Shown here: in pieces, positions 1 to 64,000 of the stretch
Position numbering within the stretch: position 1 is the stretch's first letter
Layout of the letters: each line of letters opens with the position of its first letter
Source of the DNA: Rhizobium sp. SSA_523
GTDB taxonomy: Bacteria; Pseudomonadota; Alphaproteobacteria; Rhizobiales; Rhizobiaceae
NCBI RefSeq assembly: GCF_030435705.1
Contig: NZ_CP129380.1
Coordinates: 1-64,000 of the forward strand
Reading direction: 5' to 3'
Length of the DNA stretch: 64,000 nt
Translations under genes and position numbers: made by a program
The notes under the pieces: model-generated
Database searches by the model: none
Told to the model about the DNA's origin: nothing
What the model saw: the letters and a program-made list of their open reading frames with translations, nothing else

Positions 1-330
1 TCAGCGATTGATACCGTCTAAACTCGCTGAAGGATATGGGTTGGCGAGCCATTGCTCAGCATCAGCAATTGCCATGGCCGTGTCTGAGCGCTCTCTCGAG
101 CACGCTTGACAGCGCTGGGGTTCAAGCTGCGGTCTGGTGTCTTGTTCACCACTCGCTCCTCCAGGATAAAACTACTGACCCATACTAGCCCGATAGGCAA
201 ATGATGTCACACCGAGGCGATCAAATCCGTCGTTTGCCCGTGCTCGACATCGACTCAAAGCATCAGCCAAGCGGTCGCAGCCTCTGCGGCATTCGTCACA
301 CCGTAGCTGATTGAGCGAAGCGAGATGAAG
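1..330. other. Stretch upstream of the relaxase with no supported gene
   Basis: The first 330 bases hold only short open frames on both strands. None has a recognisable domain or a convincing ribosome binding site. In Ti-type plasmids this side of the transfer origin normally carries traC, traD and traG pointing away from traA; nothing resembling them is visible here. The window may begin in the end of an unrecognised minus-strand gene, because one frame reads to a TGA at the first three bases, but its short peptide is not recognisable. Confidence 0.4.
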
Positions 331-365
331 TTACAAGGGCGCATATACGGGTTGATGCTCAACCC
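331..365. other. oriT: Candidate origin of transfer (nic region) before traA
   Basis: CAAGGGCGCATATACGG (334-350) closely resembles the nic core of RSF1010 and Ti-plasmid origins of transfer, which share an AAGGGCGCA element followed by a short AT stretch and TACG. It is followed at once by a perfect inverted repeat, GGGTTGA (349-355) and TCAACCC (359-365) with a 3-base loop. The site lies about 50 bases upstream of a MOBQ-type relaxase gene, which is where a cognate oriT is expected. The resemblance rests on remembered consensus sequences, not on a search, and no nicking evidence exists here. Confidence 0.5.
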
Positions 366-416
366 ACGCTCGGCTATCCTCGTCCTGCGTCGCGGATGTC
401 GGGGAGAGGAACAGTC

Positions 417-3400
417 TTGGCGATCTTCTACTGCCAGATGTCTGTTGTCTCTCGTACCACTGGACGCAGCGCTGTTGCGGCCGCTGCTTATCGTGCGGCC
501 AAGCTTCTCACCAACCAGCGCGACGGGCTTGTCCATGACTACAGCCGACGCGAGGGTGTTGGTCATTCAGAGGTTCTGCTCCCCGAAGGTGTCGACGCGG
601 ATTGGGCGCGGGACAGGTCGGCGCTTTGGAATGCCGCTGAACGGATTGAGAACCGCAAGGATGCAAGGGTGGCGCGCGAGTTCGTGATCGCGCTTCCGCA
701 TGAGCTCTCAGAGGAGGGGCGGGTATCGCTCACGCGGGCGTTCGCTCAGGATCTGGCGAACCGCTATGGAGCTGGTGTCGATTTTGCCATTCACAGGCCT
801 GGTATCCAGGGTGACGTTCGCAATCATCATGCGCATGTCCTGATGACGACGCGGCAGGTGACGGGCGAGGGGCTGGGGGCGAAGACCTATATCGAGTTGG
901 CGAATAAGGATCTGTTGCCGAAGGGGTTGCCACCGACGCAGATGCAGCTCGTCGATATCAGACGGTCGTGGGAGGGAATGGCGAACGATCATCTGGCAAG
1001 GGAGGGGTTCGATATCCGCATTGACCACCGCTCCCATGCCGAGCGTGGTCTGGAAATCGAGCCGACCGAGCATATGGGTGTCGGTGCCACAAATCTGCGT
1101 CGTCGAGGCGGTCTTGTTGATCGCTCCCGGTTGGCTGGCGATGCTGGTCAACGCAATGCAGATGTGATCCGGGAGAAGCCGGAACAGGTTCTGTCGATCA
1201 TCACGTCTGAGAAGAGCGTCTTTGACCGGCATGATATTGCTCGAACGCTACATCGCTACATCAATGACGATGCCCAGGCGTTCCAGAACGGATTTGCCTC
1301 TGTCATGGCTTCTTCGGCACTGACAGAGCTTCGGCCGGAACGGGTGGACGAAGCGACGGGCGAGGTGGAACTTGCGCGTTATTCGACCCGGGAGATGGTG
1401 GAGATCGAGCATGGCATGGCGGATGCCGCCGAGCGGTTGCACCAGGCGCACAATCATTATGTAGATCGCCGGCATGTCGTCAAAGCCATGGAGGAGATGG
1501 ACGAGGCGATCCGGCTTAAGACCGGCAATGGAGAATTGCGGCTTTCCGATGAGCAGCGGCACGCGATCAGCCATGTAACCGGGCCGGAGCGAATTGCGGC
1601 CGTAGTTGGTCTTGCCGGTGCTGGCAAGTCGACCATGCTGGCTGCAGCTGCTCAGGCGTGGGAGCGGCAGGGCTACACGGTTCATGGCGCAGCACTCTCT
1701 GGCAAAGCTGCCGAGGGCTTGGAGGAGAGTTCCGGGATCAAGAGCCGCACCTTGGCGTCTTGGTCTCGCAGTTGGGAGAACGAGAAGCATCAGCTTGGGC
1801 GCGGGGATGTGTTCGTAATCGATGAAGCCGGCATGGTCGGTAGCCGTCAGCTTGCCTCGTTTGTGAGTGAGGCGGAGAAGTGTGGCGCGAAGATCGTGTT
1901 GGTGGGAGATCACGAGCAGCTTCAGGCGATCGGGGCAGGGGCTCCTTTCCGCGCCATCTCCGAGCGTATCGGGCATGCATCGCTTGGTGAGATCAAGCGA
2001 CAGCAGGAGCCGTGGCAGCAAGAGGCGTCGGTTGCGTTCGCGTCCCATCGTGCAGCCGAAGGGCTGGCTGCTTACCGGGACAAGGGCAACATCCACTTTG
2101 CTTCTGGACGCGATGAAGCGCGCGCCGCGGTGGTGCGGGATTATCTTGCCGATCGCGACCTGCATCCGGAGGCTAGCCGCGTCGCCATGGCCCATCGACG
2201 GGTCGATGTCCGCGCCATCAACGAGGGGATCCGTGCTGAGCTTCAGGAGAGGGGTGAGCTTGCCAAAGGCGAGGAGGCTGGCGAGTTCAGCTTCCAGACC
2301 AATGACGGCGTGCGCAGCTTTGCGCCAGGGGACCGGCTTGTGTTCCTTGAGAACAGCCGTGACCTTGGTGTGAAGAACGGCATGCTCGGCGACGTGAAGG
2401 CTGTCGAGCAGGACGCTATCTATGTTGCGCTCGACGGTGCTTCTGGTCGAGCGGCTGATGCCCGGATGGTCAGAGTGCCGATGAACGACTACCGGTCGGT
2501 TGATCACGGCTATGCCACCACGATCCACAAGAACCAGGGCGCGACAGTGGACCAGGCCTTTGTCCTGGCGTCCGGCACGATGGATCGGCATCTCACCTAT
2601 GTTGCCATGAGCCGGCATCGCCATGACGTGCAGCTTTATGCGGATGCCCAAGAGTTCGCTTCGCGCAGGAGCGACCAGGTGGTGACGCAAGGCAAGCTCG
2701 TGGAGCATGGTGCTGCACCCTATGAGCACAAGGCCGGCAATCGCGACAGCTACTTCGTGACGCTGGAGACCGCCAAGGGCGAGCGTCATACGGTCTGGGG
2801 TGTGGGTCTGCAGCAGGCAATTGCGGAAGCGTCTCCGGAGATGGGCGCGACGATTGGGCTGCAGCACACTGGCGCAGAGGCTGTGCGTCTGCCCAACGGG
2901 CACGAGGCGAGCCGCAATGGTTGGAAGGTGCTGGGTACCGATGAACTCGCCTATGCGCAGCTTGAACATCGGTTGTCTCGCTCCGGCGTTAAGGAAACGA
3001 CGCTCGATTATGCCCGCGATTTTGCCGAAAGGCGGGGGATCGCTCAGCAGTTTGGCGTCAGTAGTGAGATTGAGGTCCGGCTCACAGAGCCAGCGGGGCG
3101 GCCCGGCCAAAATGAAACGCAGACAGCGAACGTGGGTCACACGAGCTGTAGTTCCACTGGCGCGGATCGCTCGGTTTTGCGGGACGAACAGTCGCAGGCA
3201 AGCGGCTTTGAAATTCGAACACCGCTTGTGCCGGCAAAGATTCACCATGACCGTAGCGTTGAGGACGTGGCGCGGCAGAAGACAATGGCGACGTTCGGCC
3301 CGAGCTGGAACGGGGTGGAGAGGATCGTGCGCCAGGTGTTTCGGGATCCGCAGGAAGCTTCGAGTAAGATCCTGGCCTCACTGGTCGAACGGGATGGCGA

Positions 3401-3968
3401 CAGTGCAGGTATCGAACAGGCCTTGAACAGAAGGCCGGAGCAGTTCGGTGAGCTTCGCGGCAAGACTGGCATCCTTGGTGACAACAAGGAACGCATTGAA
3501 GCACGGCAGTCTGCGTCGATCATTGCAAAGCATGTAGGTGCTGCCGGTGAGCAATGGCAGCGACGCGTCGTTCAGGAGGAGAGATCAGAACGCTGGCAGC
3601 GTGAAAATAGAGACTGTATCGAGGTCCCGAATCTAAGCCCACGGAGCGCTTCTCTCATCGCTGGCGTCCGCGACGTTGAGACCAGTGACCCGCATCGCTG
3701 GATCAATAGCCTAAGTGCGACGAAAGATGGACGCGCTGCTCTCGAAGAGGCAAAGAAAGTGTGGAGTGCGATTAGTAACAGATTTGGCTCCGAAGACTTG
3801 GGCGAGATCGCCACGCGGGTCAAAGAGGACCCAGGTCTGGCTCAACATGCCGAGACCATTCGATCTGTGGTGAGCCTTGTGAGGAACACCACTGCTGCGG
3901 AAGTTCAGAGGGATTGGTCGACGCAAGGGGCGATGCAGAAGGCTAAAGACAATGGGCTCGAGCGATAA
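417..3968 (+). CDS. traA: Ti-type conjugative relaxase-helicase TraA
   Basis: Bifunctional conjugation enzyme: it nicks DNA at oriT, stays bound to the 5' end, and unwinds the strand for transfer. The N-terminal MobA/MobL relaxase domain has the conserved AAYRA segment (candidate catalytic Tyr25) and the HUH-type metal motif HHAHV (His137, His138, His140). A superfamily 1 helicase of the RecD/TraI type follows, with Walker A GLAGAGKS near residue 400 and Walker B VIDEAG near residue 468. At about 1180 residues it has the usual TraA length. The TTG at 417 is chosen because GGGGAGAGGA lies just upstream and the protein then begins MAIFYC as in relatives; an ATG at 396 is the alternative. The C-terminal 350 residues are less conserved. 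No traF, traB or mating-pair genes are nearby, so the element may be mobilisable rather than self-transmissible. Confidence 0.93.
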   Translation: MAIFYCQMSVVSRTTGRSAVAAAAYRAAKLLTNQRDGLVHDYSRREGVGHSEVLLPEGVDADWARDRSALWNAAERIENRKDARVAREFVIALPHELSEEGRVSLTRAFAQDLANRYGAGVDFAIHRPGIQGDVRNHHAHVLMTTRQVTGEGLGAKTYIELANKDLLPKGLPPTQMQLVDIRRSWEGMANDHLAREGFDIRIDHRSHAERGLEIEPTEHMGVGATNLRRRGGLVDRSRLAGDAGQRNADVIREKPEQVLSIITSEKSVFDRHDIARTLHRYINDDAQAFQNGFASVMASSALTELRPERVDEATGEVELARYSTREMVEIEHGMADAAERLHQAHNHYVDRRHVVKAMEEMDEAIRLKTGNGELRLSDEQRHAISHVTGPERIAAVVGLAGAGKSTMLAAAAQAWERQGYTVHGAALSGKAAEGLEESSGIKSRTLASWSRSWENEKHQLGRGDVFVIDEAGMVGSRQLASFVSEAEKCGAKIVLVGDHEQLQAIGAGAPFRAISERIGHASLGEIKRQQEPWQQEASVAFASHRAAEGLAAYRDKGNIHFASGRDEARAAVVRDYLADRDLHPEASRVAMAHRRVDVRAINEGIRAELQERGELAKGEEAGEFSFQTNDGVRSFAPGDRLVFLENSRDLGVKNGMLGDVKAVEQDAIYVALDGASGRAADARMVRVPMNDYRSVDHGYATTIHKNQGATVDQAFVLASGTMDRHLTYVAMSRHRHDVQLYADAQEFASRRSDQVVTQGKLVEHGAAPYEHKAGNRDSYFVTLETAKGERHTVWGVGLQQAIAEASPEMGATIGLQHTGAEAVRLPNGHEASRNGWKVLGTDELAYAQLEHRLSRSGVKETTLDYARDFAERRGIAQQFGVSSEIEVRLTEPAGRPGQNETQTANVGHTSCSSTGADRSVLRDEQSQASGFEIRTPLVPAKIHHDRSVEDVARQKTMATFGPSWNGVERIVRQVFRDPQEASSKILASLVERDGDSAGIEQALNRRPEQFGELRGKTGILGDNKERIEARQSASIIAKHVGAAGEQWQRRVVQEERSERWQRENRDCIEVPNLSPRSASLIAGVRDVETSDPHRWINSLSATKDGRAALEEAKKVWSAISNRFGSEDLGEIATRVKEDPGLAQHAETIRSVVSLVRNTTAAEVQRDWSTQGAMQKAKDNGLER

Positions 3969-4564
3969 TAGCTGGAGTGGGAATGCGGTCGGGCTCTAGA
4001 GGTACTGGTCATACATTAACGGAACGCTCGATAGCCCGAAGAAGATGGTTCGTCGGGACGTGCCGCTCAATGCTGAACCCGCAAAACAGCGCTCCATGCG
4101 CTACCGTCCGATCGCTCATCAGAAGAATATCCTCCTGAATCCCTAGATGGAGGGTATCAGCACTTCGCGACAGGGCCGCCGCCTTTCTCAATCCTACTAG
4201 CGCACTCGGCGAAGGTCGCCTTTCGGCCCAAACCGGTCATTGGTGGCCGAATTCGATGGCGCAGCTTTGCGCCTTGATTTCAGTCGTCGAGCCTACTTTA
4301 AGGAAAATCGGAAAGCGACTGTCGGCACTACGAGTCAATTATCCGACTTTGTCGGGGCAAAGGGAAAGGCCGCCAGTGGTGATTTCCCAAAGCGACCCTC
4401 CAGACGGCGAGCGAAGCCTGTCAACTTTCTATGTAACCAGACTGTTCGGGTGCCTTAATTCGGCGGCCGTCAGCAGATCCTCTGCTTATTCGTGGCGCGT
4501 GAGGTAGGCAGACTGAAGCCAGAAGAACTCTTGTCCGCAGCAGACACACTGGCCCTAAATCTAC
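3969..4564. other. Gene-poor interval after traA
   Basis: About 600 bases between the end of traA and the next gene. Several short frames exist on both strands (for example 4009-4191 and 4240-4458), but none shows a domain, a good ribosome binding site or coding-like composition. Genes such as traF and traB would be expected here in a complete Ti-type transfer locus and are absent, so this may be the scar of a deletion or rearrangement. Confidence 0.35.
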
Positions 4565-5428
4565 TCAATTGTAGAGGGCAGCCATGGCCGTGATGTTGGC
4601 CCCACCAAGTCCCTGCTTCTGTGCCGTTTGAAATGCGGCCAGCGCTGTTTCGGCGCTCGGGACCGCCGCGAGGGAAGTCGTGGCTGTCTCGATCAAGTAG
4701 GCTAGGTCCTTGCTCATCAGGTCAATGGTGAAAAGCGGATCGTTGTCGCCCGCCGCCATCATCCTCGCCGCCCCCGCGATCGGCGGCGCAACGATCGGGA
4801 ACTGGCCGAACAACTCTGCCGCCCGCGTCACATTAAAGCCGTTGCGTGACAGAACACCCAGCAACTCGGCAATGCTCGCCAATTGGGCGGCAAAGAGCGC
4901 ATTGATCGAAAGCTTCAGCAGGGAACCACTTCCCTGCGGTCCGACATGCATGACCTTGGCGGCCATGCACTCAAGAACGGGTCTTGCAGTTTCGAAACAG
5001 GCCGGCGCACCGCCAACCATGAAGACCAACTGCCGGCTCTCCGCTTGAGGGCGTGACCCAGACATAGGTGCATCGAGAAAACTGGCGCCCTTTGCATCAA
5101 CCAGACGACCCAACTCAAGCGCCCAGGCGGGCGTCGTGGTGGAACACTCAATGGCTGTTGCGCCTTCTTTCAAGCCATCCAACGCGCCGGATGCAGGGTC
5201 GGTCCAAACTGCACGCGTGGCCAAGTCGTCCGTCAACACTGTGAAAACGAAGTCCGCGTGAAGTGCCGCGTCCCTCGGTGTTGTTGCGACATGCGCACCG
5301 AGATCGCGCAGTGCGATTGTCTTCTTGCTGTCACGGTTCCAAACGGTGACGCTGTGACCTGTGTTGATGAGGTTCACGGCCATTCGCGAGCCCATGGCAC
5401 CCAATCCGAGCAGAGCTATTTTTGGCAT
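4565..5428 (-). CDS. NAD(P)-dependent oxidoreductase, 3-hydroxyisobutyrate dehydrogenase family
   Basis: A 287-residue beta-hydroxyacid dehydrogenase family enzyme that would oxidise or reduce a small hydroxyacid or succinic-semialdehyde-like substrate with NAD(P). The N terminus has the Rossmann dinucleotide motif GLGAMGSRMA. The middle has DAPMSGSRP, a variant of the DAPVSGG substrate-binding motif. The catalytic lysine lies in GSGSLLKLSIN, matching the family pattern GxGxxxKxxxN. The ATG at 5428 is preferred over one at 5467 because GAGGG lies 7 bases upstream and the Rossmann motif then starts at the usual place. It is downstream of, and probably co-transcribed with, the CMD-family gene (60-base gap), with a divergent LysR beyond. 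The true substrate is not deducible. Confidence 0.85.
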   Translation of the reverse strand: MPKIALLGLGAMGSRMAVNLINTGHSVTVWNRDSKKTIALRDLGAHVATTPRDAALHADFVFTVLTDDLATRAVWTDPASGALDGLKEGATAIECSTTTPAWALELGRLVDAKGASFLDAPMSGSRPQAESRQLVFMVGGAPACFETARPVLECMAAKVMHVGPQGSGSLLKLSINALFAAQLASIAELLGVLSRNGFNVTRAAELFGQFPIVAPPIAGAARMMAAGDNDPLFTIDLMSKDLAYLIETATTSLAAVPSAETALAAFQTAQKQGLGGANITAMAALYN

Positions 5429-5488
5429 ATTCCGACCCTCTATTGATAACAAATAGGAAGCGCGCATCGTGCGGGCTCTCTCACGTGG

Positions 5489-6070
5489 TCACGCAACCTT
5501 TGCGCGGTTTGTGGGTGAAACCCATGCGAGGTCCGGATCAGCCATGAAAGCCTCTTTCTCCGTCTTCGTGATGTGGTTGGTGTAATTGGAAATCGTCTTG
5601 GTAGCCGCGATCGTTACGACCTCCAGCACATTCTCCTTTGTAAAGCCGGCTGCCAGGAAATCGTCGACAGCAACGTCGCTCACACGCCCACGGACACGGA
5701 TCACTGTTTCTGCGAAAAGACGCAAAGCCTGAAGGCGCGCATCGGCAATCGGATCTCCGTTGCGCAGAGCGGCGATCACGGCCTCATCCATCTTCACCAT
5801 GCGAGAGAGGTAGGTGTGACCCGCCGTGCAATACTCGCATTCATGGAACACATTGATCGCCTGATAGACAACCTGCACCTCTACGGGGGACAGCGTCGCC
5901 TTTGCTGCAACCAGACCGAAGAGCGTGTCATAGGCTTCCAGGGCAAGCGGGCTTTCGGCAAGATTACCATGCAGCTTCGGCACAAACCCCCAAGCCTTCT
6001 GAACCTCGGCGAGCTTTGCGCGCGAAGCTTCAGGTGCCGTGTCGATGGTATGGGAAGTGAAGGTGATCAT
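5489..6070 (-). CDS. Carboxymuconolactone decarboxylase (AhpD-like) family protein
   Basis: A 193-residue all-helical protein of the CMD/AhpD superfamily. The redox-type motif ECEYCTAGH (a CxxC pair followed by His two residues later) is the active-site signature of AhpD-like alkylhydroperoxidases. The segment INVFHECEYC is typical of the peroxidase-related branch rather than true gamma-carboxymuconolactone decarboxylases. It is first in a probable two-gene unit with the dehydrogenase and is transcribed away from a LysR gene 112 bases off, so it is the likely main target of that regulator. A role in removing peroxides or reactive intermediates is inferred; the substrate is unknown. Confidence 0.82.
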   Translation of the reverse strand: MITFTSHTIDTAPEASRAKLAEVQKAWGFVPKLHGNLAESPLALEAYDTLFGLVAAKATLSPVEVQVVYQAINVFHECEYCTAGHTYLSRMVKMDEAVIAALRNGDPIADARLQALRLFAETVIRVRGRVSDVAVDDFLAAGFTKENVLEVVTIAATKTISNYTNHITKTEKEAFMADPDLAWVSPTNRAKVA

Positions 6071-6161
6071 GTCAGCTATCCTCTAAAAAATCTCTGCGGT
6101 AAATCCGCCCGAACTCTGTATTGCCGAAGGAAGGCCAGATAAATCGCTTGAAGAACACGAT

Positions 6162-6184
6162 ATTCATGCGCAATGTGCATGAAT
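6162..6184. promoter_or_regulatory. Palindrome overlapping the LysR start codon
   Basis: ATTCATGC (6162-6169) and GCATGAAT (6177-6184) form perfect 8-base arms around a 7-base spacer. The right arm runs into the ATG of the LysR gene at 6183. It fits the T-N11-A pattern of LysR operators and lies in the divergent promoter region, so it is a candidate site for autoregulation and control of the CMD/dehydrogenase unit. Confidence 0.5.
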
Positions 6185-7091
6185 GGAAATCAAAGCCCTT
6201 CAACTTTTCGTCGCGGTGGCTCGCAAAGGCTCTTTTGCCGCTGTTGCCAAGGAGTTCGATGTCGATCCCTCTTCGATCTCGCGGGCAATCAGCGACCTTG
6301 AGGCCGAGCTAGGCCTCAGGCTGTTACAACGCACGACGCGTTCGATGGCCTTGACTGAGGCCGGTCATCTCTATCTCAGCCGCATCGAGCCATTGATCGA
6401 GGAACTCAGCCATGCGCGGGATGCTGCGAGCCAAGTATCTGGTGCCCCGCACGGTCTGCTGCGGGCGACGGCCTCCGTGACATTCGGCCAGATGCGTATT
6501 TTGCCACTGCTGCCCGCTTTTCGAGCGCACTTTCCCGACATCAGGATCGAATTCGTATTCACCGACGAGACCTTAGACCTCGTCAGCGAGCGCATTGACG
6601 TCGCGGTCCGCCTTGCGCCGGTGGTGGAGGGGGATCTGATCGCGGCCAAGTTGATGGACACGCGCTATCGGGTCGTCGCCAGCCCACGCTATCTCAGCAC
6701 GCATCCACCCTTGAGAGTGCCGGCTGATTTACAGCACCACAGAGTACTGCTGTTTAGCCTTCGAGCCTTTCGCACGAGCTGGTTGTTTCGCGATGATGAA
6801 GGGCGAGAAGAACGCATACCGATCGCTGGCGACATCACGCTTGCGCCAGCCGGCTCGCTGCTTTCAGCCGCCCTCTTGGGGATGGGGCCCGCCTTGCTGC
6901 CAAACTGGCTTGTGGATGAAGAAATCGCCAGGGGCGATCTTGTAAGCCCGTTCCCCAGTCACCGGGTGACCGCAACTACTTTTGAAACAGCGGCCTGGCT
7001 AGTTTATCCAAGCAGATCCTACTTGCCTACCAAAGTCAGGGTTTTCGCGGACTTTCTGAAGGAGAACCTGCGGAACTTTAACGCCGCGTGA
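6183..7091 (+). CDS. LysR-family transcriptional regulator
   Basis: A 302-residue LysR regulator. The winged helix-turn-helix occupies about residues 1-60 (ALQLFVAVARKGSFAAVAKE, then the recognition helix region PSSISRAISDLE and the LQRTTRS wing). A periplasmic-binding-protein-like effector domain follows from about residue 90. It diverges from the CMD/dehydrogenase unit, the classic layout for a LysR activator and its targets. The ATG overlaps a strong palindrome, suggesting that the regulator blocks its own translation start or promoter. The effector is unknown. Confidence 0.88.
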   Translation: MEIKALQLFVAVARKGSFAAVAKEFDVDPSSISRAISDLEAELGLRLLQRTTRSMALTEAGHLYLSRIEPLIEELSHARDAASQVSGAPHGLLRATASVTFGQMRILPLLPAFRAHFPDIRIEFVFTDETLDLVSERIDVAVRLAPVVEGDLIAAKLMDTRYRVVASPRYLSTHPPLRVPADLQHHRVLLFSLRAFRTSWLFRDDEGREERIPIAGDITLAPAGSLLSAALLGMGPALLPNWLVDEEIARGDLVSPFPSHRVTATTFETAAWLVYPSRSYLPTKVRVFADFLKENLRNFNAA

Positions 7092-7331
7092 TAAGAGGAC
7101 CGTGAATACAACGTTAGCTGGACCGCTGCGGAAGATAAAATCTTTGCGATGGGCGCATGTCCGCTTCTCCATTTCCCACTTCAATTGCCGACAGTCCGCT
7201 CCCGGCCCCATTCCAGCCGCAAACCTTGAAGCAGTTCATGTCTCCTGTTGGCGCATAGCTGCCGAAGCTTCCGCCTTAAAAATGGTTCGGATTACCCCTT
7301 CAGGTGGGGTCTTTCCTTCAAAATGGCGAAC

Positions 7332-7357
7332 GGCCGATCGCCCTGGAGCGATCGGCC
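7332..7357 (-). terminator. Hairpin after the secreted alpha/beta hydrolase gene
   Basis: GGCCGATCG (7332-7340) and CGATCGGCC (7349-7357) form a perfect 9-base stem with an 8-base loop, 15 bases past the stop of the gene ending at 7372. The tract after it on the minus strand is only moderately T-rich, so it may be a weak intrinsic terminator or an RNA-protecting stem. Confidence 0.5.
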
Positions 7358-7371
7358 CATTGCTGTTCGAA

Positions 7372-8139
7372 TTACTGCGCGGCTTCCTCGATGAGGTCAG
7401 CCACGGCCTGTGGCTGCGAGACCATGACCACGTGCGAGGCGGCAGGCACGACGACGGTGTTCTTCGATCCGGCTCGCTCGGCCATGAAGCCAAGTGCCTG
7501 AGCCGGGATGTTCTTGTCGCCATCGCCGTAGATGAAGTAGGAGGGCAGCGCCTTCCAGGCCGGCTTGCCAGACTTTTCTGTCAGAGCAGCCTCGGTGATC
7601 GGCCGCTGACCGGCTGCCATGAGTGCGGCGTCATCCAGGCTGACGTCATGGGCAAACTGTTCATGGAACTTCTCCTGATCGATGGAGAGGTCGACGTTGC
7701 CATCGGCAAGCTTTACCGGCGCCGCAAGGGCTTGGCCGAGTGTGCCGCCGGGGAACTTGCCGGCCAGATCAGCTGCGGCCTCACCTTCATCCGGGGCGAA
7801 AGCGGCTACATAAACCAGCGACTTGACGTTATCGCGGCCGTTAGCCGCCGTGGTGATGACCTGCCCACCATAGGAATGGCCGACAAGTACGACCTGGCCT
7901 TCGATGCTTGCGACGATATCGGAGACATAGGCAGCATCGGTTGAGACGCTGCGCAGGGGATTGGCGGCGGCAACGACGCGGTAGCCGTCCTTCTGCAGGA
8001 TCTTTGTGACGCCATTCCAGCTGGAGGAGTCGGCAAAGGCTCCATGCACGAGAACGATGGTGGGCTTGGCAGGTTGAGCAGATGCGTGACCCGAGACCAG
8101 AGCGCCGGCAACAGCAAGGCTTGCAACAAACTTGGACAT
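7372..8139 (-). CDS. Exported alpha/beta hydrolase
   Basis: A 255-residue alpha/beta-fold hydrolase with an apparent Sec signal peptide (MSKFVASLAVAGALVSGHASA, cleaved near residue 22). The N terminus of the mature protein has IVLVHGAFADSSSW, giving the oxyanion HG motif. The nucleophile elbow is VGHSYGG. The C-terminal part carries AASHVVMVSQP, containing the candidate catalytic histidine. It matches the small EstC/salicylate-esterase-like family often annotated only as alpha/beta hydrolase. It lies 74 bases after a second hydrolase on the same strand, probably in one transcript controlled by the divergent OhrR-like regulator. The substrate is unknown. Confidence 0.85.
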   Translation of the reverse strand: MSKFVASLAVAGALVSGHASAQPAKPTIVLVHGAFADSSSWNGVTKILQKDGYRVVAAANPLRSVSTDAAYVSDIVASIEGQVVLVGHSYGGQVITTAANGRDNVKSLVYVAAFAPDEGEAAADLAGKFPGGTLGQALAAPVKLADGNVDLSIDQEKFHEQFAHDVSLDDAALMAAGQRPITEAALTEKSGKPAWKALPSYFIYGDGDKNIPAQALGFMAERAGSKNTVVVPAASHVVMVSQPQAVADLIEEAAQ

Positions 8140-8213
8140 GATTTTTCCTTCTCTCAGTGTGAGGGTTTTGAAGATGAGTGCTGGGGATTGGGGGGGTGGT
8201 GAAGGGTGAATGG

Positions 8214-9035
8214 TCAGGTACGGATGAACGCGAGAACGTCAGCGTTGAAGCGATCGGCCTCAGTCTCTGCCAGTCCGTGAGAACCGCCCGCATAGATCTT
8301 GAGGGTGGCATCAGCGACGATTTCAGCAGCCAGGTGGGCCGATGCCTCGATCGGCACGATCTGGTCGTCATCGCCATGGATGATCAGCGTCGGGCGGTCG
8401 ATGCTCTTGAGATCTTCAGTGTAGTCGACCTCTGAGAACTCGCGGATGCAGTCGTACTGACCCTTGATCCCGCCCTGCAGACCCATGTGGCGGAAGTTCT
8501 CCCGCAGACCTTCGTTGGTAGTGACGCCTTCCCGGTTGAAGCCGTAGAAGGGGATGGTCAGATCGAAGAAGAACTGGGAACGGTTCTTGGCGGTGTTCTC
8601 GCGGATATTGTCGAACACTTCCATGGGCGTGCCGTGGGGATTGTCTGCCGTCTTCAGCATCAGCGGCGGAACCGCGCCGACGAGAACCACTTTGGCAACG
8701 CGTGCGGTGCCATGGCGGCCGATGTAATGGGAGACTTCACCGCCGCCGGTAGAATGGCCAACCAGGATCAGGTCGGAGAGGTCGAGCGCCTCGATCAGTT
8801 CGGCCAGATCGTCAGCATACTGATCCATGTTGTTGCCATTGAAGGTCTGGTCGGAACGACCATGGCTGCGACGGTCATGAGCAATGACCCGGAAGCCATT
8901 CTGGCTGAAGAACAGCATCTGCTGGTCCCAGGCGTCCGACGATAGCGGCCAGCCATGGGCGAAGAGGATCGGTTGGCCAGTTCCCCAGTCCTTGTAGAAG
9001 AGGTTGGTACCGTCGGTGGTGGTGAAGATCGACAT
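8214..9035 (-). CDS. Alpha/beta hydrolase, non-haem chloroperoxidase-like
   Basis: A 273-residue cofactor-free haloperoxidase or esterase of the chloroperoxidase branch. It begins [18 protein letters not shown], has the [11 protein letters not shown] oxyanion region, the nucleophile elbow [10 protein letters not shown], the acid in [13 protein letters not shown], and the histidine in GGSHG near the C terminus. These enzymes hydrolyse esters and, with carboxylic acids and peroxide, form peracids. The ATG at 9035 is chosen because GGAGGG lies just upstream; the in-frame codon at 9122 would add a non-family extension across the promoter region. It diverges from an OhrR-like regulator, so peroxide-responsive control is likely. 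Confidence 0.9.
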
Positions 9036-9116
9036 GTTGCCCTCCGTGGCGGTAAGTTGTGCGCGATTCGTTTGTGCACGGTCTATATGCCTGCTGCTTT
9101 TGCGCCTGTCAACCGC

Positions 9117-9142
9117 TTGCAATTAAATCGCGCGCAAATTAT
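9117..9142. promoter_or_regulatory. Candidate OhrR/MarR operator
   Basis: The divergent promoter region contains TTGCAATTAAATCGCGCGC followed by AAATTAT, an imperfect dyad of AATT arms around a CGCGCG core. It resembles remembered OhrR boxes built on CAATTAAATTG-like arms. It lies 20-45 bases upstream of the MarR-family start and about 90 bases before the chloroperoxidase-like gene, so it could control both. Confidence 0.35.
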
Positions 9143-9163
9143 TTTGAGCGAAAGGAGATTGCC

Positions 9164-9616
9164 ATGATTGCCAAACCGACTGACGCCTCTGAGAAAAGCC
9201 CCGATGTCACTGAATTGCTCTGCTTTTCACTCTACTCGGCGAGCCATGCTTTCACCCAGCTCTACAGGCCACTGCTGGACAAGCTCGGGCTGACCTATCC
9301 GCAATATCTGGTCATGATGACGCTCTGGCATCGGGACGGCCAGACCGTAAAGGAGCTAGGGAAGACACTTTACCTGGACTCTAGCACGCTCACGCCGCTG
9401 CTTAAGCGCCTGGATGCGGCGGGTCTAATCACCAGGACCCGCAATCCAAGGGATGAGCGCGAGGTTCTGATTCATCTGACGCAAAAAGCAATCGACCTCA
9501 GAACAAATGCTGCAGACGTAGGGCGCTGTATTGAGGAAGCCGTGGGAATGGAGGCCGAGACGGTGCGAGCAATAAAAAGTTCAGTCGAGACCATACGTGA
9601 TAGGATCAAGCTGTAG
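9164..9616 (+). CDS. ohrR: MarR-family organic hydroperoxide regulator (OhrR-like)
   Basis: A 150-residue MarR-family repressor. The segment LLCFSLYSASHAF near residue 20 carries the reactive cysteine and surrounding residues typical of OhrR, which loses DNA binding when organic hydroperoxides oxidise that cysteine. The winged helix follows, with LTYPQYLVMMTLW, the recognition region SSTLTPLLKRLDAAGLI, and the wing residues RNPRDEREVLI. The ATG at 9164 follows AAGGAG by 7 bases. The usual partner gene ohr is absent; the divergent partner is a chloroperoxidase-like hydrolase, which could itself handle peroxides or peracids. The OhrR assignment is strong on motif and weaker on target. Confidence 0.85.
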   Translation: MIAKPTDASEKSPDVTELLCFSLYSASHAFTQLYRPLLDKLGLTYPQYLVMMTLWHRDGQTVKELGKTLYLDSSTLTPLLKRLDAAGLITRTRNPRDEREVLIHLTQKAIDLRTNAADVGRCIEEAVGMEAETVRAIKSSVETIRDRIKL

Positions 9617-9742
9617 TGTAGAGCCGCGTGGACTGCGAAGGGCGCTGTGGCCAAACACGGCCTTGTCCTCAAAAGGTGGCTCCACGTTTATCGACCGCCG
9701 ATCAGGTAGTGTCCGCTATTGTCGCGAAGCCGCCATCTTGCC

Positions 9743-10297
9743 CTACGATGATGCGGCATCTCTAAGGGCGCGATACACGCTCGCCCGGCCTATGTTCAGC
9801 GCCTTAGCAATGTCTGTTGGTCCCATCCCGTCGGATTTCAGTCGGCGGATCTCAGCAACATCAACATGGGGCTTCCTGCCTTTGTAGACCCCTCTGCTTT
9901 TTGCTGCGGCGATGCCTTCCATCTGTCGTTCTCTACGAAGGTTCGTCTCGAACTCAGCAAACACGCCGAGCATATCAAGGAAAGCTTTGCCGGCCGCTGA
10001 GCTGGTGTCGATCGGCTGTTCCGTCGCCTTCAGCGTCACCCCTTTTTGCTTGAGCAGCCGTACGATGTCCTGCAGATCCCCAACTGATCGGGCCAGCCGA
10101 TCGACCCGCGTCACGACCAGGCTGTCGCCGTCGCGCATGAATTCCAGAAGCGTGTTAAGCTCCTTCCGATCCTGCTTGGTCGCTCCGGATTTCTTTTCCG
10201 CCTGGATGACCGTGCACCCGGCCGCCTTCAGAGCCGCCTCTTGAATCGCCAAATCCTGATCGATGGTGCTGACCCGCGCATACCCGTAAATTGCCAT
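9743..10297 (-). CDS. Serine recombinase (Tn3-type resolvase/invertase)
   Basis: A 184-residue small serine recombinase. The N-terminal catalytic domain begins MAIYGYARVSTIDQD with the nucleophilic Ser of YARVST, followed by the conserved VTRVDRLARS segment. The helix E region FAEFETNLRRER precedes a C-terminal Hin-type helix-turn-helix (PTDIAKALNIGRASVYRAL). The start is set at 10297 because the family begins there; an upstream ATG at 10342 adds an atypical leader. A series of YGTCTCA repeats upstream may be its recombination site. No Tn3-type transposase accompanies it, so it may be a stranded resolvase. Confidence 0.9.
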   Translation of the reverse strand: MAIYGYARVSTIDQDLAIQEAALKAAGCTVIQAEKKSGATKQDRKELNTLLEFMRDGDSLVVTRVDRLARSVGDLQDIVRLLKQKGVTLKATEQPIDTSSAAGKAFLDMLGVFAEFETNLRRERQMEGIAAAKSRGVYKGRKPHVDVAEIRRLKSDGMGPTDIAKALNIGRASVYRALRDAASS

Positions 10298-10301
10298 GAA
10301 A

Positions 10302-10398
10302 CGTCTCATTAGGTTCTGGACCTTCAATGGGTAGCGTCTCATAATCGTAAAATCAACCCAAATGATACACTGATTTGCGTCTCACGGAGATTGTCTCA
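10302..10398. repeat. Four YGTCTCA repeats: candidate res site
   Basis: The heptamer CGTCTCA occurs at 10302, 10335 and 10378, and TGTCTCA at 10392, all in the same orientation within 97 bases. They lie directly upstream of the serine recombinase gene. Small serine recombinases commonly act at multi-subsite res regions next to their own gene, so this array is a candidate res site and autoregulatory operator. Confidence 0.45.
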
Positions 10399-10607
10399 AT
10401 AGGTATACCCAACTGATCAGGATGACTTAGGGGTCGAGAAGTCAGGTGTCGCTGGTTCCGCAACAGAGTCGATGGAGACAACGAGTTCTTAAGCGGAATG
10501 TAGCTGGATAGACTACGATGTCAGCGGAGAATGTGTTGCGAACCGTTCCGAGCTGGTGTCATCATCAAAGCGTGGCGAAGCATGGCACTTGGGGAGAAGG
10601 CTGGCGG

Positions 10608-10838
10608 ATGGGTGGGACTTTCTTCGATGATGAACAGGAGATCAACCCGCAGGGGCTGGCCATGTTGCGGAAGGTGCTCGCCAACCTGTTTCGGGGTGAG
10701 GCCGGCGATCTGGATGAAGATGAAAAGCTCAGCCTCGCGAAGGAGCTGGTAGCCCTCTTCAAATCCGGTTTTCGCAGCGAAGAAGAGTTGAACGCGTTGG
10801 TTAAACGCAGCCCCTTGCTGACGGATGACGATGGGTAG
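10608..10838 (+). CDS. Small acidic hypothetical protein
   Basis: A 76-residue, mostly helical, acidic protein (MGGTFFDDEQEINPQG at the start, then LDEDEKLSLAKELVALFKSG and a DDDG tail). I do not recognise a family. The ATG at 10608 has GGAGAAGG about 10 bases upstream; an upstream ATG at 10518 would give 106 residues with an unconvincing leader. It sits between a resolvase and a truncated IS3 element. No function is proposed. Confidence 0.45.
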   Translation: MGGTFFDDEQEINPQGLAMLRKVLANLFRGEAGDLDEDEKLSLAKELVALFKSGFRSEEELNALVKRSPLLTDDDG

Positions 10839-10943
10839 TTAACAATTGCTCAACGGAACGTGGAGCTGCTTCTTCTGTTTGCCGGGTCCGGAGGTAAAGC
10901 TCACGGCTTTTCCGGGTACAGTTGAGGACGTGCTTCCAGCAGG

Positions 10944-11450
10944 TCACCCGCGCAGGATGAACAGGTCGGAAAGCACGTCGATGACATCGACGGCCTTCAG
11001 CTTTCTCTCGACCCTGATGGCAATGCATTCGCGCGTGAACTCGTCGATCACATTGAGCATGCGGATTTTCCTGCCATTGTGTGTGCGATCCTCGACGAAG
11101 TCGTAGGACCAGACATGGTTTGGATATTCCGGCCGAAGCCGGACACACGAGCTGTCGTTCAACCACAGCCGACCGCGTTTGGGTTGCCTGTGCGGCACCT
11201 TCAGCCCCTCCCGCCGCCAGATGCGTTCGACCCGCTTGACGTTCACGATCCAGCCAGCCTGGTGCAGCATCGCAGTGATGCGACGATAGCCATAGCGGCC
11301 ATACTGGAGAGCGAGCGCCGTGATGTCGGCGGTCAACGCTGCTTCGTCATCCGGGGTCTTGGCGATCTTGCGCTGCGTCGAACGATGCTGACCGAGAACC
11401 CGGCAGGCCCGTCTCTCGGACACGCCCAGTTCCTCGATGACATGATCCAC
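10944..11450 (-). pseudogene. IS3-family transposase OrfB, truncated
   Basis: The N-terminal half of the IS3 OrfB transposase: the HTH_21 region (SERRACRVLGQHRSTQRK, YGYRRITAMLHQ) and the start of the DDE integrase core (NHVWSYDFVEDRTHNGRKIRMLNVIDE). The first catalytic Asp, in SYDF, is present. The protein then ends after DLFILRG, before the second Asp (normally in SDNGPEF) and the Glu, so catalysis is lost. In the intact element it would be made by programmed frameshifting from orfA; coding similarity extends upstream of the listed GTG to about 11474. Confidence 0.85.
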
Positions 11451-11473
11451 GCAGGCGCGGCGGCGGGCGGGGC

Positions 11474-11752
11474 TTAGAAGTTTCCCTTGGCGGCCTCGGC
11501 AAGGATCATCTTGCCCAGCGTGAGATCGGAAACGGCACGCCGGAGCCGGGCATTCTCGGCCTCCAGCTCTCTCAACCGCTTCACCTGGTCTCCCTTCAAG
11601 CCGCCGTATTCAGACCGCCACCGGTAGTATGTAACTTCCGTCACGCCTATCGACCGGATCGCCTCCGCCATCGATTTTCCCTGCGCATTCAACACGTCAA
11701 CCTGACGGAGCTTCGTGACGATCTCTTCTGCCTTGTGTCTTTTCCCTGCCAT
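11474..11752 (-). CDS. IS3-family transposase OrfA
   Basis: A 92-residue helix-turn-helix protein of the IS3 OrfA type (MAGKRHKAEEIVTKLRQVDVL, then SIGVTEVTYYRWRSEYGG, then a leucine-zipper-like stretch RLRELEAENARLRRAVSDLTL). It binds the terminal repeats and feeds into the OrfAB transposase by frameshift near its stop. The ATG at 11752 is the family start; codons upstream to 11782 add a short leader. Because OrfB is truncated, OrfA is probably only a relic. Confidence 0.88.
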   Translation of the reverse strand: MAGKRHKAEEIVTKLRQVDVLNAQGKSMAEAIRSIGVTEVTYYRWRSEYGGLKGDQVKRLRELEAENARLRRAVSDLTLGKMILAEAAKGNF

Positions 11753-11817
11753 TTCAATGTCCTTCCTCGGCTCAATAGCCATACTTCAAGAAGGATCACT
11801 TTTCAGGGGGCAGACCA

Positions 11818-12156
11818 GCGGGCGAAGGCGCGTCAATCGACACCTCGACGGCGAACGGCCGGCTGGTGTTTGGCATATTCGCCGCTCTCGCCGAGTTCGA
11901 GCGAGCGTTGATCGTCGAGCGGACCAGAGCAGGCCTCGCCGCCGCCCGTGCAAGAGGTCGCAATGGCGGAGCGCCGTTCAAGATGACGCCTGCGAAACTG
12001 CGCCTTGCTCAAGCCGCGATGGGGAAGCCGGAAACCAAAGTGGCCGATCTCTGTGCCGAACTCGGCATCACAAGGCAGACATTATACCGCTACGTCACAC
12101 CTGACGGGCAGATCAGACGGGATGGAGAAAAATTACTCTCCCGTCAAACCCGCTGA
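11818..12156 (+). pseudogene. Serine recombinase, C-terminal remnant next to the IS3 end
   Basis: The frame reads GEGASIDTSTANGRLVFGIF and continues ALAEFERALIVERTRAGLAAARARG, which is the end of the catalytic domain and helix E of a Tn3-type resolvase. A linker and a helix-turn-helix (VADLCAELGITRQTLYRYV) follow. The first 80 or so residues, including the catalytic serine, are missing: the frame begins exactly at the terminal repeat of the IS3 element. It differs in sequence from the resolvase at 9743-10297, so it is a separate gene destroyed by the IS or the later deletion. Confidence 0.8.
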
Positions 12157-12591
12157 CGGTTTGTAGTTCAGGCTCATGGCGCTTGTGATTATATTGGCGT
12201 CCCTTTCTTCGATCTCAAACAACCCGAATCTGAACTTATAACCCCAGCTTCCACCGCCTTGGGTAAAGGACAACCGATCGAGCAACGGCCTGATCGGCAC
12301 TTCGCGAGATTCAATCCAATCGACGTTTCGCCGCCACGGATTGAACGTAGCAGTCATTTCGACCTGATAAAGCTGTCCTTCATGCACAGTACCTACTGCA
12401 GTAAATGCCTGCAGGCGATCCTTGCCTGCGAAACTGGCTGTGGGCGAATAATAGATCACACGGTCTCCCGGTAAAAGGCGGCGCAGAGGCGCGACCTTTC
12501 CGTGGCAGACTTGCATGAACCCGAGGGAGCGACCGAGCGCAACATGCTCGGCCGACGCAACGGCGATCCAGTGACGGGTGCTAGCAGTCAT
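12133..12591 (-). CDS. EVE domain protein (UPF0310)
   Basis: A 152-residue EVE-domain protein. It starts [17 protein letters not shown] and has the conserved segments [19 protein letters not shown] and [12 protein letters not shown], then [16 protein letters not shown], all typical of UPF0310. EVE folds resemble PUA and YTH domains and are thought to bind modified bases in RNA or DNA. Its start overlaps the stop of the upstream VOC gene by one base (TAATG), indicating translational coupling. The two are probably one unit under the WYL regulator upstream. Its last 24 bases overlap the tail of a resolvase remnant on the other strand. Confidence 0.87.
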
Positions 12592-12962
12592 TATTCTTCC
12601 ACCACCGCATAAACGCGCAGACGGTGACCATCGGGATCCAGTGCAACGAAGCTGCGCCCGAAGTCGAGGTCCGTTGGCTGCAGGGCAATTGTTGCACCCT
12701 TGGATTGCCAGTCGGCATGGATGCGGTCGACTTCGGTCACATCATCGATCTTGAACCCAAGTTCGCTGCCGCCGGCAGCTGCAGTCGGTGCCGGCACAAC
12801 CCCAGCTTTCCCCCACAACCCCATCGCCAGACCTGAAGGTAAATTGAAAAGCGCGAAAGTCAGGCTCGCTTCAACTGGCGCGCGGCCCAGCAGATTAGAA
12901 TAAAACTGAACGCTATTGGGGACATCAGCGACATAGAGGAGAAGGCTATTGGAATTGGTCAT
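12591..12962 (-). CDS. VOC-family (glyoxalase/bleomycin resistance-like) protein
   Basis: A 123-residue protein of the vicinal oxygen chelate superfamily, with two beta-alpha-beta-beta-beta units: [24 protein letters not shown] at the start and [19 protein letters not shown], then [19 protein letters not shown] at the end. The final Glu region is a usual metal ligand position. Such proteins include glyoxalases, dioxygenases and antibiotic-binding proteins; the substrate cannot be called. It is coupled to the EVE gene and lies 77 bases below a YafY-type regulator, with a matching operator in that gap. Confidence 0.85.
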
Positions 12963-13009
12963 CTTTAAGCTCCGATCCGGAATTGGACTAAAGCGGTTTT
13001 AGCGAACCA

Positions 13010-13031
13010 TACTGTCAGTTTATGGCAGTAT
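13010..13031. promoter_or_regulatory. Inverted repeat upstream of the VOC-EVE unit
   Basis: ATACTGTCA (13010-13018) and TGGCAGTAT (13023-13031) form 9-base arms with one mismatch and a 4-base spacer, between the WYL regulator and the VOC gene. The CTGtCA/TGrCAG half-sites recur upstream of the regulator itself at 13759-13779, which points to a shared operator. Confidence 0.6.
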
Positions 13032-13039
13032 CAACGTGA

Positions 13040-13735
13040 TCAATCGAATCTTTTCGTAATGCCCTCGGCTTCGCGCCATTTTCTGAAAAGGGCCTGTCGA
13101 CGCTCAGGATAGCGCGTCTCGCTCATTTGAGCCGAAACAATCCGATCTGTGCGAAAATGCCGGAAACCCTGGCGCATTTCGCACCAGCCCAGCAGCATTC
13201 GTACGGAGTCAAAGAAGGAAAGAGCAAATGGCCAGATAATCCGTTCGGATGCTGTGCCGGTCGCATCGCGATAGATGAGCGTCAGCTTTCGTTCAGCCCG
13301 AATGGCCTTGCGCAACAAGCCCACATCGACGGTATCGGTAGGAATTGCTGTGCTGGGGCCTATTACCAAAGTAGATGCCTCAAGGTCATCTCGGAGTTCG
13401 GATGGTAAAACCGACGCTATGCGGGTCAACGCGCTACGGGCTGCATTGCCCAGGCCGCTATCCGTCCGTTCAGCGACCCACCGTGATCCAAGCACAATCG
13501 CTTCGATTTCCTCTGGGGTAAACATCAACGGGGGAAGCATGAAACCGGGCTTCAGGACATATCCAATTCCTGGCTCCCCATCCACCATTGCCCCCATCGA
13601 TTGAAGGCTGGCAATGTCGCGATAAAGTGTGCGGATGCTGACACCGATTTGCTCAGCCAAGACCATCCCGCTGACGGGGCGACGGTGCTGGCGCAAGACC
13701 TGCAGAAGATCGAAAAGGCGTTCAGAACGTGACAT
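13040..13735 (-). CDS. YafY-type regulator with HTH_11 and WYL domains
   Basis: A 231-residue DeoR-like regulator. Residues 1-60 form a winged helix (RSERLFDLLQVLRQHRRPVSG, then ISIRTLYRDIASLQSMGA-like recognition sequence). The remainder is a WYL domain (RKLTLIYRDATG, then IIWPFALSFFDSVRMLLGWCEMR), which in this family senses a ligand, often a nucleic acid or nucleotide, through an SH3-like fold. It is followed by the VOC and EVE genes. Matching inverted repeats precede both its own gene and the VOC gene, so it probably controls itself and both genes. Confidence 0.87.
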   Translation of the reverse strand: MSRSERLFDLLQVLRQHRRPVSGMVLAEQIGVSIRTLYRDIASLQSMGAMVDGEPGIGYVLKPGFMLPPLMFTPEEIEAIVLGSRWVAERTDSGLGNAARSALTRIASVLPSELRDDLEASTLVIGPSTAIPTDTVDVGLLRKAIRAERKLTLIYRDATGTASERIIWPFALSFFDSVRMLLGWCEMRQGFRHFRTDRIVSAQMSETRYPERRQALFRKWREAEGITKRFD

Positions 13736-13758
13736 GTCCCGATTATATCAGTTAGCCT

Positions 13759-13779
13759 TGCTGTCAGATAGTGACAGCA
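13759..13779. promoter_or_regulatory. Perfect inverted repeat upstream of the WYL regulator
   Basis: TGCTGTCA (13759-13766) and TGACAGCA (13772-13779) are perfect 8-base arms with a 5-base spacer, 24 bases before the regulator's start codon. The core half-sites match those at 13010-13031 (there with a 4-base spacer), supporting an autoregulatory operator. Confidence 0.6.
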
Positions 13780-14026
13780 GCGACGCTGTATGTAGCGTGC
13801 GCTGCGGCAATCAAGGAGATATCCGTCTATCCTATCGTCGCGCGACAGTAGCGTTTCTTTCAGTTGCTGAAAGTCCTCATTTTCTTGTATCTGGCCTACC
13901 GTATATCTGTGCCCCTTTAATGTTCAGGGGCCCTGAGTGCGCTGCCGATTGAGCGAGACCGGAAATCCAGACGGCACTGCCATGACATGAATGGCAATAT
14001 TGTTTGTCTTGCTGACAAATAAAGCA

Positions 14027-14062
14027 AGCGCGGCGACTGATGTATCACCGAATCGCCGCGCT
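14027..14062 (-). terminator. Terminator of the cold-shock gene
   Basis: AGCGCGGCGA (14027-14036) and TCGCCGCGCT (14053-14062) form a perfect 10-base GC-rich stem. On the minus strand it is followed by a T-rich run (TTGCTTTATTTG). It lies 20 bases after the csp stop codon and is a good intrinsic terminator. Confidence 0.75.
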
Positions 14063-14081
14063 GGATGTTGTAAGCGACGGC

Positions 14082-14285
14082 TCAGATCACTGAAACGTTC
14101 TCGGCCTTGGATTTACCCGTCTTGCGGTCCTGACCTACTTCATAGCGAACCTTCTGACCGTCTTTAAGTGCCTCGCCGAAGCCGACCGCGGAGATGTGCA
14201 CAAAGACGTCCTGACCGCCATCATCCGGGGTGATGAAGCCGAAGCCCTTGTCCTGAGCAAAGAATTTTACTGTTCCGGTCGCCAT
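14082..14285 (-). CDS. cspA: Cold-shock domain protein
   Basis: A 67-residue OB-fold cold-shock protein. Both nucleic-acid-binding motifs are present: [15 protein letters not shown] (RNP1, KGFGFI) and DVFVHISAV (RNP2, VFVH). It binds single-stranded RNA and DNA and melts RNA structure. The ATG follows AGAGGTACAC. About 280 bases without a gene lie upstream, enough for the long structured leader common in csp genes, although no specific element can be named. It is monocistronic with its own terminator. Confidence 0.95.
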
Positions 14286-14568
14286 GTGTACCTCTGTTGG
14301 TGATTGAGACGCCGACCTTAATCGCCATGCGTCCGGGCAACAAGCTGCATCCTGTCAGGCCATTGGCGACAGGCTGCTGTATCCTCTGATCGGACGGACT
14401 GAGACTTTAGGCGAAGATCGCTGTCCATAAACTGCTGCTTTAGGTTTTTGGCAGATAGTGAGTATCAACTGTGTTGGCGGTTTGGGCTTATCACTGCGTC
14501 CCCTGGGGCGATCGAAAGCGTAGCGTCGTCTCTTCCGGTTGAGTGTTCGAGGCGTGGCGTGACGGTGA

Positions 14569-16476
14569 TTGAGAATGGATGATGTCTGGAAAGTTCTCGC
14601 TGGCAATCTCGCTGCAGTGGCATTGATCGTCTCGATCTGGACACATCTTTCCTATCGCTTCTACCAATTGCCTCCCAAGCTGCGCTGCGCCGGCCTCGGG
14701 GTCACGATGGGCCTCGCAGCGATAGGCTCAATGCTACTCTCGGTGCGCTTCGGAGTCGGGGTCATATTCGACCTTCGGCTTGCGATTATCGAATCCGCCG
14801 CGGTATTCGGTGGACCTGGAGCTGCACTGATCACAGCCATAATGGCAGCGGGTTTCCGCTTCTACCTTGGTGGGGCAGGGGTAGCGCCTGGGCTGACCGC
14901 GATCGCCATTGTTTTCGTTCTCGGAAGCTCGCTCTGGTTCTTCGGCGGCCGCAAGCCGCTGAGCCATGCGCCGTCGATCCTGAGTGCCGCTGTGCTTGCA
15001 GGCTGTCTTTCGATTGCGGTCCTTGCGTTGCTTCCTCAGGCGGACTTCCAGAGGGCGGTAGCACAAGTCGGTCTGCCAATCGTCGTCCTGAATTTTACGA
15101 TGACCGCTGCTATTGGCTTTTTTCTGGCGTATTTCCGTCGGTTCACGCTCGAGCGCGACATTCTGTATGCGGCGCTTACGCAGGCTCCTGATTACCATTA
15201 CGTCAAAGACCTCAACCACCGTTTCGTCGTCGCGAACCTTAATGTTGCTCGCCACAATGGGCGATCGCGGTCTTCCGAGATGGTCGGGCTGACGGACTAT
15301 GACCTCGCGCCGAGAACGAGAGCCGAGCAGTTGATCGCAGCAGAGGCAGGTATCCTGCAAACCGGCCAGCCGCTGGACCATTTCGAGGAGTTCCTCGTCG
15401 AAGAAGGTAAGCCGCCCCGATGGTACTCGACCTCGAAAGTCCCCTTGAGAAACCGACAAGGCGACATGGTCGGTCTGGCCGGCGTCACGGTCGACATCAC
15501 TGAGAAAAAGTTGCTCGAGCAGGAACTGCGATCCAGCAGAAACATCATGGCTCAAGCCATGGCCGAAATGTCCGATGGGCTCGCGATGTTCGGACCGGAT
15601 GGGAGAGTGGTGTTCTGCAACGATCACTACCGCGCACTGTTCCCGAGATCAGCTTACGCCCGCAAGGAAGGTGCACACATCACCGAAATCGTCAGAGCAA
15701 GCGTGCGCAATGGTGAGCGCCAGGATATGCCCATCGATCTCGACGAAGATAGCATCCAAGCTGCTGGCCAAACGCTCTTCATCAATAAGGACGAAGTCAT
15801 CCCACACGCAGATGGTCGCTGGTTGTCCTTGAGAACGCGGGTGACTGAGGACCAACACGTGCTGGCACTTGTGTCCGATATCACTGCGATGAAGGAGTCT
15901 GAGCTTTCGCTCAAGAACTTTGCGGAGCGGATGAAAGGCCTGGCCGAAACAGACGCGTTGACAAGCCTTGCAAATCGGCGGTCCTTCGATGAAGGCCTGT
16001 TACGTGAATTCGAGGCAGCCAGGCAGACCGACCGACCTTTGTCTGTGCTTCTGGTCGATGTCGACAGGTTCAAGGCGTATAACGACCGTTACGGTCATCT
16101 TGAAGGTGACAGCTGCCTCAAATCAGTCGCGGGGGCCATCGCGGCTGCAGTCCGGCGCTCTGGCGACATCGCAGCTCGGTTCGGTGGCGAGGAGTTTGCA
16201 ATCGTGTTACCCGATACCGACGGCGACACGGCGATCACGATTGCTGAGAAGATCAGATCGTCCATCCGGGACCTCGGTTTGGTGCACGAAGGCAGCGAGT
16301 ATGGCATCGTGACCGCCAGCCTTGGTGCTACCGTCTTTACGTCGGATTCGAGGGTGAGTAACCCCGCCGAACTCGTAGCACGGGCTGATCTTGCACTCTA
16401 TCAGGCGAAGGATGCCGGGCGAGACCGCGTCGGGTTTCAGAGGCTAGCTGAAGAGCGCGTGAAGAAGCCGGCTTAA
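14569..16476 (+). CDS. Membrane diguanylate cyclase with 5TMR-LYT-like, PAS and GGDEF domains
   Basis: A 635-residue inner-membrane signalling protein. Residues 1-195 form about six transmembrane helices of the 5TMR-LYT type (FDLRLAIIESAAVFGGPGAALITAI is characteristic). Two PAS domains follow (about 200-320 and 325-440), then a GGDEF domain. The active-site motif is GGEEF at about residues 540-544, and an inhibitory RxxD site (RSGD) lies exactly five residues before it. It should therefore make cyclic di-GMP and be feedback-inhibited by it. An ATG at 14575 is an alternative start. It is convergent with a histidine kinase gene; there is no EAL domain. Confidence 0.92.
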   Translation: MRMDDVWKVLAGNLAAVALIVSIWTHLSYRFYQLPPKLRCAGLGVTMGLAAIGSMLLSVRFGVGVIFDLRLAIIESAAVFGGPGAALITAIMAAGFRFYLGGAGVAPGLTAIAIVFVLGSSLWFFGGRKPLSHAPSILSAAVLAGCLSIAVLALLPQADFQRAVAQVGLPIVVLNFTMTAAIGFFLAYFRRFTLERDILYAALTQAPDYHYVKDLNHRFVVANLNVARHNGRSRSSEMVGLTDYDLAPRTRAEQLIAAEAGILQTGQPLDHFEEFLVEEGKPPRWYSTSKVPLRNRQGDMVGLAGVTVDITEKKLLEQELRSSRNIMAQAMAEMSDGLAMFGPDGRVVFCNDHYRALFPRSAYARKEGAHITEIVRASVRNGERQDMPIDLDEDSIQAAGQTLFINKDEVIPHADGRWLSLRTRVTEDQHVLALVSDITAMKESELSLKNFAERMKGLAETDALTSLANRRSFDEGLLREFEAARQTDRPLSVLLVDVDRFKAYNDRYGHLEGDSCLKSVAGAIAAAVRRSGDIAARFGGEEFAIVLPDTDGDTAITIAEKIRSSIRDLGLVHEGSEYGIVTASLGATVFTSDSRVSNPAELVARADLALYQAKDAGRDRVGFQRLAEERVKKPA

Positions 16477-16531
16477 AACCTTTTCGACCACGAATAGGGC
16501 CTGCCACACACCCATCTTCTGAAGTTCCTCT

Positions 16532-18064
16532 TCAAACCAGTGTCACGGTCGCCGAGAACTGCGTACCGGCCTGAGACTGAAATTTATAGGTCCCATCTAG
16601 TTGGCGAACTGATCCGTCTATCAGACGCGTGCCCGTTCCAGACGAAACCGCGCTGGCGTCGAAGCCCACACCCTCGTCACTTATGGTCAGGAGACTTTTT
16701 CCAGGTTCCTCTGATGGGGTTAGAGCGACCAACAAACGACCCTCATCACTCTCAGGGTAGGCGTACTTGATCGCATTCGTCACAACTTCGTTCACCAGCA
16801 AGGCCAGTGCTGTCGCCTTGTCTGCTGAAACTGGCGCAGACTGCAGTTCAAAATCGACATGAAACTTTGCATCATGGGCCGAAATCGCGCTGCAGACCAC
16901 AGCGCGGATGAGCTCTGCGGCATCGATCTCAGCATATGCGTCGTGCTTGTAGATCTGCTCGTGAACCGCGATCATCGACTTGATCCGGCTGCTGAGCGCT
17001 TCAAACCCTTCTGATCCCCGCATTTGGAGTCGGACCAGTGACATCACGGATTGCAGGTTGTTCTTCACTCGGTGATGGATTTCGCGCAGAAGCATCTCGT
17101 TAGTTTCGAGCGCTTCGGCGAGTTCCGCCGATTGCAGTTCTTGAGCCCTCAGGAGGTGCAGGATCCACCACCCAGCAATGGCAGCACCGCCGATGATTAT
17201 GAACGCGACTACACCGAGCATCAGCAGCGTCTGCCGGAACGGTTGAATGAGGAACTCGTAGTCTGCTGCGGCTACGGCTATGAAGGGAGTCCCTTCCACC
17301 CGACGATAGGCGACTACGCGCCTCACTCCGTCCATTGGTGACGTCTCTGCACGATACGTCCCTGCCGGCGCTTCCTTCAGATACTTTGTGAAGAGGATGT
17401 AGCCGGACATGTCCAAAGTCGTTGCGGGCAGAGGGTAGCGCGCCACCAGCATGCCGTCATCGCGAACAAAACTGATGGCATAGTCGCCGCCGAGATCCAC
17501 TGTTTCCCATATTGGCCGCGTGATGCTCGCAGGAACGGACACCATGATGGCGCCCATGAATCTACCTTCTCGCACGATGCGTCGACTGAATACAAAAATT
17601 TGGTCGCCGTTGAGACGGCTGATGAGGAGGGAGGAAACATACTCTGTCTGTCCATCCCTGACGGCTGTGAAGTAGTCCCGATCCGTGATGTCGAAGGGCT
17701 TGATCTCGGGGTCGGTCGAATAAAGCGTTCGGCCTTCAGCATCGACAACATAGGCCTGAACGCCGCTCGGCAATCCTTGGCTCGCCACGTCCATATCACG
17801 GATATTGCCGTCGAACCTCAGATCCGTTAGGCGAAGTGCATCGTCAATCCGGCGAGCCGTCTGCGTACCCATCTGATGGATCCAAGACACATGGCTTGCG
17901 ACGATTTTTACAGATGCAACGGCGCGCTCTTCGGCCCGGTTGATCGTTGCAAAATAGGATTGTGCGGCCCATGTACCGAGTATGGACAATAGCGCGACCA
18001 GAGCCGCCGCGGTGGCAACCGCTGCGACCTTCGACACAGATCGGGTAGATTCGCCTGTTGTCAC
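16532..18064 (-). CDS. Sensor histidine kinase, HWE/HisKA_2 type with Cache sensor
   Basis: A 510-residue membrane kinase. Transmembrane helix one is at about residues 15-35, followed by a periplasmic double-Cache (PDC) sensor to about residue 275, and a second helix (LMLGVVAFIIIGGAAIAGWWI). The phosphoacceptor motif REIHHRVKNNLQSVMSL near residue 330 is the HisKA_2 form of alphaproteobacterial stress kinases. The ATPase domain follows, with NEVVTNAIKYAYP and DEGVGFD. The start is a GTG with GGAGG 7 bases upstream. Such kinases commonly phosphorylate single-domain or PhyR-type response regulators, but none is encoded here. A small ORF lies 87 bases upstream on the same strand. Confidence 0.9.
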   Translation of the reverse strand: MTTGESTRSVSKVAAVATAAALVALLSILGTWAAQSYFATINRAEERAVASVKIVASHVSWIHQMGTQTARRIDDALRLTDLRFDGNIRDMDVASQGLPSGVQAYVVDAEGRTLYSTDPEIKPFDITDRDYFTAVRDGQTEYVSSLLISRLNGDQIFVFSRRIVREGRFMGAIMVSVPASITRPIWETVDLGGDYAISFVRDDGMLVARYPLPATTLDMSGYILFTKYLKEAPAGTYRAETSPMDGVRRVVAYRRVEGTPFIAVAAADYEFLIQPFRQTLLMLGVVAFIIIGGAAIAGWWILHLLRAQELQSAELAEALETNEMLLREIHHRVKNNLQSVMSLVRLQMRGSEGFEALSSRIKSMIAVHEQIYKHDAYAEIDAAELIRAVVCSAISAHDAKFHVDFELQSAPVSADKATALALLVNEVVTNAIKYAYPESDEGRLLVALTPSEEPGKSLLTISDEGVGFDASAVSSGTGTRLIDGSVRQLDGTYKFQSQAGTQFSATVTLV

Positions 18065-18151
18065 CTCCCATCCTCCCGATGTGGTCCGGTTGATGAATTC
18101 TGAACACAGCTAACGAGACGGAACATAAAGATCAACGGAAATCCAGACAGC

Positions 18152-18463
18152 TCAGTCGGAGAGCGAGACCGGTGTGTTGTCAATCCAGTTATAGGCCGCC
18201 TGGACCAGGTCGAGGTCGGATGCGTAACTGACCGCTGCAGTTGCGACGACCATTTGGGCCACGGCATCTGCCACGTCACGGCGGTTGCGATCATCGGCCT
18301 TGAGAACAATTTCCTTTAGATCGTCTGCATCTCCTCCTGCGGCGTAGAACAGGCCGATTGCTGCCGTCATAAGCCTCTCCCGCTTGTCCGGGGTGAGGGC
18401 CACCTCCCGCAAAGGGTCCAGCGCTCCCAAGCGTTCTACGATGCGGTTTTGCAATTCACTCAT
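18152..18463 (-). CDS. Small helical hypothetical protein
   Basis: A 103-residue, predicted mostly alpha-helical soluble protein (KRERLMTAAIGLFYAAGGDADDL, VAQMVVATAAVSYASDLDLVQAAYNWID). I do not recognise a family. The ATG follows GGGAG closely, and the frame is well separated from its neighbours, so it is likely real. It lies between a tyrosine recombinase (22-base gap upstream) and the histidine kinase (87 bases downstream), all on the same strand, so it may share a transcript with either. Confidence 0.6.
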   Translation of the reverse strand: MSELQNRIVERLGALDPLREVALTPDKRERLMTAAIGLFYAAGGDADDLKEIVLKADDRNRRDVADAVAQMVVATAAVSYASDLDLVQAAYNWIDNTPVSLSD

Positions 18464-18485
18464 CTATGCTCCCTCATCCACATGG

Positions 18486-19649
18486 CTAATCCATCAACCG
18501 AGCAGCGCGGCCGCTGCGCCGTTGGGCACTGTTGTAGTATCGCGATGCCTGCTGAACGGATCGATGCCTTGACTGCTCCATCGCTTCGGGCAAAGGAATC
18601 CCACGATTGGCGGCTTCTGTCAGGTAGCCGGATCGCAGCCCGTGAGCCGAAAACTCCGCCGGATCGAGGCCAGCTAGGTCAGCGCGATGCTTGACGATGT
18701 CATTGATTGCCTTCGGGTCCAGCGATCGCCGCGAAACATTGCCCCACCGATCAATCGCCCTGAAGACACTGCCCTTGTCGATTTTTGCAGCCGCAAGCCA
18801 TGCGTTCAGCGCATCGACCGGTCGACCGCTGATGTAGACCACTTCATCACCGTCGGCGCCGCTGGTCTTCGTGCGACCGAGATGAATAGAACGAGAGAGC
18901 AGGGGAGGGGCCTCGTCAATCTGGACCGGCTCTTCCGGCTGCAGCTGCTCTATCTTGAGGCCCGCGATTTCGCTGCGCCGCCGGCCGCCCGAGGCAAAGG
19001 CAACCATCAGGATTGCCTTATCCCGGACATCGCGCAGGCTGTCGGTCCGGCAGGTACCAATCAGCTTCTGCAGGACATCGCCTGTCACGGACTTCGCGCT
19101 TTTGCGCTTCCTCGGTCGCGGCGTCGCACGCACCGCAAGCCGGATGGCGGATTTAAGGGCAGGGGAGGTGAATGAACCCTGCAGCCCACGCCATTTGGTC
19201 AGCGTCGACCAGGTGGCAAGGCGCCGGCGTACGGTGTCAGGCGCATGGGGACCAGATGATCGAAGAAAGCCCTGGAGACGAAGCTTGTTCTCCACGTCCG
19301 GCGGCATGCCGTGGTCCGGATCTGTCAGGCGTTTCTGAGGATCCCACAGGTGATGGGCGACAAACTTTAGCAGAAGTGCTTCTGGCGCAGGCCAGGGAGG
19401 AGATCGACCGATGGCTGCCAGCGACCAGGCCTGAAGATAGGCCAGATCGGAGGTCAATGCGCGAAGCGTATTAGCACCCATGCCTTCGTTGACGAGATGC
19501 CGCAGCGTCTCGATATCTTGATCCGTCAGCAGCTCGGCGAGTTCGTCACGCCGCTCCATCGGCAAGACGGACGCGATGGTATCGAGCTCTTCCACGCGGC
19601 GCGCGAGTGTGTCGCTGCTGGAAAGGGCGTTTGGAGCTTTCCTCGTCAT
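18486..19649 (-). CDS. Tyrosine recombinase (phage-type integrase family)
   Basis: A 387-residue site-specific recombinase. The N-terminal core-binding domain spans about residues 35-165. The catalytic domain contains GGRRRSEIAGL (first Arg), HGLRSG (His336, Arg339), SRHRSV (His362) and ASRYYN (nucleophilic Tyr371 or Tyr372). All expected catalytic positions are present. It resembles stand-alone XerC/D-like integrases of rhizobial and sphingomonad plasmids. It diverges from the toxin-antitoxin pair at 19.7 kb. No att site could be assigned. Confidence 0.9.
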   Translation of the reverse strand: MTRKAPNALSSSDTLARRVEELDTIASVLPMERRDELAELLTDQDIETLRHLVNEGMGANTLRALTSDLAYLQAWSLAAIGRSPPWPAPEALLLKFVAHHLWDPQKRLTDPDHGMPPDVENKLRLQGFLRSSGPHAPDTVRRRLATWSTLTKWRGLQGSFTSPALKSAIRLAVRATPRPRKRKSAKSVTGDVLQKLIGTCRTDSLRDVRDKAILMVAFASGGRRRSEIAGLKIEQLQPEEPVQIDEAPPLLSRSIHLGRTKTSGADGDEVVYISGRPVDALNAWLAAAKIDKGSVFRAIDRWGNVSRRSLDPKAINDIVKHRADLAGLDPAEFSAHGLRSGYLTEAANRGIPLPEAMEQSRHRSVQQASRYYNSAQRRSGRAARLMD

Positions 19650-19683
19650 CTTGTACTTTCAGATTCTTTGGAGCGTTTGCAAA

Positions 19684-19713
19684 TGTTCCGGAAAGCCCGT
19701 ATATTCCGGAACA
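19684..19713. promoter_or_regulatory. Operator of the Phd-type antitoxin
   Basis: TGTTCCGGAA (19684-19693) and TTCCGGAACA (19704-19713) are perfect 10-base arms with a 10-base spacer. Each arm contains the self-palindromic octamer TTCCGGAA, so the site can be read as two dimer-binding boxes 20 bases apart. It ends 3 bases before the AAGGAG of the antitoxin gene and fits Phd/YefM autoregulation. Confidence 0.7.
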
Positions 19714-19725
19714 AGGAGATCTGCC

Positions 19726-20004
19726 ATGACGTCGATTGTGACAGCAGCTGCGGTTTCGAAGAATTTCGGCGCCTACCAGGACGTGGCCGTGCGAGAGCCG
19801 GTGATCATCACCAAGAACGGCCGGCCGCGCACAGTGCTCATGGCCTATGAAGATTACCTTCGCCTCGCCAAGCGGGACCGTAGGGTCGATCTGACGGCTG
19901 CGATCAGTGACGACGAGCTTTCCGCGATCGAGGCTTCGACGATGGAGCCTGCCCTGGATCATCTCAATGCCGAACTGCTGATGGACAAGAATGCTGCCGA
20001 CTGA
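19726..20004 (+). CDS. Phd/YefM-family antitoxin
   Basis: A 92-residue antitoxin. The N-terminal DNA-binding domain has AAVSKNFGAYQDVAVREP, VIITKNGRPRTVLMAYEDYLRL, the diagnostic Phd/YefM pattern. The acidic C-terminal tail should wrap around the toxin. The ATG at 19726 follows AAGGAG, just past a large palindrome. Its stop overlaps the start of the adjacent PemK-like toxin frame (ATG at 19991), the usual coupling. Since the toxin frame is interrupted, this may be an orphan antitoxin that could still neutralise related toxins. Confidence 0.88.
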   Translation: MTSIVTAAAVSKNFGAYQDVAVREPVIITKNGRPRTVLMAYEDYLRLAKRDRRVDLTAAISDDELSAIEASTMEPALDHLNAELLMDKNAAD

Positions 20005-20422
20005 ACCCAAGGTCGGCTAGGTCTTTCGCTATTCCTATCTCTGGCACTGGCAGCATCTGGACGGACGAGAGGAGGGGGACAAGGATCGCCCGGCTCTCGT
20101 GCTGGCCATTGTTGCGATGCTTGAGGACGGGACACCTGCGGTTCGTGTCCTGCCGATCACCCATTCCCCGCCGTCCGATCCCAGCGAAGCAATCGAAATC
20201 CCGCCGGCCACCAAGCGCCGCCTGGGTCTCGATGACGAGCGGTCGTGGATCGTGCTTACCGAAAGCAATCGTTTCGTCTGGCCGGGGCCCGACGTTCGGC
20301 CTGTCGATAGCGAGAGCGGGTATCACGGGCCGCTACCTCCGGCACTCTTTGAAGAGGTGAAGCGCCGGTTCGTTGAGCTCGCGAGAAGCCAGCGGCACAA
20401 GGCGACCATTCGCAGCGACTGA
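19991..20422 (+). pseudogene. PemK-like toxin interrupted by an early amber codon
   Basis: Starting from the ATG at 19991, the frame reads MLPTEPKVG, then TAG (20018-20020), then VFRYSYLWHWQHLDGREEGDKDRPALVLAIV and on to 20422. The downstream part matches the alphaproteobacterial family annotated as PemK-like growth inhibitor or plasmid-maintenance toxin (APITHSPP-type segment VLPITHSPPSDPSEAIEIPP, then LDDERSWIVLTESNRFVWPGPDV). In relatives the amber position is usually Gln or Leu before V-x-RYSYLW, so a single CAG-to-TAG change would explain it. A GTG at 20099 could start a shorter protein without the conserved N terminus. The gene is probably inactivated or depends on suppression. Confidence 0.78.
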
Positions 20423-20482
20423 GCTGCTCTTCATCCTGTTGTTCGTCATCAAGATCTACGCTTCCCGCTGTGATGTTCGCCG

Positions 20483-20550
20483 TGATTTGGCACGACTTTA
20501 AGCCTTCAACGGTGCCAAATCAATCACCTCCGATAAGGGTTACTTATCGG
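20483..20550. repeat. Two tandem inverted repeats upstream of the RHE_PE00001 gene
   Basis: TGATTTGGCAC (20483-20493) and GTGCCAAATCA (20512-20522) are perfect 11-base arms with an 18-base spacer. A second perfect dyad follows: CCGATAAG (20530-20537) and CTTATCGG (20543-20550) with a 5-base loop. They end 90 bases before the next gene. They could be a bidirectional terminator for the toxin locus, operators, or recombination half-sites. The first arm contains TGGCAC, but the spacing does not fit a sigma-54 promoter. Confidence 0.55.
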
Positions 20551-20639
20551 GGGTCAGCGATCCCGGACACATTAATGAGGACTACGGAACCGTATTGGGA
20601 ATATAGCTTTCTATTAACGAATCATTTACGATAAATTCA

Positions 20640-21770
20640 ATGTCTTACGATCTCGCCAAATTGCCCATCCAGAGCCTGCTGCGGCCAATCTCCGACGCCG
20701 CCGTCGCGCTTGCCCGCCTCGATGAGCGCATCGTGCGTTCTGCCGTGGGCGAGGGCTTTCTCGAGCGCGCGCATTTCCTCGATGCGCACGCCTCGCTCTG
20801 GGTCGATGGCGAACTCGTCCATCTCGAGGACCTCGTCCTGCATGATGCGCTTCGCGACATCCGTGCCCCCACCCACGAACTCACCATCGCCCGCGACATC
20901 CTGAAAACCCGCCGTCGCATCGCCGCCCATCCTCCTGGTTGGGCGCTCTCAAGCCCCGGCCTCGCTTCGCTGCGCGGGCGGGCGCGGCCCGCTGCATTAT
21001 TGGGTGGCGACGGGGAGGGCGTGCCGGATGGGAGTGTTGAAGTGCTGGACGCTGCTGGGGTAGGGGAGCCGGAGAACCCCGACAGTGACGGTCTGGGCGA
21101 TGCGTTTGCCGCGATCGATGCGGTGCTCGCGCGGTCCGAGGTCGCGATCGAACAGGCGAGGAAGCCGGGGCGGGCCAAAAGCGCTCCGGAGAAGGATCCG
21201 TTCGTCTACGATCTCGACTGGGATGAAGACGAGCGGCTGGCGGAGTGGCAGGCCGTGTTGGCGCGCGCCCAGGATCTGCCGCCGGTGCTTCAGGCCATTG
21301 TGGCGCTCGACGCCTGGAATGAGATTGCCGTGCTCCAGCACGCGCCCTGGCTCGGCCGGCTGCTGGCCGCCTCGGCCCTGCGCGAGGGCGGCGTTACCAC
21401 CGGCACCCATCTCGCGGCGATCAATGTTGGGCTCAAAGCGATCCCTGTCGATCGGCGCCGGCATCGAGATCGGGAGACGCGGTTGCTGGCAATAGCAAGG
21501 GCGCTGACGATTGCCGCGGAAACGGGGCTGAAGGAACACGACCGGCTGGTGCTGGCGCGGCAGATGATGATGCGCAAACTGGAGGGGCGGCGGACGTCGT
21601 CCAGGCTGCCTGAGTTGGTCGACCTGGTCATGGCGCGGCCGCTGATCTCGGCCGGCATGGTGTCGAAGACGCTCGAGGTGACGCCGCAAGGCGCGCGGCG
21701 GATCGTGTTGGAACTGGGCTTGAGGGAGATGACGGGGAGGGGGAGGTTTCGGGCATGGGGAATTATCTAA
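20640..21770 (+). CDS. RHE_PE00001-family protein (DUF1612, helix-turn-helix)
   Basis: A 376-residue protein of a family common on rhizobial plasmids and symbiotic islands. The N-terminal segment has [44 protein letters not shown], a Fic-like adaptor region typical of the family. The middle is DUF1612. The C terminus is a helix-turn-helix ([40 protein letters not shown]) like those that let Fic-type proteins bind DNA. The function is unknown. Two strong inverted repeats lie just upstream, and it sits next to a toxin-antitoxin locus and an integrase. Confidence 0.85.
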
Positions 21771-22157
21771 GCACGAACGTGCCCGTTTCGCTTATCATTA
21801 CCACCATCAACGATCTCATCGTGGGCCGGAGATGCCGTTCGTGCTGCCCGAACGTAAACATCCTGCAAAGCCTGATGTTCGGACACGTCGCTGCAGCGGT
21901 CAAATCCAAAGTCATTAGTTCCGCGACGCCTCCGGCGCAGGGCCGAACCAGAGGTGATCTCTTGAGGATCATAAGGCCGTCTGTTCGGTTGTGCTGGCAC
22001 ACGCCGGAGGGGTGGATCTCAGCATCGCGGCCCCTGCAGTGGAGCATGTGTTCACCATGCACTTCACCGGGAAGCGTGACGTCGCCAGAGCCGGACAAGC
22101 GCGCATTATCGTGGTCGCGACCAATGACCGATATCTGGAGTGCCAGATCACCTCGGG
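21771..22157. other. Interval with a possible gene remnant
   Basis: No complete gene is supported here. One plus-strand frame without a clear start, about 21959-22161, reads EDHKAVCSVVLAHAGG, then VDLSIAAPAVEHVFTMHF, then RIIVVATNDRYLECQITSG and stops. It looks more protein-like than the other frames and may be the 3' end of a degraded gene. I do not recognise it. Confidence 0.25.
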
Positions 22158-22547
22158 CTAAAGCGCAAGATCGATTCCCGTCAGCCCCTCAACCTTCTTC
22201 TGCAAGAACCCCTTGGCCAAAGCTTTGACAAGGTCGAAGGTAAATCCGCCTGCGGCGCTCACGCCTTCCTTGGTTCTGCGCCAGATCTCCTCATCGCGGA
22301 CGCTATCGAGGAAGTCATGACCCGCCCAGGTCATGCCTTCCATCATGAATTCCCCTGTTGCCGTAACCCGCCCTTTAACGAATCGGGCGTCCACGAGCAG
22401 GCCAAGATTGTAAAGGATGGCCAGAGTGTCGACACCCTCGATCGCCAGCTCTTCGTCGCCATAGCCGAAGCTCAACGTACCGACACCCTTGTAACGGCTC
22501 TCCAGTTTCAGAAGCAGGACACGGATAACGTCCATATCTCGCGTCAT
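22158..22547 (-). CDS. DUF2513 domain protein
   Basis: A 129-residue protein beginning MTRDMDVIRVLLLKLES, followed by a winged-helix-like stretch (YNLGLLVDARFVKGRVTATGEFMMEGMTWAGHDFLDSVRDEEIW). The phrase LTWxGHDFLDxxRDxxxW is the hallmark of DUF2513, a small family found in phages, plasmids and defence regions. The ATG at 22547 has AAGGAGG about 6 bases upstream, better than the GTG-type codon at 22607. The function is unknown; a phage-derived regulator or defence-linked adaptor is possible. It lies at the edge of the defence island. Confidence 0.75.
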   Translation of the reverse strand: MTRDMDVIRVLLLKLESRYKGVGTLSFGYGDEELAIEGVDTLAILYNLGLLVDARFVKGRVTATGEFMMEGMTWAGHDFLDSVRDEEIWRRTKEGVSAAGGFTFDLVKALAKGFLQKKVEGLTGIDLAL

Positions 22548-22728
22548 ACCACCCTCCTTATGAATAGGATGCCACCAGCTCAATGTGGCGGACGGTCTGG
22601 GTGGCAATCGCCGACCAGATGGTAACCAGCATCAAGACAAGATGTTCGCGCGCATCCAGTGAACTGAGCCTGCGAGGAGGATTACCCATCTTCTTGTCCG
22701 TGAATGCCAAGGACTGTTGCGCAACGTC

Positions 22729-23109
22729 TTAGTGTCGCCCCATCGCCGTCTTGAGGTCGGATATTTGCTGGGTCCCTACGTCGGCGTCGAGGTTATGGGC
22801 AAAGCTGTTGCGCAGTTTCCCGACGCACGACAGCATCGGGCGATAACTGGGATCCAATCCCAAAGCCGTCGCAAGAATGACCTTCCCGTTGTAATCGAGG
22901 TTGAGTCCCTTGAGGGCACGGGCATCCGCTACAGCAGCATCCAAGAGGTCGTTTAACTGATGTTCGATGTAGATGTGAGCACGGATCACAACCCCCATCA
23001 AATCCTCGCCCTGAAGCACCTTCAGGTAGGCGTCACGCTTGGCGAGCAGATCCGGAGAAAGACTGGATTCAACCGTTTCGTGAGGTTTGGGCTGCGGCAT
23101 TTTCGGCAT
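22729..23109 (-). CDS. HEPN/MltR-like small helical protein
   Basis: A 126-residue all-helical protein. The central helix MGVVIRAHIYIEHQLNDLLDAAV and the later GKLRNSFAHNLD give an R-x4-H motif (RNSFAH), the catalytic signature of HEPN RNases. The same layout also occurs in MltR and DUF4145-type proteins, where no RNase activity is known. The ATG at 23109 has GGAAG upstream; a GTG at 23124 is the alternative. It ends a same-strand pair with the gene at 23181-24353 (71-base gap). A toxin or defence role is possible but not shown. Confidence 0.6.
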   Translation of the reverse strand: MPKMPQPKPHETVESSLSPDLLAKRDAYLKVLQGEDLMGVVIRAHIYIEHQLNDLLDAAVADARALKGLNLDYNGKVILATALGLDPSYRPMLSCVGKLRNSFAHNLDADVGTQQISDLKTAMGRH

Positions 23110-23180
23110 GTCAGACTTCCGCACGGTTGGTTAGCAAATGATGGACGCAAAACGTTTGGTCGGTGCCGCAAGTGCAGCCA

Positions 23181-24353
23181 TCACAGCGACCATTCATTGG
23201 TGCGGCCAATTTTCAGGAACAGTGCCGCCACGCCGCCAGCGCGCGGATCACCCACCCGCAGGTGCTCGTCAACCCACGCCAGCCAGTCTGATACAGGCCG
23301 CCCCTCCACAACCTCGTCAGGATCGAAGGGCATGGTCCTGAGCATGTCGGCGAACCGTTTCGCGTCCTCGATGCGACGCACGGTTTCCGCCATGTCCATG
23401 AAGGTCTGCCAGCGCTTCGCATCCGCCTTTTGGCGCTGCCGCTCTTCAAAGCGTTGGTGTTCAGCGATCATGCGCTGGCGGGCTTCTTCCTGCTCCTGGC
23501 GCTTGCGCTCTTGCAGGAGCGGCGCGATCGTCAGGAACGAGATCAGGATCTCCTGCAGCATACCTTCCATGGCACCCGGCTCAGGTTCAAGCCGTTCCGA
23601 CTTGAATCCGGTCGGAAGCCATGACTTGAACGCGAAGACCAGCAAGCCTGTCGGCTCAAGTTCCTGACGCCAGCCTCGCTCGCCTGGTGAGCGGTATCGC
23701 ATCTCGTCTTGGGTCAGTGGGCGCCTGACCTGTTTCAGCTTTTCGCGAAGCTGAAACTCGATGGTGATGTCACCGAACGTGACCTCAAGCTCCCGACGCT
23801 GGTTTTCTTGAACCTTGCCGCCATGGCGCTCCAAAGCTTTTATCAGTGCATCACATAAACGGTGAATGCGTCTCTCGGCAGGGGTCCATTCGCCTGGGTC
23901 CATGATCGCGCGCAGCCGGGGTTCCGGCTGACGTTTCGCCGTTCTTCGCCGTTCCTCGCGGTCATCCAGCCATTTCTGAACTAACTTGTGCGGACGCAAC
24001 AGGCGGTCACTCACGACCACGGTATCTTTGGTGGCTGTGAGCTTGGCGATTTTCTGCTCAACCTCGGGCGGCAGCACAGGTGGAGGAGCGGGCGGAGGAG
24101 GACGCCAGATGACCGTAGAGGTCGGGGCGCCGTCCTTCTGCTTCGGAAGCCGGAGCGTCACCACGGGTTTCCCTGCGGCTTTCTTAGCCCAGTAACCGCG
24201 AGGAGGGTAGGGCACGTTCAGCCGATTGCAGACTTTTGCCAGCCCATTGCCGGAGATCCCGTACTCGGCAGCAAGCTTGCTCATGGGAGTTTCCCATACC
24301 TGGCGGTAGAGATCTTCGCGGTTGACGGTTTTCGCTTGATTCAAACCCCTCAC
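23181..24353 (-). CDS. Hypothetical protein with an N-terminal helix-turn-helix
   Basis: A 390-residue protein. The first 65 residues (REDLYRQVWETPMSKLAAEYG, then SGNGLAKVCNRLNVPYPPRGYWAKKAAGKP) form a helix-turn-helix seen at the start of many otherwise diverse bacterial proteins of unknown function. A proline-rich linker follows (PPPPAPPPVLPP), then a mixed domain and a long Glu/Arg/Gln-rich coiled coil at about residues 285-340. The start is a GTG with GGAGAG upstream. It is divergent from the AlbA_2 gene and probably co-transcribed with the HEPN-like gene. No function is assigned. Confidence 0.7.
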   Translation of the reverse strand: MRGLNQAKTVNREDLYRQVWETPMSKLAAEYGISGNGLAKVCNRLNVPYPPRGYWAKKAAGKPVVTLRLPKQKDGAPTSTVIWRPPPPAPPPVLPPEVEQKIAKLTATKDTVVVSDRLLRPHKLVQKWLDDREERRRTAKRQPEPRLRAIMDPGEWTPAERRIHRLCDALIKALERHGGKVQENQRRELEVTFGDITIEFQLREKLKQVRRPLTQDEMRYRSPGERGWRQELEPTGLLVFAFKSWLPTGFKSERLEPEPGAMEGMLQEILISFLTIAPLLQERKRQEQEEARQRMIAEHQRFEERQRQKADAKRWQTFMDMAETVRRIEDAKRFADMLRTMPFDPDEVVEGRPVSDWLAWVDEHLRVGDPRAGGVAALFLKIGRTNEWSL

Positions 24354-24526
24354 GGTAACTCTCCAGGATGGCAGTCGTCGGGTCGGATGAAAGTGAAGAT
24401 TGGCGGCTAAACCACAGCTTTTTCAGGTGTAGAGTATCTGAGAACCAATTGGCAACCGAGACAACGCGTTCATTGGCGTGATAATCTTCTTCAACTAAAG
24501 ATGGAACGAGACTGTAGCGCATAAAC

Positions 24527-25600
24527 ATGACGACGGAGACCATTGAGAAAATAATCGGGCTCGACCTGAAAGCAGACGGTGCTTTGAAAGTTAACTCCCG
24601 AGAGAGACGTGACCTTGAGTTTAAAGAGACATGCGACGAGAACACTCGTCGAAGCTGCCTCAAGACCATAGCGGCCTTTGCGAACAATGGTGGTGGCCGG
24701 ATTGTTTTCGGGATCTCCGATAGTCCTCGTCACGTCGTCGGTGTTGATCCAGCCACATTTCCGGATGAGGCAGCTTTCGATGACTTTCTCCGGAAATATC
24801 TGTCCCCAGTTCCCGATGTGCTCATCGAGGATCATGAGATTGAGGGAAAAACGCTGGTGGTCGTCCGCGTAATGGCCATGAGCAAGCCGCCGGTAATTGC
24901 GGTGAAGGAGTGCCAAACTATCGCGGCCAAAAATAAAACGGTCTTGCAGCCCGGGGTGATTTATAACCGGCGCGGAGGTAAAACAGAGTGCGCTTCCAGC
25001 GACGAGTTTCGCCAAATGCTAGAGAAAAGGGATCAGGCAGTTCAGCAAGCCATCCTTAGCATCTTTGATCGCGCGCGTTCGATTGGGTTCGACCGGGTGT
25101 CTGTGGCAGATTTCTCAAACTTCACAAGTCCGGGCGACAACGTGACCCTCTACCTACCGGACGACGCAGCGAGAAGTCTGAACGTCATTGACCGCGCCAA
25201 ACTCGTGGAGGACGGCGGGGCACCTGCCTATGAGATCAAGGGGCGTATCAACCTCACCAGTTATTCCGATAAAGACCCGCGCAAACCGATGCTGCCGAGG
25301 CCAGCCGCCCGTGCGCTCAAAGCCGATATCGATGCTGCGCTTTGGAAAGGTGTTTCCTGGAGCGAGCAACATCTGCGCAAAGCGGCCAAACATCTGGGGT
25401 TTTGGGACAAGGCTGAGGGCGATGGGGTTCACACCACTGTGGATCAGCTCACTGGCCAGCCGCGCTATCTCGAACGCGGTCGCATTGCTGTCCGGGACTT
25501 CGCCCGGAATAACCCCGACGCCTTTGTTGATGCGACGTGCTCGCGACCAAATCGTGCGGAATGGAAGCGACGGAAAGCAGCCGTAGCCGGTCCGGCGTGA
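24527..25600 (+). CDS. AlbA_2/Schlafen-type DNA-binding protein
   Basis: A 357-residue protein whose first 130 residues are an AlbA_2 (divergent AAA-4 or Schlafen-like) domain: RRDLEFKETCDENTRRSCLKTI, AAFANNGGGRIVFGISDSPRHVVGVD, with the characteristic E-FK and AFANxxGGxIxxGI motifs. The rest has a region (VSVADFSNFTSPGDNVTLYL) and a C terminus not recognised by eye. Such proteins act as regulators, and some belong to toxin or anti-phage systems. It is divergent from the 390-residue hypothetical and ends 10 bases from a convergent resolvase. Its ribosome binding site is weak. Confidence 0.75.
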   Translation: MTTETIEKIIGLDLKADGALKVNSRERRDLEFKETCDENTRRSCLKTIAAFANNGGGRIVFGISDSPRHVVGVDPATFPDEAAFDDFLRKYLSPVPDVLIEDHEIEGKTLVVVRVMAMSKPPVIAVKECQTIAAKNKTVLQPGVIYNRRGGKTECASSDEFRQMLEKRDQAVQQAILSIFDRARSIGFDRVSVADFSNFTSPGDNVTLYLPDDAARSLNVIDRAKLVEDGGAPAYEIKGRINLTSYSDKDPRKPMLPRPAARALKADIDAALWKGVSWSEQHLRKAAKHLGFWDKAEGDGVHTTVDQLTGQPRYLERGRIAVRDFARNNPDAFVDATCSRPNRAEWKRRKAAVAGPA

Positions 25601-25610
25601 TGGCAGAACT

Positions 25611-26195
25611 CTACTGTCCGCTGCGTTGCTGCGCCTTGGCCCGCGCTTGCGGGAAATAATCGTAGAAGGTCACACGGCTGATCCCCAATTGCCGGGCAAT
25701 CTCCGCGATCGAGATGTCCCCGGCCGCGAGCATCGCACGTGCCGCTTTCTTGTCGTCTTCGGTGAGCTTCGGGCGACGGCCACCCTTGCGCCCACGGGCG
25801 AGGGCGGCTTTCAGGCCTTCCATGGTGCGCTCACGATTCAGGTCCAGAAAGTATTCCGCCATAGCGCCGTGGATCTGCAGGAAGAAGCGGCCTTGCGCGC
25901 TTTCACTGTCCAGATCTTCGGTGAGGCTGCGGAACTTGATGCCATCTGCGCGGAGCTTGTCGATCGTCCGCATCATTTCCACCAGGGAGCGGCCTAACCG
26001 GTCCAGCTTCCACACCACGAGCACGTCCTCGGGACGGAGATAGGCGAGGGCGGCTTCCAGCTCCGGCCGTTTACTGCCTGCCTTGCCGGACTTCTTCTCC
26101 TCGAAGATCTTCTCGCACCCGGCACGAGTAAGGGCGTCTCGCTGCATGTCGAGATTCTGATCGGCGGTCGAGACGCGGGCATATCCAATTTTCAT
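25611..26195 (-). CDS. Serine recombinase (Tn3-type resolvase/invertase)
   Basis: A 194-residue resolvase. The catalytic domain starts MKIGYARVSTADQN with the nucleophilic serine and continues through EDVLVVWKLDRLGRSL. Helix E (YFLDLNRERTMEGLKAALARGRKGG) leads to a Hin-type helix-turn-helix (SIAEIARQLGISRVTFYDYF). It is intact and of usual length. The region upstream has repeated TGTAAGGA motifs, in part within an inverted repeat, that could be its res site. It marks the left boundary of the RloAB/type IIG operon, whose terminator lies between them. Confidence 0.9.
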   Translation of the reverse strand: MKIGYARVSTADQNLDMQRDALTRAGCEKIFEEKKSGKAGSKRPELEAALAYLRPEDVLVVWKLDRLGRSLVEMMRTIDKLRADGIKFRSLTEDLDSESAQGRFFLQIHGAMAEYFLDLNRERTMEGLKAALARGRKGGRRPKLTEDDKKAARAMLAAGDISIAEIARQLGISRVTFYDYFPQARAKAQQRSGQ

Positions 26196-26312
26196 GTAAG
26201 GATAGTGCGACTATAGCCTTTTCCTGTCAAATGATTTCCTGACATATTTTCCTTACAAAAAGCCCGCCGAACTGGCGGGCTGCGAGCTGGGTGGGGACAT
26301 ATGTAAGGAAAA
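26195..26312. repeat. TGTAAGGA repeats flanking a terminator: candidate res site
   Basis: TGTAAGGA occurs at 26195-26202 (overlapping the resolvase start), inverted as TTTTCCTTACA at 26247-26257, and direct as TGTAAGGAAAA at 26302-26312. The last two form perfect 11-base arms 44 bases apart that enclose the operon terminator. GACATAT also repeats directly beside each arm (26241 and 26296). A small dyad ATAGT-GCG-ACTAT sits at 26202-26214. The array fits a multi-subsite recombinase site. Confidence 0.45.
26257..26280 (-). terminator. Rho-independent terminator of the defence operon
   Basis: Read on the minus strand, GCCCGCC, AGTTC, GGCGGGC forms a perfect 7-base GC stem with a 5-base loop followed by TTTTTG. 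It lies about 100 bases after the stop of the Abi_C-domain gene and closes the minus-strand unit that starts with the AAA ATPase. Confidence 0.85.
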
Positions 26313-26377
26313 CGGTCGTTTTTCGAACGCATCCGTCAGTCTCCTGAATCATCCGAGTGAGGAGAAAACGCGCCCGA

Positions 26378-27571
26378 TCAGCCTTCGACGTCCCCACGCC
26401 CTCCGGCTGAGGGAAGGGCTGCCTCGGCTTTTCGTGCTTTCCATGTCTCAACCAGGAACGTGGCCATAGTCCCGGATAAGTTTACTGCCAACTCGGCATG
26501 GCGAGGCTGGGGCTTGGCTTTCTTAGGACCTGCACTGTGGGCATCCCCCAGCTTACTCCGCAGCGACCCCAACAGCTCGACGATCTGCTGGCAACTACCA
26601 AGCAGCTGCTTGAAGGTCTGTTCGGTATGATCGTCAGGCGCCAGACGTAGGACCTTGGCCAGTTTCCGGTAAAGAACCGGCAGATCGGCATTGTCAGCAT
26701 AATCGGCCTGCGCTTCGTCCAAAATCCATTTGCAGACGTCTTCCAGCAGGGTACGCGCCAGGGTGATCGCCCCGCGCGGATCATCAACCCGTCGTTCCAC
26801 CGCTGCAATCCAGCGGGCATGAACGTCGGCCGGGTCGAAGGCGTGCAGCGCCGCGCTAATACCCTGGTCGGAGGGGCTGCCAAGAATGGCGCGCTGAATC
26901 TTGTAGACCGGGGAGCCTGAGACCTTCCCGACCATCGCCAGGCGATAGCCGTCATGCTGCAGGTGACCGTTCAGATCGGCAACGAGGGAGGCCTGCGCCT
27001 CCAGCGTCTGGACGACAGGCGCCACGATCTCTTCCAGAAAGCGAAACAGTTGCGCTTGCGAGCAGGTCAGAAAACCAAGATGAGTCAACAGCTCGTCGGT
27101 TTCCCAATCGTAGTTTCGAACTGTGTGCTGGTAGATGTCCTCCAGAAGACCCTTCGACGTGCCGTAAGGTGAGGGAATTTCGTCCAGCGGCCATGCCCGC
27201 TGGATCAATTCGACTTCTTCCATTTCGGTCGCAAGTGGCCTGGTTTTAAGCGCCGATAAAAGCCGACGCCGCGTGATCTCTGTGATACCCGGCTGCCCAA
27301 ACTCCTCGATCTTGGCAACCTGCTCGGACAACCGATAGCTGGCAACCTCCTGCAGGAGTTTTTTTGCCATAGGCAAAAGATCCTCCGCCGGCACGGAAGC
27401 TAGGCGATTCATCGCGTACTTAAATTTGCTGCCAAAGGCTTCCGAACTATCTCCACTCTCCAACCCCAGGCGCACGCATATGCCCGGAACGTCATAGGCC
27501 TTGTGGTCGGAAATCGCGTTGGCGATCTCGGTGCGAAGGTGGCGGATCATGGGTGCGGGGAATGTCGTCAT
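26378..27571 (-). CDS. Abi_C-domain (abortive infection) protein
   Basis: A 397-residue protein. The C-terminal third matches the Abi_C family: DPRGAITLARTLLEDVCKWIL, DLPVLYRKLAKVLRLAPDDHTEQTF, then LGSLRSKLGDAHS. This domain ends many abortive-infection proteins. The N-terminal 250 residues are not recognised. The ATG at 27571 overlaps the stop of a 44-residue ORF in ATGA, indicating translational coupling; a GTG at 27595 is an alternative. It is the last gene of the RloA-RloB-type IIG unit, before a strong terminator. This suggests it is an effector or accessory of that system rather than a free-standing gene. Confidence 0.8.
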   Translation of the reverse strand: MTTFPAPMIRHLRTEIANAISDHKAYDVPGICVRLGLESGDSSEAFGSKFKYAMNRLASVPAEDLLPMAKKLLQEVASYRLSEQVAKIEEFGQPGITEITRRRLLSALKTRPLATEMEEVELIQRAWPLDEIPSPYGTSKGLLEDIYQHTVRNYDWETDELLTHLGFLTCSQAQLFRFLEEIVAPVVQTLEAQASLVADLNGHLQHDGYRLAMVGKVSGSPVYKIQRAILGSPSDQGISAALHAFDPADVHARWIAAVERRVDDPRGAITLARTLLEDVCKWILDEAQADYADNADLPVLYRKLAKVLRLAPDDHTEQTFKQLLGSCQQIVELLGSLRSKLGDAHSAGPKKAKPQPRHAELAVNLSGTMATFLVETWKARKAEAALPSAGGRGDVEG

Positions 27572-27702
27572 CGGTCGAAACAGAACTCGCTCCACTTAGT
27601 CCAGACGGCGATATGCACGGGCTGGATGGCAGGGAGGGCGGTCACGTCTCGCGCCTGGGGGGCAAAATGAATAAGCTCAGGGAGGTGGTCTGAAAGACTC
27701 AT
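27568..27702 (-). CDS. 44-residue ORF bridging the type IIG and Abi_C genes
   Basis: An unrecognised short ORF encoding MSLSDHLPELIHFAPQARD, then VTALPAIQPVHIAVWTKWSEF and CFDR. Its ATG overlaps the type IIG stop (ATGA at 27699-27702), and its own TGA overlaps the Abi_C ATG (ATGA at 27568-27571). GAGGAG stands 5 bases before its start, the strongest ribosome binding site in this part of the operon. The layout argues that it is translated, either as a small regulatory or antitoxin-like peptide or as a coupling leader. The composition is not membrane-like. No family is known to me. Confidence 0.6.
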   Translation of the reverse strand: MSLSDHLPELIHFAPQARDVTALPAIQPVHIAVWTKWSEFCFDR

Positions 27703-30700
27703 ACACTCTCCTCAAGAAGCTTTATCTCATCTGCTGTGAGCTCGAATAGTTCATAAACGAGCGTATTAATGCGGTCTTCGTTCTCCTTTATTTCAACTGA
27801 CAGGCGGGCGATTTCGGTTTTGTCACGCCTAATCCAATCCTCCCACGCCGTGCGCTCTGCCAGTGGGATATCTGCCTTGAACACCTTCTTGACCTCTGCC
27901 CGGAAGGCCGAAAAGTCAGGCATATCCCACCATTCAGTAAGCTTAGTCGATAGTTTCGCCTCTGTTCCGGCTGGGGCAAGATCGGGGATACGCCGTGTCA
28001 ACGCATGCTGTAATCGGTACCGTGCTTCCGCGGCCTTCTGACTAGCTTGTGCCAGTACGGATAGTTCGGCTTTCTGAGCGGGCATTATCGACGGGATCGG
28101 AATGGTTTCAACGTACTGAACGCGCAGCTCTAATCGCCATTCTCCGCCGCGCATCGCGCTGCAAATGCTACGCAGATAGAACCAAATCACCGTTGAATTA
28201 AGTAAAGCAAGCAAATCCCAATGCCCGCTTGGGTGGAAATATGTCTTATCGTTCGAAAAGAATCCCGTTTCATCGTATGAAAATTTGCGGCCTTGAGAGA
28301 AATGCGGATATGAAATCTTTGGCTTACTGAACGGTTCGGCATAAGCCTCCTGTGCCTGTTGAAGCTCAAACCATTCCTGCTTAGTTGCCCGTTTTTCTAG
28401 CTGATCCTTGAACGGCAGTAACCAATCTCGGATGGCCGGATAATCCTCGATGTTAATGCGGTTTTTCGGGATATAGATAATCCATAGTCCGCGAGGCTCA
28501 GCGCGCCACCGCTTCAGATCTTTCCCTTCCAGGAACGGCTTCAGTAGATCGGCCGATTTTGGATCTTGGGCACACAAGCGTTCTTTAGTCGCTGAATCGA
28601 TAACAAAAGCGTCGTTCAACCCTGTCTTGATACCGTACAGGGGTGAACCATAGACTTCCTTCAGTGTTCTCTTTCCCTTGCGTATCTTATCCCTCAAGGC
28701 CTTGAGCGCCGCGTTTTCCAGTTCCCACGAATCTGCTGACAAAGCCGCCTGCGGATAGGCCTCGGCCTTCTTGTCAAAGGTCACGGTGAAATTCGTTTCC
28801 GGCAAGTCTTCCACCTTCCAAAAACGCAAAGCGTGCGTCTTGGCAGGCTCTTCCCGACGCATGGTCAGAATAGCAGGGTAGGTGGTCACGCCCTCGAATA
28901 CTTGAAGGTCACCAAAATCGACTACGGTTTCAAGTGTCGCCTGGGCACGCAAAAAGTTCCGAAGTGGCCGACCGGAACCGGTTTTGAAGAAAGTCGATGA
29001 TGAGATGTAGCCCAGACGACCACCGGGCTTCAACAGCTTCAGACCGCGCTCGAAAAAGTAGCAGTATAGGTCAGCCCGGTCTGAGACGACTTCGAAGCGG
29101 GTCTCCAGATAGGGCTTCATGGCCTTCAGTAGTTCCATCCGCACATAGGGTGGATTGCCGAGCACGACATCAAAGCCGCCATCTGCAAACACCTCGGGGA
29201 AGGCGGTTCGCCAGCTGAAGCCGTGCTCCAGGTATGCAAAGCTCGAATCTTCAATCAGGCTGTCACCAACCTTCAGATTGTCATCGAGACTGTCGAGCAT
29301 CTTGCCACGCCGCGCCGTCTTCACCCACAGCGATAGCTTGGCAATCTCCACGCTCTCGGCGTTCACATCGACGCCAAACAGATTGTTGGTCAGAATCTCA
29401 CTGTCCGGGTCGAAGAGCCCAAGTGCGCCACCCTTCAGGTCAGCAATCTTCTCATTTACACGGGTCAGCTCGGCCTTCATGAAATCGAAGGCCAACACCA
29501 AAAACACCCCGGAACCGCAGGCTGGATCAACAATACGCAAGGTTTTCAGACGGTCGCGGTAGGCTTCCCAGGCCTCAAGCTCAGCGCCCTTGCGCTTCCA
29601 CTGGATTTCCTCGTCATCGGCGGTCGCGCCCTTCTTGGCATAGACTGCCAGAACCTCCGCGAAAATATCCTTCAGATGGGCCCCAAGGGTCTGCTGGACG
29701 ATAAAGCGGGCAATATAGTCCGGCGTGTACACCACACCGTCACGTTTACGGCGACCGGATGTGCCGCTGCTCTTGGCCTCCTCAACCTCTTCGCCACGGG
29801 CTTCCGCCTGAAGCCGCTCGACGTCGGCAATCGACTGCTCGAAAATATGACCTAGGACCGTAACGGAGACCTGCGAGGCAAAGTCGTAGTCACCAATCTT
29901 TTTGAAGCCTTCGCAGACCTCGTCAGGGATGGTGATGCCGTCCACAATCGGGTCGGGCGCAAACAGGCCGCCATTATAGGGCGGAACGTCCAGGCGGGCG
30001 TTACCCTTGTCGATGGCGGCGAATAGGCCCTTGAAGTTGTCCCATACTGGGCGCGGATTAAACGGGTCGGCGTTTTCGAACGCCTTTTCCAGTATCCGTT
30101 TCGGCAAAAGACCAGTGTCTTCGGCAAAAGCCGTGAACAATACCCGGTCTAAGATTGTCTGCGCGGCACTAATGGCATCGAGAGGGTGTACCGAGGGCGC
30201 TGCCTTCTGAACCGCTGCGATAAGGCTGCTACGAAGTGCCTTGTAGTCTCGATACAGCTCGTTGGTGATGTCTTTATCTTCCTTCCGGCTTTCAGCCAAA
30301 AGGGCAAGGGTGCGGCCTGACAAGAGATTATCGGCGCTCAGAAGCAACATAAAGCGGGCGTATTCGGCGGGCTCGGTCAGCCGAGCGAATTCGAATTTCT
30401 CATACGAAGATGTACCCTCACCGAAACCATACAGCCGCAGTTCCACATAGTTGGAAACCAGTACCCACTTCACGCCGGGTGCCTTGGTCGCATATTCCCA
30501 TGCCTGTTGTACCGGACTCTTGGCGCGACCGGGCATGATTGCGTCCAGGTCTTTGGTCTTGGCGCCTTTAAGCTCGAAGGGAGCGATGATTTGTGATTTT
30601 GTCGGGCCAAAATGTCCGAGTGCCAAGTCGACAGAACCACCTAAAATCGCTTTCTCGGCCGTGACAGTGTGCTCGGCACTTGTGACCACACCGGTGTAAC

Positions 30701-30881
30701 CGAGAACAGCCTCAACGATGTTAGCTTTAAAACTTCCGTGGAGGGCCGTTTCTTTCTCTCTCAAAATGCGGCCCGACCGCACCATCTCGGCCCACTCTTC
30801 GAGGAGTCGACGATGGGGTTCCGGAACCGGTTGCACTGGGCCGACGTTGCGAGAAATCGTCTTGGGGTTAAAGAGCATCAT
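27699..30881 (-). CDS. Type IIG (Eco57I-like) restriction-modification enzyme
   Basis: A 1060-residue single-chain restriction enzyme and adenine methyltransferase. The N-terminal nuclease region has SVDLALGHF, then APFELKGAK, fitting a PD-(D/E)XK site. The N6-adenine methylase core follows: GVVYTPDYIARFIV, SAM-binding VDPACGSGVFLV, and catalytic NPPY in VVLGNPPYVRME. The C-terminal target-recognition domain (TaqI-like specificity region) includes YFHPSGHWDLLALLNSTVIWFYL and ends in a coiled coil. All key motifs are intact. It lies 13 bases after rloB and is coupled by ATGA to the 44-residue ORF. Methylation would protect the host at an asymmetric site; the recognition sequence cannot be read from the protein. 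Confidence 0.92.
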   Translation of the reverse strand: MMLFNPKTISRNVGPVQPVPEPHRRLLEEWAEMVRSGRILREKETALHGSFKANIVEAVLGYTGVVTSAEHTVTAEKAILGGSVDLALGHFGPTKSQIIAPFELKGAKTKDLDAIMPGRAKSPVQQAWEYATKAPGVKWVLVSNYVELRLYGFGEGTSSYEKFEFARLTEPAEYARFMLLLSADNLLSGRTLALLAESRKEDKDITNELYRDYKALRSSLIAAVQKAAPSVHPLDAISAAQTILDRVLFTAFAEDTGLLPKRILEKAFENADPFNPRPVWDNFKGLFAAIDKGNARLDVPPYNGGLFAPDPIVDGITIPDEVCEGFKKIGDYDFASQVSVTVLGHIFEQSIADVERLQAEARGEEVEEAKSSGTSGRRKRDGVVYTPDYIARFIVQQTLGAHLKDIFAEVLAVYAKKGATADDEEIQWKRKGAELEAWEAYRDRLKTLRIVDPACGSGVFLVLAFDFMKAELTRVNEKIADLKGGALGLFDPDSEILTNNLFGVDVNAESVEIAKLSLWVKTARRGKMLDSLDDNLKVGDSLIEDSSFAYLEHGFSWRTAFPEVFADGGFDVVLGNPPYVRMELLKAMKPYLETRFEVVSDRADLYCYFFERGLKLLKPGGRLGYISSSTFFKTGSGRPLRNFLRAQATLETVVDFGDLQVFEGVTTYPAILTMRREEPAKTHALRFWKVEDLPETNFTVTFDKKAEAYPQAALSADSWELENAALKALRDKIRKGKRTLKEVYGSPLYGIKTGLNDAFVIDSATKERLCAQDPKSADLLKPFLEGKDLKRWRAEPRGLWIIYIPKNRINIEDYPAIRDWLLPFKDQLEKRATKQEWFELQQAQEAYAEPFSKPKISYPHFSQGRKFSYDETGFFSNDKTYFHPSGHWDLLALLNSTVIWFYLRSICSAMRGGEWRLELRVQYVETIPIPSIMPAQKAELSVLAQASQKAAEARYRLQHALTRRIPDLAPAGTEAKLSTKLTEWWDMPDFSAFRAEVKKVFKADIPLAERTAWEDWIRRDKTEIARLSVEIKENEDRINTLVYELFELTADEIKLLEESV

Positions 30882-30894
30882 TATCCAAAGCCAT

Positions 30895-31557
30895 TCAATT
30901 AAATCGGTCAGCTATTTTCAGTAGCTCACCGGTCAGCACATCGATATCCGTGTAAGGTTCATTGCCATCATGCGGTGTAAATCTAGCCCTGAGGCTCTCT
31001 GCCCTTGCCGTCGCCTCAGGAATCCGGTCGTTCGTATCCCGGAAAACAGTCAGACTGTTCTTGGCATAGCCCGGATACGCCGCCGGCTTCTTCAGCTCGG
31101 CATATACAGTGTCGCGGTGGATGGGCGCCAACACGTCCCTAAAATGCAGCAGCACCCACAGCTCGAAGTTGGGCACCGATGGGATGGCTTTGAACAGCAC
31201 CTTGGCCTGCAGGTCATTCTTCAGTGCCTGATCAGTCGCTTCGGCTTTCGCTAACGCATTGTGGTAGCTGGCATGATCATCACGGTCGAAGACGACATAG
31301 ACCCGATCAAAAGCTCTGGTCTCCTCGAACCGGTCGATCGCATACTCAACGATTTGCAGTGGCGCCGTCCCATAATCCGATGGGACAATGGCAATATCCG
31401 CGTTGGGCAGCCGTTTCTCGCGACGAATAGCGGTGAAATAGTTGACCTCAGTTTTCGCGCCCTCACACACGATCAGCATACGATCGTAAGGCCGCTTTCG
31501 CCCGGCTTTTCGCGCGATGCGGTCTTCTTGTCGCTCAAAGCGGTGATGTTTTGCCAA
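30895..31557 (-). CDS. rloB: RloB-family protein (AbiLii-like, Toprim-related)
   Basis: A 220-residue RloB-family protein. The Toprim-like motifs are visible: RMLIVCEGAKTEVNYFTAI (invariant Glu) and DRVYVVFDRDDHASY (the DxD motif). The family was named from ORFs linked to type I restriction loci and is the second component of the AbiL abortive-infection system, partnered with an AAA ATPase. The start is a TTG with GGGAAGAG upstream. It sits 14 bases after the ATPase gene and 13 bases before the type IIG gene, so it is the middle of one transcript. Confidence 0.85.
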   Translation of the reverse strand: MAKHHRFERQEDRIARKAGRKRPYDRMLIVCEGAKTEVNYFTAIRREKRLPNADIAIVPSDYGTAPLQIVEYAIDRFEETRAFDRVYVVFDRDDHASYHNALAKAEATDQALKNDLQAKVLFKAIPSVPNFELWVLLHFRDVLAPIHRDTVYAELKKPAAYPGYAKNSLTVFRDTNDRIPEATARAESLRARFTPHDGNEPYTDIDVLTGELLKIADRFN

Positions 31558-31571
31558 AAACTGCTCTTCCC

Positions 31572-32801
31572 TTACCCCAGTATCGGAATGCCACCGTAGC
31601 GCCCGCCAAGGTATCCCTTTTCAAGGGCTTCCCCCTTCCGAGGAGAAAAGTCCAACAGCGGGAACAGGTGGGAGCCTTGGTCATTGTCTTTCTCAGTGAA
31701 CCACACCTGGTCGCGCCGAAGCTTTCCGCCATCGAGCAGCGACACGTCATGGGTTGAGAAAATCAACTGGGCTCCGTTCCGATTCAACTCAGGGTCATTA
31801 AACATCTGCACGATCTTCAAGACAAGCAGGGGGTGCAGGCTACGGTCCAGCTCGTCCACTATCAATGTCCGACCCTTTTGCAGGATGTCTAGGATAGGCC
31901 CCGCCAGCTCGAAGAGGATTTGGGTTCCGGCAGACTCTTCGCCGATATCAAATTTATAGAGTTCACCTTCCGCCATATGACCGAACTGCGGGATATCGAA
32001 TTCTGCATCCTGGACTTCGGGCGCCCCGCCCGGGAAACTGACGTGGAATTGGCGCCCCATCCGCTTGTCAACCGAGACAGTCGAGATCCCCGTATCTGCG
32101 GCTGCCATAATGGATTGGACGCGCTCGCGATTACCTGCAGTCTGGACATAGCCCGCCGTAAACCCAAACCCGATGCCTGGTCCGTCTGGCAGTATCACCA
32201 AGTCCTCCGCGAACCGCTGATAGAGAGGCTTTAGCTGCTCATTATTGAGCTGAACCGCCGTGGTGAGGAAAAGTACTTCCTTACGGGTCGAGGCTTCCCA
32301 GACCTTCTTTTGGCCCACGAAATAGTCGCTGTAGGTGTACTCGTACTTTTTCTTCTTCTCGTTGAACGTGCGGGAGAACCAGACCTGCGGTTTGGTCTTC
32401 TCATAGACCAGCAGCCATTCGCTCAGTACCTGGCGACGGTTGATCTCGAAGCCATACTGATGGCGGACCCCGCCAATCAAAAACGTGACCTCGAACCGCG
32501 TGGGGTGATCCGTATGGTCAGGACGCATACGGAAAGGGGCAAGGTTGCTTTCCTGGTCTGGCTGGATTTGATTGGAGGTCATCACCATCAACTGCATAAA
32601 CTGCAGGGCGCGGATGACATTGGATTTACCGCTCGCATTGGCACCGTAGATCGCAGCGCTATTGAGGATACGCTTGACCTTATCCAAACCACTCGGACGG
32701 GTATGGGTGCGCTCCAAGGTCGGGTCCGAGCTGGCAGCCATGCTGAAGATGGCTTGGTCCCGGAACGAACGGAAGTTGGTAAAGCGGAAATCAAGTAGCA
32801 T
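31572..32801 (-). CDS. rloA: AAA ATPase of the RloA/AbiLi type
   Basis: A 409-residue ABC/SMC-like ATPase of the AAA15/AAA21 group. It starts MLLDFRFTNFRSFRDQAIFSM, with Walker A IYGANASGKSNVI near residue 55, and towards the C terminus Walker B-type TLIVDELDRSLHPLLVLKI and the switch region QLIFSTHDVSLL. With RloB it matches AbiLi/AbiLii, a two-gene anti-phage abortive-infection system. The ATG at 32801 is chosen; a TTG at 32813 is possible. It is the first gene of the defence unit, and the 700 bases upstream hold its promoter. Confidence 0.87.
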   Translation of the reverse strand: MLLDFRFTNFRSFRDQAIFSMAASSDPTLERTHTRPSGLDKVKRILNSAAIYGANASGKSNVIRALQFMQLMVMTSNQIQPDQESNLAPFRMRPDHTDHPTRFEVTFLIGGVRHQYGFEINRRQVLSEWLLVYEKTKPQVWFSRTFNEKKKKYEYTYSDYFVGQKKVWEASTRKEVLFLTTAVQLNNEQLKPLYQRFAEDLVILPDGPGIGFGFTAGYVQTAGNRERVQSIMAAADTGISTVSVDKRMGRQFHVSFPGGAPEVQDAEFDIPQFGHMAEGELYKFDIGEESAGTQILFELAGPILDILQKGRTLIVDELDRSLHPLLVLKIVQMFNDPELNRNGAQLIFSTHDVSLLDGGKLRRDQVWFTEKDNDQGSHLFPLLDFSPRKGEALEKGYLGGRYGGIPILG

Positions 32802-32813
32802 CTGGGGTGACAA

Positions 32814-33100
32814 TCCTGTTTACCGTCATCAAATGCACATTTTCTGCAATCTGACAATTTATTTCGGCGTAACCGCCTGAACGGCACGAGGATGCAGTTA
32901 CCAAAAGGTGACGCTATTGCCGGGCGCGGAAAGGAATAAAAGACATGCTCCCGCCGTTTGCTGAGCAGGGACGTACGGGGGCTTACAACGATATTTGACT
33001 ACAGGAGCAACGTTCTTGGTTGCAATTTGATTGCCGCTCGGCCACTTTCTGATCAGAGCAACGCTCCGGGGTCAGCGCCAAGCGCTGGTCGCAGTGGATT
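32814..33100. other. Promoter region of the defence operon
   Basis: No gene is supported here. The stretch next to 32814-32880 is AT-richer (for example TTTACCGTCATCAAATG and CTGACAATTTATTTCGGCG), as expected for the promoter of the minus-strand defence unit, although no clear -35/-10 pair can be defended. Towards 33100 the sequence could belong to a plus-strand transcript that ends at the terminator at 33101. Confidence 0.3.
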
Positions 33101-33124
33101 AAGGCCCCTCACGGGGCCTTTTCC
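33101..33124 (+). terminator. Intrinsic terminator of an unassigned plus-strand transcript
   Basis: AAGGCCCC (33101-33108), TCAC, GGGGCCTT (33113-33120) and TT form a perfect 8-base stem with a T tract on the plus strand. No protein-coding gene lies upstream on that strand for thousands of bases, so the transcript it ends may be a small RNA. A preceding stem CAGCG-CCAA-GCGCTG lies close by. Confidence 0.65.
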
Positions 33125-33239
33125 ATTTAATTCGATCTTTACCTTTGGGAATGCAGGTTGCAGCTTCTGCAACCCTGCCTGACCGGCGAGGTCTGGGGGT
33201 AGCAAGGGCAAGGGTTTCAGACGGCGGGCGCACAAGCCT

Positions 33240-33530
33240 GCGCGGAGCCTCGGGAGACCGCCCCCTTGCCTGCGCGAGGGGCAACGCCCCTTAGGTTTTC
33301 TTCCGGATCAGAGCCGCACCCGTGCGAGATCCGGGGCAAGCTATGAAGAACATCGGAGCTTTCAGCATCGCGCCGACCGCAGGGCGGGAAAGCGGGAATT
33401 CTCGACACGCCTAGGACCGGTTGAAAAGGTAGCCGCAGGAGCCTCAGCATAGCGACCCATAGGGAGAGGCGGGACCGACTGCCTCCGGCCGGGCGTTCCG
33501 TATGACCGGCGCACTGCGCCCCTGACCTCA
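33240..33530. other. GC-rich structured region between terminator and ParDE
   Basis: This 290-base stretch has no supported gene but many strong stems. AGGGGC-AAC-GCCCCT is near 33277-33291. A nested structure has CCGGATC (33303-33309) pairing with GATCCGG (33328-33334) around an inner GCAC-CC-GTGC stem. More GC-rich complementarity follows to 33520. A 23-codon plus-strand frame starts at 33341-33343 (MKNIGAFSIAPTAGR and on) without a clear ribosome site. It could be a structured RNA, an origin or partition-like site, or the leader/trailer of parDE. I do not recognise it. Confidence 0.4.
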
Positions 33531-33531
33531 T

Positions 33532-33822
33532 TCACGTCAGCCAGTTCGACACATCACGCGCACCGTAAACGATAGCCGCGACAAAGACCCCGTAGTCCTG
33601 TGGCTCATAGATGATGATGTAGCGCCCCTCAACCAGAACCCGCGCCGTGGCACTCAGTTCGGGGCGGGCTGCACCCATGTGCGGCTGGGTCGCTGCCAGT
33701 TCGGCACGTTCGATGATGCGAAGCAGAAGCGCGTCGGCTGCGGGCTCGTTATCCAGAGCGATCGTTCGCCAGATGTCACGCATGTCGGCTTCCGCACGCG
33801 GACTGAAGACTGCCTTAGCCAC
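33532..33822 (-). CDS. parE: ParE/RelE-family toxin
   Basis: A 96-residue toxin with the ParE layout: VFSPRAEADMRDIWRTIA at the N terminus, then RIIERAELAATQPHMGAARPEL, and the C-terminal beta strands RYIIIYEPQDYGVFVAAIVYGARDV. ParE toxins poison DNA gyrase; RelE relatives cut mRNA. The GARDV-type end is ParE-like. Its start overlaps the antitoxin stop by 8 bases, and the pair is one unit under the palindrome at 34117. The gene looks complete and probably stabilises the element. Confidence 0.88.
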   Translation of the reverse strand: MAKAVFSPRAEADMRDIWRTIALDNEPAADALLLRIIERAELAATQPHMGAARPELSATARVLVEGRYIIIYEPQDYGVFVAAIVYGARDVSNWLT

Positions 33823-34090
33823 GCTTGCGGGCTTCCGCCTTCAGCTCACCCAGTAACTGCTTGCCATCCAGCGGGCGCCCTTCGCCGCTGGCCATGCCTT
33901 CCTCATAAGCCTGCTTCAGGCGTGCCAGCTCAAGCTGGCGCACTTCCTCACGCTGCTCCCACAGGCGGAGAGCGTCGCGTACGATTTCGCTGTTCGAGGC
34001 ATAGCCGCCGGTTTCAACGGCAGCCTGCATCATTGCCGCCTGATGCGGGGTGAGGGATACGGTAAGGGTGCGCATGGTCGTAGCTTTCAT
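33815..34090 (-). CDS. parD: ParD-family antitoxin
   Basis: A 91-residue antitoxin. The N-terminal ribbon-helix-helix is TLTVSLTPHQAAMMQAAVETGGYASNSEIVRDALRLWEQRE, the ParD pattern. The C terminus (LKQAYEEGMASGEGRPLDGKQLLGELK) is the toxin-binding tail. AGGGTGAG stands before the ATG at 34090; an ATG at 34075 is an alternative. The gene begins 27 bases after an 11-base-arm palindrome, the likely autoregulatory operator. Confidence 0.9.
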   Translation of the reverse strand: MKATTMRTLTVSLTPHQAAMMQAAVETGGYASNSEIVRDALRLWEQREEVRQLELARLKQAYEEGMASGEGRPLDGKQLLGELKAEARKRG

Positions 34091-34116
34091 TTCTCACCCT
34101 TATAGCACACCTCACA

Positions 34117-34141
34117 AATCCTAACAATTCTTGTTAGGATT
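34117..34141. promoter_or_regulatory. Palindromic operator of parDE
   Basis: AATCCTAACAA (34117-34127), TTC, and TTGTTAGGATT (34131-34141) form perfect 11-base arms with a 3-base centre, 27 bases before the parD start. It also lies within a few bases of the stop of the gene at 34145-34396, so it could double as a hairpin in that transcript. ParD ribbon-helix-helix binding is the best explanation. Confidence 0.7.
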
Positions 34142-34144
34142 GAC

Positions 34145-34396
34145 TCAATGTAAGGTCTCAGCCTTCGGGTCGTAGAACCGCCCCAGGCTGCGCAAGTGCG
34201 CCACGATTTCAAGCAGTAGATGATCACGCGGTCCATAGCGGTCGCAGATAGCCTGGACCTCTTCGCCGATGCGGTCAACATCCTCCTCGGGCGCATCAAT
34301 CTCCGCGAAAACATACATATCGTGGCCCACCGCAGTGATCGGGCAGCCGGTGGCAATGATCTCCTCGATGAACTCCGGAATCTGGTCTTTATGCAT
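34145..34396 (-). CDS. Small hypothetical protein
   Basis: An 83-residue acidic protein (MHKDQIPEFIEEIIATGCPITAVGHDMYVFAEID, then RYGPRDHLLLEIVAHLRSLG). I do not recognise a domain. A clear AGGAGTG precedes the ATG by 9 bases. It lies between the PcfJ-like gene and parDE on the same strand, the kind of plasmid backbone cluster in which such small conserved ORFs are common. No function is proposed. Confidence 0.6.
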   Translation of the reverse strand: MHKDQIPEFIEEIIATGCPITAVGHDMYVFAEIDAPEEDVDRIGEEVQAICDRYGPRDHLLLEIVAHLRSLGRFYDPKAETLH

Positions 34397-34472
34397 TTTC
34401 AGGCACTCCTTTCACGCATAACGTGAACATAGTGCCGCCCTCAGGTTGCGCAATACGGCGAATCCCACAAGG

Positions 34473-34838
34473 CTAGCGGGACACGGTGACCCACTGCGTT
34501 TGCCGCCGCATATCGGTGATATCGTAGGCCAGCGGGTGCATCGGGAAATGGCAGTCGCGCAGGAACTGCTCCACGCGCTCCCTATACTCGGGCTTGAGCG
34601 AGGAATTGAAGCGCCCGCAGATCTCAATCATCATCTTGCCACGGTAGAGCATACTGGCATGGGGTTCATGCCGATCGCTCCGCAGCGAATAGACCGTGTC
34701 CTCGCTGTCGAAGTACTTGGCGACACAGTTGCCCATGAGACCTCCCTCACGGAGGTAGTCATAGTGGGTCAAAAGCTCGACCACATACCAGCCATCCGCA
34801 AACTCGTACACTATGACACTGTCATCCACCTTCGCCAT
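34473..34838 (-). CDS. PcfJ-like protein
   Basis: A 121-residue protein resembling the PcfJ family. The segment LTHYDYLREGGLMGNCVAKY matches the family core (LxEEGxxMxxCVxxY), and DTVYSLRSDRHEPHASMLYRGKMMIEICGRFNSSLKP matches the following SLR..G.P..T......I.Q..G..N region. PcfJ proteins are found on plasmids and phages and their function is unknown. It has a GGGGGG ribosome binding site and is part of the same-strand run leading to parDE. Confidence 0.65.
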   Translation of the reverse strand: MAKVDDSVIVYEFADGWYVVELLTHYDYLREGGLMGNCVAKYFDSEDTVYSLRSDRHEPHASMLYRGKMMIEICGRFNSSLKPEYRERVEQFLRDCHFPMHPLAYDITDMRRQTQWVTVSR

Positions 34839-34987
34839 GATGCCCCCCGCAAATCAGCCAGAATCTCCCACGGAATTAGGCGATTTTGACGGGATAAAGG
34901 CGGCATATAACGTCTAGGTAAGATACGGAATCAAATCCCAGGAAGCTGTATCCGCCTGGGATTCGATAATTTCTAGCGGTGGACGAT

Positions 34988-36814
34988 TTAGGCTGTGGGG
35001 CTGACCCAGATTTGGCGCGCAACACCGAATAGTTCCAAGCCTCGGGCGGCGATCGTCTCCTCATCCCAGACGTCGTAATTATTCAGATCTCGGTTCAAAG
35101 CGAGGCTTGAATGAGAGCGAACGGCAGGCATCTTTACTGAAAATGGGCCATGTGAGACGGCCGTATTCAGCGACTGAGTAAGCAGAGTTAGATTGCCAAG
35201 CTTGTTCACAGACATCTGCCGTTGAAGCCGCCGGAAAATGAGGTCAGCGTCATTCTCGTCTTCGATATGATCGAACCCCGGGACGGGCCAATGAGCTTGC
35301 CACTTTTGGGGCATGATATGCTCAACGCTCAGCTGTGATTTGATCTCGATATCTTCATTCCGAGCTGACCTCTTTGCACGCTCGATGGCTTCCAATATGT
35401 AGCGGAGCCGAGGTTGACGTGTGCCTTGGTATTGGTCCCGATCGATCCAACCGGCCTGCCATTCGATGTCGGTAGGCCACCTTTCGGTATCAGCCTGCCT
35501 CTGCGAAAGGTACTCGATCAAAGCTGCGACTTTATCCGGGCCAGCGGCCCGCAATTTTTCGATGATCCCGACAAATAAACGATTGTACCCTTTGGTGGAC
35601 AAGCCACAGATATCACGGCGCAAAATATAGCTTTCGAGAACCTGCAGCGCGTCGGAAAGAGCGTCGCCAACCTCTGGCGCCGTCGCCAGATAAACGACCA
35701 AGGGCATCGCTGTTGAGACGTCAAACGCATCGGCGAAACGGCCGAACTGGCCCAGCGGATCATCCTTGTCCTGGTCGAAAAGCCGTTTTTCTACTGAAGC
35801 CGTCGCAGTGATGGACTCAAGCTCAGCAACCACAGAAGCAAACGGACGCTCATTTAGTACCCAACGACGGTATCCCTCGAAGAGGGTTTCCACAGATACG
35901 ATATCGGACAGGTGCATCGAGAGATGGTCTGTCAGCATCCAGTCCAGACGCTGGCGCGTCTGACGACCACGTGACGCGACCTGGCTCCAGAATGCCCGAT
36001 CCAACGGCAGCCAATGCTTTTCATAAAGCTGATCGACTTTGAGAGATCCGTGCTCTTGGCCCATTCCCTTAGCACGCTGGAAGATGAAGTTCCGCATGAG
36101 GTCCGCCGGGGTCAAATCAACGCCGCGACTGTTGAGGGTTTCGAAGATGGTTTGAGGATCATCACCGCCTTCGAGTTCGATCGACACGACAGCCAAACCC
36201 TCTTTGAGGGCTTCGAACAGCAGCTCCAGCTTCAATTCGTCGAAGACGCCGTCAATCGTCGCGTGTTCTTCAACCTTTTCGCGGAAAAAAGCGTGTGCGG
36301 CCACAGATCTGCGGACAAACCCGTCCTCGTCGGTTGGCTTCACGGTGATCGCATCTGCATCGACGCCCGGATCGACAATTGAAACAAAGGACCGCCGATC
36401 GGTCAGCGACGGCCAGAGTTTGTAGCGCTCAACCTCTCCATGTTCCATGACCCCGTCGTTGAGCAGATATTTCTGAAGCTCATCAGCATACTTTGAGCCG
36501 TGGGCACGAGCGACATCCCGAATAGCCGACAAGAGAAGCTGGAACGTTGTCAAACGCTGCTGCCCATCAATAATCTCATAGGCCTGAACCTGTTTCCCGA
36601 AGGTCTTGAGTTGATTGATTACCATCGCTCCCATGAAATGAGGCGTCAGCGTCGAACGGTCGGAATTAAGCCGGTCAATCGCACGCTCGATGTCTTCCCA
36701 GAGAAGCTCAAGCTGTGGCGTTACCCGCCATGCATATTGGCGTTGATAGAGAGGGATCAGGTAACGTTTCTTGCCATCGAACAGTTCAACAATCGAGCGG
36801 GTATAAGGCTTCAT
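34988..36814 (-). CDS. DUF262/DUF1524 protein, GmrSD-like type IV restriction
   Basis: A 608-residue fusion of DUF262 (ParB/Srx-like NTPase) and DUF1524 (HNH nuclease). The N terminus has YLIPLYQRQYAWR and the signature IDGQQRLTT. The C-terminal nuclease has SQLSVEHIMPQKWQAHW, a His-Me finger motif, and the NKLGNLTLLT stretch that ends such domains. Relatives include GmrSD, which cuts glucosylated hydroxymethylcytosine DNA, plus BrxU and SspE, which sense other modifications. All key residues appear present. It is a free-standing restriction gene in the defence island. The modified base recognised is unknown. Confidence 0.88.
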   Translation of the reverse strand: MKPYTRSIVELFDGKKRYLIPLYQRQYAWRVTPQLELLWEDIERAIDRLNSDRSTLTPHFMGAMVINQLKTFGKQVQAYEIIDGQQRLTTFQLLLSAIRDVARAHGSKYADELQKYLLNDGVMEHGEVERYKLWPSLTDRRSFVSIVDPGVDADAITVKPTDEDGFVRRSVAAHAFFREKVEEHATIDGVFDELKLELLFEALKEGLAVVSIELEGGDDPQTIFETLNSRGVDLTPADLMRNFIFQRAKGMGQEHGSLKVDQLYEKHWLPLDRAFWSQVASRGRQTRQRLDWMLTDHLSMHLSDIVSVETLFEGYRRWVLNERPFASVVAELESITATASVEKRLFDQDKDDPLGQFGRFADAFDVSTAMPLVVYLATAPEVGDALSDALQVLESYILRRDICGLSTKGYNRLFVGIIEKLRAAGPDKVAALIEYLSQRQADTERWPTDIEWQAGWIDRDQYQGTRQPRLRYILEAIERAKRSARNEDIEIKSQLSVEHIMPQKWQAHWPVPGFDHIEDENDADLIFRRLQRQMSVNKLGNLTLLTQSLNTAVSHGPFSVKMPAVRSHSSLALNRDLNNYDVWDEETIAARGLELFGVARQIWVSPTA

Positions 36815-36977
36815 GAATTGGCTTTCGCAATGAAAAGATTGATCTTCCGTCCGAAGTGACGCGTTTCGCGTGTATTTCTCACAGATTAAACTATCGTATT
36901 CAATAGCTGGCGGATGGGTGGCGCTGAATTAACACACGGCCCTAGCTGGAAGTGAATCACCGTATCCGCCCTTGGAC

Positions 36978-37469
36978 TCAAAGCCCCAGTGACCGCTGGC
37001 TGAAACGCCCATAGGCATCGAGGAACCCCTCGCCCATGGTCACCTGCAGAGCCTCCGCAATCGGGAAAGCCAACACGCGTGCCCTGCCCCGTCGCTCCGC
37101 CTGGCGCCCGATCAGGGCGCGCAGCGGCACCCAGTAGAAATGCTCCGGATCGTTCAAGTCCAGACAGGCAAAGTTCACGGTCATGTGGAAGAACGCCTCA
37201 AAGCACGCGAGCTTGTCCACCTCGCCCACCTCGAACAGCAGATGGTCGTTATAGGTGGACTTGGCTTTCACATCGAAGGCCATCATTCCGGCATGGGGAA
37301 TGCCGACCAGGTAATCTGGTCGTTTGATCCTACCCCGCAGCCGGTCCGGCACGTTCAGCGGCGACTGCTCGACATAGAGGAACGCCACCCCGGACTGGTT
37401 CAGCCACGCGCGGAATGAGGCTTCAGCCTCTTCGCCCTTGGCTTTCAGATCGGCGGGTAGTCGGAACAT
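36978..37469 (-). CDS. Small PD-(D/E)XK nuclease-like protein
   Basis: A 163-residue protein starting MFRLPADLKAKGEEAEASFRAWL. The segment IKRPDYLVGIPHAGMMAFDVKAKS fits a PD-(D/E)XK nuclease core: an Asp in RPDYLV, then DVK with a following lysine. Such small single-domain proteins occur on plasmids near restriction genes. The ATG at 37469 is chosen because upstream codons to 37607 give a low-complexity, family-unlike leader crossing the divergent promoter. The nuclease function is inferred from the motif only. Confidence 0.6.
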   Translation of the reverse strand: MFRLPADLKAKGEEAEASFRAWLNQSGVAFLYVEQSPLNVPDRLRGRIKRPDYLVGIPHAGMMAFDVKAKSTYNDHLLFEVGEVDKLACFEAFFHMTVNFACLDLNDPEHFYWVPLRALIGRQAERRGRARVLAFPIAEALQVTMGEGFLDAYGRFSQRSLGL

Positions 37470-37621
37470 GGCGGAAGCGTGCCCCCGCAGCTCACCCTTA
37501 GCAAGCGGGTGGCACGCGTTCCCGGCGGCGACTGTGGCGGATCTGCATATTGACCTTGCAGCACACGAGAACATAATAGGAACGTATTCCGCACTCACCG
37601 CCAGCAAAGGCAGACATTCCC

Positions 37622-38053
37622 ATGCAGGACGACACGATAAAGATCCTGGAACTTCATGTCGGCATTGCCCTCGGGTGCCTCCGGCGCACCACCGTCAAGG
37701 GTTTTGCCGGTTGCGGGCAAAGCCGCCGCCGCGACCTGTATCTGATCCCGTCAATGGCGGCGACTGTGGCCCGCGACATCACCGCCTCACAGACATTCCA
37801 AAAAGATGGCGCCACTGTTATCCTCTCCCGCGTCGCCCGTCACATTGAAGCGGTTTTGCAGGACGTACCGGATGCGCAGGCAAGAGCCTGGGCCGGAATT
37901 GATGCAACCGCGCGCGACAGTGCCCGCCATGCCATCGCGGCTTGCATCACCCGCCGCATATTTGAGCGGTATGAAGTGCTCCCGACCCCTCGGCCCACCA
38001 TAGTCCCGGCAAGCGGCGTATGGTGCGGGCTTCAGGACGCAAAACCAGAGTAG
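37622..38053 (+). CDS. Hypothetical protein
   Basis: A 143-residue protein (MQDDTIKILELHVGIALGCL, then DLYLIPSMAATVARDITASQTF, IFERYEVLPTPRPTIVPASG). I do not recognise a family. It diverges from the PD-(D/E)XK-like gene. Its ribosome binding site is weak, and it is rich in Ala and Arg, so a spurious ORF cannot be excluded, though its length and isolation favour a real gene. Confidence 0.45.
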   Translation: MQDDTIKILELHVGIALGCLRRTTVKGFAGCGQSRRRDLYLIPSMAATVARDITASQTFQKDGATVILSRVARHIEAVLQDVPDAQARAWAGIDATARDSARHAIAACITRRIFERYEVLPTPRPTIVPASGVWCGLQDAKPE

Positions 38054-38134
38054 TGGGCTGATGCGACCGATCTCAGGCTTTACTTTTCAGGGCGAAGCAT
38101 CGACGATTCCGAGGCATGCTCGAAAGGATGTTGC

Positions 38135-38548
38135 ATGGATTCCGCGGACACACGCCCCCTCGTTATGTCTCACACGCCCGGAGCGTTACAGCGGAACTGG
38201 AAGGTTCCTGCCCTGTTCCCCCTATGCCCTTCGACGTCGGTAGAGGCGCCTATTAAAACGTATTTTGAAGCGCTGTATATTGGAGACATTGCGGTAGACG
38301 GACCGTACGGGGAAACGATGATAGACGACGTCACCTTGCACCCTGACGGCAACAGCATCCTTATTCTCGGCGATTTCGGCGAAGGTGCGATCAAACGCTG
38401 GTCACTGATGAAAATTACATTCGAAGACGGATACTTCGTTCACGAGAGTAAAGGGACGTTCTTCGAGCGCAATGGCGCCGAAAAGCAGTTTACCTTGGCC
38501 CAGGGACTGCCTTGGGAAGGCGGAGAGTCAATCGACGACTATTGCTAG
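38135..38548 (+). CDS. Hypothetical protein
   Basis: A 137-residue protein. The C-terminal two thirds (FEALYIGDIAVDGPYGETMIDDVTLHPDGNSILILGDFGEGAIKRW, then DGYFVHESKGTFFERNGAEKQFTL) looks like a beta-rich, lipocalin- or propeller-like domain. I cannot name a family. AAGGATG precedes the ATG by 6 bases; an internal ATG 30 bases later is an alternative. It follows the previous hypothetical gene on the same strand by 81 bases. Confidence 0.5.
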   Translation: MDSADTRPLVMSHTPGALQRNWKVPALFPLCPSTSVEAPIKTYFEALYIGDIAVDGPYGETMIDDVTLHPDGNSILILGDFGEGAIKRWSLMKITFEDGYFVHESKGTFFERNGAEKQFTLAQGLPWEGGESIDDYC

Positions 38549-38841
38549 CTATGGTGCCCAGAGTCTCGAGTAGTTCACCGACCAAACTCATCTCATCACG
38601 CCAGTAGCAGTCTGCCGTGGCTTAGCCTCCGATCAGAGTTTCGGAGTGTCGCTCGTGAATTGGCAAGCTTGGGTGCATTACACTGCGTTCGGGGATGCAG
38701 TTGGAAGTGGTCGTCCGGACCGGTGAACGGAAGGCGATTTTGGTCTGTTAAGCATTTGCGGATCGGCTATCTCTAGTGAGCACGGCGGACTGAGTCGGGA
38801 TTCAAAAATCCTGATGCTTCAGACGCTTAAATTTTGTTGCC
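38549..38841. other. Intergenic stretch before the recombinase element
   Basis: About 290 bases without a supported gene. Short frames show no domain or ribosome binding site. It ends in a structured region (a repeat at 38842-38873 and a hairpin at 38889-38928) next to the tyrosine recombinase gene. Confidence 0.35.
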
Positions 38842-38873
38842 GGCCGACCTTTGGTTCGATTCCGTTCAAGGCG
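38842..38873. repeat. Left imperfect direct repeat of the recombinase-hipBA segment
   Basis: GGCCGACC (38842-38849) is followed by a 22-base element, TGGTTCGA-N6-TCAAGGCG (38852-38873). The same parts occur in the same order at 43150-43196. The two 22-base elements match at 17 of 22 positions, with differences confined to the middle. They bracket 4.3 kb with a tyrosine recombinase and hipBA, so they are candidate attachment sites. GGTTCGATTCC resembles a tRNA T-arm, but no tRNA folds here. Confidence 0.5.
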
Positions 38874-38888
38874 GAGACGACCGGCAGG

Positions 38889-38928
38889 GCCCATACAGAT
38901 GCGGGGCTTGGTTTGCATCTGTATGGGC
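38889..38928. repeat. 14-base-stem hairpin beside the recombinase gene
   Basis: GCCCATACAGATGC (38889-38902) and GCATCTGTATGGGC (38915-38928) form a perfect 14-base stem with a 12-base loop, 28 bases past the recombinase stop. No T tract follows on the minus strand. It could be a factor-assisted terminator or part of the recombinase's attachment region. Confidence 0.6.
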
Positions 38929-38956
38929 GATGTGGATCAGCTATTGATCTGAGTGG

Positions 38957-41305
38957 CTATGCAGCCTCCCAAACCTGATTAAGGATTTTCGCTGCAAGTG
39001 CCGCTTTGTCCTGCGGCAGGAAGCGACCGTAATGCTGCTGAACGACATCCGGTGTATCTTGGATGGCATAACTCGCCTGCTCATACGATCCGGTCTGCTT
39101 GAGGATATGCGTTGCCAGAATATCCCGAAGATTATGCGGTCCGTGCGGCAGCAATCCCTTGATAGCGCCGCGGCCGGTATAGGGGTTGTAGATGCCATAG
39201 CGTTGGATCACGGTGCGCCAGGCTTCATAGAATTTGGTGGAATCGTATGCCGCGTCCAGACTGGTTGTCTTCATCGTCTTGACGAACAGTGTACCGGGAT
39301 CTTTCGCTGAACCGAGCAGCACACCGCGATGGCGATCGATATAGGCCTCAAGGTATTTGTAGAGGTCGAGCAAATCCGGCAGGATCAGGCGAAATGGCTT
39401 TTGTCCGAAGAATGATGAGCCTGAGTTCTTGAAGGCGATTGATGGGATGAGAACCTCCCATCCGTTTTCACGATCGCTCCAGCGCAATTCACCGCATTTC
39501 ATGTCTTCCAGCCGTCGCTCCGAAGTCGGGAAATGCCCGCGTGGGCACAAGCGAAGCTGGCGAAGGTTCTTTTGCCGAAGCCCAAGATGCAGGCCGAGGC
39601 GCAGCAAAAGGAAAGAGCGGACCGCTTCGGCTGCTGCCCGAGGATAACGATGTTCATCCGGCATGCGCTTCAGGATCTCATCCGTGATCTTGCGGTATTC
39701 CGACAGTGGGCTGTCTGCTTCAAGGACCACCATGATCGGCTCGAACGGATCGCGGTGCACGCGCATGACACGCTGGATTTCCTTCGAGCGATTGGCGGCA
39801 TGCCGGTGGAATGCGTCGCAGGCGCCGTGCCAGTCGCGTGCTGCGAATTCTATCTCCTCCGGCGCGATCAGCCCTTCGATTGGCTGAACCTTCTTCAGGA
39901 GCTCCGGATGCTGGCGGATCCAGCCCACCTCCGCCCGCGTGAGAGCTTGGGCCACCATCAGCATGTCTTCTTCCCACTTTGTGTAGAAGCCGCGGCGCTG
40001 CTCCCGCCATTGGAGGTACCAGTCCCAGACGCCCGGGAAGAGCAATAGACCAAAGGTCAGTTGGCTGAGCGGCACACCGCGGCCTTTGACAATGCCGACG
40101 GGCGAGGCAGCGAGCGCCCCGAACATCAGCCCGAGATGCTCGACCTTCTGGGACGCGGTTTCCTCTCCCCAAACTCCATTTCGTTGGAAGCCGATTGCGG
40201 TCAGCGTCGATGTCTTGAAGCGGATCAGATCGGCCATCTCCATAGCCAGTTGCGGCGGCGCATCGACGACGCCGGACAGGAGATCAGGATCTTCAAAGGC
40301 TTCGGGATTGTGGCTCGTGCTGTCCGTGTTCATTTGTGGCCGTGGAGACAGCGCGCCTCCGCCATAGGTGATCCCCGGAAACCGTATTGCATAACGTTGT
40401 TTGGTGGCTGCCGCCTGGTATCGGCGATAATCAGTCGAGCCCGAGATGATGACCCTGCGCACCCATTCGATGATTTCCTCCCGTTTGGAGAACGGCAAGC
40501 TGCTGAAATTGTCCGGAAGATGCCATGCAAGGCGGCGCCGCTCCGCAGCGCTGATGTCGCCCATATCATGGCCGTAGAGGGAGCGGGACTGGTGGGGCAA
40601 CTTGGCCTTGAAATAGCCCGGTTCCAATCGATAGCGCCGCTCGATACGGGAAAGGATCTCGAAGCTCGTCAGAGATCGCGGCACGCGCTCTCCCTGAACC
40701 CATGATAGCAGGGTCTTGTCATCGAACGTCTCGCCCAGGCGAACGACGGCACGGAAGAGTTGCCAGTAGCTCTCGCCGAATCGGCGCATGTGATAAACGA
40801 GCGCATCGTCAAAGCTCGCCGGATCATCGGTCGCCTCAAACAATGGCTCAGGGAATGGACTGATGAGTTTCGGTTTTGGTCCCCTTGGCTCTGACGAAGA
40901 GGTAGCCGGAGTCTTGTCGGAAAGGACCTGTTGCAATCTGGAGCGCGTCGCAGTTTCCACCTTGCGCCGAGCGGTATCGCGCGATCTCGTGCGTGTTTTC
41001 CTCGGCTGTATATCATCGGCGGCAGGCGGTTCTCCGAGCCAGCGGATAATCGCGTCCAACCCTGGACGCAGCTGCTTTTTCAACTCCGCTGTCAACTCGC
41101 CTTCAATCCCGCATGCCTCGCCAATGGCCGTCCAATCCATACGGCCACTAACGATCGGCGGTGGCCGGCGGTGGATGACAAGACCAACGAGATAGGGCCT
41201 AATGCTTTCCAGAACTCGCTGAGAGGCGATTGGCGCGATGCGTATCTCGCAGAAATCCGAGATTTTTCGTTGAAAGTGATGAATTGAAAGATCGTGTTTT
41301 GCCAT
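38957..41305 (-). CDS. Large tyrosine recombinase-like integrase (782 aa)
   Basis: A 782-residue protein with a tyrosine-recombinase catalytic domain in its last 250 residues. LGLRQKNLRQLRL supplies the first Arg, GPHNLRD gives His724 and Arg727, and VVQQHYGRF gives the nucleophile Tyr759. The usual second His (LGH) is replaced by IQD. The N-terminal 450 residues are large for this family and unrecognised. The ATG at 41305 is preferred over 41479 because the latter adds a basic, low-quality leader. It resembles large integrases on rhizobial islands. Imperfect repeats flank it and the adjacent hipBA, suggesting a small integrative element. Confidence 0.75.
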   Translation of the reverse strand: MAKHDLSIHHFQRKISDFCEIRIAPIASQRVLESIRPYLVGLVIHRRPPPIVSGRMDWTAIGEACGIEGELTAELKKQLRPGLDAIIRWLGEPPAADDIQPRKTRTRSRDTARRKVETATRSRLQQVLSDKTPATSSSEPRGPKPKLISPFPEPLFEATDDPASFDDALVYHMRRFGESYWQLFRAVVRLGETFDDKTLLSWVQGERVPRSLTSFEILSRIERRYRLEPGYFKAKLPHQSRSLYGHDMGDISAAERRRLAWHLPDNFSSLPFSKREEIIEWVRRVIISGSTDYRRYQAAATKQRYAIRFPGITYGGGALSPRPQMNTDSTSHNPEAFEDPDLLSGVVDAPPQLAMEMADLIRFKTSTLTAIGFQRNGVWGEETASQKVEHLGLMFGALAASPVGIVKGRGVPLSQLTFGLLLFPGVWDWYLQWREQRRGFYTKWEEDMLMVAQALTRAEVGWIRQHPELLKKVQPIEGLIAPEEIEFAARDWHGACDAFHRHAANRSKEIQRVMRVHRDPFEPIMVVLEADSPLSEYRKITDEILKRMPDEHRYPRAAAEAVRSFLLLRLGLHLGLRQKNLRQLRLCPRGHFPTSERRLEDMKCGELRWSDRENGWEVLIPSIAFKNSGSSFFGQKPFRLILPDLLDLYKYLEAYIDRHRGVLLGSAKDPGTLFVKTMKTTSLDAAYDSTKFYEAWRTVIQRYGIYNPYTGRGAIKGLLPHGPHNLRDILATHILKQTGSYEQASYAIQDTPDVVQQHYGRFLPQDKAALAAKILNQVWEAA

Positions 41306-41460
41306 GCTCTTATTCCGTTCGCTCGGCACCAGTGCCGAGCGCCGGCGGAATAGGAGTGGACGATTAAAGAAAGGTGCATTGCGGCGGTGCTTCCAGTTTC
41401 GATGCCCAGGTGAGCTCGTGTCGCGGTGGATGATCTGAAAAAAGATCTTTTTGTAAAATA

Positions 41461-41478
41461 TGATCCGTATTTGGGTCA
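41461..41478. promoter_or_regulatory. Candidate HipB operator
   Basis: TGATCC (41461-41466), a 6-base spacer, and GGGTCA (41473-41478) form arms with one mismatch, 77 bases before hipB. HipB proteins bind short dyads of this size in their own promoter. The evidence is a single imperfect dyad. Confidence 0.35.
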
Positions 41479-41554
41479 TTCTGCTCGACTTGGTTCGAGG
41501 CCTTGAGATATGTAAACATTTCTAAATGAGCAGGATGAAGCAGCGGGGTATCGA

Positions 41555-41866
41555 ATGAGGTCGGAATCGGAGGCTCTTCAGGCGATAGGGCGGTTACTCA
41601 GGACGTCGCGCAAGACTTTAGGCCTCACCCAAGAGCAGGTTGCGGATATGGCGGGTCTATCGCGTCCGCGGTACCGCGAGATTGAGGCCGGAGCCAGCGC
41701 TGCCCGCACGACCACACTGATCAACATTGGGCGTGCGCTTGGTCTGGAACTGATGCTCATCCCGCAGGCCATGGTCCCAGCAGTTGAAGCTTTGCTGCAG
41801 CCAGATGGCGCCGAAGATGATCTTCCTGCTTTCGTCGCCAGCCCCGATGGTGATGGCGATGTCTGA
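41555..41866 (+). CDS. hipB: HipB-like antitoxin (Xre-family HTH)
   Basis: A 103-residue Cro/C1-type helix-turn-helix protein (LLRTSRKTLGLTQEQVADMAGLSRPRYREIEAGASAARTTTLINIGRALGLELMLI). The C terminus is acidic (DGAEDDLPAFVASPDGDGDV). The last 8 bases overlap the start of hipA, the typical hipBA arrangement. It should repress the operon and neutralise HipA. Confidence 0.87.
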   Translation: MRSESEALQAIGRLLRTSRKTLGLTQEQVADMAGLSRPRYREIEAGASAARTTTLINIGRALGLELMLIPQAMVPAVEALLQPDGAEDDLPAFVASPDGDGDV

Positions 41867-43112
41867 TGCGCCTCTTGATCCAAGATCTGTAACCTCACTT
41901 GACGTACTGCTGAATGACCTGAAGGTCGGCATGATCGTGAGGACGCCGGGAGACTTCAACGCGTTCAGCTTTGAGGAGAGCTATCGACAGACGGGTGGTT
42001 TCCCAGTGCTCAGTTTGTCATTTCGCGCCGCACATGGGGGTTTGCGGAAGGACCCGAAGCCTGTCGCGAGAGCTTTGCCACCGTTCTTTGCAAACCTTCT
42101 TCCAGAGGATAAACTGCGCGAGGCGATGGAGAAGCACCATTCAGGCAGCGTGCGAGCAGGAAATGATTTCGATTTGCTTGCGGCACTTGGATCGGATCTT
42201 CCAGGGGCTGTCCGTATCGTGCCGAGCGAAGGCAGCGTTGTTCGTAATGAGGGGTTGACAACCCCCAGACCGAAGGCCCGGTTTTCGCTCGCTGGTGTGC
42301 AGATGAAACTTTCCGTCATCAAGAACACAGGCAAGGGCGGCGGTCTGACCATCCCCTTAGGCGACGGGCAGGGTTCCTATATCGCCAAATTTCCATCGAC
42401 ATCATTTCCCGGTGTCTCGGAAAACGAATTTGCAAATCTTGCATTGGCCGAAGCGGTAGGTATGGACGTGCCGGAACGCGAGCTTGTAGAACAATCGCAG
42501 TTCGAGGATATCCCGGAGGAGTTTGAGACATTGTCCGACGGCAAAGTCCTCCTCGTCAAACGTTTCGATCGCATTGCCGGTGGTGAGCGCGTCCATATCG
42601 AAGATTTCGCTCAGGTATTCGGCGTCTATCCGTCTCGAAAATATGAGGGGGCCGCCTATCATGATATCGCTGCGGCTCTTGGGGTCGCCGTTTCTTCAGC
42701 GGCAGCCCTTGAGTTCGTGCGACGACTGGCTTTGGCTGTGCTGACAGGAAATGGCGACATGCACCTCAAGAATTGGTCGCTGATTTATCATGGGAAGGGC
42801 GACAAGCCTGCACTCGCCCCAGTCTATGACGTGCTCTCGACCGTCCCATACATTCCGTCGGACGCCATGGCACTGTCGCTGGCCGGTGACAGGCCGTTCA
42901 AGGCAATGAATGCCCAGCGATGGAAAGTCTTCGCTCATCGTGCGCGACTGCCGGAAGCTGCTGTGCTGAAGGCTGTTATGGATACGGTGGAGCGCGTCAA
43001 CCAGTCTTGGTGGTCTTTGCCTGAACGAGCTGTTCTACCCGATAAAGTGTTGGCCCGGGTTGATGCCCACATCAAGCTGATGTTGCCGGTCCTCGGCACG
43101 TGCGCCGACTAG
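41859..43112 (+). CDS. hipA: HipA-family serine/threonine kinase toxin
   Basis: A 417-residue HipA-type kinase, the toxin of a HipBA module. Known HipA proteins phosphorylate glutamyl-tRNA synthetase and induce persistence. The HipA N-terminal domain spans about 10-110. The flexible P-loop-like segment ARFSLAGVQMKLSV follows, then the HipA_C kinase with FDRIAGGERVHIEDFAQVFG, the catalytic loop GNGDMHLKNWS and the metal-binding YDVLST. All key residues are visible. The ATG at 41859 overlaps hipB by 8 bases. Upstream in-frame ATGs at 41847 and 41853 are possible. Confidence 0.9.
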   Translation: MSDAPLDPRSVTSLDVLLNDLKVGMIVRTPGDFNAFSFEESYRQTGGFPVLSLSFRAAHGGLRKDPKPVARALPPFFANLLPEDKLREAMEKHHSGSVRAGNDFDLLAALGSDLPGAVRIVPSEGSVVRNEGLTTPRPKARFSLAGVQMKLSVIKNTGKGGGLTIPLGDGQGSYIAKFPSTSFPGVSENEFANLALAEAVGMDVPERELVEQSQFEDIPEEFETLSDGKVLLVKRFDRIAGGERVHIEDFAQVFGVYPSRKYEGAAYHDIAAALGVAVSSAAALEFVRRLALAVLTGNGDMHLKNWSLIYHGKGDKPALAPVYDVLSTVPYIPSDAMALSLAGDRPFKAMNAQRWKVFAHRARLPEAAVLKAVMDTVERVNQSWWSLPERAVLPDKVLARVDAHIKLMLPVLGTCAD

Positions 43113-43149
43113 CGATTGGTGTTTTTCCGTAAGGTGTTAGCAGTTTCGT

Positions 43150-43196
43150 GGCCGACCAGTACCGACCGGGTTGCTGGTTCGAATATCGTCAAGGCG
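43150..43196. repeat. Right imperfect direct repeat of the recombinase-hipBA segment
   Basis: GGCCGACC (43150-43157) and the 22-base element TGGTTCGA-N6-TCAAGGCG (43175-43196) repeat the pair at 38842-38873, here with a longer gap between the two parts. It lies just past the hipA stop and is the candidate right boundary of the segment. Confidence 0.5.
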
Positions 43197-43202
43197 CATC
43201 CT

Positions 43203-44096
43203 TTACGGCCTAGACGTCATCCACACGCCGACTAGAGTTATCACCAGCCCGCTCAGCATCATCAACGTCAGAGGCTCCGAAAACAGCATCCATGCCCACA
43301 GCATTGTAACTGGCGGGCTGAGGTAGATGGCCGCGCTGACCTTTGCTGCTGGGAAGAGCCGAAGGCTGGTGTAATACACCGAGTAGGCTAGGAACGTCGC
43401 GATCAGCACCAGCCAGGCCATGGCGAGCGCGAATTTCTGCGTGAGAGGAGGCACAAGGCTGCCTTGCATGGACGCGCAAAGCCCGAACAGAACCGCGCCC
43501 GTCAGCATTTGGACACAGAGACTTTGATGGACCGGCATGCCGCTCGTCGAGTTCCTCCTGTTCACAACAGAGGCGAGAGCGAGGATCAACATTGATCCAA
43601 CCGTGAGAATATAGGCCCAGGCCGGAGCGGTGCCTATACCGAGGCTGTCAAAGGATACGATCAACACACCTGAGACTGCGATTGCGGTCCCTTGCCACTG
43701 TCGTGTCGTCAAGCGCTCACCGAGGACGGGTTGCGAGAGGGCAGCAACAGCAAGCGGAAGGAGGTCGGCGATGAGTGCTACCAAACCGGTTGGCACTTTC
43801 TGCTCTATGGCGAGCGCGAAACCGCCCAGGTACAGAAAAACCGCCATGAACCCGAGCAACGCTTGATACCTGACTGCAGCTAGCGACATTCTGGGACCAA
43901 AGGCCAGCGCGAACGGAAGTAAGACCAGTCCGGCCAGCAGGGTGCGCCAGAAGAGCAGCAGCATGACGCTTGCCTCCTCATTCGCATATCGGATCCCCAC
44001 GAACCCGGAGCTCCAGCCAACGATCAGAAGGGTGGCCAATAGCGGCCACGAACAAAGGCGGTGATGTTGGCCCTTAATGCTTTCGAAAAAATTCAT
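43203..44096 (-). CDS. EamA/DMT-family transporter
   Basis: A 297-residue inner-membrane protein with about ten transmembrane helices in two EamA halves (PLLATLLIVGWSSGFVGIRYA and the second starting around AWAYILTVGSMLILALASVVNRR). DMT exporters move amino acids, nucleobases or drugs; the substrate is not deducible. It diverges from a LysR gene 143 bases away that probably controls it. Its stop is only a few bases from the right boundary of the hipBA segment. Confidence 0.88.
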   Translation of the reverse strand: MNFFESIKGQHHRLCSWPLLATLLIVGWSSGFVGIRYANEEASVMLLLFWRTLLAGLVLLPFALAFGPRMSLAAVRYQALLGFMAVFLYLGGFALAIEQKVPTGLVALIADLLPLAVAALSQPVLGERLTTRQWQGTAIAVSGVLIVSFDSLGIGTAPAWAYILTVGSMLILALASVVNRRNSTSGMPVHQSLCVQMLTGAVLFGLCASMQGSLVPPLTQKFALAMAWLVLIATFLAYSVYYTSLRLFPAAKVSAAIYLSPPVTMLWAWMLFSEPLTLMMLSGLVITLVGVWMTSRP

Positions 44097-44239
44097 TGTG
44101 CCTCGTACATGCAGCTACGTTCCAGGATTAACGAGCCGACATCGCAATGCCGCATGACAAATGTCGATGATGCCATGACATTCGTTCTGTATCTGTCATA
44201 CTGTTAGGATCGCCCTGCAACACTGACGCGGATGTCAGG

Positions 44240-45127
44240 ATGATCGAGATCAACAGTCGCCGTTTGGAAATTGACGCACTGCGGGCAATGCGCGCGATCA
44301 AGCACCACGGCGGAATCACCAGGGCAGCGGCTGCCTTAGGACTTTCGCAATCGGCCGTCAGCCACAAGATTCGGCGACTTGAGCTGAATCTTGACTGCGA
44401 GTTGCTCTCGCGCCGAACAGGCGGCCCAGTTTTCACCACAGCTGGTCAAGAGCTCCTGGACTATGCGAACAAGATACTAGACCTGCACGACGAGGCTTTG
44501 CGGAGTCTCGCGAAGACGCCACTCGCTGGCCGACTGCTGCTGGGTTTTACTGAGGATACGGCTTGCAGCGACCTTGCACGCGTACTTGGACGCTTCAAAA
44601 AACTGCACCCGCATGTGGCTGTTAAGACGAAGGTTCGTATGAGTCTTGTCCTCCGCGGCATGCTGGAGCGAGCCGAGTTGGACGCCGCGATAGTTCAGAT
44701 TTTTGATCATGAAGTGAGGCCGACGGATGTTGTTCTCTACAATGAAGCTCTTCGCTGGGTAAGCCATCCCGAGCTAGAGCTGCGACGCGAAGAGCCAGTC
44801 CCGTTCTTGTCCTTCGATGAGGACTGCTTTTATCGGAAGTGGGCGCTTGATGTAGGGCGGGATGATGTCGTTCTGGAAACGGTTTTTGAGTGCTCCAGCT
44901 CGGCGGGTATTGTCTCTGCGGTCAATGCCGGGATGGGAGTCGCATTGTTGAGCGATCGTCATATCAGGCGCGACATGCGCCTCATTACCGATCGCTTACC
45001 CGCGCCCCCTTCGCTTGCCTATGTTGTACGGCGGGCACGGAAGGCGCGGAACCCGGCTCTTGATAGCCTCGTCGCTGAAATACAAGCCGAGGTTGGGCGT
45101 CACGGAGGACTGGCGTTGATTGGCTAA
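44240..45127 (+). CDS. LysR-family transcriptional regulator
   Basis: A 295-residue LysR regulator with the helix-turn-helix in residues 10-70 (AMRAIKHHGGITRAAAALGLSQSAVSHKIRRLELNL) and an effector domain behind. Divergent from the DMT exporter. The shared promoter contains ATGTC-N11-GACAT, which fits a LysR half-site pair, but it is weak. The start is an ATG close to AGG. The inducer is unknown. Confidence 0.87.
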   Translation: MIEINSRRLEIDALRAMRAIKHHGGITRAAAALGLSQSAVSHKIRRLELNLDCELLSRRTGGPVFTTAGQELLDYANKILDLHDEALRSLAKTPLAGRLLLGFTEDTACSDLARVLGRFKKLHPHVAVKTKVRMSLVLRGMLERAELDAAIVQIFDHEVRPTDVVLYNEALRWVSHPELELRREEPVPFLSFDEDCFYRKWALDVGRDDVVLETVFECSSSAGIVSAVNAGMGVALLSDRHIRRDMRLITDRLPAPPSLAYVVRRARKARNPALDSLVAEIQAEVGRHGGLALIG

Positions 45128-45374
45128 GTTCGACTGGGTTCGGCTTGATGCCACCATCGTTGCCAACGCCGCTCATATAGTCCCAGTGCCGAGAGGCAGG
45201 CGCCACCCGAATGTGGGCCGGGCCCTATGACCCAGCCCGTGCCGCGATCAGAATTGTCGTCGATGGGACCAGAGAATAAGTGGCGACGCGGGTAACAAGC
45301 GACCCATTGCTGTGCCCTCTATGTATTCCCCCATCGACGAACGATCTAGCTCCTACATCGTCGCCATCAGGTTC

Positions 45375-46367
45375 TCATCTCACCATGCCAGCTTCACCAT
45401 CGGAATAGTTCACCGGCATCCAGTCGAAGTGTTCGCCTTCTTTGAGGACATTGCCGATCCCCGGAAAGGCGATGTGCGCGCCGGCGACGAGATAGCCTTC
45501 CGCGCCGGCTTCGACGAAGGCTTCGCGCCGAGATCGCACCGCGCCTGAACGATCCACGTCGAACTCGATGGTCACCTCAGGCTGCTCGAACTGAACGATA
45601 TCGCCGTGGGTGATGTCGCCCCAAAACACCAGTTTCTTGCCGCCGCTTTCAACCACGATCGAGCTGTGGCCCGGAGTATGGCCAGGCCGCAGGATCGATT
45701 GGAAACCCGAAACCACCTCCTCATCATCCTGGAACACTTCAACCCGACCCCGCTCAAGATACGGCCGAAGGCACTCCTCCGCCTCCTTAAACAGTTGCTG
45801 GTTCAAGCCTTCCGGTCGCGCCTCCGCCGGGGTTTTCAGCCAGAATTCAAGTTCACGCGCGGGAACATGCAGGGTTGCGTTTTCAAAGACGAGCTTCCCG
45901 TCCCGAACCAGGCCACCGGAATGATCCGTGTGGACATGGGTCAAAATGACATGATCAATCTCAGAGGCCTTGTAGCCGGACGCTTCCAGGTTGGCGAATA
46001 GATGCCCGGCCTCCGCGCCTAAGTAGCTACCACTACCGGCATCTATGAGGACGAGACGCTGACCGTCATTGACGAGGAAGGCGTTGACCGACGTGTCAGT
46101 CGGAATGTCACGGTAAGCTGCGCGCAGCAGTCGAGCGGCTTGCTCTGCAGTCACGTCACGATACATTTCTGGAAGAGGGAGCGGCAATGTGCCATCGGAG
46201 AGTGCCGTGATTTCCAGATCGCCCAGAGCCATCCTGTAGAAACCGGGCGACTGAAAGTGTTGCTTGGGGGCAGCCGCGAAAGTAAGGGAAGGGGCTCCCG
46301 AAATGGCCGCGACCGTGGCTAACATGGACGCCCCCTTGAGGACGTTTCGTCGTGTTACGCTATTCAT
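45375..46367 (-). CDS. Exported MBL-fold metallo-hydrolase
   Basis: A 330-residue metallo-beta-lactamase-fold protein. It begins MNSVTRRNVLKGASMLATVAAISGAPSLTFA, a Tat-type signal (RRNVLK) with a hydrophobic stretch, so it is probably exported folded. The zinc motif is ILTHVHTDHSGG (HxHxDH). Later ligands are in RPGHTPGHSSI and GDITH. The family includes lactonases and quorum-quenching enzymes, but the substrate is unknown. The ATG at 46367 follows AAGGA. It is monocistronic. Confidence 0.88.
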   Translation of the reverse strand: MNSVTRRNVLKGASMLATVAAISGAPSLTFAAAPKQHFQSPGFYRMALGDLEITALSDGTLPLPLPEMYRDVTAEQAARLLRAAYRDIPTDTSVNAFLVNDGQRLVLIDAGSGSYLGAEAGHLFANLEASGYKASEIDHVILTHVHTDHSGGLVRDGKLVFENATLHVPARELEFWLKTPAEARPEGLNQQLFKEAEECLRPYLERGRVEVFQDDEEVVSGFQSILRPGHTPGHSSIVVESGGKKLVFWGDITHGDIVQFEQPEVTIEFDVDRSGAVRSRREAFVEAGAEGYLVAGAHIAFPGIGNVLKEGEHFDWMPVNYSDGEAGMVR

Positions 46368-46525
46368 GATAAATCCTTCATCCATTGTCACCGAGCAGCA
46401 CCAATTCGATGCGCGCGGCGATTACGGGATGAAAGTAAGTGGTGGTCGTTCGGGCGATTAGGCACCGAACCTTGATCGCGCTGTCAGCGATTTGATTACA
46501 ATAAGGGATCGAGCAGTGAGACTGC

Positions 46526-47428
46526 TCAGGTCAGCTGCAGCACGTTTTCGAGGTTCTCACTCAGATAGTCGATGAAGGACCGGACCTTGAGAGGCTGGAC
46601 GCGTCCACCGGCCCTGACGGCATACAATATGGCACTGGGTCCGGACCATTCAGGGAGAATACGGACGACGTCGCCGGTTTCCACCGCTTGATGGGCGAGG
46701 TGGGGATTGGTGAGCTGTATGCCCTGTCCTCGGATCAGAAATTCGAACAAGGCCTCCGGGTCTGTTGCGACAACCGCCGGGTTGATCGGGAAATCCATTA
46801 CCTCACTCTGCCTTGTCAAAGGCCATGAGTGCTGAGGCTTCCCGTAAAACAATTGCGTCACCAGGCAGGCATGGTCTTTCAGCTGCGACGGATGTTGTGG
46901 GACTCCGTGCTGCTGAAGGTATTGCCTCGACGCGTAAAGGCCTGTCTGAACGTTGGCCAAGCGACGGGCGGCGAGGTTGGAATCGGGCATGGGGCCGTTC
47001 CACAAGCGGCAGGCGACATCGATATCCTCCTGCACGATGTTCTTGACGTCGTGGTCGAGAAGCAGTTGCAGTTTGACCTCTGGATAGGCTTCTCGAAACC
47101 CGACCATGAGCGGGGCGAGGGCCTTGGTGACTAGCCAGTGCGGCGCCGTCACCCTCAACCACCCAGAGGGTTTGCCATGCACCTGCTCGACCGCGCTCTC
47201 CGCGTCACCGATAAGCCGCGCGAGATCGCGACAACGATCAAAATAGATCGATCCCGCCTCCGTCAGACGTATGTTGCGGGTGGTTCTGTGAAGGAGCTTC
47301 ACCCCCAGCCTCTGCTCCAGGTCCTGCACCTTCTTGCTGATCCGCGCCTTCGATGTTCTGAAGCTCTCCGCTGCAGCGGTGAAGCTTCCCCGCTCGACGA
47401 CTTCAACGAAGGCTAGCGTGTCGCTCAT
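46526..47428 (-). CDS. LysR-family transcriptional regulator, coupled to TetR
   Basis: A 300-residue LysR regulator (MSDTLAFVEVVERGSFTAAAESF, then TSKARISKKVQDLEQRLGVKLLHRTTR). Its ATG at 47428 overlaps the TGA of the upstream TetR gene in ATGA, so both are made from one transcript. A TetR-LysR operon divergent from an SDR suggests two layers of control over that enzyme. The in-frame codon at 47440 is a less likely start. Confidence 0.88.
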   Translation of the reverse strand: MSDTLAFVEVVERGSFTAAAESFRTSKARISKKVQDLEQRLGVKLLHRTTRNIRLTEAGSIYFDRCRDLARLIGDAESAVEQVHGKPSGWLRVTAPHWLVTKALAPLMVGFREAYPEVKLQLLLDHDVKNIVQEDIDVACRLWNGPMPDSNLAARRLANVQTGLYASRQYLQQHGVPQHPSQLKDHACLVTQLFYGKPQHSWPLTRQSEVMDFPINPAVVATDPEALFEFLIRGQGIQLTNPHLAHQAVETGDVVRILPEWSGPSAILYAVRAGGRVQPLKVRSFIDYLSENLENVLQLT

Positions 47429-48120
47429 GTCTCGAAGCATCTATGTCGTTCCTCAGGCGGCCGGATTGTCGCACACACCTCACCGGATGCCATAGCGAGG
47501 TAGGCGAGACACATGCGCTTCAACTCATCGCGTATGGAAGTCTGCTCCGAAGGTGGCAGGTTGCGCTCGAAAACATTCCTGACCGTTCCGAAGATGACGG
47601 AGAGAAGCGTGAGGTTGACGAGATCGATGTTTTCGTAGCGAGCATCAGGAGCGCTCAGCAGCATCGCCCTCGTCGCTACATCCATACGCTTGGCGAAAGC
47701 ATCAATCAGCGCCTCATTATCCAGTTCTACCGCAGAGCTGTAGAGTGCGCGCGTGACATCGCTACGCTCCGTCTTTGCTTCCCAGTAAGTGGTAATAAGC
47801 GCCTCGACCATCTCGTCGGTCGACCGAGCATGGTGTGTACGGCAGGTCATCTCCACGCGCTCCGCCAATTTGTCGAGATAGCGTTCGTTGAGCGCGTAGA
47901 GCAAGGACTTCTTGTGGGGAAAGTACTGGTACATCGTACCGACCGAAACGCCGGCGCGCTCAGCCACACGCGTGGTGGTCAGCCGGTGCGTTCCCTCCGT
48001 AATCAAAACCTGAATAGTCGCCTCGAAAATAGCGTCGATCGTAGTGGCGGAGCGGGCCTGACGCGGCTGTTTCCGGGCCTTGAGGTGGCGAGGGGGAGGC
48101 ACATCCATATGCGAATCCAA
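47425..48120 (-). CDS. TetR/AcrR-family regulator
   Basis: A 231-residue TetR repressor. Helix-turn-helix at about residues 20-70 (RSATTIDAIFEATIQVLITEGTHRLTTTRVAERAGVSVGTMYQYFPHKKSLL). The C-terminal half is the ligand and dimer domain. It diverges from an SDR gene, and an imperfect inverted repeat between them overlaps the SDR ribosome-binding region. An ATG at 48108 is an alternative start. Stop codon coupled to the LysR gene. Confidence 0.9.
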   Translation of the reverse strand: MDSHMDVPPPRHLKARKQPRQARSATTIDAIFEATIQVLITEGTHRLTTTRVAERAGVSVGTMYQYFPHKKSLLYALNERYLDKLAERVEMTCRTHHARSTDEMVEALITTYWEAKTERSDVTRALYSSAVELDNEALIDAFAKRMDVATRAMLLSAPDARYENIDLVNLTLLSVIFGTVRNVFERNLPPSEQTSIRDELKRMCLAYLAMASGEVCATIRPPEERHRCFET

Positions 48121-48143
48121 AATCCGAACTATCCTTCATATAT

Positions 48144-48176
48144 TTACCGTTGCATCCTTCCCAAATGCAAAGGTGA
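48144..48176. promoter_or_regulatory. TetR operator between the regulator and the SDR
   Basis: TTACCGTTGCAT (48144-48155) and ATGCAAAGGTGA (48165-48176) are 12-base arms matching at 10 of 12 positions around a 9-base spacer. The right arm ends 4 bases before the SDR start codon, so a bound repressor would block that gene and likely its own. Confidence 0.6.
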
Positions 48177-48180
48177 ATGA

Positions 48181-48912
48181 ATGACAGATACAAAGAAAAT
48201 CGCGCTCGTCACAGGCGCTAACAAGGGCATCGGCTTGGAGATCGCAAAGCAATTGGCGGAGGCCGGTGTCACTGTAATCATGGGCGCCCGCAGCTATGCC
48301 CGCGGCGACACGGCTGCGAAGGAACTGACCCAGGCCGGATTGGCTGTGGAAGCCATCGAGCTGGATCTTAATCGCGAGGAGACAGTCCGAGTTGCAGCTG
48401 CAGCCATCTCGGCCCGCCACGGCAGGCTCGATATTCTTGTCAACAATGCCGGTGTCGTCGACGCTGAGGACGGGCCGCCTTCGGTTGCAACGGTCGGTGC
48501 GGCCAGACGGTTGATGGAGACGAACTTTCTCGGGACGCTGGCCGTTACACAGGCCATGTTACCGCTCTTGCACAAGTCGAGCGCTGGCCGGATCGTCAAT
48601 CTGGCGACGACGCTTGGCTCGCTCACGGTGAATGGTGATCCTACTTCTCCGTACTACGAGGCACGCCTGATTGGCTACAACGCCTCGAAGGCGGCGTTGA
48701 ATATGCTTACGGTGCAACTGGCCGCCGAACTCAAGGGCACCTCCATCATCGTGAACTCGGTCGCGCCAGGCTATGTTAGGACGGACCTGACGGGAGGCAA
48801 TGGCTACATGACACCGGAAGAGGGGGCCCGCCTTCCGGTCCAATATGCTTTGCTCGACGACAATGCGGTTTCTGGCCGATTTGTTGCCCCCGAGGGCTCT
48901 GTCGGTTGGTAG
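48181..48912 (+). CDS. Short-chain dehydrogenase/reductase
   Basis: A 243-residue SDR with the NAD(P) motif TGANKGIG, NNAG in DILVNNAGVV, and the catalytic Tyr/Lys in GYNASKAALN. The usual active-site Ser appears as a Thr in VNLATTLGSL, which is a substitution to note. It is divergent from the TetR-LysR operon and is its obvious target. It probably reduces a reactive carbonyl; the substrate is unknown. Confidence 0.9.
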   Translation: MTDTKKIALVTGANKGIGLEIAKQLAEAGVTVIMGARSYARGDTAAKELTQAGLAVEAIELDLNREETVRVAAAAISARHGRLDILVNNAGVVDAEDGPPSVATVGAARRLMETNFLGTLAVTQAMLPLLHKSSAGRIVNLATTLGSLTVNGDPTSPYYEARLIGYNASKAALNMLTVQLAAELKGTSIIVNSVAPGYVRTDLTGGNGYMTPEEGARLPVQYALLDDNAVSGRFVAPEGSVGW

Positions 48913-49053
48913 CGTCACGTTATCCGGCCGGCCTATGCCGGCCCTTTCCGACATCTCTGTCGCGCGACCGCGAACCACGCCTTTGCCCGGGCATCAATAG
49001 CGGGCGTCAGTGAAACGGATTATCGGCGAAGGCACCAAGTCCCAAGGAAACAC

Positions 49054-50055
49054 ATGGTAGAGACAGTCGCAACCTCCGATCATCCTGATCCCGGTCCTCT
49101 ATCGCCAGAGGATGATGGGGATTTTCCGCCGGGCGCAGATGCACCTATGCTGGACCGAACTGTCCCCGATCGCACGTCACCGCGTGGGCTGGAGCAGTTC
49201 ATAGCAGGCCGAACCTTGTTGAGCGGAGACGGTCTGGCCTGGAGTGATCTGTTCGTACAAGTCTACTCACGCCATCAGAACCAGGAGCCGTTTCTGGTCC
49301 CGGCAGTGGCCGAGCCGCTCGTGGTCTGGGTTATGTCGGGTGAGGCCATCGTCGAAGAGCGAGATCTCGATGGAGAGTGGCAGACTGCCCGTGTTAACGT
49401 TGGCGATTTCTTTTTGACCCGAGCAGACCGGCCTTATGAGATGCGATGGCGCGCTCTCGGATCTGATCCGTTTCAGGTGATGCACCTCTACATTTCTGTC
49501 CCTCTGTTCGAGCGGGTGGCAGGCGATGTTCTTGGCTGCGACACTCTTCCACGATTGCGCGATGTGTCGGGAGGTCAGGATCCACGGCTCGCACATTTCC
49601 TGGCTCTCATTCACCACGAGCTCACGGCGCAAGGTAGGGGGAGCCAGTTGTATGTCGAAGGGCTAGCCCAGTGTCTTGCTGTTCATCTAATACGAAACTA
49701 CGCCTCTAACGGCGGCGATGATGATCGGCAACCCGCATTGCCCGGCTACAAGCTGAGAAGGGCGATCGCTCATCTGGAAGAACACTTGGCCGAACCGTTC
49801 AATCTGGCGGAGCTTGCGGAAAAGGCTGGGATGAGCCCTTTCCACTTCAGCCGCTTGTTCAAGAAAGCGACAGGGCTGTCACCTTCTCGCCACTTCATCC
49901 GTCAACGGATGGCGCGCGCCCAGCAACTTCTACAAGAGACAGATCTCAGCATCATCCGAGTAGGCATTGCTGTCGGATACACCAGCCCGAGCCATTTCTC
50001 GCAAGTCTTCAGACGGGAGACGGGACTTTTGCCCAGCCACTATCGCAAGACGTGA
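49054..50055 (+). CDS. AraC-family regulator with cupin sensor
   Basis: A 333-residue regulator. Residues 30-190 are a cupin-type effector domain (VWVMSGEAIVEERDLDGEWQT, VGDFFLTRADRPYEMRW). The C-terminal 100 residues are two AraC helix-turn-helices (FNLAELAEKAGMSPFHFSRLFKKATGLSPSRHFIRQRM and IAVGYTSPSHFSQVFRRETGLLPSHYRK). AAGGAAA precedes the ATG. It is convergent with the DUF1835 gene; its likely targets are the nearby oxidoreductases, which is inference. Confidence 0.9.
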   Translation: MVETVATSDHPDPGPLSPEDDGDFPPGADAPMLDRTVPDRTSPRGLEQFIAGRTLLSGDGLAWSDLFVQVYSRHQNQEPFLVPAVAEPLVVWVMSGEAIVEERDLDGEWQTARVNVGDFFLTRADRPYEMRWRALGSDPFQVMHLYISVPLFERVAGDVLGCDTLPRLRDVSGGQDPRLAHFLALIHHELTAQGRGSQLYVEGLAQCLAVHLIRNYASNGGDDDRQPALPGYKLRRAIAHLEEHLAEPFNLAELAEKAGMSPFHFSRLFKKATGLSPSRHFIRQRMARAQQLLQETDLSIIRVGIAVGYTSPSHFSQVFRRETGLLPSHYRKT

Positions 50056-50102
50056 AAACTGAACGCCGCATATCCGGGGTCGTCTTCCGGTGTACTCACA
50101 CA

Positions 50103-51059
50103 TCAAGGTTCTGGCGGTATCAGGACACGCGTTTGTTTCTCCCACCGCCAGGATGTGTGCCCCAGCAATCGGGTCCCGCCCCACCAGCGATTAACGCCAT
50201 GCGTCTCGACGAAATCAATTTCGCCCGCGATGATCTTGTGCCCGTCAGCCGTCAATCGAAGGTGGCTTTCGACATACGTGTCCCAGGCGTCGACATCATC
50301 AAAAAAGTCTGTCGCCCTCAAGCGTCCAGACAGCCCGGCAATGAGTGGCGAAACGCCTGACGCGAGCGTTGTAATGAGGTCAACGACCAAAGGTAAACTA
50401 AGCAGATGCAATGGGTCGCTGGCGAAGGCCCTGGCAACCTCGCCGACGGTACATCCTTCATCGGCGACAGTCTTCAGTACCAGGCGCTCGGACGAGCCAA
50501 GGCCCGTTTCGACGCTCGGCAGATCATCAAGAAGCGCTTCTCTTGTCTGGGTCATAAAGGGAAAATGGGACAGCTCGTCTAAACTTAGGCCAAGCCATGC
50601 ATGGGGCGTGGAAGCTGAGTAGGCCAACCATATTGCGGCGGCTGCGGTCAGATGCTGATTTTCAACCGACATCGGCGTCACCACCGAACTGGTCTGCGTC
50701 TGAGGGGGCTGTTGTCCCCACGGCGTTATGCCCTGGAAGATCAACAGTTTTGTGTGGCCGACGTCCGCCGCAAGGGCACGGCTCAATAGATAGACCATCA
50801 GCAGTTGGCTATTGGGGTCGGGGTCTATGTACAGTTCCACCTGATCGGCGTCACGCAAGTGCTGCAAGATCTGTTCCACCGCCGGATGGATGGATGGAAA
50901 GGCTTGTTGTTTGTCGCTGTCGCCGAGATCCAATTCAATGACAGGAGACCTGATGAAACTGCTGCGCAGGGGTATGATTTGTGACCTCGTTGATACCTGG
51001 CTCGCCTTCAAATAGCCGGCGGCTGCCTCGTCGCAGGTCACGCACAATCGATTTCGCAT
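50103..51059 (-). CDS. DUF1835 domain protein
   Basis: A 318-residue protein of the DUF1835 type. It starts with the CDEAAAGYLKAS motif, has a central helical section (HAWLGLSLDELSHFPFMT, then LPSVETGLGSSERLVLKTVADEGCTVGEVARAF), and ends with the family hallmark HGVNRWWGGTRLLGHTSWRWE. The function is unknown; members are often near stress-response genes. It is transcribed opposite to its neighbours and convergent with the AraC gene. Confidence 0.75.
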   Translation of the reverse strand: MRNRLCVTCDEAAAGYLKASQVSTRSQIIPLRSSFIRSPVIELDLGDSDKQQAFPSIHPAVEQILQHLRDADQVELYIDPDPNSQLLMVYLLSRALAADVGHTKLLIFQGITPWGQQPPQTQTSSVVTPMSVENQHLTAAAAIWLAYSASTPHAWLGLSLDELSHFPFMTQTREALLDDLPSVETGLGSSERLVLKTVADEGCTVGEVARAFASDPLHLLSLPLVVDLITTLASGVSPLIAGLSGRLRATDFFDDVDAWDTYVESHLRLTADGHKIIAGEIDFVETHGVNRWWGGTRLLGHTSWRWEKQTRVLIPPEP

Positions 51060-51227
51060 TCAAGAACCTCAATATTTGTCATGAGCACCGGAGCAAGTGC
51101 CGCTGTAGTCTCACTGCCTCAGGTGCAATCTTGACGCCATTTGACGAGAGAGCGCATTGGCGTCTTCGGGCCGAAAGGTGTCGCGGCGGCATCGTTGTTG
51201 CCGGCCTCTAGAAGAGTGGAGATACGA

Positions 51228-52085
51228 ATGCGGAATGATCTGATCAACCAGCAGGTTATCGTGAGGAACTATCGCATTGCCGCCGGGACTCATGGCAGCG
51301 GTGAACCCATGGTTCTGCTCCATGGAACCCCATCTTCATCGCATATCTGGCGGAACGTCACGCCACTCCTCATTAAGGCCGGGTTCAAGATCCACGTTTT
51401 CGATCTCCTTGGCTTCGGTCTTTCTGAACGCCCGCAAGCAGGAAATGTGGACACGTCCATGTCCGGGCAGGTGCCAATTCTCGAAGAGATGCTGGAGTAC
51501 TGGGGCCTTGAAAGTTTTCACTTGGTGGCGCACGACATTGGCGGGGGAATAGCGCAAAGATTCGGCATTTCTAGTCCCGATCGATTGAAGACGCTAACGA
51601 TGATCGACGTCGTCAGCTTCGACAGCTACCCGTCACGGAGGACCAAGCAGCAAATGCAAAATGGGCTTGAGGCGCTGATGAAAGCGCCCGAGGCCACCCA
51701 TCGGGCGCATTTCCGGGACTGGCTGCTTAGCGCTGTATACGAAAAACACAGGTTCGAAGAAGGCCCGCTTGAGACGTATCTGGATTATATTTCGGGCCCG
51801 ATAGGGCAGCCGAGCCTGTTTGAGCACCAGGTCAAGCACTACGACCCGGTCCATACGTTGGAGGTTGCTGATAGGCTTGGTGAGCTGGAAAACCTCCCTG
51901 TGCAACTGATCTGGGGCGCCAATGACGAGTGGCAGGTCCCAGAGTGGGGGCAAAAGCTTCATGATGCAATCCCTGGGTCAATCCTGACCATCTTGGAAAA
52001 TTGTGGTCATTTCTCGCCGGAGGATCAGCCGGAGAAAATTGCGGAGCTGGTTTCGCAATTCGTCCAGTCTACTTCGGGCAGGTGA
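51228..52085 (+). CDS. Alpha/beta hydrolase
   Basis: A 285-residue alpha/beta hydrolase of the haloalkane-dehalogenase/epoxide-hydrolase-like group. It has MVLLHGTPSSSHIWRN (oxyanion region), VAHDIGGGIAQRFG (nucleophile Asp in HDIGG instead of Ser), a mobile cap, and the acid and His in WGANDEWQVP and NCGHFSPED. An Asp nucleophile favours dehalogenase or epoxide hydrolase activity over esterase. The ATG at 51228 follows GGAG; the in-frame ATG at 51141 is less supported. It stands alone with a promoter upstream. Confidence 0.88.
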   Translation: MRNDLINQQVIVRNYRIAAGTHGSGEPMVLLHGTPSSSHIWRNVTPLLIKAGFKIHVFDLLGFGLSERPQAGNVDTSMSGQVPILEEMLEYWGLESFHLVAHDIGGGIAQRFGISSPDRLKTLTMIDVVSFDSYPSRRTKQQMQNGLEALMKAPEATHRAHFRDWLLSAVYEKHRFEEGPLETYLDYISGPIGQPSLFEHQVKHYDPVHTLEVADRLGELENLPVQLIWGANDEWQVPEWGQKLHDAIPGSILTILENCGHFSPEDQPEKIAELVSQFVQSTSGR

Positions 52086-52288
52086 TGTGAGGCCATATCG
52101 CGCGACATGTCGCGGCCTCTTCTTTAGGCCTTAGGCCGATAACCTGCTGTCCCGGCTGCTGCTCTGTCAATTTCAGCAAAAGCCCAACACACGAAGCAAG
52201 ATCGCGCGAGACGAGCCGCTATCGGCTCCTAGCTTCTTCCCTTTCGACGACGGCGGTTTACGGACCGCCGAGTTAAAGGAGAGAGAAA

Positions 52289-52687
52289 ATGCATTCACGT
52301 ACCGCCATCTTCCCGCGCGATCGCCACGCCCTCTATCAAGCGCACGGCTACTCGGCAGCCATCGCCTCCGGTGACCTTCTATTCGTTTCTGGCCAGGTTG
52401 GAAGCCGGTCCGACGGATCACCAGAGCCCGACTTCGCGGCGCAGGTCCGACTGGCCTTTGCAAACCTCGAAACCACCCTCTCGGCTGGAGGTTGTAGCTT
52501 CGATGATGTTGTCGACGTGACGACCTTTCACACGGACCCCGAAAACCAGTTCAACGTAATCATGGCTGTAAAAAACGAGATATTCCCGGACCCTCCATAT
52601 CCGAGCTGGACTGCCATCGGCGTCAACTGGCTGGCCGGGTTTGATTTCGAGATCAAGGTCATCGCACGGCTGCCCGGCCAAGGCTGA
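52289..52687 (+). CDS. RidA-family protein
   Basis: A 132-residue YjgF/YER057c/UK114 protein. It carries YSAAIASGDLLFVSGQVG and the GCSFDDVVDVTTFHTDPENQFN core, with the late segment PSWTAIGVNWLAGFDFEIKVIAR holding the usual ligand-pocket position. RidA enzymes deaminate reactive enamine/imine intermediates made by PLP enzymes; some relatives lack activity. The catalytic arginine common to true RidA (IEIEaxA-type) is replaced here by a divergent end. AAGGAGAG precedes the ATG. The next gene is an SDR 200 bases on. Confidence 0.85.
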   Translation: MHSRTAIFPRDRHALYQAHGYSAAIASGDLLFVSGQVGSRSDGSPEPDFAAQVRLAFANLETTLSAGGCSFDDVVDVTTFHTDPENQFNVIMAVKNEIFPDPPYPSWTAIGVNWLAGFDFEIKVIARLPGQG

Positions 52688-52887
52688 AGCTCGCCTGGCC
52701 TCGCCAAGATGTGGGCTGAGGATCGTGAGCATCGCGCCACCATGTGCGCGCAGATCGCGACTTTTGAGCAAGAGCCCGACAGGCCAAGCAAGACTCCGAA
52801 AGAAGCCCACCCAGCGGAGCCTACATCCCAGATTGTCAACACGACAAACCGCTTCTACGCGGCTTCCCAAGAAAAGGAGTGAAGACA

Positions 52888-53637
52888 ATGAGCAAGTTGA
52901 ATGGAAAAATCGCACTCGTGACCGGCGCCTCCAGTGGCATTGGCGCCGCAACGGCTGTCAAGCTTGCTGAAGCTGGTGCTAAAGTTGGCATCGCTGCGCG
53001 TCGGACCGATAAGCTGGAGGAACTGAAGGCAAAGATCGATGCCGCGGGCGGTGAAGCCCTGGTACTCGAAATGGACGTCGTCGATCAGGCGTCGATCGAT
53101 GCTGCAGTGAAGAAGCTGATCGACGCGCATGGCGCGATCGACATTCTCGTCAATAACGCGGGACTCATGCCCCTTTCAGATATCGACCAGTTCAAGGTCG
53201 ATGAATGGCACCGCATGGTAGACGTCAATGTAAAGGGTCTCTTCAACACCACTGCAGCTGTCCTGCCTCAGATGATCAGGCAGCATTCCGGGCACGTCTT
53301 CAACATGTCCTCGATTGCGGGTCGCAAGGTGTTCAAGGGATTGTCTGTCTACTGCGCCACCAAACACGCAGTCGCCTCCTTCTCCGATGGTCTGCGCATG
53401 GAGGTAGGTCCGAAGCACAACATCCGCGTCACCTGTATCCAGCCGGGGGCAGTCGCCACGGAACTTTATGATCACATTACGGATCCTGGCTACCGCCAGC
53501 AGATGGACGAGTTGTCCACGCAGATGACCTTCCTCCAGGGCGAAGATATCGGCGATACGATCGTCTTTGCTGCGCAGGCTCCAGCCCATGTGGATGTGGC
53601 GGAACTCTTCGTCCTGCCCGTCGAACAGGGATGGTAA
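52888..53637 (+). CDS. Short-chain dehydrogenase/reductase
   Basis: A 249-residue classical SDR: TGASSGIGAATAVKLAEAG, NNAG in LVNNAGLMP, catalytic Ser in NMSSIAGRKVF and the Tyr/Lys in YCATKHA. ATG at 52888 after AAGGAG; a GTG at 52879 is an unlikely start. It is closely related to the SDR at 54316-55047 (same NNAG-MPLS and YCATK motifs), so the two look like duplicates. Terminated by the strong hairpin at 53651. Confidence 0.92.
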   Translation: MSKLNGKIALVTGASSGIGAATAVKLAEAGAKVGIAARRTDKLEELKAKIDAAGGEALVLEMDVVDQASIDAAVKKLIDAHGAIDILVNNAGLMPLSDIDQFKVDEWHRMVDVNVKGLFNTTAAVLPQMIRQHSGHVFNMSSIAGRKVFKGLSVYCATKHAVASFSDGLRMEVGPKHNIRVTCIQPGAVATELYDHITDPGYRQQMDELSTQMTFLQGEDIGDTIVFAAQAPAHVDVAELFVLPVEQGW

Positions 53638-53650
53638 AGAACCACCCTCT

Positions 53651-53678
53651 GGCCCCTGTCTGTGCACAGGGGCCTTTT
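53651..53678 (+). terminator. Strong rho-independent terminator after the SDR
   Basis: GGCCCCTGT (53651-53659), loop CTGTGC, and ACAGGGGCC (53666-53674) followed by TTTT form a perfect 9-base stem. It lies 14 bases after the SDR stop and just before the flavin-reductase gene, so that gene probably has its own promoter or is expressed by read-through. Confidence 0.88.
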
Positions 53679-53692
53679 AAGGGAGATACAAA

Positions 53693-54241
53693 ATGAAGGA
53701 ATTACCCGCATCGCAGGCTTATCGCCTGCTCGAACCCGGTCCAATCGTTATGGTGTCGACGCACGATGACGGCAAATCTAATGTCATGACGATGGGTTTC
53801 CATATGATGATCCAGCATGATCCAGCATTGATCGGCTGTGTGATTGGTCCCTGGGACTACAGCTATCGCGCCCTCCGCAAGACAGGTGAATGTGTGATCG
53901 CCATTCCCGGCCTGGATCTGGCAGAGACGGTCGTCGATGTCGGAAACTGCTCGGGCGATCAGGTCGACAAATTCGAACGATTTGGCCTCAAGACGAGACC
54001 TGCATCAGATGTCGCCGCGCCATTGTTGAGCGATTGCCTCGCCAATATTGAGTGCCGCGTCTTCGACGAGCGGCTGTCTGAGCCATACAATCTCTTTATC
54101 CTCGAGGCGAAGCGGATCTGGCTCGATGAGAGCCGGAAAGAGCGTCGAACCCTGCATCATAGGGGGGATGGGACCTTCGTCGTCGACAATGGCACCCTCG
54201 ACCTCAAGGCGCGGATGGTGAAGTGGCGCCACCTTCCTTGA
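53693..54241 (+). CDS. Flavin reductase family protein
   Basis: A 182-residue FMN-binding protein of the flavin-reductase/NADH:FMN oxidoreductase family (MVSTHDDGKSNVMTMGFHMMIQHDP, CVIGPWDYSYRALRKTGECVIAIPG, TVVDVGNCSGDQVDKFERFGL). It would supply reduced flavin to a partner oxygenase or act as a diflavin reductase, but no oxygenase gene is in the window. GGGAG precedes the ATG. Next to the SDR pair, perhaps for NAD(P)H use. Confidence 0.87.
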   Translation: MKELPASQAYRLLEPGPIVMVSTHDDGKSNVMTMGFHMMIQHDPALIGCVIGPWDYSYRALRKTGECVIAIPGLDLAETVVDVGNCSGDQVDKFERFGLKTRPASDVAAPLLSDCLANIECRVFDERLSEPYNLFILEAKRIWLDESRKERRTLHHRGDGTFVVDNGTLDLKARMVKWRHLP

Positions 54242-54315
54242 AGTAGGAGGGAATGACATCCCCACACGCCCTCGGGAGTTTACCGTGAGAGCCAACAGTA
54301 AGAAAGGAGCACGTC

Positions 54316-55047
54316 ATGACGAATGTGCAGGATAAGATCGTCCTTATTACCGGTGCCAGCAGCGGTATCGGCCAGGAAACGGCTCGGGTGCTAGCCAGCG
54401 CTGGTGCCACAGTCGTTCTTGGTGCGCGGCGCACTGATCGTCTCGAAGAGCTTTCTAATGATATCATCGCAGCCGGCGGCAAGGCCATTTACAAAGACCT
54501 TGACGTCACCTCCCGCGACAGCTTTGAGAGTTTCGCCGCCTCGGCCCTAAAGGCTTTTGGACGGATCGATGTCATCATCAACAATGCGGGGATCATGCCG
54601 CTTTCGCCCATGGCGTCGTTGAAGGTCGCAGAATGGGATCGGATGATCGACGTCAATATCAAAGGCGTGCTGTATGGCATCGCGGCCGTGCTGCCGGTGA
54701 TGAATGAGCAGGGATCGGGCCAGATCATCAATGTCTCCTCGATTGGCGGACTTGCCGTGTCCCCGACCGCCGCCGTTTACTGCGCCACCAAATACGCAGT
54801 TCGGGCAATCTCAGATGGATTGCGCCAGGAGAACGAAAAGCTCCGTGTCACCTGCGTTTATCCCGGTGTTGTGGAGTCCGAGCTGGCTGACAGCATTACA
54901 GATCCGGTGGCAGCCGAAGCCATGAATAGCTATCGCCAAATAGCATTGAAGCCCGCCGCAATCGCCAAGGCAATCCTTCATGTCATCAGCCAACCTGACG
55001 ATGTCGACACCAGCGAAATCGTTGTTCGTCCCACGGCAAGTGTATGA
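54316..55047 (+). CDS. Short-chain dehydrogenase/reductase
   Basis: A 243-residue SDR: TGASSGIGQETARVLASAG, NNAG in IINNAGIMPLSPM, Ser in NVSSIGGLAV and catalytic Tyr/Lys in YCATKYAVRA. AAGGAG before the ATG. It resembles the SDR at 52888-53637 and may form part of the same detoxification pathway. It is followed by the convergent Rrf2 gene. Confidence 0.92.
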   Translation: MTNVQDKIVLITGASSGIGQETARVLASAGATVVLGARRTDRLEELSNDIIAAGGKAIYKDLDVTSRDSFESFAASALKAFGRIDVIINNAGIMPLSPMASLKVAEWDRMIDVNIKGVLYGIAAVLPVMNEQGSGQIINVSSIGGLAVSPTAAVYCATKYAVRAISDGLRQENEKLRVTCVYPGVVESELADSITDPVAAEAMNSYRQIALKPAAIAKAILHVISQPDDVDTSEIVVRPTASV

Positions 55048-55134
55048 CATCACCCACCGATTGATTGGGTCCGCTTCGACAATCCACTGCGGACCCAGTC
55101 TGATGAGCAAAAGAAGATGAGCGCCGTGACTTGT

Positions 55135-55590
55135 TTATGGGGATGGACGCGGTTTATCTGTGTTGCCCATTGGTTTTGGCTCTGCCTGTGAGGGCATGAG
55201 TTGATCCAAGGTTACTTGGCCAAACCTGTCGAGGAGCAGCTTTTCGGCTCGAAGCATCGTTTCTGCGAGTGCGAGGTTGACATTCTGCTCAATCAGACAG
55301 GAGGGGTGGCGGTTGCGAGAACCGATGGCAAAGAGGTTCGGCTGTTCAAGTGCGTCGTAGACGGAGAGCAGAGTAATCTGTTCAATGGGTCGCGCTAACT
55401 GCCAGCCGCCGCCATGCCCTTTGCCGGATTTGACGTGACCTGCCCGCCGCAGGCCTGCCATGGTTCTGCGAAACACGGCCGGATTTGTGCCCATGCTCCG
55501 AGCCAGCACCTCCGAGGTGACCGGCTCATTCACCTTTGCCATATGCAACAGCACATGTAGCACATCTGACAGCCTCGTGTCCTTGTTCAC
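55135..55590 (-). CDS. Rrf2-family regulator
   Basis: A 151-residue Rrf2-type regulator (RLSDVLHVLLHMAKVNEPVTSEVLARSMGTNPAVFRRTMAGLRRAGHVKSGKGHGGGWQLARPIEQITLLSVYDAL), with the winged helix and GKGHGGGW wing. The cysteine trio of IscR/NsrR is not visible (only one Cys, in HPSCLIEQ), so an iron-sulfur cluster is unlikely; a redox or ligand mechanism is more likely. GTG start with GGAGGG. It diverges from a methyltransferase gene which it may control. Confidence 0.85.
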   Translation of the reverse strand: MNKDTRLSDVLHVLLHMAKVNEPVTSEVLARSMGTNPAVFRRTMAGLRRAGHVKSGKGHGGGWQLARPIEQITLLSVYDALEQPNLFAIGSRNRHPSCLIEQNVNLALAETMLRAEKLLLDRFGQVTLDQLMPSQAEPKPMGNTDKPRPSP

Positions 55591-55701
55591 TAGTCCCTCC
55601 GGTTGATGAGGTGCTTAATCCGCTGCAAGTCATGTAGCATCGCTTGATACAAAAAGCCAAATCGTGTTACGTAGCTCCAACTGATACATGAAGAGGTTGT
55701 C

Positions 55702-56379
55702 ATGAGTGGTGACGCCAACCCATTTCTCAATCCCGCGGCAGTGGCCGACTATGCCGCAGAGACGCCGCGTAAGGTGCCCGGGCTTGCAGACCTTCACAAA
55801 ATGGCAGCGCTGCTAATTGCCGAACAGGCACTTGGGGCGGCGAATGTTCTCGTTGTGGGCGCTGGCGGCGGTTTGGAAATCAGAGGCATGGCTGAGATCC
55901 GGCCGCACTGGCGGTTTACCGGTGTTGATCCGTCTCCCGCTATGCTGGACATCGCCCGCCAAACCACATCGCGTTTCGCGAAGCGGACGCACCTAGTTTG
56001 CGGAACGGCGGTGGATGCACCCGCCGGTCCTTTCGATGGGGCAGTGTGCCTCCTGACCCTGCATTTCTTAGCTTTGCGGGAGCGGCTGGAGACGCTCCAG
56101 GAGATCCGCAGGCGACTTAAACCGGGCGGTGTTTTCGTTGCCGCACATCACACAGAAATCGATGGACAAGCGCAAACTTGGTTGGCGCGGTCTGCGACAT
56201 TTGCCGCAGGCTTGGGTTTACTGCCTGCCCAAGCCGCCGCCTCCGCCCGAGCGATGGCCGAGCGACTGCCGCTGCTTTCGCCCCATCAGGAAGAAGCTTG
56301 CTTCCGCGAAGCGGGCTTCCGGAAACCTAGTTTGTTCTACGCTGCTCTTTCGTTTCGTGGCTGGGTCATGGTCGCCTGA
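55702..56379 (+). CDS. Class I SAM-dependent methyltransferase
   Basis: A 225-residue methyltransferase. The SAM motif is VLVVGAGGGLEIRGMAEI, with the acid loop in RFTGVDPSPAMLDIAR, and the GAVCLLTLHFL region. The substrate is unknown; small-molecule methyltransferases with a similar layout act on toxic metals, quinones or phenols. Divergent from Rrf2, followed by a GST 39 bases later, so the two may be one unit. Confidence 0.87.
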   Translation: MSGDANPFLNPAAVADYAAETPRKVPGLADLHKMAALLIAEQALGAANVLVVGAGGGLEIRGMAEIRPHWRFTGVDPSPAMLDIARQTTSRFAKRTHLVCGTAVDAPAGPFDGAVCLLTLHFLALRERLETLQEIRRRLKPGGVFVAAHHTEIDGQAQTWLARSATFAAGLGLLPAQAAASARAMAERLPLLSPHQEEACFREAGFRKPSLFYAALSFRGWVMVA

Positions 56380-56418
56380 TGTTCCACGTAGCGCCCTTAG
56401 AGCAAGGAACAGTAAGCC

Positions 56419-57105
56419 GTGATCGAAATCCTCAATTTCTCCTTTGGGCCTTATCCCCAACGGGTCAACATTTACTTGGCAGAGAAGCAGCCTCGGGGTG
56501 TGGCCGTAAAGCTCTATGCGGAGCCGGATAGGCTCACTAACTCACCCCCGCCAGAGATCAGGTCCCTCAATCCCATGGGATCGTTCCCAATGTTGAGGGA
56601 TGCCGATGGCACCGTGATTGGGCAATCACTGGCGATCCTCGACTACATTGAAGACAAGATACCCCGTCCGAATCTGCGCGGGAACACACCAGCTGCACGG
56701 GCAAAGGTCAACCAACTCGTTCAGATGTTCGATGAGGCCCTGACTTTCTTCGGCCTTTGGGCTCGCCACGGAAGTGCACTCGGGGAAGGCGCGGCACGCT
56801 CCAGCCACGAAGTTGCGGAAATCTGCGCTGAGCGGTATTTTGAGCAGTTGCGGCTCATCGAAACGTTGATTGGTGATGAACCGTTTATCGCCGGTCAGCA
56901 CGTTACGCTAGCGGACTGCGTCGCGATGGCTACGCTGCAATACGCGAGAGATTTCTACGATGTGCCGATCCCTCTGGAGTGCGCTAAGCTACAGATGTGG
57001 TTCGATAGCTTCATCCAGCGCCCCAGCGCCAAGCGGCCAACCTATCCTGAGCAGCAGCGAAGCAAAGCATTTGGCTTGATGAAGCAGACAGGATTTTGCC
57101 TATGA
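56419..57105 (+). CDS. Glutathione S-transferase family protein
   Basis: A 228-residue GST. The N-terminal thioredoxin fold holds FSFGPYPQRVNIYLAEK and LNPMGSFPMLRDADGTVIGQSLAILDYIE (the cis-Pro and Ser-type segment). The C-terminal helical domain includes FIAGQHVTLADCVAMATL. GTG start, with AAGGAACAG upstream. Probably conjugates glutathione to electrophiles; paired with the methyltransferase. Confidence 0.88.
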   Translation: MIEILNFSFGPYPQRVNIYLAEKQPRGVAVKLYAEPDRLTNSPPPEIRSLNPMGSFPMLRDADGTVIGQSLAILDYIEDKIPRPNLRGNTPAARAKVNQLVQMFDEALTFFGLWARHGSALGEGAARSSHEVAEICAERYFEQLRLIETLIGDEPFIAGQHVTLADCVAMATLQYARDFYDVPIPLECAKLQMWFDSFIQRPSAKRPTYPEQQRSKAFGLMKQTGFCL

Positions 57106-57155
57106 CGTTAAATTCAATTCTGACGCTTGGCGAGATGGTCTGAACGATCGGGCGC

Positions 57156-57177
57156 TAGTTCGATCCCTTTCAAGAGC
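57156..57177. repeat. TAGTTCGA-type repeat (left of pair)
   Basis: TAGTTCGATCCC-N3-TCAAGAGC (57156-57177) is a copy of the short repeat family also found at 38852, 43175 and 60339. With 60339-60360 it brackets a 3.2 kb segment with a broken chemoreceptor and the DUF305 gene. Confidence 0.45.
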
Positions 57178-57503
57178 TGAAAGGCCGTCGCCCGCGCCGT
57201 TGGCGACACTCGCGGATGGCGATGGCCTACTCTTCAGCTTCACGCCAAGAAAAGCCCGACCTTCTGGAGCTCTTTTCAGCTTCTCGCCTACGAAACAATC
57301 GCGGCGATAGCGGGGACGTGTTCCATGCCCAACACGGTCGATTCATATTCGACTGAGGGCGGGGAAGTTGGGAGAACATTCCTCGCCACGACGCCCCGCT
57401 CAGCACTGTATCGGACGCCGGATGATCCTCCTTACTCCCTCCTCTTGGCCATACGGCAAAGCCCGCCGCGCGCAGCCTTTTTCTTGTCCCTTAGCACAAG
57501 AAG
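57178..57503. other. Intergenic stretch with no supported gene
   Basis: No gene is visible. A plus-strand frame at 57325-57555 has no domain or ribosome binding site. There are GC-rich runs and short complementary stretches (for example TCTTGT and ACAAGA at about 57482-57500) but no recognisable system. Confidence 0.3.
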
Positions 57504-57519
57504 GCCGCCCGGAGGCGGC
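57504..57519 (-). terminator. Hairpin after the chemoreceptor remnant
   Basis: GCCGCC (57504-57509), CGGA, GGCGGC (57514-57519); on the minus strand it is followed by CTTCTTGT. It lies 33 bases after the stop of the chemoreceptor fragment, where the original gene's terminator would be. Confidence 0.5.
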
Positions 57520-57551
57520 GTCTTGTTGATCTCGTTGTGCTGGCGGAGCTG

Positions 57552-57858
57552 CTAGAACTTCTGCCAGTCGTCTGCAACAGCAGCAGTCGCCGCTCCGCCA
57601 CGTCCGCTGAAGGCTTTTGCAATCTTACCGACCATGGAGCGTGGAGCAGAAACCACAGGTGCCTGGTTGGTAGCAGGTCTGGCGGGTGCTGCTCTGTTGG
57701 TAGCGGTCGTGTAGCCTGCTGCCGTGCCGAGCTGGAACTGCGACACCAGCTCACGCAGCTTTCCTGCTTCATTGGCAAGTGTAGCACCGGCAGCACAGCT
57801 CACCTGGAGTCGTCATTGCAGCGAGCATCCACGCAATCGAACGAACACCGCGCTTCAT
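57552..57858 (-). pseudogene. Methyl-accepting chemotaxis protein remnant with internal deletion
   Basis: The C terminus of a chemoreceptor is clear: ATLANEAGKLRELVSQFQLGT, a proline/alanine linker, and the terminal pentapeptide DDWQKF, the docking tail for CheR/CheB. Upstream, an ATG at 57858 opens MKRGVRSIAWMLAAMTT, a plausible chemoreceptor N terminus, in a different frame, which joins the C-terminal part within 50 bases. So nearly the whole gene was lost by one deletion, leaving both ends. It cannot make a working receptor. Confidence 0.75.
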
Positions 57859-58329
57859 TTGCGGCCGCCTAAATTTAGCCAATTCTCTTTTAGTTTCTGT
57901 ATATGGCAGCGCCCGCCACGAAAAAGAGAGCAGTCGAGTTAAAGCCGCCGCGCGCGAATGCCTCGTCCATGAGTTCGAAGGCAACCGCCGAAATCAGACT
58001 TCTTAGCCGAGTGCCATCACGATGCGATCACGCGCTGAGGCAGTTTAGTGAAGAACGCGATTGCCGCGCCGACAACGAGAGCGGAGACGCCAAGCCGTCG
58101 TCGCCGAGCGGCTTGTAAATAGACTGGCATCGCGTGTTTGCTCCCGCCGCTGTTGAGGACGCCTCGTCTAGGTAGTCCACAAGCGAGGTCGCGCCATAGC
58201 GAGCAGCGTTTGACATAAATGGGATGGCGATGAAGAGGCATTGCCTCCATGCAAATACGGGGCGACAGACACAAGCGGGTATCCGAAAGAGGAACAGCGC
58301 AACTTACCAGGTCGCGCTGTCGGTCGGCA
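57859..58329. other. Intergenic region between receptor remnant and DUF305 gene
   Basis: No gene is supported. Several short frames on the minus strand (for example 58017-58274) lack domains and ribosome binding sites. It may hold the promoter that once served the chemoreceptor, but nothing specific can be named. Confidence 0.3.
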
Positions 58330-59799
58330 TCAATGATGCGAGGGCATAGCGGCGGCTTCCGCAGGGAACATGGCCTTCATCTGCGCGATTTCAGCTTCCT
58401 GATCTGCGATAATGTGCTCCGCCAGCTGACGCAGCTTCGGATCGCTTCCGCTTTCGAGATAGGTACGTGCCATGTCGATCGCGGCCTGGTGGTGCGGCAC
58501 CATCAGGGCAACGAAGTCGCGGCTTACGTCGCCTGAGACACTTACGCGGCTGGTGGCTTCGTGCATGGCGTTCATCTGCTCCATCATGGCAGCTGCCGCT
58601 CCTGCGCCCGGTGCGCTGCTTGTCCCGGCGTCGCCATGATAGTGCTCGTTTCCGCGCCAGAACGCGCCGGGGGCGGCTCCGATGGTTTTGGCCGGAGCCA
58701 TGGTTTCAGCTCGTAGCAGCGCTGCAATCTGGCCGCTGGCGCGGTCGTAGATCACATTGTGCAACCCCGCGTAGGATATCATGGTGATGGCGAGCGCGGC
58801 AGCCAGTCCGGCGGGTACCATGATGGTGGCAGCACGGCCTTTAGGCGCAACCTCAAGCGCATTAGCGCGCTGAGGATCGGCGACCACGATCAGCAGCGAC
58901 GCCAAGATTGTCGCGTGGCCAATCATGTCGACCCGGCCGAACGGATAGACTGCCGCGAACATCAGCGCGAAGAGAGCGAATGCCGACAGCCGGCGGACCA
59001 GCGGTGTCCAGAGTAAGCCGAAACCTAAAGTGAACTCGGCAACGCCCGACATCGTCGTATAGGGGCCGAATGGGATGCCGAAGGCCAGGAACGGCTTCTC
59101 CTCGAGGAGCGGCATGAACCACTGGGGGTACATGAACTTTTCCATGCTAGACCAGGTCAAGGCGAGGGCGATTCCCCACCTCAACACGCCGAAGCGACGG
59201 TCATGCCACTTGCCGTCTGGCAAGCCCGAAAGGAGAAGGTAGCCGGCGAGGCCAAGTCCGAGCGCCAGATAGTCGAACAGGTGGAACAGGTCGTAGTCGC
59301 GCAGCGTGAAAAGCCACAGGACGACGATCGCAACCGCCGCGATCGGTCGGGTGCGGCGCATGGGGATCAGGGCCGCTATCACGATCTGAGCCCAAGGAAC
59401 CAGTTCCGACTGCGTTTTCAGGTCCGGCGTGAGGTAGGTCCCGCCGACGGCGAACAGCGACACGAAGAACGCCGCCAGCACGCTGAGCAGGAAGTGGTCG
59501 GCGTGCGTACGCAGCCCCGAGGTGGCAGCGTCCAGGCTCTTGAGCGCGAGCAAGCCCGGCTGCCTGCGCTCCAGGAGCGTTGTGGCCAGGAAGAAGCCGA
59601 GCACAAGTAGCAGGCCCAGCCAGAAGTACGGTAGGGAGAGGGTAGTCAGGATCGGGACCGGCTTGGCCGCGACCTCATAGGCTTCGAACCACTTCACATG
59701 AGCTGATGCGCCTGACGGCACCAACGTGCCCGCTGTCGCCAGCAGGAAGCTTCCCGCTGCGAACAGATTAGCTCTGCGCCTTCCTTGGAATTGATACAT
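58330..59799 (-). CDS. DoxX-like membrane protein fused to DUF305
   Basis: A 489-residue protein. A signal-like N terminus (ANLFAAGSFLLATAGTLVPSGASA) leads to a membrane part of about nine helices with DoxX-like features (WSSMEKFMYPQWFMPLL, GVAEFTLGFGLL). Residues from about 395 on form DUF305 (MMEQMNAMHEATSRVSVSGDVSRDFVALMVPHHQAAIDMARTYL), a small histidine/methionine-rich helical domain with metal-binding MxHHxxA motif. Such domains are often near copper genes. The membrane-DUF305 fusion is unusual. The ATG at 59799 follows AAGGAC. Confidence 0.83.
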   Translation of the reverse strand: MYQFQGRRRANLFAAGSFLLATAGTLVPSGASAHVKWFEAYEVAAKPVPILTTLSLPYFWLGLLLVLGFFLATTLLERRQPGLLALKSLDAATSGLRTHADHFLLSVLAAFFVSLFAVGGTYLTPDLKTQSELVPWAQIVIAALIPMRRTRPIAAVAIVVLWLFTLRDYDLFHLFDYLALGLGLAGYLLLSGLPDGKWHDRRFGVLRWGIALALTWSSMEKFMYPQWFMPLLEEKPFLAFGIPFGPYTTMSGVAEFTLGFGLLWTPLVRRLSAFALFALMFAAVYPFGRVDMIGHATILASLLIVVADPQRANALEVAPKGRAATIMVPAGLAAALAITMISYAGLHNVIYDRASGQIAALLRAETMAPAKTIGAAPGAFWRGNEHYHGDAGTSSAPGAGAAAAMMEQMNAMHEATSRVSVSGDVSRDFVALMVPHHQAAIDMARTYLESGSDPKLRQLAEHIIADQEAEIAQMKAMFPAEAAAMPSHH

Positions 59800-60338
59800 A
59801 TCGTTGTCCTTCATTGCAACGTCTCACTGCGGTGCTTTCCGGGGAGCCTGTACTCCCGACGAGCAAGGAGCCCGCGGCGCTTCAAAGGCGTCCGATCTTG
59901 TCCAGATACAGATTGATCCGCTCACCACCACGGGCTCGTGATCCTGAACATAGTGCGAGACTCCGCCATGTAATTGACTTTAGTCAAACTATGGAACCCT
60001 CTGCACTCGTTGATCCGTGCTATTAACGCCCGTCGGCTTTGCCGTCCTTGCTGACGCGAGCCACTACAGCATGTTCGGAGTTTGCAAGCCGGGTGCGGCC
60101 GCGCGAGCAAACTAAGATGGTATGGAGGAGCCGATTTGCTCAGACGGTAGTGGACACTCCCGTACGGCGATACATCAACAATTGATCAACGCCGTTGGCG
60201 AGGCTTTGACAGACGGCTCAGATAGACACGCAGTGGAGCACCCCGCGTAGCCTTCATCATGACGTCCGCTTCTCGGCTAAGTCTCTCCCTCACCAACTGA
60301 ATCTGTTAGGCGGGATAGAAGGGCAGGGGTCGGGTCGT
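59800..60338. other. Intergenic region between DUF305 gene and chemoreceptor
   Basis: About 540 bases without a supported gene. Presumably the DUF305 promoter is at its left end. No operator or RNA gene can be recognised. Confidence 0.3.
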
Positions 60339-60360
60339 CGGTTCGATTCCGCTCAAGAGC
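60339..60360. repeat. CGGTTCGA-type repeat (right of pair)
   Basis: CGGTTCGATTCCGC-TCAAGAGC (60339-60360) is the right-hand partner of 57156-57177. The GGTTCGATTCC part is exactly shared with 38853-38863. It lies 34 bases from the end of the chemoreceptor gene. Confidence 0.45.
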
Positions 60361-60393
60361 TGAGGAGATCCTGCAAATGCGACCCACTCCGAC

Positions 60394-62586
60394 TTATGCC
60401 CTCATTCTTTCAGCTACGATTTGACCGCTAGAAGATGAGGTCAATACGAACGAGTTGAGCAAACCCTGGAGAGTTACACTTTCGCTGGCCAAGGCAGCGC
60501 CAGCAGCGCTCATCTCTTCCACCATTGCTGCGTTCTGCTGTGTCGATTGATCTAGATGGTTCACCGCGACATTGACCTGTGAAAGACCGACTGCCTGTTC
60601 CTGCGCTGCGATCGCGATGGCGTCCACGTGACTTGCCGCTTCCTGCACGAGCTCGTCAATCTCGGCCAGTCCGGTGCCTGTCTCCGAGACCAGTTCGACG
60701 CCCTGGCGAACTGCCAATTCAGAATTGCCGATCAGCCCCGAGATTTCCCGGGCTGCCTGCGCCGAACGCTGGGCGAGCTCCCGGACTTCCTGGGCAACCA
60801 CGGCAAATCCCTTGCCGGCCTCGCCGGCGCGGGCTGCCTCCACGCCCGCATTGAGGGCGAGCAGGTTTGTCTGGAAGGCAATCTGGTCGATCACACCAAT
60901 AATTTGACTGATCTGGCTCGATGCCTGCTCGATCTTGTCCATCGCTGCCACGGCGTTTCGTACCACTTCACCGGATCGACTTGCTCTTTCGCGTGCGCTC
61001 TTCGTTACGCTTCGGGCCAAATCCGAGCGTTTTGAAGTGGCCGTGACATTCGCTGTGATCTGTTCGAGTGCAGCGGCCGTTTCTTCAAGCGAGGCCGCCT
61101 GCTGCTCGGTGCGCCTCGACAGGTCATCCGATGCCGAAGAAACCTCGGATGCTCCGCCGGTGACGGTCGTGACGGATTGGCCGACGCCAACCAGTGCTTG
61201 CCGCAACTGCACCACCGAGCGATTGAAGTCATGGCGAAGGTCTTCGAATTGCGGTGCAAAGGCCTCGTTCACCTCGCAAAGAAGGTCGCCGGCAGCAAGC
61301 TTTCTCAAGGCCTGGGCCAGTGTGCCGGTTGCCTTGTTCATGCGGGCTTCGGCCTCTGCCTCCGCTGCGATCTGCATCTCAACTCGGTCGTGTTCGGCCT
61401 GTTCGCGTGCGCGCTCTGCCTCCAGCTCCAGTTCGCGATTTCGGATCGCAGAAAGGCGGAAGACTTCTACCGCTTTGACCATGTCTCCGACTTCGTCCTT
61501 ACGGTTGGCAGATTGCCCGGTCGGTTCGAGGTAACCCTCTGCCAATCTGCGCATGGAACTGACGAGCGCTTTCAGCGGACGGCTGATTGTTCCTGCCAGA
61601 AACAGCGACAAGGCGATAACCAGAATGGCCCCGGCGATGCAAAGGATCAGAACCGTTCCGAGCCGGGTGAATGCACTTGCGGCGATGGCGCGTGCCTCGT
61701 TGCCGAGACGCTCGAGGCTTGCCCTTTCCAGAGCCTTCATTGCGTCAATACGCTGACTGGTGGCTGCAAACCAGCGATCAGCGCTCAAGTCACTGGCCGC
61801 TGTCGAACCCGTCCCAATCAAGGACGACCGCGTGGCTTCGATCTCCTTCAATGCAGGAATGGAGAGTTGCGAAGTGTAGGCGGATTGTAGTTCCTTCTGC
61901 TGTAGAGCGAGGAAGTTGTCTATCAGGCTATTTTGAGCGCCTGCCATGCGGGCAAAGGGGGCAACAAGCTCGGGGTCAACGTCGCGCGACGTGATGAACC
62001 CGTTCCCGGTTGCGCGCTCCTGGCCTGCAATCTCCTTTGCCTGCATGAGCAGGTTATAGCCGATCATTTCGGCCGCGATACTCGATCCAACACCTTGTAG
62101 AGAAAGTTCGGATACAAGGGCCGAGAGTTCACCAATCAGGCCACTGTAGAAGTCAAAGGACTGCTTACCGTTGAAGGACAAGTTGTCGATGGATTGCCTT
62201 TTGGCGGGCAGCTCTTGAAGCGCTTGTTGTGACAAGGCCCAGCGGCGGTTCAGTTCCGTGTTTTCGAAACTGGCTATGGCGTCAGCGAGCTTTGGCAGCC
62301 TTACCAGACCCGCATCGGTCGATTGGCGCGCCGTTGACAGCGGCGTTCGGTCTGCGCTGCCGTTTGATCCGATGTATCCCGCACTCTGCCCCCGCTCGCT
62401 CTGGAGGACGTGGATCATCTCGCCAATGGCCGTGATGTTCTCACTCACCTTAGCGACGGTCTGCATCTGCCGGTAGGAGCGCCACGAGTCGAGAAGCTCC
62501 ATCGACGCAAGGGTAAGGGCTGCAACCAGAGGAAACATGATCGCAAGCCAGAGGCGCTTGTTGATCGAAAAGTCGGTGATGCGCAT
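60394..62586 (-). CDS. Methyl-accepting chemotaxis protein with NIT sensor
   Basis: A 730-residue chemoreceptor. Helix one ([19 protein letters not shown]), then a periplasmic NIT domain ([17 protein letters not shown]), helix two ([23 protein letters not shown]), HAMP, and the MCP signalling domain with the conserved hairpin tip [50 protein letters not shown] domains sense nitrate or nitrite. No CheR-docking pentapeptide is present, so adaptation may rely on other receptors. The neighbouring NO-response gene fits a nitrogen-oxide theme. Confidence 0.92.
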
Positions 62587-62841
62587 CTTACATGCTGTTC
62601 CTGAGCTGGGGCATCATGCCGAATATCGTAACATCATGATACGATGTGAATTTTAGCGAGCATTGATGTGGTAAAGTAAAAAGTTGTCTAACGCGTCCGG
62701 GCTCGCTTTGACGAATGCCAAGCGTCGAACAAACAAACCCCAGCGTGCGTCAATCCAACGCAGGCTGCGGGAAGGTTCAAACCGCGCCCTTCACATGTAC
62801 GCGCAAATTCCAAGGGCGATAATGAGGGCATGGAGGGCCGA

Positions 62842-63051
62842 TCATCGCCTGTCGCCTGCGTACCGAGGATCAAGTGACAGCAGCCGGTCCATGAGATAAG
62901 CGACCGTCTCGGGTCCGGCGATGCCACTAATTACACATTCATGCATGTCGCAGACGGTGTCACAGGCTCGCTCACGCCGCGACCCGAAAGCGGCCGGAGG
63001 AGCAATCCTTTCGCGATCTATACCTTGGTCAGGCTTCTGGTTCTTCGGCAT
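62842..63051 (-). CDS. Small hypothetical protein downstream of scdA
   Basis: A 69-residue protein (KNQKPDQGIDRERIAPPAAFG, then CDMHECVISGIAGPETVAYLMDRLLSLD). I do not recognise a family. GAGGG stands 4 bases before the ATG at 63051, and it begins 27 bases after scdA on the same strand, so it may be co-expressed. Three cysteines with a CxxxxC-like spacing could bind metal, but this is speculation. Confidence 0.45.
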   Translation of the reverse strand: MPKNQKPDQGIDRERIAPPAAFGSRRERACDTVCDMHECVISGIAGPETVAYLMDRLLSLDPRYAGDRR

Positions 63052-63078
63052 GATCCCTCGTCCCCGACAGTTGTTATT

Positions 63079-63741
63079 CTAGAAGGCTCCGACGGTGAAG
63101 CGTGGAAAGAGGACCTCATTTTCCAGATGCATGTGCTGGACGAGATCATCGGCAAACTTCTTTACGCCGGTATAAAGCGCGCGCCATGAGTTGCAGGCAC
63201 CGTCCGGCAGATGAAATCCGCCTGTCACGTGCTCCAGTTCCGCCAGATGCTGTGCCTCGACGTCATGTTCATGGCGCATCTGTTCGATGGGCATGCTCAG
63301 TGCTTGATGGTCGCCGCGTTCCATAGGCGGGAAGAGCATAAGCTCCTCTCGGTGCATATGGCTATGGAGATCGCTCTGGATACGCTCAAGGAGATTTGCC
63401 AGGCCGATCGGTGCATCGGGATGATCGCCATGCACCCGCTCGACCTTGGCGGCAAGCGGGATCAATGAGATGAGATCTGCACGATGGGTATCGTGGTAGC
63501 GTGTCCTGAGATGATTGATCAGATCGACTGTGCCATCCGGTGCTTCAGTCGATGCGGCGTCGACAAGGCCCTGCAATTCGTCCACCAGTGTCTCCGGTGA
63601 GAGGCCTGCAGCTTCGGCCGCAGCCCCGATGCTGTCAGAGCCACCGCAGCAGAAGCTGATGCCATGACGGCGGAAAAGTGCCGCTGCACCGGGGAGGGAG
63701 GTGGCGATCTTCCCGACCGTCTGGTTTGCGTTGAGTTCCAT
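63079..63741 (-). CDS. scdA: ScdA/YtfE-type iron-sulfur repair di-iron protein
   Basis: A 220-residue RIC protein that repairs iron-sulfur clusters and di-iron sites damaged by nitric oxide. The N-terminal ScdA domain has RHGISFCCGG, with two conserved cysteines; the C-terminal hemerythrin-like domain holds the di-iron histidines and glutamates (HSHMHREELMLFP, MRHEHDVEAQHL, QHMHLENEVLFPRF). ATG at 63741 follows AAGGTG. A TTGCG-N4-CGCAA box lies 75 bases upstream, suggesting NO-responsive control by a Crp/Fnr-type regulator. Confidence 0.92.
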   Translation of the reverse strand: MELNANQTVGKIATSLPGAAALFRRHGISFCCGGSDSIGAAAEAAGLSPETLVDELQGLVDAASTEAPDGTVDLINHLRTRYHDTHRADLISLIPLAAKVERVHGDHPDAPIGLANLLERIQSDLHSHMHREELMLFPPMERGDHQALSMPIEQMRHEHDVEAQHLAELEHVTGGFHLPDGACNSWRALYTGVKKFADDLVQHMHLENEVLFPRFTVGAF

Positions 63742-63815
63742 TGAGTTCACCTTGCTTGCGCTTCAATGCGTTATCGTTGTGGTCGCGACTATGGCGGGGA
63801 ATGCCGATCCGATCG

Positions 63816-63829
63816 TTGCGTTTTCGCAA
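63816..63829. promoter_or_regulatory. Fnr/NnrR-type box upstream of scdA
   Basis: TTGCG-TTTT-CGCAA is a perfect 14-base dyad of the TTG-N8-CAA type bound by Crp/Fnr-family nitrogen-oxide regulators (NnrR, Nnr, Dnr), which favour TTGCG-like half-sites over TTGAT for Fnr. It is centred about 80 bases before the scdA start. Confidence 0.6.
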
Positions 63830-63857
63830 ACAAGATGGGCGCTGTTCTCCCTCGCGC

Positions 63858-64000
63858 TCAGGATGCGTGGGCGGTGTTTTTCGCCCGCGATACCCAGGCG
63901 GCCCCCTCTCGGGCATGATGAAAGCCGTTGGAAAACTTGGCCGTGGGATAACAATGCCCGATCAACGTGGCGGCTTCCTCAGGTCCCAGGCTGCCGGACA
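63858..64000 (-). CDS. Possible 3' end of a gene continuing past the window
   Basis: A minus-strand frame enters from the right edge and reads GSLGPEEAATLIGHCYPTAK, FSNGFHHAREGAAW, then VSRAKNTAHAS and stops at 63858. It lacks a start in the window. The composition is protein-like, but no family is recognised and the frame is short, so it may be spurious. Confidence 0.25.
   Translation of the reverse strand, partial: SGSLGPEEAATLIGHCYPTAKFSNGFHHAREGAAWVSRAKNTAHAS

Follow-up and report, generated by a model that had tools for sequence, protein, structure and literature searches.

A minus-strand gene cluster on a plasmid-like Rhizobium contig looks like a natural patchwork of known phage-defence genes

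The minus-strand cluster described here (Table 1), which lies in a 64,000-nucleotide stretch of DNA from Rhizobium sp. SSA_523 (the window), looks like a natural patchwork of known phage-defence genes and not like a new conserved five-part immune system. Its contig (227,819 bp, RepC gene at 222,000) is plasmid-like. We consider it probable that the cluster is a mosaic defence operon on a plasmid, the modules of which were swapped in separately, are co-transcribed, and act independently of each other; this reading builds on directly observed families, motifs, spacing, swapped contents, and recombinase remnants. A preliminary description had reported five minus-strand frames packed with 13-14-base gaps or ATGA overlaps, and the coordinates bear this out: RloA and RloB are 14 bases apart, RloB and the type IIG gene 13 bases, and ATGA overlaps join the IIG gene to the 44-codon frame and this frame to the Abi_C gene. 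Because of the tight packing, one transcription unit is plausible, and the co-directional arrangement also speaks for the mosaic operon.

Table 1. Features of the cluster and its downstream flank in the window
Feature	Coordinates	Strand	Properties
RloA / AbiLi-type ABC ATPase	31572..32801	-	409 aa; Pfam AAA_21 6e-35, PADLOC AbiLi 4e-99, AriA 2.8e-38
RloB / AbiLii-type Toprim-like protein	30895..31557	-	220 aa, TTG start; Pfam RloB PF13707 1e-35, PADLOC AbiLii 7.7e-24
Type IIG restriction-methyltransferase (IIG-A)	27699..30881	-	1060 aa; Pfam Eco57I, MmeI, TaqI_C domains; PADLOC PDLC03609 2.6e-147
44-codon open frame	27568..27702	-	no family match; encloses recombinase scrap
Tyrosine-recombinase gene scrap	27600..27651	-	52 bases; DNA and protein match to integrase gene
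AbiJ_NTD3 + Abi_C protein	26378..27571	-	397 aa; PF18860 1.3e-43, PF14355 3.6e-20, PADLOC AbiJ 3.7e-19
Res-like block (putative resolvase sites) with hairpin terminator 26281-26261	26195..26321	-	127 bases; 87-91% identity in L085, L002, L003, L112; terminator scan
Serine resolvase	25611..26195	-	194 aa; Pfam Resolvase 1e-42 + HTH_7; 95-98% identical in L002, L003, L085

Matches to Pfam and PADLOC families lie far above chance level for all four large proteins, and the identities first proposed for them (RloA, RloB, type IIG enzyme, Abi_C protein) stand; the 44-residue ORF, which encloses recombinase scrap, most likely does not stand as a gene. The motif search found Walker A (GANASGKS) and Walker B (LIVDELD) motifs in RloA and CEG and DRD motifs in RloB, and together with the family matches this identifies adjoining AbiLi (ATPase) and AbiLii (RloB/Toprim-like) genes in the same order as in AbiL of Lactococcus lactis and RloA/RloB of Campylobacter. 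The window pair differs from AbiL in having a type IIG gene within 13 bases behind RloB, and its protection against phages is a prediction. PARIS (AriA/AriB) shares the architecture of an ABC ATPase with a Toprim nuclease, and AriA is the second-best PADLOC match of RloA; however, RloB matches Pfam RloB and AbiLii, with no DUF4435 or AriB model among the matches listed (Pfam to E 0.1, PADLOC to E 0.01), whereas AriB is a DUF4435 protein according to a passage of PMC9122126. RloAB is most likely a PARIS-like sensor-nuclease pair. Sequence searches of the PDB returned no match for RloB up to E 1 or for RloA up to E 0.001. RloAB pairs are the sole annotated defence genes of two small Klebsiella plasmids (3.5 and 5.2 kb), which favours the mosaic. 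The plasmid collection contains one more record in which the C-terminal half of RloA is matched over a short length at 60-80% identity. In search of a phage origin, a scan of viral contigs with exact peptide patterns, which reach close relatives only, gave 3 matches for RloA and 1 for the IIG enzyme, with 0 confirmed relatives.

The IIG-A enzyme unites in a single chain an N-terminal nuclease-like D...FELK motif (a pattern match, not structure-based), the N6-methyltransferase motifs DPACGSG and NPPY, and a TaqI-like specificity domain, which is the layout of Eco57I/MmeI-like type IIG restriction-modification (R-M) enzymes (PADLOC REase_MTase_IIG). Its solved relatives, including RM.BsaXI and MmeI, are adenine methyltransferases; unlike those of the characterised enzymes, its methylation and cleavage activities are predicted. 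The Abi_C protein carries an R338-x6-H345 motif; when the window protein is aligned with 35 of the 120 listed relatives, neither of the two residues varies. With this instance of the HEPN motif R-x4-6-H, the protein is a predicted HEPN RNase; it combines AbiJ_NTD and Abi_C domains with this motif, as do the AbiJ-type Abi proteins with AbiJ_NTD3 of the HEPN superfamily, and a PDB sequence search gave no match up to E 1. A passage of PMC3710099 reports that some AbiJ solos share an operon with R-M systems. The difference from known AbiJ-type proteins is that the window gene stands behind a recombinase scrap and is apparently removable cargo.

This scrap occupies codons 18-34 of the 44-codon frame (27651-27601). 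Read in the ORF's own frame, these 17 codons match a Mesorhizobium integrase of 318 aa at its residues 58-74 (82% identity over 17 residues), and the corresponding DNA match (84.6% identity, E 2e-6) falls inside a gene annotated as an integrase, which two Mesorhizobium plasmids carry. The short ORF had been counted as part of the system, a view that we abandon: family searches gave no match, and across 98 loci the sole match outside the window's own genome was an internal piece of an integrase (L092). Judging from these alignments, the frame is most likely junction debris and not a gene, and candidate roles as a gene or as a toxin/antitoxin were rejected. Recombinase genes or remnants also precede relatives of the Abi_C gene at 4 of 9 plasmid loci, a point for the mosaic; on two plasmids other than that of the window, it is the tyrosine-recombinase gene or its remnants that stands there.

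The hairpin behind the Abi_C gene (8 pairs, 7 G-C) is the strongest minus-strand terminator-like site in 26000-34000, as first described. It is not the only one, since weaker minus-strand sites lie within the IIG gene (28231-28208 and 28233-28217) and within that of the Abi_C protein (27399-27382), and the scan found a total of 11 terminator-like sites where chance would give 8.8 +/- 2.8. Moreover, the res-like block that holds the hairpin recurs behind unrelated genes, in the Shinella locus L112 after an IS3 transposase gene. Because of this, we assign the terminator to the resolvase region, not the defence gene set, and rejected it as the mark of this operon. The promoter scan of the same region showed a sigma-70-like site on the minus strand within the IIG gene (28111-28084) but none ahead of RloA; since the number of sites is at chance level (3 against 3.3 +/- 1.9), the scan tells little about the transcript either way and gives the single transcript of the mosaic no support.

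The preliminary description had also proposed one layered system, with restriction as the first line, RloAB and Abi_C as a joint back-up, and the short ORF included. Close packing and the ATGA overlaps fit such a system, but a search for the conserved gene set and order in other genomes, through IIG, RloB, and Abi_C loci, yielded no second instance. The set recurs in 0 further loci among 69 IIG-A loci, the other 69 of the 70 surveyed RloB loci lack this IIG behind RloB, and none of the nine Abi_C-protein loci has the set (RloAB 0/9, this IIG 0/9), although one of them shows, on the opposite strand, a remotely related methyltransferase (24%). In the IIG-A survey, where many contigs are short (gene start plus 1.4 kb or more upstream in 47 loci, gene end plus 1.3 kb or more downstream in 53), RloAB adjoins IIG-A in 1/69 loci (L030) and the Abi_C HMM matched in 0/69, which also favours the mosaic. 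With the short ORF being recombinase debris and the terminator common to unrelated genes, a conserved five-gene system is rejected, and we regard the layered reading as very improbable.

Comparison of related rhizobial plasmids points to another arrangement, an exchange slot that seems to be bounded by RloAB on one side and the res/resolvase block on the other. In the window, the slot holds IIG-A and the Abi_C gene; in a metagenome-assembled genome (L030/L085), the same IIG and an uncharacterised 350-aa protein; and in two Agrobacterium plasmids (L002/L003), another IIG enzyme (IIG-B), the flanks of these loci being 87-93% identical in DNA. In Peteryoungia (L113/L133) it holds a type ISP enzyme with a Gabija-like pair, and in Shinella (L112) no R-M gene, with RloAB 74-77% and the block 85-88% identical in DNA. 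Such variation between similar flanks is a further point for the mosaic. Defence hotspots of mobile elements such as P2/P4 likewise have constant flanks and exchanged defence genes, as an excerpt of PMC9122126 describes; here, in contrast, the flanks are RloAB and the res/resolvase block, and the carriers are rhizobial plasmids. An R-M gene, where present, always follows RloB directly, at a distance of 13-29 bases (4 of the 5 slot contents seen, 3 enzyme families). From a random defence hotspot, less regularity would be expected.

That constancy counts against the mosaic, as does Sinorhizobium pSymA (L006, L199), where a relic of the RloB C-terminus lies immediately upstream of a gene of this IIG family; because of this relic, an RloB-IIG junction predates the window plasmid. 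It is possible that RloAB depends on the R-M enzyme, and RloAB might guard whichever enzyme lies downstream and fire when a phage blocks restriction, with Abi_C as an unrelated passenger. Five of the seven members of the close RloAB clade, the window included, have a single-chain R-M enzyme from one of three families 13-29 bases behind RloB; AriA-like features of RloA add to this, as Ocr, an anti-restriction protein, sets off AriAB according to passages of PMC9122126 and PMC12409363; and Campylobacter jejuni rloA/rloB lie within a type I hsd region (passage of PMC2928727), while operons of type I R-M systems are noted to include RloB (passage of PMC10440598). However, two members (L112, L114) have no R-M neighbour, and the seven are not independent and may merely share the exchange slot. 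Outside the clade, a check with two motifs and phmmer with three enzymes, which recovered the four known positives in that run and could miss methyltransferases that are divergent or cut by a contig end, found a large methyltransferase directly downstream of RloB in 0 of 64 other RloB loci (adjacent RloA in 55, at least 1 kb of downstream sequence in 56), a result that also favours the mosaic. The same check found a 538-aa candidate 1.6 kb upstream of RloB in L124 and a 225-aa candidate 5.3 kb away in L119. A Fisher comparison, which used slightly different counts (5/7 against 1/65 and 0/62) from those given here and treats related loci as independent, was set aside. All considered, a guard function is unlikely. 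A broader proposal is slightly more doubtful: on alphaproteobacterial plasmids, an interchangeable upstream two-gene suicide module and a single-chain R-M enzyme (RloAB with IIG-A, IIG-B, or type ISP; AbiEi-AbiEii with IIG-A) would form a mix-and-match operon unit, in which restriction and a death back-up travel and are expressed together and RloAB senses failure of whichever enzyme is present. Some modules might instead be dead cargo, unexpressed or non-functional after the swaps. The recombinase remnant within the operon would fit, as would the Abi_C gene having lost the recombinase gene that precedes its relatives on two other plasmids and starting now at an ATGA overlap with the debris frame; yet the four large genes are open, near full length for their families, and keep their motifs, which makes this improbable.

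In the mosaic that we favour, the AbiL-type pair (RloA as ATPase sensor, RloB as Toprim effector) and the res/resolvase block would be the fixed flanks of a slot now occupied by the type IIG enzyme and then the AbiJ-family abortive-infection gene, which probably arrived behind a recombinase gene and left the 17-codon scrap. A single transcript would run from upstream of RloA to the hairpin. The IIG enzyme would methylate host DNA and cut unmodified phage DNA, RloA would hold RloB in an inactive state, from which a phage signal would release it to shut down the cell, and the AbiJ-family protein would cleave RNA upon a signal of its own, so that the modules would stand side by side with expression and mobility in common and triggers separate. 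A false lead, the five-gene system with a conserved micro-ORF, is thereby replaced by an exchange slot that exists in several natural swap variants: RloAB pairs that are close relatives occur beside R-M enzymes of three families or beside no R-M gene, and members of one IIG family occur beside RloAB, beside AbiE (AbiEi-AbiEii), or beside neither. With these variants it can be tested directly if AbiL-type pairs watch over R-M enzymes in the manner of PARIS or are simply parked next to them.

The gene identities in the preliminary description were confirmed by family searches (Pfam, PADLOC) for RloA, RloB, the type IIG enzyme and the Abi_C protein, and the five minus-strand frames have the described coordinates and spacing, with 14 bases between RloA and RloB, 13 bases between RloB and the type IIG gene, and ATGA overlaps at both later junctions. 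Aligned with 35 of its 120 listed relatives (36 sequences in all), the window's Abi_C protein shows no variation at the arginine and histidine of its motif. The contig is plasmid-like, because it measures 227,819 bp and carries RepC.

Features of the defence region and its flanks in the window
Feature	Position	Strand	Matches and motifs
Schlafen/AlbA_2-domain gene	24527-25600	plus	weak PADLOC PDC-S50 match
Serine resolvase gene	25611-26195	minus	
res-like block	26195-26321		hairpin terminator 26281-26261
Abi_C gene	27571-26378	minus	AbiJ_NTD3 1.3e-43; Abi_C 3.6e-20; R338-x6-H345
44-codon frame	27702-27568	minus	ATGA overlap with type IIG and Abi_C genes
Type IIG gene	30881-27699	minus	Eco57I, MmeI, TaqI_C domains; PDLC03609 2.6e-147; D...FELK (nuclease-like), DPACGSG, NPPY
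RloB	31557-30895	minus	PF13707 1e-35; AbiLii 7.7e-24; CEG and DRD motifs
RloA	32801-31572	minus	AAA_21; PADLOC AbiLi 4e-99; Walker A/B
Two small frames (96 and 91 aa)	33532-34090	minus	
GmrSD/DUF262 gene	34988-36814	minus	type IV restriction-like

The gene set and its packing stand, with two corrections, but the proposal that the five parts form one layered defence system with a conserved RloA-RloB-IIG-Abi_C order is rejected, because the parts were not co-conserved among the loci sampled and the short ORF is recombinase debris. Among 69 sampled genome-contig loci of the window enzyme's family (IIG-A), RloAB adjoins the gene in one (L030), and the Abi_C HMM matched in none. The gene start is included with 1.4 kb or more of upstream sequence in 47 of these loci and the gene end with 1.3 kb or more of downstream sequence in 53; 37 show both ends, flanked by no less than 2 kb upstream and 1.3 kb downstream. 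A count over 397 genomes of the order gave 19 with IIG relatives (E up to 1e-30) and 13 with RloB; the 2 that have both are the window's genome and G228, and in G228 the two are on separate contigs. Conversely, 10 plasmid records match the Abi_C protein with a coverage of 80% or more at a single site, and in the nine compared (H62 was left out), RloAB and IIG-A were each found in 0/9; one locus (L145) has a methyltransferase, 24% identical, on the opposite strand to the Abi_C relative.

The 44-codon frame was rejected as a gene and as a system member, as it had no match in the family searches and contains a piece of a tyrosine-recombinase gene. Two Mesorhizobium plasmids carry genes annotated as tyrosine recombinases that share 84.6% DNA identity (E 2e-6) with positions 27651-27600, and frame residues 18-34 are 82% identical to residues 58-74 of a 318-aa Mesorhizobium integrase and 71% identical to residues 56-72 of an integrase from Shinella (L092). 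AbiJ_NTD3/Abi_C genes stand behind recombinase genes or remnants in four of the nine loci: a degenerate, almost full-length copy of the Mesorhizobium-type tyrosine recombinase stops a few bases short of the gene on a Ti plasmid (L004), the final 15-23 recombinase codons alone precede it on a Rhizobium gallicum plasmid (L005), and an annotated serine-type recombinase gene overlaps its start in Methylocystis (L143) or ends about 150 bases before it in Azospirillum (L144). No recombinase was found directly upstream in the other five (L139-L142, L145). Judged by these genes and remnants, the Abi_C gene looks like cargo often positioned behind recombinase genes.

The region is best read as a plausibly co-transcribed mosaic of defence modules that work independently of one another, placed in an exchange slot with RloAB on one side and the resolvase block on the other. 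Two Agrobacterium plasmids (L002, L003) are 92-93% identical to the window up to the final RloB codons at 30911 (blastn), after which similarity breaks and restarts at 26321, 127 bases before the resolvase start, at 87-91% (blastn with the operon). Their slot has no Abi_C gene, and the enzyme in it (1043 aa; PDLC03610, Type_ISP_C) is another one, whose sole significant BLASTP match to IIG-A spans 86 residues at 31%. The MAG D8_MAG_00060 has its IIG gene split by contig ends into L030 and L085, which probably form one locus because they share the MAG and split at residue 813; compared with the window, identity is 94-98% for RloA (residues 166-409), for RloB and for the first 813 residues of the IIG enzyme, and 92% for its C-terminal piece. 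Behind the enzyme come a 350-aa protein and, after it, the shared block and resolvase. This protein (L085 1074-2126), which has a hydrophobic stretch, takes the Abi_C gene's place behind IIG-A, had no Pfam or PADLOC match, and is a candidate new defence gene. In Peteryoungia (L113, L133; the record is given as linear, and gene order across its ends presumes circularity), a 1630-aa type ISP enzyme lies 16 bases behind RloAB, followed by a pair annotated as ATP-binding/TOPRIM and UvrD, which we take to be Gabija-like, and the resolvase block. In Shinella (L112), the stretch from RloAB to the block contains a hypothetical gene and a transposase of the IS3 type but no R-M gene, and unrelated genes follow RloAB in R. 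jaguaris (L114). The hairpin described as a terminator after the last gene is present, but it belongs to the common block, where three different last genes precede it (L085, L002/L003, window), and is not operon-specific.

RloB was detected in 70 of 71 surveyed loci (49 from the phylum/class, the best 35 of 73 and best 14 of 23 listed places; 13 from the order/family; 9 from the window and plasmids). A large methyltransferase starts directly downstream in 4/70 (window, L002, L003, L113) and in none of the 64 surveyed outside the close clade (70 minus L001, L002, L003, L112, L113 and L114). In nine of the 64, RloA was not detected beside RloB, in eight the downstream sequence is shorter than 1 kb, and several loci share a genome. 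Methyltransferase candidates of 538 aa and 225 aa lie 1.6 kb upstream of RloB in L124 (only 14 bases downstream) and 5.3 kb from it in L119, respectively. The close clade has seven members (window, D8 MAG, L002, L003, L113, L112, L114), with RloA identity of 72% or more; in five of them (L030 counted) a single-chain R-M enzyme stands 13-29 bases behind RloB, which speaks for a link between RloAB and R-M. As the Peteryoungia and Agrobacterium enzymes are remotely related to each other (23% over 805 residues), the three R-M families represent two lineages plus one, and since the families differ, the comparison suggests about three acquisitions behind RloAB. On Sinorhizobium pSymA (L006, L199), a C-terminal RloB relic (55% over 75 residues) stands just before an IIG-A family gene. 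Directly upstream of the IIG relative, S. meliloti pSymA (L006 1005-5954) also carries three proteins with no family match and an Hsp70-family protein, possibly another defence module.

IIG-A has a further partner in AbiEi-AbiEii, 3 bases upstream of the gene in six loci: three among 7 plasmid loci (L008, L196, L198; Rhodobacterales per their records) and three among the 69 genome loci (L035, L052, L054; Sulfitobacter and Rhodovulum, presumably also Rhodobacterales). Measured against the L008 copies, AbiE protein identity is 92-99%, so AbiEi-AbiEii-IIG may be one recent cassette.

The excerpts consulted place Campylobacter jejuni rloA/rloB inside a type I hsd region (PMC2928727), RloB, also called AbiLii, in type I R-M operons (PMC10440598) and some AbiJ solos in operons with R-M (PMC3710099), and name the anti-restriction protein Ocr as trigger of the ATPase-Toprim system PARIS (PMC9122126, PMC12409363). 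Among the literature matches listed, judged by title and abstract start with few subscription journals covered, no description of RloAB with a type IIG and an Abi_C gene was found.

The GmrSD/DUF262 gene, 95% identical in L002 and syntenic with RloAB, is part of the same defence neighbourhood. The two small frames between it and RloA occupy the position of an annotated RelE/ParE-ParD pair in L002 (by place, not sequence). On the other side, the Schlafen/AlbA_2-domain gene is convergent with the resolvase gene. The interesting residue is a possible functional pairing of RloAB with R-M in the small close clade, which is testable because natural swap variants exist in which RloAB accompanies different R-M enzymes.
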